In this document: piece by piece, positions 1 to 28,096 of the stretch | How the letters are laid out: every line of letters starts with the position of its first letter | Numbering within the stretch: position 1 is the first letter of the stretch | DNA from: a virus | DNA length: 28,096 bases | Reading direction: 5' to 3' (one strand) | Virus record (IMG/VR): IMGVR_UViG_3300008448_000472 | Span: 1 to 28,096 of that record | The notes under the pieces: generated by a model | The model's input: only the letters and a program-made list of their open reading frames with translations | What the model was told of the DNA's origin: nothing | Database searches by the model: none | Program-made: the position numbers and the translations under genes

Positions 1-50
1 GTTTGCGTGTTTTTTTCGTATTGTGACAATACTGCGTCTAATGAACTCAT
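1..50 (-). CDS. N-terminal start of a leftward gene, cut by the window edge
   Basis: An ATG at 50-48 on the minus strand opens a frame that stays open for 16 codons to the window edge, reading MSSLDAVLSQYEKNTQ. The composition (polar, helix-forming) and the promoter-like sequence just upstream make a real start plausible, but too little is visible to assign a family. The gene follows the terminator of the late cluster and lacks the TATTTAT motif found before the late units, so it probably belongs to a different expression class. I do not recognise it. Confidence 0.5.
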   Translation of the reverse strand, partial: MSSLDAVLSQYEKNTQ

Positions 51-78
51 ATAAAAAAAATTTAGTGTTTACAATTCA

Positions 79-106
79 ATAATAAAACAAAAATGAACAT
101 AGTCAA
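79..106 (-). promoter_or_regulatory. sigma70-like promoter for the gene at the left edge
   Basis: On the minus strand TTGACT (101-106) is followed after 16 bases by TATTAT (79-84), a five-of-six match to TATAAT. It lies between the late-cluster terminator and the ATG at 50, which leaves a leader of roughly 20 bases. AT-rich sequence produces such matches by chance, so this is only a candidate. Confidence 0.3.
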
Positions 107-110
107 ATTA

Positions 111-141
111 AAAAAGGGGTCCGAAGACCCCTATATTTTTT
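111..141 (-). terminator. Bidirectional intrinsic terminator with UUCG loop
   Basis: A perfect 6-bp GC-rich stem lies at 116-121 and 126-131. On the minus strand it reads GGGGTC-TTCG-GACCCC followed by six T residues; the UUCG tetraloop is a classic stable loop. On the plus strand the same stem is followed by TATA and a run of T. It starts 12 bases after the stop codon of the last leftward late gene (143-802), which it should terminate. It may also insulate this cluster from rightward transcription. Confidence 0.9.
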
Positions 142-142
142 T

Positions 143-802
143 TTAAGGATACTTAAATTGATTTTGTTGTCCGTAATACATGTCATCTGTATATGAATCA
201 AAGGTATCTCTAACTTCAGAATCTGTAAAATCTGAAATCTCATCAGATGTTAAAACATATTCTTTACCTGTTTTTTCAAAATCTTCCTCCTTTTCTTGGA
301 AGAAATCGGTAAGTTTTTGGTTGAATGGTCCCGAATCTAAACTTCTTAACTCTAATTTCTCCTCGGGAGTTCTTGGACGGTATTTTTCTATCTTATTTTC
401 AATTTGATTTAACTTATCCGTTAAGTTACTCATCTCAGAAACTTTTGTCTGTAAATCTTCTAATTGTTTAAACAAATCTTCAAAATAATCTTTTTGTTTT
501 TTCTCAATAGATTCCTGAGATTTTACTAGGTCCGTAACATCCAATTCTTCAGTTCCGTCTTTTTCTTCTTTTTTCTCGTCACCAATCTTTTGAACATCTT
601 TATCCACATCAACATCGATCACTTCAGCAGGAGGACCTACTTCACCACCAACAGGTGGGGGTGCAATAGAACCTTCGGGTTCTGCAGGTGGTGGAGGTGG
701 AACATCTCCTGGAGGAGGTGGAACCGCCTCTTGTTCCATTATGTATTTGTTAATACGATTGTATCTTGACAATTCTTCCAATATTTTTTTCTCTACCGAC
801 AT
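143..802 (-). CDS. Proline-rich coiled-coil protein, probable virion or assembly protein
   Basis: A 219-residue acidic protein that I cannot assign to a named family. Residues 1-25 form a charged helix. Residues 28-60 hold a low-complexity stretch with PPPP and PPPPP runs and further PPP/GGE/GPP groups. Residues 90-145 are rich in K, E, Q and L in a heptad-like pattern typical of a coiled coil. The tail is acidic and ends in an aromatic/Gln-rich segment. It is the last gene of the leftward late cluster, starting four bases after the stop of the 74-residue gene, and is followed at once by a strong terminator. Position and composition suggest a minor structural or scaffolding component, but this is inference. 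The poly-proline runs would slow translation without EF-P. Confidence 0.75.
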   Translation of the reverse strand: MSVEKKILEELSRYNRINKYIMEQEAVPPPPGDVPPPPPAEPEGSIAPPPVGGEVGPPAEVIDVDVDKDVQKIGDEKKEEKDGTEELDVTDLVKSQESIEKKQKDYFEDLFKQLEDLQTKVSEMSNLTDKLNQIENKIEKYRPRTPEEKLELRSLDSGPFNQKLTDFFQEKEEDFEKTGKEYVLTSDEISDFTDSEVRDTFDSYTDDMYYGQQNQFKYP

Positions 803-806
803 CTTA

Positions 807-1031
807 TTATCCGTTTAATAATTGTTTATAACCTGTTGGTGTTTCGACTTGGATTTTTCTAGAAGCGTTCTTCACGTTATCCACTCTTTCAATTAAACCA
901 TCTCTCATACTTATTTGATAACAATCACCTGTGTCTAAATCACACACCTCAGTATAACCATTATCTAAAGTTTTTTGTGAAATCCTTGTATTCTTACCAA
1001 GGTATCTATCTAAATGTTCTTTAATATTCAT
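807..1031 (-). CDS. Small hypothetical protein, 74 residues
   Basis: A short polar protein with an N-terminal helix (residues 1-12), then a beta-like part containing a Cys-x5-Cys pair (CDLDTGDC, about residues 30-37) and a basic C-terminal part. No known family is recognised. It lies between the giant hub gene and the proline-rich coiled-coil gene and is spaced four bases from the latter, so the two are probably co-translated. A TATTTAT motif at 1049-1055, 17 bases before the ATG, suggests that these two genes also form their own transcription unit. Co-location with hub genes makes a baseplate or tail-assembly role possible but unproven. Confidence 0.7.
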   Translation of the reverse strand: MNIKEHLDRYLGKNTRISQKTLDNGYTEVCDLDTGDCYQISMRDGLIERVDNVKNASRKIQVETPTGYKQLLNG

Positions 1032-1048
1032 AATATTATCTTTGTTTA

Positions 1049-1055
1049 ATAAATA
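1049..1055 (-). promoter_or_regulatory. TATTTAT late-promoter candidate before the 74-aa gene
   Basis: The coding strand reads AGATATTTATTAAAC, with the motif ending 17 bases before the ATG at 1031. It lies in the 43-base gap after the hub stop codon. Confidence 0.45.
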
Positions 1056-1074
1056 TCTAGTTTTTTCGTTAGTT

Positions 1075-4000
1075 TCAAATCTTTATGTTTAATGATGGAA
1101 CTAATCCTAATTTTTTTGCAAGAACCACCCCTTCATAAATATTTTTAGCCCAAGAACTATATTGTGTTTCATTACGTGATATGAAACTTAATAGTTGTGA
1201 TTCTGTTAAATTGTTCGCCCAATATAGTAACCAAACGTCAGTAACTTGGAATGATATTAAAGCGGAATCAGTTGCTGTCAATCCACTATAATTCAAAACC
1301 CCTTTTGATTGGTTCAGAGAAATCCTCTTAGATGGTTTTTCAAAATAATTAACCAACATGTTAATATTGTTACTATCAGATGCAAAAGAAACAAAAGGTA
1401 AGCTATTACCGTTTGAATTTGTCAAACAGAAGTATTGATTTTTAAAGTAGGTGGGTATGTTTCCACCGTACTTTTTATCTAAGGTAACTCCCGCAAAATT
1501 ATAATCATAACCTGTTAATTTTTCAGTATTAGAACTTGACATATATAACGTACAAAAAGTTAATAATCTATTAGCCTCATTTGCTGTCGCTTGTGAAATA
1601 TATCTAGCCGCTTGTTTAAAACTTAACTCACTTATCAATGCATCGGAAGGTTGATAAGATACATATGACGGATCAAGTTTATTAACACATGATGCGTTAG
1701 AACCTAACGTAAATGATGTTTTGTTGGTAACGTTACTTCCAACATTAGTTATATTAACAGTGGTTGGTGTTTGATTATTTTCATCCTCCCTCTTTTTCTT
1801 CAATTTACTTAATAACCCGCTTAAGACCACTTGGTTTAACGATGTAATTTGTTTGTCCAATTGTGGCATAGAATAAATAGGTATTCTAACACCTTTAAAT
1901 TGTGTTGTAAATTGTCCCGGTGCTATTTGGTGTGTTACCGACTGTATATGATAAGGACCATTAAACATCGGAACGTTTTTCAAATTAAAATACATCGTTG
2001 GTTGTATCATTGAATTACCCAATGATGTTATTTCAACTTCATAAGATCTATTTTTGTATAGATTATATAGCGATAAACTCTGTGCAATCCCTCTTTTACC
2101 TCCCGCAGCACTTGCCGTATCAGCAATTACTTTATTAGCTTCCGTTGTTGCAAGAGAATTGGTTTGAGATAGGTTAATGTTATAAAACATACCTTGTGAT
2201 CTTGTTCCAAAATCCACGTTAAATCCAACAACTTTATTTGAAAGGTGATAATCATTTTTATTAACCGGTGTTTGAAATAACAAAGCATTCTCGGAAGTTC
2301 TTGTAATATCAAAACTATCATTTCCAAATCTATAATCATCAGATCTTCTCATATCCAAATGTTCTGATACTTTACCACCATATATGCAAACAATTTTTGA
2401 TCGAGCTTGTCTATAATCGACGTTAAGGTGGGTACCAAATAATGTTTGTGCCAAATCTTGACTGTTTTCAGGATTTGGTTGTCCGTCAGCATCAATCAAT
2501 TCTTTACTCCAAAAATTCATGTAAGCCCCCATAGGCATCATCATAAACTTATTATCACTCAAAATTTTACTAAAAAAGTCCAACACTCTCATATTAAGAG
2601 GATTGTTATTTAATAACGTCTTAAAACTAAAAATGTCAATCAACGCGGTTCTACCAATATCTCTATTTGCTCTATCCAAAAATACAACATCTTGGAACAG
2701 GGTTCTTCCTTTATAGTCGTTACCCGCAATCCACTTATTATCCAAGGTTTTCATAGTATCCCAAATCTCATATTTTGGTGCGTTACCGTCAATAATACTA
2801 TTAATTTTTTGTGATGAATTAACCGTAACTATTGGAAGTTGTTTTCCTAATTGATTAAACAATATCGTAAAAATATTTGTTTGTAACTCCGTTGCAGAAT
2901 TAACATAATCATCAATTAATGTTGTGAAAATATCTTTTGTCATTACACCATTTGCCAAGTATTTTTGGGTAGCATACACCTTAATTAATGGGGCACAAGT
3001 AATAACATTTGCTTCCGTAAATGCAATATTATTATCAACAAAAAAATCTGTAATATAAGAACCATCACTAGAATAATAGAACCCATAAGGTACCGTAGTT
3101 CCCGATGAATATAAACCCACATATGTCTTTAACGCTTTCCAAGCCAAAGGATTTGAATTCTCTGACTGTTCCAAAGTTACCGTTCCACTACTTGTGGGTA
3201 ATGAACCATTAACATACGGACTAAATACAATAGGATCGGTTATCTTATTTGTTTGGAATGAGCCATACAATCTTCTATTAAAGTTTGATGGGTTTCCATT
3301 TACAAATAACACGTTTTGATCCAAAAATAACCTACAATTATTTGATAATTTATCTTGTTGAGCATTTGCAACTTTAGCAATAAACACATCATTAGATATC
3401 GCACCGTTAAATCGGTCAATAAACATCATGTCAGTCATTAATGCTTGAAAATTACCGAAGGTCACATCACTAACATATGGGTTTTGGAAATTACTTTTTG
3501 GACGACAAAAATCTAAAAACATTGTTTCAAAATCATCTAACACTTCCTTAGAGAATGTTGCAAACATCTCATCAATTCTTGTATATTCAAAATCCGTTTC
3601 AAAAGAAAACGCATCTTGCTTATTAACATCACTTTTGACTTTCTTGATGTATTCATAATAATCGGGTTTTGTAAACGCCGCACTAGAAAAATAACCAAAA
3701 GGACCCGAACCCCAAATGAAATTAGTCGTTGCATTATAAATTGACGGATTATTCTCAACTTGATTGTATTGATTTAAGTTACTATAACTACTTAAATTGT
3801 TTTGAGTAAATAAGAAATTAGATACCTCATTAACCGGCGATCCGAAACTTGGATATACTAAAATACTTTGTTGGTATTTTCTTGGGAATGAAGTATTATT
3901 ATTTACGTCAAATGTAATGGCGTATGGTGTATAATTTAAGAATTTAACACCACCATCATTGTATGGTTGATTTACATTATTATCAACATTATTTCGTATT

Positions 4001-7000
4001 TCAAGTTGATTACCACAAGTTGAACCAACATAATCAGAATCTGTATATCCTGTTAATAAATCAAAACCTGTTGTAAAGTAAGTAAAATCATTTATTAATT
4101 TAGGGTAAAATCCAGCAGTAATATTAGTTAATGTAACCGTATCAGTAATTGAATTTTGTAACGTGATAGTATTATCACTTCTTGAACCATTAACAAATGT
4201 TTTCGTATTGTAACTTCTAGTAGTTGATGAAGTTGTTGGATCGTAATTTGCCGAATAATCAAAGTTTTTCCAAACACCATCCAAAATATCAACACCTTCA
4301 TTTACTTGTTTCTTATATCTGTACCAAATTGAACCGTACTTAATAATCCAAGAATAAGGTAATGATTGAACCGAACCATATTTATTTAAAACCGAAGCGA
4401 TATATTCACCATACGTCCCACCACTAACGAATTTTTCTCTCAAAGTCGCCAAAGGTAATGAATTTAAGAATAAATACGCAGATTGGACATACGGATATGT
4501 TTCATTACTTCTTTCACTTTGAACTCCGGATAAAATAGAATTTGTAAAAAATGGTGTATTCATCATAGATATTACCCTATCACCCCACACACCCTCGGTT
4601 GCTAATCTATCGCCCGCCAATTTTGTTGCATATATTTGTAACGGTGTTAGAATACCGCTACTATCGTATTGAATGGGTTTAAACGCCGTATAATCCAATA
4701 CAGTAAAGGGTTTTGGCGCGTTTTTAGGATCTGCAGTGGCAAAATTAGTTATATAATTTATTCTATCATTAAACACTAACGTTTGTGTTGTTTTGTAGAA
4801 TCTAAGTCCGTCCGTTGCTCCGTTTTGTAACGAATTAGTATTAAATGTATCCGAAACAAATGGGTATAAATCCGTAAATCCTTTTCCCGTTTCTACCTTC
4901 AATAGATCCGAAACTCTCTTTTTAGATGGCGCACTAATATTTGGTAAAACTGTTTCAATTAATGTCGTATTTCCCGATAAAACTTGAAATGGTTTGTCCG
5001 TTTTTCCAACCAAATATTTATTTGTATAATAACCTCTAATGAATTGATTCCACGAAATACCTTTACCTTCATTAGATATGTGTCTCATCAAATCAGTAAT
5101 ATTTCCCGGTTGTATTGAAAAATCTTTCAAGATTTTAATTAGTTCGGGATTATCATTTGCTAATGCTTTTAATATATTCTCAGTTTCAAAATCAGCAATC
5201 GTTTTATAAACCTCCTTCTTATTTGAAACATCCGTATTTAATTTATCATAAAATGACGCAGTGAAAACCCTTTCATAAATTTCATAAATAAATGAAACAA
5301 CCTCTGTTATTGAATAGGTTCTATTTGTTGTTGGGTAATCAAAAGCGTTTAACGTAACTCTATTTATAGTTTTTTCTTCGTTGGTGGAACTTGTTGGATT
5401 TTGTAGAATCTCAAGATCTCTAACCGCCAAACCTTTCATATATTCTTCAACAAATTCTACTTCAGGCCAAATATCATACCTGTAAGCCTGTGTTTGATTA
5501 ATCACCGATGGATCACCAGGATATCTTAACTCAAACTTTCCACCATCTGTGGTGTTTTGTGTTTCAACAAAATATTGTGGCCAAGGATAAACAGGAATAT
5601 CACCCGCAGCCGTGGTATCTATATTATTTTTATTCTCGTTGTTCAGGATTGCCGACTTTCTAATAGGATCAAACCTAACATCCCAAGCCTTAGTATGAAC
5701 ATCATCCAACAATCGTAAGAACGCCTCTAACGATGCGAATAAAACCGCACATACATTTCTCATTGTTGGTTTAAATCCTAACCCATTGTTACCCTCAATC
5801 TTTTTTTGTAATTCAGATGTTAAGGTATCTTCAATTTGTGTTCTTACTTTGGTTGCGTTGGTATCTAACTTTTGAATCAAATCAACAAAAGTACCTTCAC
5901 CTTCAAAATACATTACCTTTTGAGGTAATTTTACAGGACCCGCTTCCGAATCCGTCGTATTATCGGGTTGGTTATTGACAATACCATTTATCTTTATACT
6001 TGTATTAGAAAATTTAAGTTTATTTAATTCAATTCTAAAATTTTCTGTTTCAGCACTTGTTGGTATTCTTTTTAACCTTTCTTGTAATGTTTTTTGTTCG
6101 TCAATCATTCCCAAGTCACGAATAATCGTTCCAACGGTGATATCATTATTAAGACCTGTTATTAGTTTTTTTATATTATTAATAGTTGCCGATCCACCAC
6201 TACCTAACGTTTTGTTTTCAGATAATAATTTATTATATTCCTTTACTATTTTATCAAGTATAACCTCAGCATCTTTCATACTTTGTTGAGATTGTCTAAC
6301 ATTCTCTTTATAGAGATAAAACTTTTTACCTGTATTATCATAATAAAACAATGATGTATCAACATACTTAGATGACCACGAATTGAGATCGGTAGAATAA
6401 ACAGAATTTTGATAGTTTATTAGATTTTTCTTATAAGAATCAACGTCAGATAATGAAGAGAAATCTTGTTTCCCAAATGTGGCCAATAAATTTTCTTCAA
6501 GTTTTTCTAATTTAATCTGTAATTGATTAAGTGTCATCTCGGGGAAATTCTCATCAACCAATCTTTGAGATTTATAATCTTGATAAACTTCTTTTAATTT
6601 TTGTAATCCTCTTGACGTTACAACTTGATTGACATCTGTATTAGTATTTCCATTAGTGAATAACGCAGCGTTTTGAGCCTGTGTATTAGATGGTGGTGAA
6701 ATGTTATAAGTTGTATTATACATATGTGGTAATGCAAACAAATATGCCACCGAAGTTTCGGCTAAAACAGAGTATTTGTAAGCAACAAACTTAAGATTAA
6801 CAGTATAATCACCCGTGGATCCTTGGAATGACGCTTCAAAATTTTGTAATATTAATTCATATCTTATAGCTTTACCATAATAACCCTTCATTGTTAAATA
6901 AAATGTTGGGTATGGTAAGTTAAAAAATGCAGCATATGGTGAATTATCACCTTTTTCAAATAACGCTCTACCCTGCACGTCAATTAACCTAACATTAACT

Positions 7001-7464
7001 ACCGGTGTAAAACTCCTATCATTAGTTACCGTTATACTTTCAATACCTAATAGTTCAGTGTCCTGTATATTACCCGTTGTTTGATACCTTTCAATAGTGT
7101 TATTACCTTGTGGGTCTTGGAAAACTCTACCTTTTTGAAAGTTTTGATTAATTCCTTGACCTTTCAAACTATTTTTTCCTGTAATCTCATCGGTATATTC
7201 GTTACTAAAGTATCCTTTACCACCAGGATTTAAGAAATTAATTTGTGCGATTTTTACGTTTCGGATAGAATCGTCTAATGTGGAACCTTGAACAAGTTTT
7301 GTTCCCGGTATTACACGGGCTTCCAAATTAGCATACATGACAAGTTCTTCATGATTTACCAATCGTTCATCATAACTATTCCCATTAGTTCCAACCGTTT
7401 TATTAGGATCAATAATAACTATGTTGTCGTAGTCAAAATCTACTAGTATTTTTTTATCTGCCAT
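1075..7464 (-). CDS. Giant baseplate hub protein (gp27/gpD-like domains)
   Basis: A 2129-residue protein, the largest in the window. Residues about 140-240 resemble the first barrel of gp27/gpD-type hub proteins, including YPTFYLTMKGYYGK and a following segment of the 'F.a.F.g.tGdY.vnlkFvay.Y' type. Residues about 1810-1870 resemble the late hub barrel, with a 'GpYhIqsVtHqI.pGqFtTqfkgvRIP' pattern. Between them are long stretches rich in Asn, Thr, Ser and Tyr. The last ~190 residues (about 1938-2129) look like a separate domain with a weak glucosaminidase/lysozyme-superfamily flavour (NFAGV, then a PFVSFAS segment). T4 makes its hub from gp27 (~390 aa) and gp5 (~575 aa), so this would be a greatly expanded single-chain hub. 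It starts inside the end of the gp53-like gene (11-base overlap), showing translational coupling. Hub role: fairly confident; enzymatic tail: speculative. Confidence 0.75.
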   Translation of the reverse strand: MADKKILVDFDYDNIVIIDPNKTVGTNGNSYDERLVNHEELVMYANLEARVIPGTKLVQGSTLDDSIRNVKIAQINFLNPGGKGYFSNEYTDEITGKNSLKGQGINQNFQKGRVFQDPQGNNTIERYQTTGNIQDTELLGIESITVTNDRSFTPVVNVRLIDVQGRALFEKGDNSPYAAFFNLPYPTFYLTMKGYYGKAIRYELILQNFEASFQGSTGDYTVNLKFVAYKYSVLAETSVAYLFALPHMYNTTYNISPPSNTQAQNAALFTNGNTNTDVNQVVTSRGLQKLKEVYQDYKSQRLVDENFPEMTLNQLQIKLEKLEENLLATFGKQDFSSLSDVDSYKKNLINYQNSVYSTDLNSWSSKYVDTSLFYYDNTGKKFYLYKENVRQSQQSMKDAEVILDKIVKEYNKLLSENKTLGSGGSATINNIKKLITGLNNDITVGTIIRDLGMIDEQKTLQERLKRIPTSAETENFRIELNKLKFSNTSIKINGIVNNQPDNTTDSEAGPVKLPQKVMYFEGEGTFVDLIQKLDTNATKVRTQIEDTLTSELQKKIEGNNGLGFKPTMRNVCAVLFASLEAFLRLLDDVHTKAWDVRFDPIRKSAILNNENKNNIDTTAAGDIPVYPWPQYFVETQNTTDGGKFELRYPGDPSVINQTQAYRYDIWPEVEFVEEYMKGLAVRDLEILQNPTSSTNEEKTINRVTLNAFDYPTTNRTYSITEVVSFIYEIYERVFTASFYDKLNTDVSNKKEVYKTIADFETENILKALANDNPELIKILKDFSIQPGNITDLMRHISNEGKGISWNQFIRGYYTNKYLVGKTDKPFQVLSGNTTLIETVLPNISAPSKKRVSDLLKVETGKGFTDLYPFVSDTFNTNSLQNGATDGLRFYKTTQTLVFNDRINYITNFATADPKNAPKPFTVLDYTAFKPIQYDSSGILTPLQIYATKLAGDRLATEGVWGDRVISMMNTPFFTNSILSGVQSERSNETYPYVQSAYLFLNSLPLATLREKFVSGGTYGEYIASVLNKYGSVQSLPYSWIIKYGSIWYRYKKQVNEGVDILDGVWKNFDYSANYDPTTSSTTRSYNTKTFVNGSRSDNTITLQNSITDTVTLTNITAGFYPKLINDFTYFTTGFDLLTGYTDSDYVGSTCGNQLEIRNNVDNNVNQPYNDGGVKFLNYTPYAITFDVNNNTSFPRKYQQSILVYPSFGSPVNEVSNFLFTQNNLSSYSNLNQYNQVENNPSIYNATTNFIWGSGPFGYFSSAAFTKPDYYEYIKKVKSDVNKQDAFSFETDFEYTRIDEMFATFSKEVLDDFETMFLDFCRPKSNFQNPYVSDVTFGNFQALMTDMMFIDRFNGAISNDVFIAKVANAQQDKLSNNCRLFLDQNVLFVNGNPSNFNRRLYGSFQTNKITDPIVFSPYVNGSLPTSSGTVTLEQSENSNPLAWKALKTYVGLYSSGTTVPYGFYYSSDGSYITDFFVDNNIAFTEANVITCAPLIKVYATQKYLANGVMTKDIFTTLIDDYVNSATELQTNIFTILFNQLGKQLPIVTVNSSQKINSIIDGNAPKYEIWDTMKTLDNKWIAGNDYKGRTLFQDVVFLDRANRDIGRTALIDIFSFKTLLNNNPLNMRVLDFFSKILSDNKFMMMPMGAYMNFWSKELIDADGQPNPENSQDLAQTLFGTHLNVDYRQARSKIVCIYGGKVSEHLDMRRSDDYRFGNDSFDITRTSENALLFQTPVNKNDYHLSNKVVGFNVDFGTRSQGMFYNINLSQTNSLATTEANKVIADTASAAGGKRGIAQSLSLYNLYKNRSYEVEITSLGNSMIQPTMYFNLKNVPMFNGPYHIQSVTHQIAPGQFTTQFKGVRIPIYSMPQLDKQITSLNQVVLSGLLSKLKKKREDENNQTPTTVNITNVGSNVTNKTSFTLGSNASCVNKLDPSYVSYQPSDALISELSFKQAARYISQATANEANRLLTFCTLYMSSSNTEKLTGYDYNFAGVTLDKKYGGNIPTYFKNQYFCLTNSNGNSLPFVSFASDSNNINMLVNYFEKPSKRISLNQSKGVLNYSGLTATDSALISFQVTDVWLLYWANNLTESQLLSFISRNETQYSSWAKNIYEGVVLAKKLGLVPSLNIKI

Positions 7465-7777
7465 AATAGAAGAAGTAATTATTCAATGCCGCGTTATAAT
7501 CTTGTAGTGTCGCCACCAATGGAAATGGAACGTTTATTGTCGTACCATCGGGTATTGACCATTCTAAACCACCAAATTGTGGATTTGCTTGTAATATTAA
7601 CCAACCAAAAAAAGGTGTGCCATAATATTCCTGTGATATCTTATCCATTCTACTTCTTCCTACACGATAAATGTATCTTTGATCCGAGTTTTTAGGTCTC
7701 AAAGGAACAAATGGGACAACGGTTTGACCACCATTTACTTCAAAATCCACATATCTATTATAATATTGATAACTCAT
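7454..7777 (-). CDS. gp53-like baseplate wedge protein with LysM-type domain
   Basis: A 107-residue protein. Residues about 30-85 match the LysM-like fold of T4 gp53-type wedge proteins: RYIYRVGRSRMDKISQEYYG (about 31-50), then FFGWLILQANPQF and a closing PDGTTINVPFP segment, the usual 'w..I..aN......i..G..i.iP' pattern. T4 gp53 joins the wedges to the central hub at the baseplate inner ring. The gene overlaps both neighbours (four bases with the 1604-aa gene, eleven with the hub gene), so the three are almost certainly made from one message. Its length is short compared with T4 gp53 (~196 aa), meaning only the LysM-like core is present. Start chosen at ATG 7777, which gives the natural overlap. 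Confidence 0.75.
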   Translation of the reverse strand: MSYQYYNRYVDFEVNGGQTVVPFVPLRPKNSDQRYIYRVGRSRMDKISQEYYGTPFFGWLILQANPQFGGLEWSIPDGTTINVPFPLVATLQDYNAALNNYFFYYGR

Positions 7778-10700
7778 AGTTTAAACTTCTTTTTAAGATT
7801 GTAAGGATTATCAGTATCGGCATCATTATTAGAATTAAACAATTTACTCAATCTTGTTTTATCATCACTACTTGGTGTAAAATCAGTCGTATATGAACAA
7901 GTCCTATCAACACCAACGTTTATACCAACAACATTTAGAATGTCTTTATTAATTGTGTTTTTATTATCATCAACAATACTTAATTCCGTATTATAAGCAC
8001 TTTCAAAGACCGACTTCACCTTACCAAATTCATCATTTATTATTGTAAGTGAAATAGGATCTGTGATACCGTTAGTGATTGCACTCATAAAATTAGTATA
8101 ATCATTAATATAAACACCACTCATTAACATATATTCTAACTTAGATTCCGGAGTTGTAAACCCAAATTTAGTAACAGGGAATATTTCAGAGTCAAATTTG
8201 AAGCTTTGAGTCACATAAGGTGGGTAATCCCCATCAGTTAAAGTAGTTATAAATTGATTACAATAGGTTCCTATTGTTGTTAAGTCAGTAGTCATTACCG
8301 AAAGAGTTGAACCCGTTATTTTATATAACTTCGGTTCTCCCTTTTCAATGAAACCATCTCTTTCAGTTAATACATAATTCAATTTATCTATTGTAAATAC
8401 ATAGTCTTGTTCTAACGTATTCAATGATTGAATTGATGTGGTAAGTTTAGTTAAAAACGTAGGTGCATATCCACTAACATAGTTTATGTAGTTCTGTTTC
8501 AAATCTCTAACTACACTATTTTTAACATTTCTGTTTTGTTCTAATGTGGATATTTGAGATAATGATCCATTATTGATTTTACTTTGTAATTGTGAGAAGA
8601 AAGAAACATACCTGGATTGAATATTTACAGGTGATCCAAATAGATTAACATCTTGTGGTGACGTATATTGATTGAACTTACCTGTGTTATATTTTAGAAC
8701 ATTCGTAACGTTTTGTAATACCCCATAATTATAATTCTTAAGTGTATCGTTTAAGAAATTATACACACCATTATAATAATTTTTAGACTGTGTAACAAAC
8801 CCATCAAACACTTTAGTATATGATATATTACCATAAACCACGGTAGATGTTCCCGACGTTGCCGCAGAGGTTGTAGTACTCTTAATTTCACCAATTGTTG
8901 CACCACCAAGTGATGTGGAAACCGGAGTTGCTTGTGAAACCGATGTGGTTGTCTCAGTTTCAGTTAAACCTAATGCACCAATAAATTGTTGATTGAATTG
9001 TTCTCTATCTTCCGTTTTTTCAGCTCTTTCATCATACATCTCAGTATTTGCATAATAATTAAACGATAATGCGTTTTGTAATTTTTCAATTGGTTCTTTA
9101 AGTCCCGAACCACCAATAAAGTTAAAACTTAACGTAACATCACAAATCATCGGTTGCATACCAATACCTTCGGGATTCAAATCAAAATTTTCAAATTTGA
9201 AACTTAAGTTTGTTGGAATAATTTTAGTATTATAGAAATCACCAATTCTTAGCACCAACACAGGTGGGGCACCAAACGCGGTGTTTGTTGCAACATCCGT
9301 TACAGGTTTTCCATCCAAACCTATTGTTGGTATCGTATCACCCGGTCTTACACATTGATTTAAGAATGTCAATCTTGAATTTAATCCTTCAGGTGTCATT
9401 GAGTGAAACGTTGGATTAAAATATTTGATCTTGTCTTTGATTGAATCAAAAACAACAGGATCAGTACTTTTCAATATATCAAAATAGTTACACTCAGATA
9501 ATAAAGATCTAACAATTCTCTTACTAACATCATTTTTAATTTTTTGTTGTATGGTTGTAGTCGTTACAGGTTTTGGTGCTTCCAATGGTAATTGTCCTGT
9601 TGTTTGTTCTTGCTTAGGTGGTACCGCACTTATTTGTGGTGGTGGAGGTGCTTGAGGAATATCACCGGGAACATATTTAATATCCTTAATTGCAACTCTT
9701 CTACAAGCAGATGCTTGAACGGAAAATATCTTATTGTATGGTATATTTTTAGTATCTAAGTCAGTACAATTATAACCCTGTGATTTAGTCCCTTTATTGA
9801 AACTATATAGTGTAGCACTTGATTCTTGCTCACCTCTCGCAGAACCCGAATCAATTTTCAATCTTCCCGAATCTATGTATGAACCCAAAACATTTTGGAA
9901 ATAATCTTTAACACTATCAATTCTTCTTTTTGACAAATCAACGTTGTAACTTATTGTTGCAGGTGCGGACGCAGAACCAATTAAAGTAATTGTTATACTT
10001 TTAGCAGTCCCGTCATCCAAAACTTTCTTTATCTCGGGAACCAATTTATTACCAACAGTTGTGAAGTTATCAATAACAATATCATCAAAGAAATTTTGCA
10101 TCTCAGTTTGTGTATTATTTCTTGAAGCAACTTCAATGAAGGTTGTTTCCTTACTTAATAAGAAATTATATTCAACATCATAAGCACTCGTTGTTTGAGT
10201 TAATCTCGTATTTGGATCGGGATAATCGTTGTAAAAATAAAAACCTAAGTTTTTAAACTTATCCCAATTTAATTCAGATGGTTTGGTTTGTTGAGGAATA
10301 ATTGGTGCCGGTTGTGATTGATTAATCGGTTGTGTAGATTCCTGTGTTGCAGGATTTTGTGGTGTTGTTGTATTAACAATTGATTGAAAATATACCAAAT
10401 CCGATGCCGGTATGGTATTATATGTTTGAGCCAATTCATACAAATCATATTCTTTACAACCCGCGAAGAAAGAATCAACGATATTATCAGCAGTTTCTCT
10501 ATCAGTATTCGCCAAAACCTTATTAACAATAAGATTTAATATAGATGGGTGATCCACCACAATCTTAAATGATAATTGACCCGATCTTGATGTGTTTTTA
10601 TAAGTATAAACAGGTTCAGGTCGTCCAATAAATGTATTTTCATTAAACGACGGTCTTGAATCCTCACTAAATGTTAAACCATAAGGTGGGAACCACATTA

Positions 10701-12588
10701 TTCTACCCCCATTAGGACCTCTCTCACAAGCAGGAAGGTCCGACACTCTAAAACCTTCTTTATTTGACGTTCTCCAAGCCAAGTTTTCAATACTAAACAT
10801 GTATTTGGTAACGTTTTTCTCAACTGCAGTTGGATTAACGTTGTTACTTGTCGGAACAATATTCAAATTATATGTTGAAGTTATTACAGAATTAACAAAT
10901 TGATAGATACTACCTTTTTGTTTCTGTAAATTTTCATAATTAATATATGGTTTGTCCTTAGCAAACACCCTACAATATTCTCTACCCGCTTCCGTTCCCG
11001 ACGCATTAGTGTAAGATATCACCCTAGAACCCTTAGTTAATTCCTTATACCCATCACTAAATACTTTAGATACTTGGTCAATTGCGTTACCAACGTGGTT
11101 AAGTCTCTTAGCACCATCGGGTTGTGAATCTATTAACCTTTGAGTATCATCTAAAATACTACCCGGTCTAAATTCATAATTAGTTGATTTACCCGCATTG
11201 AATTTATCACTAATACTATTAAATGTTGGGTTATTTGTGGTATAATCACCACCAGGTGCTACATTTTTACCCGCATTTTTACTATATTTCGGTGATACCC
11301 ATGTGAACCCTCCTTGAATACCCCCCGCATCCTCATAAGATTTACCCGCAAAACCGTTTTGGATTTGTATATTATTTTCATAATTATTACCCAATACTTC
11401 AGGTCCATATACAGGAGCATTAACTTCTCTACCCGTTTCATCTTTTGGTATAGCACCCGGAGGTGATGTTAAAGATCCCGGATCTTGATCCTTTGAACCA
11501 ACATAAAAGTTTCCTTTAGTTAAGTTTGATAAATTAAACGAAAATATACCACCTACGGCATCATCACTAAACGCGGGTCTAAACTTGTTTTGTTCAATGT
11601 TAGATTGTAGTTGGAATTTTTGACCCGATCCTGTATTTTTTAAGAATAAATCCGACGGTGTTCTACCTCTTGACCCTCTCGTTCCAAACGCCCCCGCAAC
11701 CGCAGCACCAACAACCGTTTGTTGTGTTCTACCAAGGTTGTTCTGTGTCATATCCTCATCAAAATAATCACCCGGTATCGGTGATACAGGATAGTAAGTT
11801 CCTGCAATTCTGTTAAGAATATCCGCCATTTTACCAATAGCGTTTGACGGAACAGTAATTGTCCAATCTTTTGATACTATAGGTCTTTTACCCGCCAAAA
11901 CTTGAGCCACCTCAAATGGATCTCTAAGTGACTCTAAGAATGTAAGTCTTCCGATTGTTTCGGTTCTAACATTTTGATCAACCCTCGCCTTTAAATTAGC
12001 CTTTAACGCAACCCCAATATCAAACCTTCTTGGTTCAGAATCCAAAGATAATGTACCATCCGACCCTTGTGGATTACTTGAAAGTAAAACCGCATATGGT
12101 GAATATAATGAGGGTCTAAAACTAGGTGGACCCCAATACGGTGCCAAAACACCTTTAGACCTTTGTATTAAACCAATATTATACGGATTTTGAAAACCTC
12201 CGGGAGGTCCGTATTGGTTGATAATTGACGATGCTTTTTGATAGGATATACTATAATTCTCAATAGCATCGATATATGGGGGAAATGGTCCATATTCCCC
12301 CTTATTAGGTCCCGAACTTACAACATTATTATAATTTATAGTTTTATTAAAACCACCATTAGGACCAAATTCATTAATCTTATATAAATTATCAGAAAAA
12401 GGACTGTTATCTATTAAAACATCAGGAGAATCAATTACACTATAATCCTGTAATTCGGTTGGGTATGTAACCGCACCACTTGGTGGTGTATATACGCCTG
12501 GTTTTCTGTAAGGTTTAAGATTCCTTACAATTAAACTTTTTCTAATGATCTCGGTTGCATTAAACGATAACGGACTAGTTCCCATCAA
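7774..12588 (-). CDS. Large baseplate/tube-initiator-like protein with OmpA-like domain
   Basis: A 1604-residue multidomain protein. The N-terminal ~130 residues carry Gly/Pro/Asn-rich repeats (NEFGPNGGFN, NQYGPPGGFQN). Around residues 625-690 there is a tube-like domain ('RIMWFPPYGLTFSEDS' and 'GRPEPVYTYKNTSRSGQLSFKIVVDHPS') that recalls gp48/gp54 and injection-system tube proteins. Residues about 829-918 form an OmpA-type domain: ITLIGSAS, then NVDLSKRRIDSV (equivalent of NxxLSxxRA), then GSARGEQ. A proline-rich linker (about 975-1005, APPPPQ) leads to a second barrel (about 1105-1185) with FNFIGGSG and ALSFNYYANTEMYD. The OmpA Asp of the usual GHTD motif is replaced (GSAS), so peptidoglycan binding is uncertain. 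It heads a coupled unit with the gp53-like and hub genes. I infer that it forms the tube/baseplate junction; the exact T4 counterpart is not certain. Confidence 0.7.
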   Translation of the reverse strand: MMGTSPLSFNATEIIRKSLIVRNLKPYRKPGVYTPPSGAVTYPTELQDYSVIDSPDVLIDNSPFSDNLYKINEFGPNGGFNKTINYNNVVSSGPNKGEYGPFPPYIDAIENYSISYQKASSIINQYGPPGGFQNPYNIGLIQRSKGVLAPYWGPPSFRPSLYSPYAVLLSSNPQGSDGTLSLDSEPRRFDIGVALKANLKARVDQNVRTETIGRLTFLESLRDPFEVAQVLAGKRPIVSKDWTITVPSNAIGKMADILNRIAGTYYPVSPIPGDYFDEDMTQNNLGRTQQTVVGAAVAGAFGTRGSRGRTPSDLFLKNTGSGQKFQLQSNIEQNKFRPAFSDDAVGGIFSFNLSNLTKGNFYVGSKDQDPGSLTSPPGAIPKDETGREVNAPVYGPEVLGNNYENNIQIQNGFAGKSYEDAGGIQGGFTWVSPKYSKNAGKNVAPGGDYTTNNPTFNSISDKFNAGKSTNYEFRPGSILDDTQRLIDSQPDGAKRLNHVGNAIDQVSKVFSDGYKELTKGSRVISYTNASGTEAGREYCRVFAKDKPYINYENLQKQKGSIYQFVNSVITSTYNLNIVPTSNNVNPTAVEKNVTKYMFSIENLAWRTSNKEGFRVSDLPACERGPNGGRIMWFPPYGLTFSEDSRPSFNENTFIGRPEPVYTYKNTSRSGQLSFKIVVDHPSILNLIVNKVLANTDRETADNIVDSFFAGCKEYDLYELAQTYNTIPASDLVYFQSIVNTTTPQNPATQESTQPINQSQPAPIIPQQTKPSELNWDKFKNLGFYFYNDYPDPNTRLTQTTSAYDVEYNFLLSKETTFIEVASRNNTQTEMQNFFDDIVIDNFTTVGNKLVPEIKKVLDDGTAKSITITLIGSASAPATISYNVDLSKRRIDSVKDYFQNVLGSYIDSGRLKIDSGSARGEQESSATLYSFNKGTKSQGYNCTDLDTKNIPYNKIFSVQASACRRVAIKDIKYVPGDIPQAPPPPQISAVPPKQEQTTGQLPLEAPKPVTTTTIQQKIKNDVSKRIVRSLLSECNYFDILKSTDPVVFDSIKDKIKYFNPTFHSMTPEGLNSRLTFLNQCVRPGDTIPTIGLDGKPVTDVATNTAFGAPPVLVLRIGDFYNTKIIPTNLSFKFENFDLNPEGIGMQPMICDVTLSFNFIGGSGLKEPIEKLQNALSFNYYANTEMYDERAEKTEDREQFNQQFIGALGLTETETTTSVSQATPVSTSLGGATIGEIKSTTTSAATSGTSTVVYGNISYTKVFDGFVTQSKNYYNGVYNFLNDTLKNYNYGVLQNVTNVLKYNTGKFNQYTSPQDVNLFGSPVNIQSRYVSFFSQLQSKINNGSLSQISTLEQNRNVKNSVVRDLKQNYINYVSGYAPTFLTKLTTSIQSLNTLEQDYVFTIDKLNYVLTERDGFIEKGEPKLYKITGSTLSVMTTDLTTIGTYCNQFITTLTDGDYPPYVTQSFKFDSEIFPVTKFGFTTPESKLEYMLMSGVYINDYTNFMSAITNGITDPISLTIINDEFGKVKSVFESAYNTELSIVDDNKNTINKDILNVVGINVGVDRTCSYTTDFTPSSDDKTRLSKLFNSNNDADTDNPYNLKKKFKL

Positions 12589-12602
12589 TAATTCATTTTA
12601 AT

Positions 12603-12609
12603 ATAAATA
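12603..12609 (-). promoter_or_regulatory. TATTTAT late-promoter candidate before the 1604-aa gene
   Basis: The coding strand reads CTATTTATATTAAAATG; the motif ends 14 bases before the ATG at 12588 and lies in the 38-base gap after the tape-measure stop codon. Confidence 0.45.
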
Positions 12610-12626
12610 GATTAGTAGCTATTTTT

Positions 12627-14366
12627 TTATTGACCCGGCGCGTTATAAACATCAGGTTCTTTTAATACTGCTTTAACTGCGTTTGAAAATTGTAAATTTT
12701 TAGCATCTATTTGACCAACAACTCTATTATCTTGCATAATATCCACCCTACCCGTTAATTGGACAGTAACGGGATCAACTCTAACAGTTTCCGGTTTCTT
12801 AGTTTCTTTAATACCTAATTGTTCTATAAGATCACTAACAATACTTCCAACCGCAGGAACAACAATATTTTCTTTAGAAATTTGTGTTTGAAATGTGGAT
12901 GCAAAATCAATTGAGGATATTCTGTCAATACTTTTACTAAAGTTTTCAGAAAAATCAACAATAAAGTCGTTAAGAGTTGTTCCAAACTTATCGTTAAACC
13001 CTTCAAGGTCACCCTTAACTAAATCCTTTATTGCATCAACACCACCGGTTTCAAATCTATCTACTAATTGTCGTTGATCTCCGGGACGAAATGCCTGTCT
13101 AACACCTTCAGTAACAATTCTTTGACCTCCTCTTTGTATTTCAATAAGATCTTGGAACACTTTACTACTAGCAATCCCCGACACTCCGAAACCAACTTTA
13201 ATCGCTGTCAAATTATTGTTCATCATTTGTTGTGTTGATAATTGTTCCGCAGCAAAATCCTCTAAGGTTTTGGCACTTGTTGTTTGTGCTTTTATCTTTT
13301 CTAAATCACCTTGTTGTAGTTGTGAAACCAATCTATCTTGACCATCAACTTTAACCGTAAAACCTCCTTTAATCTTATCAAAATTAGCAACACCCGACAA
13401 AAACATTTTTGTTTCTTCGTCAATTCCGGCAACTTTTAATTCTTTTGATACTTCATTAAGTTGAGCCCTTGCCTTAGCCATTTTAACCATGTTATCATAA
13501 CTAAGTCCCGTTTCTTCGGAAATTTTCATTAAATCTCGTCTAGCAGCTGGAGGTATCTCAAATTTACCGGTTTCTTTATTCAAAAAACCCATTCTTTCAA
13601 CCACACCACCAATAGCTTCTTGTAGTCCTTCAGTGTCTTCTTGTGCCAAATACATCAACCTAAACGGATCTGCTAAATCACCAACAGCAACCCCTAATCG
13701 TTGAAATGTATTTACCGCACTAATAGCACCTTCAGGGTCAAATACTTTTGACGCAAAATTAAATACGTCGGACATATCAATCTTTAGTAAAGCCGCTTTT
13801 GCCGCCATCCTTGCCAAACCATCAACACCCGTTTGAAATCCAAATTTATTAGCATTTGATAAATTATCACTAACTTGTTGAAATACTTGATTTGTATTTG
13901 CTCCGAATTTTCTAGCTTCAGATAATATGGTTAATGTGTTTTCACCAAAATTATTCATGGATTCACCAAAGTCAGCAAATTTTACAAAACTTTGTGTAAT
14001 GGATTGAATACCTAAACCGGTTGCTGTCGCTGCCGCTTGGATCTCAACCATATTTTTAGCACCAACAACAAAACTATATTCAAGTTCAGAGGCGATATTA
14101 GAAATTATGTCAGCCGCTTTTTGTGTTAAATTAGCAACATCGGTACCTTGGTCAATAACCAAAGCCAAATCTTTAGATGCGTCGGCAATAGTTTTGGAAA
14201 CCTCTCTATAAGTTTCCCTATTGGCAGTCATGTTCTTTTGAACGGACAGAGATTGCTCATCAAGATTTTCACGAAATTCCTGCAGATTTGCAAAAAATTG
14301 TTTGGTAAGAATGTCGGCCAATCCTTGTCCATATTTATTTAAATCGTCAAAAATATTTTGTGCCAT
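12627..14366 (-). CDS. Tape measure protein, gp29-like
   Basis: A 579-residue, largely helical protein, close in length to T4 gp29 (590 aa). Residues 1-100 are amphipathic helices; residues 100-260 contain Ala/Gly-rich helical stretches (AAATATGLGIQSITQSF, AARMAAKAALL-type) of the kind found in tape measures, and the C-terminal ~60 residues are more beta-like. Tape measure proteins fill the tail tube, set its length and leave during DNA injection; at about 0.15 nm per residue this would give a tail of roughly T4 length. The gene lies directly after the tube and chaperone genes, the standard place. It has its own TATTTAT motif. No transmembrane hairpin stands out beyond the Ala-rich helices. 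Family assignment rests on length, composition and synteny. Confidence 0.75.
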   Translation of the reverse strand: MAQNIFDDLNKYGQGLADILTKQFFANLQEFRENLDEQSLSVQKNMTANRETYREVSKTIADASKDLALVIDQGTDVANLTQKAADIISNIASELEYSFVVGAKNMVEIQAAATATGLGIQSITQSFVKFADFGESMNNFGENTLTILSEARKFGANTNQVFQQVSDNLSNANKFGFQTGVDGLARMAAKAALLKIDMSDVFNFASKVFDPEGAISAVNTFQRLGVAVGDLADPFRLMYLAQEDTEGLQEAIGGVVERMGFLNKETGKFEIPPAARRDLMKISEETGLSYDNMVKMAKARAQLNEVSKELKVAGIDEETKMFLSGVANFDKIKGGFTVKVDGQDRLVSQLQQGDLEKIKAQTTSAKTLEDFAAEQLSTQQMMNNNLTAIKVGFGVSGIASSKVFQDLIEIQRGGQRIVTEGVRQAFRPGDQRQLVDRFETGGVDAIKDLVKGDLEGFNDKFGTTLNDFIVDFSENFSKSIDRISSIDFASTFQTQISKENIVVPAVGSIVSDLIEQLGIKETKKPETVRVDPVTVQLTGRVDIMQDNRVVGQIDAKNLQFSNAVKAVLKEPDVYNAPGQ

Positions 14367-14380
14367 AAACTTTATTTACA

Positions 14381-14387
14381 ATAAATA
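14381..14387 (-). promoter_or_regulatory. TATTTAT late-promoter candidate before the tape measure gene
   Basis: The coding strand reads CAATATTTATTGTAAAT; the motif ends 14 bases before the ATG at 14366 and lies just after the stop codon of the frameshift extension (14392-14394). Confidence 0.45.
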
Positions 14388-14391
14388 TTGA

Positions 14392-14577
14392 TTAGTTAGT
14401 TTTGGGTGTTAAATCCGTGACCAACTTGTTCATCAAATATTTCCTAAAATAAGTGGGCATACGATAAAAATCTCCATAAGAAACATGTAGATGCTTCGCC
14501 AAATAATAAAATTCGTCAGATAATACTCTGTTATAATCAGAAGAAAGGGCGAAAAAACTCTGCCCCAAAGGCGATAT
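14392..14577 (-). CDS. Out-of-frame C-terminal extension of the tail chaperone (recoded)
   Basis: After the gp26-like gene the minus strand keeps a second open frame, +1 (equivalently -2) relative to the first, from 14577 down to a TAA at 14392-14394. It overlaps the end of the first frame by 41 bases. From the proposed slip point it encodes about 52 residues, with an aromatic helix (EFYYLAKHLHVSYGDFYRMP) followed by TYFRKYLM and a polar end. That pattern resembles the short T-type extensions of phage tail assembly chaperones. The only ATG inside it leaves 22 codons and has no start signal, so independent translation is unlikely. The fusion would be about 295 residues. A one-base sequencing error is the main alternative. 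Confidence 0.65.
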   Translation of the reverse strand: MSPLGQSFFALSSDYNRVLSDEFYYLAKHLHVSYGDFYRMPTYFRKYLMNKLVTDLTPKTN

Positions 14578-15280
14578 TCAAATCTACCTTTTTTCCGGAT
14601 GGGGCGATAACTGTTTTCACAAGATCCAATCTTGGTTCATTTTCATTAATGAATTTTTTAATGTATTTAGAATCCATAATAGGCATAGATTCAATAAACT
14701 TAATAATATTTTCAGGGCTAGTATCATCATTAATACTAATAATTGACTTAGCCAATCTTGTAGTCACCGTAGGTGCTTTACCCACAGGATACATCGCATT
14801 CATTCTATCCAACTCTGTCATATCACCCAATGTCAATGGTTTTAATTTTACCTTCACTTCACTTCTTGGTAAAGTTGTGGTCCATGTCCCATCCTCATTA
14901 GGTAATTGATTTGTTCGTTTAATATTTAACTCATCTAACATCACATTACCCTTAAACTCATTACCAGTCTCGGGGTCAATTAATTTGAATGTGTATTCGG
15001 GACCAAACGATGTGTTCCTTAAAAAGATAAGAATAGCTTCAATATCACCATTTAACAAATCTTCGGGTCTAATTCCCGGTTCATATAATTTTGATCTAAT
15101 TAGTGTTGTTACTATGGAATCGGAAGGTGCCGACATAATTGTGTTTTCATCCGAAGCGGTCAAATATCCCACTTTCACAGATTCCTTTTTATTTTTATAA
15201 AAAATTCCTCTTGATGGTAAAGGCACCACATCATGTGGTAAATTAAAATCAATTTGTCCGTATTGTGTTGCGTCTTGCAT
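14537..15280 (-). CDS. gp26-like baseplate hub / tail assembly chaperone protein
   Basis: A 247-residue protein with the hallmarks of the T4 baseplate-protein family that includes gp26: an N-terminal 'LPSRGIFYKN' segment (about residues 21-30), then 'VGYLTASDENTIMS', a helical 'LIRSKLYEPGIRPEDLLNGDIEAILIFLRNTSFG' region and a domain with paired beta strands ('TFKLIDPETGNEF'). In T4, gp26 takes part in hub assembly. Here the gene lies between the tube and tape measure genes, the place of tail assembly chaperones in other phages, and its end overlaps an out-of-frame extension, another chaperone trait. The ATG follows directly on the T-run of a terminator, with no leader motif, so it probably depends on read-through from the tube gene. 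The product is therefore likely made in smaller amounts than the tube protein. Confidence 0.75.
   Translation of the reverse strand: MQDATQYGQIDFNLPHDVVPLPSRGIFYKNKKESVKVGYLTASDENTIMSAPSDSIVTTLIRSKLYEPGIRPEDLLNGDIEAILIFLRNTSFGPEYTFKLIDPETGNEFKGNVMLDELNIKRTNQLPNEDGTWTTTLPRSEVKVKLKPLTLGDMTELDRMNAMYPVGKAPTVTTRLAKSIISINDDTSPENIIKFIESMPIMDSKYIKKFINENEPRLDLVKTVIAPSGKKVDLNIAFGAEFFRPFF
14551..14557 (-). other. Candidate programmed frameshift site UUUUUUC
   Basis: In the message the zero frame reads GAG UUU UUU CGC CCU UUC UUC UGA. A tRNA-Phe on the second UUU can re-pair perfectly with UUC one base downstream (+1), or with UUU two bases back (-2). The next zero-frame codon, CGC, is likely to be infrequent in this AT-rich genome, and the UGA stop lies four codons later. 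Either slip leads into the open frame ending at 14392. Confidence 0.55.
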
Positions 15281-15310
15281 AAAAAAACCGTAGAGTTTGG
15301 CTCTACGGTT
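15281..15310 (-). terminator. Intrinsic terminator after the tail tube gene
   Basis: A perfect 10-bp inverted repeat (15286-15295 and 15301-15310) with a 5-base loop reads on the minus strand AACCGTAGAG-CCAAA-CTCTACGGTT and runs into seven T residues at 15281-15287. It begins 33 bases after the tube stop codon. The T-run abuts the ATG of the gp26-like gene, so the hairpin also forms the 5' end of any message for that gene. It would set a high tube to low chaperone ratio. Confidence 0.88.
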
Positions 15311-15342
15311 AAATATAGTGTAGTAATATTTTTAGTAAATAA

Positions 15343-15831
15343 TTAATATACCAAGATACAACGATCCATACGTAATGAACAAGATAGAGTCGCTAACTTA
15401 TCATCACTATATGATGCTTGTGACCAAGATACATCAGTCAAGAAAGTATTTTCAAGTATCCACTTTTCAACAACAACACCCGTTGGATCTAACATCTCTA
15501 AGTCAATGTTTTTCTTATAACCCGCAGCATAACCCATACGACCTGTTACAGATTCAGCGTGCAAACGAACCCACTCCATTAATGCCTGTGTTGCCGATGG
15601 CCCAATAGGATCCACAAAATCAACTTTAATCGGGTCCCAATTGAATCTACCCGCAACGAATGTACTTGTATTTAAGAACGGTATTTCTGTACTACCTATT
15701 TTTATTGCCGGTCTTCCCGAACTCTGAACATACCATTCGTTAATACCCAATGAAGAAGGGAATCTTAATATAAATCGGTTATTCCTTTTGGGTTCATAAG
15801 GAATAGGCATTTTCATTAACAAATCAGCCAT
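15343..15831 (-). CDS. Tail tube protein, gp19-like
   Basis: A 162-residue protein, matching T4 gp19 (163 aa) in size and pattern: 'PYEPKRNNRFILRFP' (about residues 11-25), 'INEWYVQSSGRPAIKI', 'FNWDPIKVDFVDPIGPSATQALMEW', and the C-terminal 'LTDVSWSQASYSDDKLATLSCSLRMDRC' strand pair. Six-fold rings of this protein stack to form the inner DNA conduit of the tail. The gene has its own upstream TATTTAT motif and a terminator directly after it, so it appears to be a single-gene, high-output unit, as needed for a protein present in more than a hundred copies. It sits downstream of the sheath gene but is separated from it by the HAD-like gene. Identification is confident. Confidence 0.92.
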   Translation of the reverse strand: MADLLMKMPIPYEPKRNNRFILRFPSSLGINEWYVQSSGRPAIKIGSTEIPFLNTSTFVAGRFNWDPIKVDFVDPIGPSATQALMEWVRLHAESVTGRMGYAAGYKKNIDLEMLDPTGVVVEKWILENTFLTDVSWSQASYSDDKLATLSCSLRMDRCILVY

Positions 15832-15864
15832 ATCTTTAAATTTTAATCTTTTTTAGTTTTATAT

Positions 15865-15871
15865 ATAAATA
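15865..15871 (-). promoter_or_regulatory. TATTTAT late-promoter candidate before the tail tube gene
   Basis: The coding strand reads GAGTATTTATATATAAAAC; the motif ends 33 bases before the ATG at 15831, the longest leader in the set. An imperfectly placed inverted repeat (15875-15882 with 15902-15909, GTCAAAAA/TTTTTGAC) lies just upstream in the 92-base intergenic gap. Confidence 0.45.
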
Positions 15872-15923
15872 CTCGTCAAAAAGTTTTTCTATTTACTTTT
15901 TTTTTTGACAAACTATTCTCATA

Positions 15924-16784
15924 TTAATATTTCTTTTTTATACCTCCGGTCGTTGAATAAGTTGTTAAATCAACTCCTTCGGGTTTATTTTTTTCAAAAT
16001 GAGTTTTCATTTTTTCAACGTTTCTAATATCATCATCTGAAAATCCAATCATAGGTATGAACTTATTAGCAATCTTTTCTTTCATGAAAGCTCTTTTATG
16101 AATTTTCTTAGCAATTTTTTTAACGTGATCAATAAAATCATTCATAGCATCAATTTTACCCTCTTCGGGGTTTGAAGCACTTCCCGAACCATAACTAACT
16201 GGTGAAAATTGACACATATCTAAATATTCACGAATAATTTCATCATCCGACATATCTTCCATATCATCAATAGATCTGTAATTTCTTAGATTTTTAATCA
16301 AAAGTTTTTTATTAATACCATTGTGATTTGATACTATCATATTATATACCGATTCTTTCAGAGTATCGGGTTTGTGACCTCTAGCCGTTATAATAGCAAA
16401 CACCGAACCACCATTAATCGCTTCAATAAAATCATCCCAAGCCGGACCAGTATCGGCAACCATTGAATCAATCAAAAAATCCTTATCACCTTCAGTTCTA
16501 AAGTTTCTAAATGGGTCATCTGCAAATCCTACAATAGTTCTACCTTTATATTTAAAGGGTTCTTTACCAATCTCTGTTCGGTACTCAGCAAAATCCTCCG
16601 TTCCCATAGGTACTTCATCCCCATCCTCATCTTCTAACATGATTTTGGTCGGCATATAAAGTAAATTATCATCCCAATCAAAAGCATAATACTTCATGTC
16701 AGGAGTTCCTTTGTCACCAATCCCCTCGTTAATGTATGAGGGAATTAGTGATTTTAGGATTCTATTTTTTAATAGATCTTTCAT
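15924..16784 (-). CDS. HAD-superfamily hydrolase-like protein
   Basis: A 286-residue protein with all four HAD motifs: motif I at FDWDDN (Asp36 and Asp38), motif II Thr133 in IITARG, motif III probably Lys210, and motif IV GFSDDD (Asp250/Asp251). An inserted acidic segment after motif I (EDEDGDE, about 51-57) and a helical cap occupy the middle. HAD enzymes form an aspartyl intermediate and usually remove phosphate; the substrate cannot be read from the sequence. It starts three bases after the sheath stop codon and is coupled to it, an unusual place for an enzyme. Residues 1-20 form an amphipathic basic helix ending in I-N-E before Gly21, which looks like a T4-type prohead-protease site, so capsid targeting is possible. 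Enzyme class confident; role unknown. Confidence 0.85.
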   Translation of the reverse strand: MKDLLKNRILKSLIPSYINEGIGDKGTPDMKYYAFDWDDNLLYMPTKIMLEDEDGDEVPMGTEDFAEYRTEIGKEPFKYKGRTIVGFADDPFRNFRTEGDKDFLIDSMVADTGPAWDDFIEAINGGSVFAIITARGHKPDTLKESVYNMIVSNHNGINKKLLIKNLRNYRSIDDMEDMSDDEIIREYLDMCQFSPVSYGSGSASNPEEGKIDAMNDFIDHVKKIAKKIHKRAFMKEKIANKFIPMIGFSDDDIRNVEKMKTHFEKNKPEGVDLTTYSTTGGIKKKY

Positions 16785-16787
16785 TTA

Positions 16788-19700
16788 TTAGATATTTTCA
16801 AAAGACGCACCTGTTGGTGTAATTAAGAACTCGATATCAATGAATTCCAAAGATTTAGTTGGTTTAATATAAACTTTACCCACCAATTGGTTTCTATCCA
16901 AATCTTCGGGTGAAGAACTTACCGTAACTCTGAAATCATATAGACCTCTATCTCTTCTAATTGAATCCAAAATAGGATTAACCGCATCTAAGAAATCTTG
17001 TCTAACTTTCTCATCGTTTTGTTCAAACAACAATCTAACCGCAACCGCTGAAATTAATTTACGAGCTTGTAACAACAATCTTCTAACATTTAATCTGTCA
17101 AGTGCTGATTGTGCAACTTGTAGTGTTTTATTACCCCAAATTACAGTTCCAACATCTGAGAAAGTTGCGATAGGATTAATTCTTCCTTGATACAATGTAT
17201 CTCTATCTGTTTGAGTTAGTTTTCTTCTTGCTTTTACCGAATTAACCAAACCTCTAGTATAACCCGCCGATGCGAACCAAGGGAAAGCTATATTATCGGT
17301 AAGTGCTAAGTTTCTACAAACCTCACCTGTTGGTGGAAGATAAATTTGTGTGTTATTAACAGTATCTCTAACTAAAATCCAAGGATAATAAGTTGATGTA
17401 TAGTTAGAATCAATACCAGTATCATCCAAAGTATTAACAGCTTCAGTCGGATCAATGAAATCTTGTGAATCCACCGTTGAAACCAATAGGTCAATATCGG
17501 GAGTTGTTGTGATATAGATCGAATCCGCTCTATCTTGCTCAACCATCTCAATTGCGTTTTCAACTAAGTTACTGTTATTTACATAATCAATACCCGGAGT
17601 TGCGAATACGTTAATATTAGTTGCTTCAGGATTTGCGAATGTTTGAATACCAATTAAGTAAGCATAATAGTCAGTTGTTGCATAATCGGTAGTGTTATTA
17701 CCATATGTATATGGTCTAAACGCACCCCAACCAGTTGCCGATGGATATCTTGTATCACAAGTAGATGAAACACCTTTCTGATATCCTGTACCACCTAAAA
17801 TAAATTCATCACCATTAGATCTTCTTTCTCTATAAATGTCCCAACCATCAAAACCACCTTGAACTAAGAATGTGAATTTACGTGATTGTATTTTATAATA
17901 TGGATTAGCGGGATCTGTTGGGTCTGTTGTGAAACTTGTTGATCCAACTTCAAATGCCGATGTTCCTGAAGATAGGTATGAATTTGCGATAGTTACTACC
18001 GTAGCACCACTATCCATGTGGAAACCTTTAGTTTGATAAGTCCAACTTGATGCCTCATTACAAATACTTGTTGGGTTTTGTTTTCCTTTATATTGGAACA
18101 AATCGGAGTCAATACCCAATTGTGATGAAAATCCTAAGTAAGTAGTTCTAACTTTATCACCACTTGATGTTGTTGAATTATCTGCCGAACCTGTAGCATT
18201 TCCAAATGGTGGGTTGTAAATAACTTCACCAGGGAAATCATACTTAGTTTTATATACAGGTTGTGGTGGTGTGTTTGATGTTGAAGAATAGGTTCTTTCA
18301 ATTAAACCTTCAAAACCACAAGGAATGGCATCTACAGGTGCATCATAATTAAGCTCCAACATAATAAACTTAGAGTTTAATTGGTATTCACCATCAGAGG
18401 TACCAACTTTAACACCAATGTAACTATTTTGACTAGGATCCATTGTACAGTTTGTGAATTTCTCCAAAATAACAGGATTTGTGTCCGTATCGTAAAAATC
18501 CCTAACAGCAATATCAAAAGTTAAATTATTGAACGACATATTCAATATTGAAACTTTAACTTGTGTATTAGCAGCATTACCATCTGAAATTGTAATTACT
18601 TTGAAAAGTTCATACACCTGATTACCTCGAAGTTCTGAAACCACCCAAGGAGAACTTGGTGTTTGGTAAGGATCTAAGAAATAAGCCATAGTTCCTGTTG
18701 TGTTAGCAGCTCTCAACCCCGGTAACTGAATTAAACTTGTGCTTAGTCCTCTAATGTAACCTTTATTATAACCAAAATTCAACAAGTTAGGATAAATTTC
18801 TTCTACGAAAAGAGGAACTACTGTTCTGTCTTTACCAAAATTATCTTTACCCAATACTTTACTCAAATAGTTAGTTCCTGTTTGTTGCATTGACGCAGTT
18901 AGTGTGAATGGTGTGGAATTTGAAGTTGTTAAACCTGAAATTTGGAATTCTGTGTATGGATTTTTAGTTACACCGCTATTTACATCTACCAAATTAACAT
19001 TTGATTGAGCACTTACAACAAAATCGGGTCCCGCAACTCCGGAACCGTAATTAGAAACACCTCTTGATCTCAATGTTGCAACCACCATATTATTATATGC
19101 TGAATATGCAGTACCTGACCAACCAAAAGTTTGTCCCGAAATCGTTCCCGTGTATGATGTGTAAGATCCAGCACTTAAACCTCCCGACAATGAACTTAAG
19201 AAAGTTACAAAAGAACGACCAACATACGCATTGCCCGAACTGATATTAAACAATGAATAATACCAAGGATCATTTAAATAAGATGTGTAATCCTGAGATG
19301 ATGCGTTTGTGTTATAAACACCTAAAACGTTTGTTGAAGCCGTGTAAGCACCTGATGTATATGTTGTGTTAGTTGCCGATGGTAAACTACCAAAAATATA
19401 TGATGTTGCACCTGAATTAACTTGAACAACCGCAGCGGTATCATTACCAAAAACCGTTAATAATAAATTTTGTAAATCTGTTGTAAATGTTGAAGTACTA
19501 CCATCTATTTTAGTATATGACGCATTTACGTCTGTATATGCTGACAATCCGTTTGTTAAAATATTTACAGTTCCCGTTGAGTTAGCACTAAATGTAACTG
19601 TGAATCCAACAGGTGTATTACCTGTAATACCAATTGTTGATGTATTTGGATTTGCAATCGTTTTGATAGTCCAAGATGGTCCTGCATCATATCCTGATAG

Positions 19701-19994
19701 ACCTAATATTCTTGATACAAATAACTGATTTGATTGTTGTAAATATGATTTTGCAATATATGCCATTTCATATTTAGGAATTTGTGTGTTCACAAATTTT
19801 TCTGTTGAAGTTCCACCGAAATATGTTTCATACTCATCAAAACTAGTGATAAAAATTGGTTCGAAAGCGGGACCTTTTAGTGCCTCACCAACCAAACCCA
19901 ATGTTGTAACACCAACACTTTGAGCAACAAAACTTAAATCCCTTTCTGAGGTATAAACCCCAGGTGAAACGAATACCTTATTTGCTGTAGCCAT
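16788..19994 (-). CDS. Tail sheath protein, gp18-like, greatly enlarged
   Basis: A 1068-residue sheath protein. The N terminus 'VFVSPGVYTSERDLS' (about residues 7-21) and 'GLVGEALKGPAFEP' are standard sheath N-terminal patterns. The C-terminal ~200 residues are the conserved sheath core: 'NKTLQVAQSALDRLNVRRLL', 'FEQNDEKVRQDFLDAVNPIL', and 'YDFRVTVSSSPEDLDRNQLVGKVYIKPTKSLEFIDIEF'. T4 gp18 is 659 residues; here the extra ~400 lie mostly between residues about 110 and 520, in Ser/Thr/Gly/Tyr/Asn-rich sequence that probably forms outward-facing domains. The sheath contracts to drive the tube through the host envelope. The gene has its own TATTTAT motif 29 bases upstream and is followed by the HAD-like gene. 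Start is the ATG preceding the conserved N terminus. Confidence 0.93.
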   Translation of the reverse strand: MATANKVFVSPGVYTSERDLSFVAQSVGVTTLGLVGEALKGPAFEPIFITSFDEYETYFGGTSTEKFVNTQIPKYEMAYIAKSYLQQSNQLFVSRILGLSGYDAGPSWTIKTIANPNTSTIGITGNTPVGFTVTFSANSTGTVNILTNGLSAYTDVNASYTKIDGSTSTFTTDLQNLLLTVFGNDTAAVVQVNSGATSYIFGSLPSATNTTYTSGAYTASTNVLGVYNTNASSQDYTSYLNDPWYYSLFNISSGNAYVGRSFVTFLSSLSGGLSAGSYTSYTGTISGQTFGWSGTAYSAYNNMVVATLRSRGVSNYGSGVAGPDFVVSAQSNVNLVDVNSGVTKNPYTEFQISGLTTSNSTPFTLTASMQQTGTNYLSKVLGKDNFGKDRTVVPLFVEEIYPNLLNFGYNKGYIRGLSTSLIQLPGLRAANTTGTMAYFLDPYQTPSSPWVVSELRGNQVYELFKVITISDGNAANTQVKVSILNMSFNNLTFDIAVRDFYDTDTNPVILEKFTNCTMDPSQNSYIGVKVGTSDGEYQLNSKFIMLELNYDAPVDAIPCGFEGLIERTYSSTSNTPPQPVYKTKYDFPGEVIYNPPFGNATGSADNSTTSSGDKVRTTYLGFSSQLGIDSDLFQYKGKQNPTSICNEASSWTYQTKGFHMDSGATVVTIANSYLSSGTSAFEVGSTSFTTDPTDPANPYYKIQSRKFTFLVQGGFDGWDIYRERRSNGDEFILGGTGYQKGVSSTCDTRYPSATGWGAFRPYTYGNNTTDYATTDYYAYLIGIQTFANPEATNINVFATPGIDYVNNSNLVENAIEMVEQDRADSIYITTTPDIDLLVSTVDSQDFIDPTEAVNTLDDTGIDSNYTSTYYPWILVRDTVNNTQIYLPPTGEVCRNLALTDNIAFPWFASAGYTRGLVNSVKARRKLTQTDRDTLYQGRINPIATFSDVGTVIWGNKTLQVAQSALDRLNVRRLLLQARKLISAVAVRLLFEQNDEKVRQDFLDAVNPILDSIRRDRGLYDFRVTVSSSPEDLDRNQLVGKVYIKPTKSLEFIDIEFLITPTGASFENI

Positions 19995-20023
19995 TATAAT
20001 AAAAGTTTTTTAATTTATTTACC

Positions 20024-20030
20024 ATAAATA
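20024..20030 (-). promoter_or_regulatory. TATTTAT late-promoter candidate before the tail sheath gene
   Basis: The coding strand reads AAAGTATTTATGGTAAAT; the motif ends 29 bases before the ATG at 19994 in the divergent region shared with the small rightward gene. Confidence 0.45.
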
Positions 20031-20052
20031 CTTTACTTTTAACCAAAAACCG

Positions 20053-20077
20053 AAGATAATATAAAGTTCATTATCTT
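20053..20077. promoter_or_regulatory. Inverted repeat in the divergent region, possible operator
   Basis: A perfect 8-bp inverted repeat, AAGATAAT and ATTATCTT, is separated by 9 bases. It sits between the leftward sheath motif (20024-20030) and the start region of the rightward ribbon-helix-helix gene (20106-20117). A two-fold site beside the gene for a dimeric DNA-binding protein suggests an operator; it lacks the T-run of a terminator. Function inferred only. Confidence 0.35.
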
Positions 20078-20105
20078 TATTTCTACTAAAAATATCTTTT
20101 TTTGA

Positions 20106-20112
20106 TATTTAA
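20106..20112 (+). promoter_or_regulatory. TATTTAA, variant of the late motif, before the small rightward gene
   Basis: GATATTTAACGATATG: one mismatch to TATTTAT, with the same 4-base spacing to the ATG as seen before the tandem paralogues. Confidence 0.3.
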
Positions 20113-20116
20113 CGAT

Positions 20117-20275
20117 ATGGATACCGAGAAAGTCAAAAACGTTAAAATAAGTAAGACCTCACATGATTTATTAAAATCATATTGTGACGACCGTGGATTA
20201 AAAATTTATAAGTTTTTGGAAAAACTAATTAAAGATAATTGTAAATCTAAAAAAGATTTATACGGTGACAATTAA
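20117..20275 (+). CDS. Small ribbon-helix-helix-like DNA-binding protein, 52 residues
   Basis: A 52-residue lysine-rich protein on the strand opposite to all surrounding tail genes. Residues about 7-12 (KNVKIS) form the expected beta strand, followed by helix A (about 14-25, SHDLLKSYCDDR) and, after Gly27, helix B (about 29-44, IYKFLEKLIKDNCK): the strand-helix-helix order of Arc/MetJ-type dimeric repressors. A variant TATTTAA motif precedes the ATG by 4 bases. The stop codon overlaps the stop codon of the convergent gp15-like gene (shared TTAA). Its position between the sheath gene and the terminator gene, with an inverted repeat in the divergent region, suggests an autoregulated modulator of sheath expression. 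The fold assignment comes from a short sequence, so moderate confidence. Confidence 0.6.
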   Translation: MDTEKVKNVKISKTSHDLLKSYCDDRGLKIYKFLEKLIKDNCKSKKDLYGDN

Positions 20276-21306
20276 ACTAATACTGTTTTATAAACAATAA
20301 ATCCATTTTGACCCGAATCTGTTAACACAACATCGGTTCTTAGAACATCCCCCGAATTTATCTCAAGAATTGGTGTTGTAATGAGAACATTATTAATGTA
20401 AGTTGAATACGATGATATATTACTTGAATCATTAACACTCATATTCACTTTATATTGTATGGTTCTTGTATCTGAAGTATAAGATGAATTAAAATTAATA
20501 GTAGTTTCAAATGTTTCAGGATTATCGGGATATTTTTTTCTTTTTTGGTTTGGTTTTTTACCATCCAACTCAAACATAGTGAATTGTCTTGAAATTGCCG
20601 GTTTTACTTGGAACTCGTTTTCGTCCAAAAGGAACCCTTGTAGTGTAAAACTGTATTTTTGTAAGTAGAATTTTCTTTTCTCAACATCCATAACCGATTC
20701 ATCAACAATATCACCCCTTAATATGGGAATATAATGTCCTTTTATTACGGTATAAGCTTGTCGAGATGCGAATTTTTCTATAATAACTTTATTGAAAGAA
20801 TTAACTTCTCTCATTCTGTTACATATAATATAAACGTTATATGTTATATCAATCGGAACGGGTTGTGGTATGGAATAAACATCAACACCTTTTCTAGTTC
20901 CATCCCATGTTGGAACCGCAACGTATTGATATTGTCTTCTATTAGGAATATTGAACATTCCACCATATGTTTGTCCAAATTGTACCTCGGGAACTCTAAC
21001 CACAGTAACAAATGGTAATGAAACGTTTTTATCCAAGTCCTGCGTATCCCAAGTTTGTGTAAATTGTGCCCAATTTTGAGTTGTAATAATAAGATCTAAA
21101 GTAGGAACAATTTTTCCTTCACTTATAATTTGTAATTCATCCTTAACAAAATCCAAAAATCCTCTATCTAAGTCCGCATGAAGTATAGATTTTGGTAAAT
21201 ATGTCCCATCCTCATTGATTTTATCAAGAAGTTCTTGCCTTCTAGCCGGTCCAAATTTGGGTTCAACTAAAGGTAATGTTGGTATTATTTTCTTAGGTAA
21301 CGCCAT
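20272..21306 (-). CDS. gp15-like tail terminator / tail completion protein
   Basis: A 344-residue protein. The central part matches the T4 gp15 pattern: 'LPFVTVVRVPEVQFGQ', then 'QPVPIDITYNVYIICNRMREVNSFNKVIIEKFASRQAYTVIKGHYIPI' (about residues 148-196), equivalent to the stretch in gp15 where a conserved 'P..i.YeL.i.tr...d....veqIlp.f' helix-strand unit occurs, then 'RKFYLQKYSFTLQGFLLDENEF'. In T4 a gp15 hexamer caps the tube and sheath and joins the tail to the neck. The C-terminal ~100 residues (from about 250) are an added beta-rich domain. It starts two bases after the stop of the gp14-like gene. T4 gp15 is 272 residues. The call rests on pattern memory and synteny. Confidence 0.65.
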   Translation of the reverse strand: MALPKKIIPTLPLVEPKFGPARRQELLDKINEDGTYLPKSILHADLDRGFLDFVKDELQIISEGKIVPTLDLIITTQNWAQFTQTWDTQDLDKNVSLPFVTVVRVPEVQFGQTYGGMFNIPNRRQYQYVAVPTWDGTRKGVDVYSIPQPVPIDITYNVYIICNRMREVNSFNKVIIEKFASRQAYTVIKGHYIPILRGDIVDESVMDVEKRKFYLQKYSFTLQGFLLDENEFQVKPAISRQFTMFELDGKKPNQKRKKYPDNPETFETTINFNSSYTSDTRTIQYKVNMSVNDSSNISSYSTYINNVLITTPILEINSGDVLRTDVVLTDSGQNGFIVYKTVLV

Positions 21307-21308
21307 TA

Positions 21309-21824
21309 TTATATTCCATTAAATTCATTTCTATTAACAGGTACCGCCACGAATGTTCTATAAAAAGGTTTATATCCGCCATAAGTATGTTTCAAATCTG
21401 AAGTAACACGACCATCATTAGCTACACTATAATACCTTACTTTTGATTCCGTTTCATAATATGCAATATAATCACCGTATTCTATATCAATACTTAATTC
21501 ATCCAATTCTTTTTGATACACCGAAAACGTCATGTTACCTGGTTCCATTTGATCTAACTTACTGTTTCCAATAAATTTGTTTTCAGGTGCAACAATCTTA
21601 ACATACGCTTTGAACTCCACAGGGGGTTGATAGGTAATACCACCTTCGGGTGCTTCACCATAAACATCGTCTTTTTTGGTTTTACTTTTATCCACTTTAT
21701 ATAAAACCAAAGTAAAGTTCATATCACCTTCCAACCATTCACGACCCATCTCAATATCTAAGTCGTAGTCTTCAGCTCCAAAAAACTTTCCTAATCTTGT
21801 TATCGGTACTTTACGCTCTGCCAT
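21309..21824 (-). CDS. gp14-like neck (head-closure) protein
   Basis: A 171-residue protein, mainly beta by its alternating pattern, with 'PPVEFKAYVKIVAPENKF' (about residues 67-84), 'MTFSVYQKELDELSIDIEYGDYIAYYETESKVRYYSVAN' (about 98-136) and a final 'YKPFYRTFVAVPV'. The order 'ayv...., then D.l.i..GD.iy....~ .~yeV......y.....y' is what T4 gp14-type neck proteins show, and it directly precedes the gp15-like gene, as in T4. It is shorter than T4 gp14 (256 aa). It is the first gene of the leftward cluster and has a TATTTAT motif only 4 bases before its ATG. Neck role is likely; the exact T4 counterpart is less certain, and it could be another small connector protein. Confidence 0.5.
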   Translation of the reverse strand: MAERKVPITRLGKFFGAEDYDLDIEMGREWLEGDMNFTLVLYKVDKSKTKKDDVYGEAPEGGITYQPPVEFKAYVKIVAPENKFIGNSKLDQMEPGNMTFSVYQKELDELSIDIEYGDYIAYYETESKVRYYSVANDGRVTSDLKHTYGGYKPFYRTFVAVPVNRNEFNGI

Positions 21825-21828
21825 ATTG

Positions 21829-21835
21829 ATAAATA
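21829..21835 (-). promoter_or_regulatory. TATTTAT late-promoter candidate before the gp14-like gene
   Basis: The coding strand reads CAAGTATTTATCAATATG; only 4 bases separate the motif from the ATG at 21824. If it is a promoter, the message would have almost no leader. Confidence 0.45.
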
Positions 21836-21850
21836 CTTGATTGTTTATTA

Positions 21851-21857
21851 TATTTAC
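21851..21857 (+). promoter_or_regulatory. TATTTAC, variant of the late motif, before the helicase gene
   Basis: TTATATTTACCTTTTAAG, one mismatch to TATTTAT, ends 9 bases before the ATG at 21867. Together with 21829-21835 it makes the 42-base gap between the leftward and rightward genes a compact divergent control region. Confidence 0.3.
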
Positions 21858-21866
21858 CTTTTAAGT

Positions 21867-23621
21867 ATGAATGAAATAAAAATCAATCAACCGCTTGAAA
21901 TCAGAGCACTTGATGTCCTTGATAGTTATTCAGGGGCAAACAATTATATTATTAAATTAAAAATCAAAAAAGATACCAATAAAAAGTTCTATCCAACAAG
22001 AAACCAAGCGGAATATATCTTGGCTTATAAAGATTCCGTTCCAAAAGTTGCAAGAAAATGGGTGGAACTTGATATGTATTTTGCCAATAAATTTGCTGAT
22101 GAAAAATTATTAACCGAAGTTCCAACCAAAATATGGGTTGAGAAGTTATTGGTTGAAAAAGATACGTCTTATCACATTTGGGGTAAGTATTTTGAACACG
22201 AGGAATTATATGATTTTTGGATTCCTAAATCAGGAATTATTAAAGATACTTCTGTTAAGGTTGTTATTGACTATGAAAAGTATTCACATAGACCGCCTCT
22301 TTCACACCAAAAAGAAGGTATTGAGAAATTAGTTGGAAATAAAAAATACATTCTTGCCGATGATATGGGTTTGGGGAAGACAACACAAACAATTATTGCT
22401 GCGTTGGAGACAGGGGTTGAGAAGGTTTTAATTATTAGTCCTGCATCATTGAAGATCAACTGGCAACGTGAGATTGAAAATTACACGGATAGATCGGTTG
22501 TAATTATTGATGGGAAGAAATGGGAATCCGCCGATTTTGTTATCGTAAATTATGACATTTTGAAAAACTTTCATGATCCAAAAAATCGGGAAGAAAGTCA
22601 AATATTGAATGAAGGATTTGGGTTGGTCATTATTGATGAAGCACATTATATTCAAAACACACAAGCACAAAGAACAAAACTTATTAACGATTTTGTTAAA
22701 AAAATTGATAGATTATGGTTATTAACCGGAACACCAATGACATCAAGACCAATAAACTATTATAACTTATTAAGTTTGATTGATTCACCCGTTGCAATGA
22801 ATTGGATGGCTTATGTTATGAGATATTGTGAAGGTTATCAATTCAAGGTAGGGAATAGAAAAGTTTGGAATGTTAATGGTGCGTCAAATCTTGAAGAATT
22901 AAGAGATAGAACATCTCGTCAAGTATTAAGAAGATTAAAAACCGACGTATTGGATCTTCCTGAAAAAATCATCACACCCGTTTATCTTAAATTGAAATCT
23001 TATGAATATGAACGATTGATGGGTGAATATTATGATTGGTATGATAACTCTAAAGAATCTACCTCATTAACCGTACAATTCACTAAATTAATGAAGGTTA
23101 GACAGGTTATATCGGAAGAAAAAGTAAAATCAACAATTGAATTATGTGAAAACATTATTGAACAAGGAAAGAAAGTAATTGTTTTTACCAATTTTACCAA
23201 CTCGTTAAACTCTATCTTATCTCACTTCGGAAAAAAAGCGGTTGGTCTTGATGGTAGTATGCCTCAAGGTATGAGACAAGATAACGTTGATAAATTCCAA
23301 AATGATGAAAATATTATGGTGTTTGTTGGGAACATTAAAGCAGCTGGGGTTGGTATCACATTAACATCTGCGGAAGTTGTTGTTATGAATGACCTGTCAT
23401 TTGTACCGTCAGATCACTCACAAGCCGAGGATCGTGCTTATCGTTATGGTCAAAAAAATAACGTTTTGGTATATTATCCTATTTTTGATAACACGATTGA
23501 GGGTATTATTTATAACATTCTACAAAAGAAGAAAAACATCTTTGAAACCGTTATGGGGGATAATTTAAGTAAGGGTGATATGGTGGAGGAAATCATGAAT
23601 ATGATTAACACAAAAAGATAA
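21867..23621 (+). CDS. SNF2-family (SF2) helicase / ATPase
   Basis: A 584-residue protein counted from the ATG at 21867; an earlier in-frame TTG at 21837 would place the start inside the divergent control region, so it was not used. All main SF2 motifs are present: PLSHQKEG (about residues 144-151), Walker A MGLGKTTQT (Lys171), a DEAH box at 257-260, LTGTP at 286-290, GVGITLT at 494-500, and QAEDRAYRYGQ at 519-529 with its arginines. The last motif's RxxQ-type form marks the SNF2/SMARCAL1 branch; these enzymes translocate on double-stranded or forked DNA. The N-terminal ~135 residues are a distinct beta-rich region. Phage SNF2 or UvsW-type proteins act in replication fork and recombination processing; which applies here cannot be read. 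It is placed among structural genes. Confidence 0.9.
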   Translation: MNEIKINQPLEIRALDVLDSYSGANNYIIKLKIKKDTNKKFYPTRNQAEYILAYKDSVPKVARKWVELDMYFANKFADEKLLTEVPTKIWVEKLLVEKDTSYHIWGKYFEHEELYDFWIPKSGIIKDTSVKVVIDYEKYSHRPPLSHQKEGIEKLVGNKKYILADDMGLGKTTQTIIAALETGVEKVLIISPASLKINWQREIENYTDRSVVIIDGKKWESADFVIVNYDILKNFHDPKNREESQILNEGFGLVIIDEAHYIQNTQAQRTKLINDFVKKIDRLWLLTGTPMTSRPINYYNLLSLIDSPVAMNWMAYVMRYCEGYQFKVGNRKVWNVNGASNLEELRDRTSRQVLRRLKTDVLDLPEKIITPVYLKLKSYEYERLMGEYYDWYDNSKESTSLTVQFTKLMKVRQVISEEKVKSTIELCENIIEQGKKVIVFTNFTNSLNSILSHFGKKAVGLDGSMPQGMRQDNVDKFQNDENIMVFVGNIKAAGVGITLTSAEVVVMNDLSFVPSDHSQAEDRAYRYGQKNNVLVYYPIFDNTIEGIIYNILQKKKNIFETVMGDNLSKGDMVEEIMNMINTKR

Positions 23622-23626
23622 TGATA

Positions 23627-23633
23627 TATTTAT
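23627..23633 (+). promoter_or_regulatory. TATTTAT motif before tandem paralogue 1
   Basis: GATATATTTATCATTATG; 4 bases to the ATG, lying just after the helicase stop codon. Confidence 0.45.
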
Positions 23634-23637
23634 CATT

Positions 23638-23961
23638 ATGAAAGTTAAAGTAACAGAAGATAAGTTATACCCTGTTTTCAAAAAATTTATGGAAACTCAG
23701 TTTAAGAATTATGAATGGATCGAAGATAATTATGATGTTGTTTTGTTTATGAGTCCCGGAGGAGATTCTTATTTGGCGTTGAGTAAAGATAAAACTTTAT
23801 TAATTTATGCTAAAACCGCAAAAAAAATCCTTAATTACCTTCCTATGGAACGATCTATGTTCCTATCACTTATGACTAGATGGGTAGGAGAGACCTTAAA
23901 TATTAAGGGTATAACCCTCTCGCAGTTTCAACAGTTGGTTTTGATTAGCCTTAATAGATAA
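23638..23961 (+). CDS. Tandem paralogue 1, family of unknown function
   Basis: A 107-residue member of the array family. Residues 1-27 (MKVKVTE.KLYP, then FKKFMETQFKNYEW) are shared with all copies. The middle is the most diverged of the five (NYDVVLFMSPGGDSYLAL), though the LLIYxxxxxKIL and 'PMERSMFLSLMTRWVGETL' blocks are kept. Its C-terminal tail (QFQQLVLISLNR) lacks the FPL ending seen in copies 2 and 3, and the stop is followed by TAATAATAAT. It is the closest to the helicase gene (16-base gap), so it may be the founder or the outgroup copy. No catalytic motif, signal peptide or membrane segment is visible. I do not recognise the family. Confidence 0.85.
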   Translation: MKVKVTEDKLYPVFKKFMETQFKNYEWIEDNYDVVLFMSPGGDSYLALSKDKTLLIYAKTAKKILNYLPMERSMFLSLMTRWVGETLNIKGITLSQFQQLVLISLNR

Positions 23962-23969
23962 TAATAATA

Positions 23970-23976
23970 TATTTAT
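23970..23976 (+). promoter_or_regulatory. TATTTAT motif before tandem paralogue 2
   Basis: AATATATTTATCATTATG; 4 bases to the ATG. Confidence 0.45.
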
Positions 23977-23980
23977 CATT

Positions 23981-24322
23981 ATGAAAGTTAAAGTAACAGA
24001 AGAAAAGTTATATCCATTATTCAAAAAATTCATGGAAACTCAGTTTAAGAAATATGAATGGAGAAAAGGTAAATTTGATTCCATTTGGTTCATAGACCCT
24101 GAAGGATATGGTCACATGGGATTGTTGAAAAATAAAGAGTTATTAATCTATCGTGAGATTAAAGATCAAATTCTTCGCTACATTCCTATGGAAAAATCTA
24201 TGTTACAAACACTTATGAGTAAGTGGGTAGAAGAAACCCTTCAAGTTGAAGGGTTAACCGTTCCCACTGTACCCCAATTTACAATACCGCGTTTTTATGA
24301 TGGTGATACCTTTCCATTATAA
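23981..24322 (+). CDS. Tandem paralogue 2, family of unknown function
   Basis: A 113-residue copy, the longest in the array and perhaps the most complete. After the shared N-terminal helix it has a beta-like block 'SIWFIDPEGYGHMGLL', a 'LLIYREIKDQILRYIPME' block, then 'SMLQTLMSKWVEETLQVEG' and a Pro/Thr-rich tail ending DGDTFPL. The W, DPEG, G-H and PME positions recur in copies 3 to 5. The mixed alpha/beta pattern suggests a small soluble domain. Nothing in the neighbours tells its function; the array lies between DNA-metabolism and oxidative-stress genes, not within a tail unit. Confidence 0.85.
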   Translation: MKVKVTEEKLYPLFKKFMETQFKKYEWRKGKFDSIWFIDPEGYGHMGLLKNKELLIYREIKDQILRYIPMEKSMLQTLMSKWVEETLQVEGLTVPTVPQFTIPRFYDGDTFPL

Positions 24323-24325
24323 GAA

Positions 24326-24332
24326 TATTTAT
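24326..24332 (+). promoter_or_regulatory. TATTTAT motif before tandem paralogue 3
   Basis: AAGAATATTTATCAATATG; 4 bases to the ATG and directly after the stop codon of copy 2. Confidence 0.45.
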
Positions 24333-24336
24333 CAAT

Positions 24337-24672
24337 ATGAAAGTTAAAGTAACAGAAGATAAGTTATACCCTGTTTTCAAAAAATTTATGGAAACTCAGT
24401 TTAAGAATTATGAATGGAGAAAAGATCGGAATGATGACATTTGGTTTTCAGATCCTAAAGGGTATGGTCATTTGGGATTGGTACACATTAAGGATTTATT
24501 GATCTATCGTGATATTAGAAAAAAAATACTTCCTTATCTTCCTATGGAACAATCTATGTTAAACTCACTTATGAGTAAGTGGGTAGAAGAGACCCTTCAA
24601 GTTAAGGGGTTAGCCCCCACTTTGGCAAGACACGAATCCTATCCATTAGTTGATGGATCCTTTCCATTATAA
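24337..24672 (+). CDS. Tandem paralogue 3, family of unknown function
   Basis: A 111-residue copy most like copy 2. It shares 'DIWFSDPKGYGHLGL', 'LLIYRDI', 'YLPMEQSMLNSLMSKWVEETLQVKG' and the terminal FPL. The tail between the core and FPL (LAPTLARHESYPLVDGS) differs freely from copy 2, which shows that the linker is under weak constraint while the ending is kept. Its ATG lies 14 bases after the stop of copy 2, with the motif filling that gap. Each copy therefore appears able to be expressed alone. Confidence 0.85.
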   Translation: MKVKVTEDKLYPVFKKFMETQFKNYEWRKDRNDDIWFSDPKGYGHLGLVHIKDLLIYRDIRKKILPYLPMEQSMLNSLMSKWVEETLQVKGLAPTLARHESYPLVDGSFPL

Positions 24673-24675
24673 GAA

Positions 24676-24682
24676 TATTTAT
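24676..24682 (+). promoter_or_regulatory. TATTTAT motif before tandem paralogue 4
   Basis: AAGAATATTTATCATTATG; 4 bases to the ATG. Confidence 0.45.
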
Positions 24683-24686
24683 CATT

Positions 24687-24995
24687 ATGAAAGTTAAAGT
24701 AACAGAAGAAAAGTTATATCCAGTATTCAAAAAATTTATGGAAACTCAGTTTAAGAATTATGAATGGACAAAAGATGAATATGGGTGTATTGATTTTGTG
24801 GATCCTGAAGGATTTGGTCATTTGGAATTGGAAAACAATGAAGATTTATGGGTTTATGGTGATATTAAAGATCAAATTCTTCGCTACATTCCTATGGAAG
24901 AATATATGTTAGAATCACTTATGGGTAGATGGGTTGGAGATACCTTTCAAATTGAGGGTATAAACACCAGTATAGAATCGTTTCCAAATTTTTAA
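24687..24995 (+). CDS. Tandem paralogue 4, shortened at its C terminus
   Basis: A 102-residue copy with an acidic middle ('CIDFVDPEGFGHLELENNEDLWVYGDI') and the usual 'PMEEYMLESLMGRWVGDTFQIEG' block. It groups with copy 5 by RWVGDTFQIEGIN. A TAA at 24993-24995 cuts it short: the same frame continues for eight codons (IVENAFPL) to a second TAA, restoring the family's FPL ending. The stop is therefore a recent truncation, and the core domain is intact and probably still works. Confidence 0.85.
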   Translation: MKVKVTEEKLYPVFKKFMETQFKNYEWTKDEYGCIDFVDPEGFGHLELENNEDLWVYGDIKDQILRYIPMEEYMLESLMGRWVGDTFQIEGINTSIESFPNF

Positions 24996-25022
24996 ATCGT
25001 TGAAAATGCCTTTCCATTGTAA
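24996..25022 (+). pseudogene. Relic in-frame C-terminal tail of paralogue 4
   Basis: Directly after the stop of copy 4 the frame reads IVENAFPL and then TAA, matching the FPL endings of copies 2 and 3 and running straight into the AAGAATATTTAT leader. It is untranslated unless the first stop is read through. Confidence 0.7.
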
Positions 25023-25025
25023 GAA

Positions 25026-25032
25026 TATTTAT
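25026..25032 (+). promoter_or_regulatory. TATTTAT motif before tandem paralogue 5
   Basis: AAGAATATTTATATGGTATG; 5 bases to the ATG. An extra ATG overlaps in another frame (ATGGTATGA), giving a two-codon upstream frame whose stop overlaps the true start. Confidence 0.45.
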
Positions 25033-25037
25033 ATGGT

Positions 25038-25328
25038 ATGAAAGTCAAGGTAACAGAAGAAAAGTTATATCCAGTTTTCAAAAAATTCATGGAAACTCAG
25101 TTTAAGAAATATGAATGGAGAAAAGATGAACTTGGGACTATTTGGTTTATGGATCCTGAAGGATTTGGTGATCTGGAATTGGGAGATAAAAATTTATGGG
25201 TTCATCGTGATATTAAAAATAAAATTCTTCGTTATCTTCCTATGGAAGAATCTATGTTAGACTCGCTTATATCTAGATGGGTTGGAGATACTTTTCAAAT
25301 TGAGGGTATAAACATCCTCGAGATGTGA
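25038..25328 (+). CDS. Tandem paralogue 5, shortened at its C terminus
   Basis: A 96-residue copy, the shortest. The core ('TIWFMDPEGFGDLELGDKNLWVHRDI', then 'RYLPMEESMLDSLISRWVGDTFQIEG') is intact. The tail stops early at TGA 25326-25328, after which the same frame carries a second stop and then EEVGDTFPL. One codon is missing in the GDKNLWV loop compared with copy 4. The nearby nucleotide identity in the first ~80 bases to the other copies indicates a recent duplication or gene conversion. Confidence 0.85.
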   Translation: MKVKVTEEKLYPVFKKFMETQFKKYEWRKDELGTIWFMDPEGFGDLELGDKNLWVHRDIKNKILRYLPMEESMLDSLISRWVGDTFQIEGINILEM

Positions 25329-25370
25329 TTGCCATGGTAGGAGGAAGTTGGTGATACCTTTCCATTATAA
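25329..25370 (+). pseudogene. Relic in-frame C-terminal tail of paralogue 5
   Basis: After TGA the frame reads LPW, a TAG stop (25338-25340), then EEVGDTFPL and TAA. The GDTFPL end is the same as that of copy 2 at both DNA and protein level, so this is the decayed end of a full-length copy. Confidence 0.75.
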
Positions 25371-25373
25371 GAA

Positions 25374-25380
25374 TATTTAT
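25374..25380 (+). promoter_or_regulatory. TATTTAT motif before the superoxide dismutase gene
   Basis: AAGAATATTTATATGGTATG, identical to the leader of paralogue 5; the SOD gene seems to have acquired a duplicated array leader. Confidence 0.45.
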
Positions 25381-25385
25381 ATGGT

Positions 25386-26060
25386 ATGAAACTACTTGAG
25401 AGAAAAATACATTTACTAGAATCTTTATTGGATGGTAAGAATATTTTTGAAGCCAATTATAAAGCACAAAAATTAGATTATAACTTAAATTCATTATCAG
25501 ATTTTATCGGTAAAGATACTATGGATGTTCATTATAATGGACATTATAAAACTTACCTTAAAAAATTAAATGAACTTCTACCGGATGAAAAAATGATCCC
25601 AATAGAAGATTTAATTAAAAAAATATCAAGGTATAACAAGAAAATTAGGAATAATGCTGGTGGTGTATATAACCACCAACTATTTTGGAAAATGTTATCA
25701 CCAAACAAAACAAAACCATCTAAAGAACTATTAGAAAAAATTAACAAAGATTTTGGTTCTTATGATGAGTTCAAACAAAAGTTTGAAAAAGTGGCATTAG
25801 ACAGGTTTGGTTCAGGATGGGTTTGGTTAATTATGGGTAAAAGTGGTAGGTTACGTGTCGTATCTACACCCAATCAGGACAACCCCGAGATGAATATTAT
25901 TAGAAATGGAGGAAAAATTTTATTGGGGCTTGACATTTGGGAACATGCGTATTATCTTAGCTACCGAAATGAGAGAGACCGATATATCAAAAACTTTTGG
26001 AAAGTGGTAAATTGGGATTTCGTAAGTTCAGAATATCAGAAACTTAAACCAACTAAATAA
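25386..26060 (+). CDS. Fe/Mn-family superoxide dismutase
   Basis: A 224-residue protein converting superoxide to oxygen and hydrogen peroxide. All four metal ligands are present: His49 (MDVHYNGHYKTY), His97 (NNAGGVYNHQLFW), Asp183 and His187 (LDIWEHAYY). Gly at the place where iron enzymes usually have Gln (NNAGG, residues 89-93), together with Gln164 in TPNQDNP, resembles the manganese type. GSGWVWL (143-148) is the usual core strand. The enzyme proper starts near residue 30; residues 1-28 are an extra amphipathic leader, ending in I-F-E before Ala23, not a secretion signal. Its leader DNA copies that of the tandem array, and its stop overlaps the start of the nuclease-like gene by one base. 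Function confident; metal choice and reason for carriage are inferred. Confidence 0.93.
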   Translation: MKLLERKIHLLESLLDGKNIFEANYKAQKLDYNLNSLSDFIGKDTMDVHYNGHYKTYLKKLNELLPDEKMIPIEDLIKKISRYNKKIRNNAGGVYNHQLFWKMLSPNKTKPSKELLEKINKDFGSYDEFKQKFEKVALDRFGSGWVWLIMGKSGRLRVVSTPNQDNPEMNIIRNGGKILLGLDIWEHAYYLSYRNERDRYIKNFWKVVNWDFVSSEYQKLKPTK

Positions 26061-26875
26061 TGAAAAACTCATTTGTTCTCAACGAAGAAAAAGTAACAAA
26101 ATGTTCCTATTCCGAAGTTAGTAAGTACAAAGATTTGTTTAACCGTAATCCTAAAGTAAAGTGGATTTATCGTGAAGCAATTGACAAAGCACTCGAAGTG
26201 GTGTTTAAAGATTTATGGCAAACTCACCCAAAAGGTTCCGAAACTGTTTCAGGAGTTTTTAATTTAGAAGGACCCGGTAGATCGGTTTTGAATAAGTTAA
26301 ATACCAATTATAGTGCATTCGCCATATTAGTTAGAGATATCAATAAGGTATTAAAATCAAGAGGTATCCAACTTTTGAATTTTAATGGAACACAAGACGA
26401 CCAACTTTTTGAAGCAAGAAAAATGGCTAAGGTGATTGACACATTCAAAGAACGAATATTCAACACCGAATCATCCACATTTAATAGTATTATGGCAACA
26501 CTTAATCGCACACATAAATTAGGTGAGAATAGAGAAGATAGTGTTGTTAATTTTTTGAAAAGGATCTATGGTGACGATAATGTTTCAAAGATTGGTGGGT
26601 TAAATAGTTCTGAAGATATGACATCGGGTGTTGATGTTTTAATTAAAACTGAGGGTAATACTAAAACCGCTCAAGTTAAACCTTTCTACAAAACATTAAA
26701 TGATGGTGTGACTATTAGGTTCGCAGATACTGGTAACGTTAAAAAATACGAGACAGATTACCTGATTTTTGACGGTACTAAAGAAATCTACATTATGAAT
26801 AACAATCAAACCGTTATTGTTGAAGGTGAATATTCTTTTCCGAGTGAGTCAGTAATTCATATATTATCAAAGTAA
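26060..26875 (+). CDS. PD-(D/E)XK nuclease-like protein
   Basis: A 271-residue protein. The first ~140 residues are helical and unrecognised. Residues 150-210 show a restriction-endonuclease-type core: a helix with Glu159 (GENREDSVVNFLKRIYG), Asp192 in SGVDVLI, and Q-V-K at 205-207 in TAQVKPF, in the E...D...(E/Q)xK order and with strand-turn-strand spacing. Its C-terminal part is beta-rich and aromatic. It is translated from a start that overlaps the SOD stop (TAATG), so the two are coupled. A nuclease next to neck genes could act in packaging, head completion or exclusion of competing DNA; none of these is shown by the sequence. The Gln in the catalytic motif is tolerated in some members of this fold. 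Confidence 0.6.
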   Translation: MKNSFVLNEEKVTKCSYSEVSKYKDLFNRNPKVKWIYREAIDKALEVVFKDLWQTHPKGSETVSGVFNLEGPGRSVLNKLNTNYSAFAILVRDINKVLKSRGIQLLNFNGTQDDQLFEARKMAKVIDTFKERIFNTESSTFNSIMATLNRTHKLGENREDSVVNFLKRIYGDDNVSKIGGLNSSEDMTSGVDVLIKTEGNTKTAQVKPFYKTLNDGVTIRFADTGNVKKYETDYLIFDGTKEIYIMNNNQTVIVEGEYSFPSESVIHILSK

Positions 26876-26885
26876 TTGATATTTA

Positions 26886-26886
26886 T
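26886..26886 (+). other. Short gap before the neck gene with late motif
   Basis: The gap between the nuclease-like gene (ends 26875) and the gp13-like gene (starts 26900) contains GATATTTATATGAAAAAAG; the TATTTAT copy lies about 12 bases before the ATG and marks a new transcription unit. Confidence 0.4.
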
Positions 26887-26899
26887 ATGAAAAAAGACT

Positions 26900-28012
26900 A
26901 TGGCAATTATCCCTGAACCAGAAAGAAGTCAATTATACAAAAGAATTAAAAATCTTTTAGGTGCCCCAATCCGATCAGTAGAGATTGAGGATGAAATGAT
27001 GGATTCACTTATGGAATTATCCATTGGTGATTATAGCCAATACGTGTTAGATTGGTTGATAGAATCTCAATGGACATCTCTTTATGGATTGAATTTAGAT
27101 GAGAAATCCGTTGCAAACGCACTTGTTAGAAGAACTTTAGATTGGGAAACACAATATACCTATGCATATTCAAAAATTGTAGGATTACAAACAAATGGTC
27201 CTTGGGTGTTAAAACAAGATTATTTTGATTTAATGCCAAACCAACAACTTTATGAGATTCCCGCAGGAAGAGAAATAAACGAATTAATGTGGTTTACAAG
27301 ACCTGCATTAAATAACACATTGTTTGATCCTTGGTCTATGGGTTTCTTGGGTGGTCCCGGTATTGGTGGTCCTGCGGGATTTTCACAGATGGGGTTCCAA
27401 GGAGGTTATTTTATGATGTCAGCATATGATATGGTGGCACGTATGCAAGATATTAACCTTAAATCAAGAATTTTAGGTTCGGATCTTACATATAAAATCA
27501 CCGCACTTCCCGACGGAAAAAGAATGGTTCACCTTTTGAATGTTCCCGGTGGTAAATTTAATTTTGGTAATATTGGATATAATCAATATAGAGTATTCTA
27601 TTGGTATTACGATACCACAGACGATAACAGAAACGATTGTTTAGCCGCTAATCCCGATATTGTTAAGTTACCTTCAGATGTTCCATTGGATAACCTATCC
27701 TGGGTAGATCTTAACGCACCCGCCCAACAATGGGTTCGTCGTTGGTTTACGGCTTACGTTAAAGAAACTTTATCAAGAGTTAGAGGGAAGTATTCGGGTA
27801 ACTTAAAAACACCTGATTCCGAACTTCAAATGGAATATACAACACTTCAAACCGAAGCTAAAGACGAAAAATCTACACTTTTAGAAGAACTTAAATTACG
27901 TTTAGAAAGACTACGTCCTGAAAAACAAATGGAAAAAGAAGCATCAATTGCTGAAAACCTAAATAAACAACTTAAATTCAGAGCGTTTAAAGTCCCAATT
28001 CAAGCAATCTAA
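26900..28012 (+). CDS. gp13-like neck protein
   Basis: A 370-residue protein. The N terminus 'SQLYKRIKNLLGAPIRSVEIEDEMMDSLMELSIGDYSQYV' (about residues 9-48) matches the pattern of T4-type gp13 neck proteins ('...LG.P...Ievtd.q.d..id.ai..y.~'). The central part has a Gly/Phe/Met-rich insert (about 148-178). The C-terminal part has 'WVRRWFTAYVKETLSRVRGKYSG' followed by a long charged helix (about 305-350), also as in gp13. In T4, gp13 and gp14 close the filled head and receive the tail. T4 gp13 is 309 residues. Here the gene runs rightward, away from its usual gp14/gp15 partners, and the next gene starts one base after its stop. Confidence 0.7.
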   Translation: MAIIPEPERSQLYKRIKNLLGAPIRSVEIEDEMMDSLMELSIGDYSQYVLDWLIESQWTSLYGLNLDEKSVANALVRRTLDWETQYTYAYSKIVGLQTNGPWVLKQDYFDLMPNQQLYEIPAGREINELMWFTRPALNNTLFDPWSMGFLGGPGIGGPAGFSQMGFQGGYFMMSAYDMVARMQDINLKSRILGSDLTYKITALPDGKRMVHLLNVPGGKFNFGNIGYNQYRVFYWYYDTTDDNRNDCLAANPDIVKLPSDVPLDNLSWVDLNAPAQQWVRRWFTAYVKETLSRVRGKYSGNLKTPDSELQMEYTTLQTEAKDEKSTLLEELKLRLERLRPEKQMEKEASIAENLNKQLKFRAFKVPIQAI

Positions 28013-28013
28013 T

Positions 28014-28096
28014 ATGCAAGTTAAAAGAACTATCGTAAGAACAAGTTTACCTGATCAACGTAGAACGTTGGTTACGGATTTAGAAGTATTCACAAC
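28014..28096 (+). CDS. Start of a further rightward gene, cut by the window edge
   Basis: An ATG one base after the stop of the gp13-like gene opens a frame of 27 codons to the edge, beginning MQVKRTIVRTSLPDQRRTLV and continuing TDLEVFT. Tight coupling suggests another head or neck gene, but the visible part matches no family I know. Confidence 0.6.
   Translation, partial: MQVKRTIVRTSLPDQRRTLVTDLEVFT

Follow-up and report, generated by a model that had tools for sequence, protein, structure and literature searches.

A G/GT-type pair of tail assembly chaperones is, on sequence evidence, probably encoded by a single gp26-like gene of a T4-like phage through a programmed +1 frameshift, a reading to which we assign a probability of roughly 0.87. 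The gene lies in IMG/VR record IMGVR_UViG_3300008448_000472, whose 28,096 bases (33% G+C) were analysed as a whole and are called the window here. Normal translation would give a 247-residue gp26-like protein comparable to lambda gpG. A minority of ribosomes would stall with peptidyl-tRNA-Phe on the second UUU of a UUUUUUC run, since the CGC codon that follows is rare; the tRNA would re-pair one base further on, with UUC, and translation in the +1 frame would add 52 residues to give a 295-residue protein comparable to gpGT. A CCCC/GGGG stem upstream, behind the ribosome, probably favours the forward movement. If lambda is a guide, the short form may coat the tape measure while the rare long form recruits tube subunits. 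The conserved frame, the slip site, the rare codon, the complementary arms and the trace of selection are features of the sequences themselves; from these we infer that the shift occurs, how often, what the stem does and which partners are bound. A programmed frameshift in a T4-type tail chaperone gene had been proposed in an earlier note on this DNA, and comparison with related loci supports it.

The tail gene cluster

Judged by its tail genes, the window is a piece of a T4-like phage. The order on the minus strand is sheath, a gene without a Pfam match, tube, the gp26-like gene and a gene of 579 codons. The tube gene (15343..15831, minus strand; phrog_4542 tail tube, E 1.4e-20) lies directly upstream of the gp26-like gene (14537..15280, minus strand; ATG start), whose 247-residue product, the short form ('G' or TAC-N), matches PF12322 (T4_baseplate) with 45.5 bits against a curated cut-off of 24.5 in a profile search, as well as phrog_150 (baseplate hub, E 8.9e-16). 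PF08890 (Phage_TAC_5) has no match anywhere in the window. The 579-residue gene directly downstream (12627..14366, minus strand) is the probable tape measure gene by position and length only: it matched no Pfam family, and its protein has no significant match to T4 gp29 or to the four downstream genes of related phages that are annotated or presumed to be tape measures. The earlier placement of the gene between tube and tape measure is borne out on the upstream side by the tube profile; on the downstream side the tape measure is assigned by position only. The sheath gene (16788-19994, minus strand) encodes a long protein of 1068 residues in which the matched sheath domains are confined to the last third, residues 790-1056.

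A second frame under selection

The gp26-like gene ends in GCA GAG TTT TTT CGC CCT TTC TTC TGA, its protein in EFFRPFF, and the UGA of the unshifted frame occupies 14537..14539 (minus strand). A second frame, T, is +1/-2 relative to the gene and open from stop to stop over 14392..14577 (minus strand), as read from the ORF and from conservation in the clade; it continues for 47 codons beyond the UGA, close to the 50 or so first described, and stops at 14392-14394. The slip site UUU UUU C spans 14551..14557 on the minus strand (UUUUUU at 14557-14552, the next C at 14551) and would let a P-site UUU re-pair with UUC. The rare A-site Arg codon CGC (14549..14551, minus strand) is the fourth codon before the stop, in agreement with the earlier description of the run and the codon after it. 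The coding part of the extension, the T domain of 52 residues after the slip (residues 244-295 of the fused product P0005), covers 14395..14550 (minus strand); its frame is under selection, and it is helical in the structure model.

A protein search of IMG/VR returned 21 loci, of which 20 were examined (L021, a fragment, was left out); 19 of them reach the gene end and all 19 have the +1 frame and TTTTTTCG. An alignment search for the clade of the window kept 80 of 482 confirmed loci, 79 of which reach the gene end and 66 of which are distinct over 210 nt, one being of the window's own type. Two other alignment searches kept 80 of 600 and 80 of 548 confirmed loci. The two seeds of the window-clade scan included [ED]FFRPFF, such that the amino acids of the slip site were partly selected for, the codon choice and the frame not; all locus counts are rows, not independent events. 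Both frames, the U-run and the overlap are kept in 66/66 distinct loci (from 80 of 482). The T frame is open for at least 25 codons past the stop in 66/66, with a median of 46, whereas the other shifted frame of the same listed loci has a median of 6 codons and reaches at least 25 in 1/66.

Estimates of pN/pS, made from sequence pairs 60-97% identical over 99 nt, distinguish the frames further. After the stop, pN/pS in the window clade is 0.39 in the T frame versus 1.31 and 1.21 in the others (64 sequences among the matches listed). Purifying selection is thus seen in only the T frame of the three, which argues for translation into protein and against a chance open frame. For a second clade (Flavobacterium immuto / Microcystis Mel-JY01 type) the figures are 0.33 versus 1.85 and 1.15 (73 sequences, among the matches listed), and for cyanophage-type loci they are 0.19 in the -1 frame versus 1.55 and 3.4 (58, among the matches listed). 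The second clade has the other shifted frame also open for at least 25 codons in 25/75 loci among the matches listed; choosing the longest open frame miscalled some of them, and the frame was settled by profile. The window-clade T-frame profile prefers +1 in 74 of the 75 loci listed, 71 of them at E<0.01, and scores better in the other frame in 1/75. A third clade, of the SP-15 type, yielded 35 loci, and among the 27 distinct ones with a gene end that were kept, the profile prefers +1 in 24 and -1 in the other 3.

Slip codons and the direction of the proposed shift

Codon choice at the slip site departs sharply from that of the surrounding genes. The Phe pair is TTT TTT in 66/66 window-clade loci (from 80 of 482), compared with 73% TTT elsewhere in the same genes, and the codon that follows is CGG in 28, CGT in 21 and CGC in 17 of the 66 listed loci, never AGA or AGG. 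Elsewhere in the genes of these loci CGN makes up about 12% of Arg codons, AGA 77%, and AGA and AGG together 88%; the 246 Arg codons of 11 minus-strand genes in the window include CGC once and CGG never. Provided that reading of the T frame begins only after the slip, slipping and not double coding accounts for the choice of TTT TTT and CGN. No tRNA genes were found in the window.

The earlier note had left it open whether the frame is reached by a +1 or a -2 event, and the comparison favours +1. Altogether 172 loci with a +1 frame are available among the matches listed (66 + 75 + 24, and 7 annotated phages), with at least one phage counted twice (SP-15, as L028 and L204). Sites were classed by the nearest UUU before U or C within 60 nt of the stop, and a few of them could be chance. 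In 167 of the 172, UUU is followed by U or C, so that the Phe-tRNA can re-pair at +1; four have CCC A, which would allow a Pro-tRNA to do the same, and one has neither. The four, L223, L226, L228 and L232, are of the SP-15 type and read AAT CCC AGT near the gp26-like stop, an apparent CCC_A +1 site in place of UUU_C.

A -2 shift on the same U6 run, as known for phage Mu in the accessible text of PMC5009743, would give a product with one Phe more (EFFFALSS), and re-pairing at -2 is indeed possible at the UUUUUU of the window and at all 66 listed clade sites. Across the wider set it fits less well: in 13 of the 167 loci the tRNA would find no Phe codon at -2 (TTC TTT CGT and AAC TTT CTA are examples), such that 13/172 listed sites in the same frame cannot re-pair at -2, and the four CCC_A sites come in addition. 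Only a +1 shift requires that the U-run be followed by C or U. Since +1 fits nearly all sites and -2 does not, the backward event is considered unlikely, though it is the strongest of the alternatives. For the +1 shift the predicted junction peptide is VDLNIAFGAEFFALSSDYNR, without the extra Phe.

A probable stem behind the ribosome

Two complementary stretches precede the run. The 5' arm, GCCCCA, lies at 14600..14605 (minus strand) and the 3' arm, UGGGGC, at 14562..14567 (minus strand), ending 4 nt before the U-run; CCCC and GGGG are each present in 66/66 listed loci. The Gly codon three codons before the Phe pair is GGG in 66/66 listed loci against a background of 8%, and the codon 48 nt upstream of the U-run is GCC or ACC in 66/66 (background 9% and 15%, respectively). 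Pairing of the CCCC stretch with the GGGG stretch would give a stem of six pairs, with 97.2% of alignment cells paired compared with 13-64% when the arms are slid by 1-6 columns, and the stem has a pair probability of at least 0.5 in 65/66 listed loci. A stricter, position-bound test of own-energy folds passed 39/66 rows with columns slightly off, the corrected count being the 65/66 just given. The four core pairs are invariant and the outer pairs vary, the outermost being paired in 65/66, no better than shuffled columns (mean 63.9). With an invariant core and an outermost pair equal to shuffles there is almost no covariation support, and the case for the stem rests on synonymous constraint.

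The stem would fold behind the paused ribosome and block its backward movement. The GGGG could also act by itself, as a Shine-Dalgarno-like element without the stem; this is possible, but the stem is preferred because the GGGG is matched by an invariant CCCC. No downstream stimulatory structure appears in the alignment (alifold 0.0 for -5..+90). The loop of the stem contains a GGA codon (14594-14596, minus strand) in 66/66 listed loci, versus 34% of Gly codons elsewhere.

Forward, backward and two-gene forms

The layout of the gene was read directly in 21 annotated or public records. Seventeen have a shifted T frame, which is +1 in 7 (uncultured LR756508, GXN1, immuto, Mel-JY01, LIS04, SP-15 and RM378) and -1 in 10 (S-RIM8, Melnitz-1, VH1_2019, PhiW-14, ZPAH1, Atu_ph07, PA5oct, XacN1, Serratia 3M with a weaker site, and uncultured LR756511); the remaining 4 (T4, JSE, Aes508 and KP15) have two genes. 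The gp26 of cyanophages, KVP40-like phages and jumbo phages with a -1 extension belongs to the same G family and has a related T domain (hhalign of -1 against +1 frames, Prob 92.2, E 5.7e-7). Cyanophages carry a U6C run at the same place as the window, but there it is phased U UUU UUC with a -1 extension, whereas the window has UUU UUU C and +1. Among the 60 distinct cyanophage-type loci listed the -1 frame is open for at least 25 codons in 59, and the exception, L311, is cut by the contig end.

The short 'baseplate hub assembly' genes of S-RIM8 and Melnitz-1 (L033:3232-3369 and L032:3223-3366) are annotated from an internal Met; by sequence they look like the -1 extension of gp26, and the 45-residue 'gp51' annotated in S-RIM8 is the tail of the -1 frame. 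Cyanophage and marine vibriophage gp51 has been described as lacking the first ~200 residues and matching the C-terminus of others (Sullivan et al. 2010, PMC3037559, in its accessible text), and a frameshift would explain this shortening. A practical point is that several records either list the T part as a small gene of its own or leave it unannotated.

Copies of PF12322 were counted in 38 records, several of them incomplete contigs: 6 have two, 29 have one and 3 have none at threshold. Every record with two copies has the two-gene arrangement of T4 (T4 itself, Aes508, KP15, JSE and two T4-like contigs located by way of gp51); those with none are immuto, Mel-JY01 and one contig, in all of which the gene is found by tblastn. 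A tree of 69 G domains, in which branches are long, unites the two-gene rows in a single clade (99/98) next to the -1 phages VH1 and ZPAH1 (93/85) and requires 2 changes for the plus type and 3 for the minus type.

The T4 pair gp26 and gp51

Like the window, T4 has a short form and a long form with a C-terminal domain in the same PF12322 family, but it makes them from two genes and no shift instead of one gene and a shifted frame. Both gp26 (208 residues) and gp51 (249 residues) match PF12322, the latter over residues 1-201, and T4 gp26 ends AAA GAG TTC TTT GAG TTA CTA TAA without a T frame behind it. Searched against 2415 six-frame ORFs of T4, a profile of -1-type T frames has the C-terminus of gp51 as its sole significant match (E 4.4e-5), and a joint T profile ranks it first (E 0.003); the +1-type profile by itself did not find gp51 among these 2415 ORFs. 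The same pattern is seen with hhalign, in which the gp51 C-terminus matches the -1 frames strongly (Prob 97.3, E 2.6e-11) and the +1 frames weakly over its last ~48 residues (Prob 8.8, E 0.004). A direct sequence match between the gp51 C-terminus and the T frame of the window was rejected as too weak, and the link therefore runs through the -1 relatives. Taken together, the PF12322 copy counts, the T-profile matches and the tree favour a reading of gp51 as a copy of gp26 to which the T domain was fused in frame.

Other routes to the second frame

Reading of the T frame as a separate small protein from its own start is very unlikely. The earlier note had found no usable start; the window does have a TTG, the fourth codon of the T frame (14568-14566), which precedes the slip and is reachable in 52/66 listed window-clade loci. 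No start codon is common to all 66. In 61/66 listed loci there is no ATG, GTG or TTG in the first 15 codons after the slip, and 3/66 have neither a reachable TTG nor a start within those 15 codons. The S-RIM8 and Melnitz-1 annotations as a separate small gene would suit an independent start, but of the 58 cyanophage-type loci listed, 44 have Met at the annotated start and 13 have Ile, the residue of the last one being unplaced. Moreover, T4 gp51 is a covalent fusion, and an independent start would leave the invariant slip codons unexplained.

Transcriptional slippage at the U-run, producing mRNAs one base longer or shorter, seems marginally less probable still. A run of six U is present, but six bases is short for transcriptional slippage, 13 listed sites in the same frame have no long U-run (several have only UUU C), and both the rare codon and the stem before the run suggest an event on the ribosome. 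A sequencing error or a decaying gene, conceivable for a single contig taken alone, is ruled out by comparison with relatives, the layout being common to 66 distinct listed loci, six other phage records (one uncultured) and further clades.

Structure models

AlphaFold2 models were obtained for the fused product of the window (pLDDT 88.9) and for a T4-like gp51 (91.4). In each, the chain closes with two strands and then four helices, alternately short and long, the modelled C-terminal secondary structures being alike; in the window model the helices of the extension are residues 247-263, 268-272 and 276-290. Against predicted viral structures the window model finds the hub subunit of SP-15 at E 1.5e-17, Aeromonas phage 25 gp26 at E 1.6e-5 and hub assembly proteins of T4-like phages; gp26 proteins are also among the matches of the gp51 model. 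A VIA-align comparison with 994 PDB chains placed three phage tail assembly chaperones (described as such in the accessible text of PMC9603447) ahead of the rest for the window model: 3klu (YqbN; Z 5.6), 3fgx (RBSTP2171; 5.5) and 2ob9 (HK97 gp13; 4.9), the next being 3.2, where the tool's own note rates Z below 8 as modest. The modelled fold of the short form may thus bear a modest likeness to solved tail assembly chaperones. Foldseek returned no PDB match for the window model at E<=0.001, VIA-align of the gp51 model listed no chaperone (best Z 4.8, an unrelated protein), and a PDB sequence search with gp26 and gp51 gave only zinc-finger-like or unrelated chance matches.

Known systems and what appears to be new

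Tail chaperones are made by -1, -2 or +1 shifts in different phages and are, in the accessible text of Atkins et al. 2016 (PMC5009743), conserved in long-tailed phages 'except T4'; the shift is -1 in lambda, -2 in Mu and 'very likely' +1 in the haloarchaeal HSTV-2. Against this view stand the 17/21 records with a shifted T frame and the 4 with two genes. Lambda gpG/gpGT and HK97 gp13 likewise follow the tube gene and have an overlapping shifted frame, and the likeness to the window is one of position, layout and, modestly for the fold of HK97 gp13, of modelled structure; lambda's -1 differs from the +1 of the window (PMC5009743). Mu and HSTV-2 reach their tail chaperone through the +1 frame as well, but they represent other tail lineages and Mu does so by -2 (PMC5009743). 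In phage 0305phi8-36 the pair, gp143/gp144, is encoded by two genes, as in T4, and no shift is involved (Hardies et al. 2007, PMC2147016, in its accessible text).

The link between T4 hub factors and G/GT chaperones, announced in the earlier note as new, is not: Vladimirov, Gautam and Davidson 2022 (Virology 566:9) identified the tail assembly chaperone genes of T4-like phages, according to the accessible text of PMC10885494 and PMC12846349. Some T4-like phages are said there to do without a shift, having one short gene and one long, fused gene (PMC10885494, on Vladimirov 2022), and the same work is cited for poly-T -1 signals in T4-like genes (PMC12846349); gp26 and gp51 are presumably the pair meant. 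Both are annotated 'tape measure protein assembly chaperone' in the Acinetobacter phages Konradin and Octan (H51 and H100). From that work and these annotations, the chaperone identity and the two-gene form are already published, and the -1 form probably so. Novelty seems to lie in the +1 form, with its distribution and cis signals: no +1 site in T4-type phages was found in the accessible text of the open-licence literature, although Vladimirov 2022 may hold one, and a 5' stem with a hungry codon as stimulator was found recorded there for no tail chaperone.

A broader picture, to which we would give an even chance, is that of one orthologous tail-chaperone gene in which the same UUUUUUC run serves a forward shift in one part of the T4 superfamily and a backward shift in another, according to the phase of the run. 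The stem behind the ribosome and the hungry Arg codon of the window clade would push towards +1, and the T4 two-gene form would have arisen beside -1 phages by duplication. The +1 sites offer a natural and highly conserved system for how phase, rare codon and 5' stem set the direction of a shift.

Other genes in the window

Three further genes deserve mention. In the product of a late gene of 1604 codons (7774-12588, minus strand), residues 849-922 weakly match an OmpA-like domain, scoring 23.9 bits where the cut-off is 27.2 (E 5.4e-5). On the plus strand, this phage genome carries an iron/manganese superoxide dismutase gene (25386-26060; E 3.3e-39), and the first of the plus-strand genes encodes a SNF2-type helicase (21837-23621), perhaps the counterpart of UvsW.
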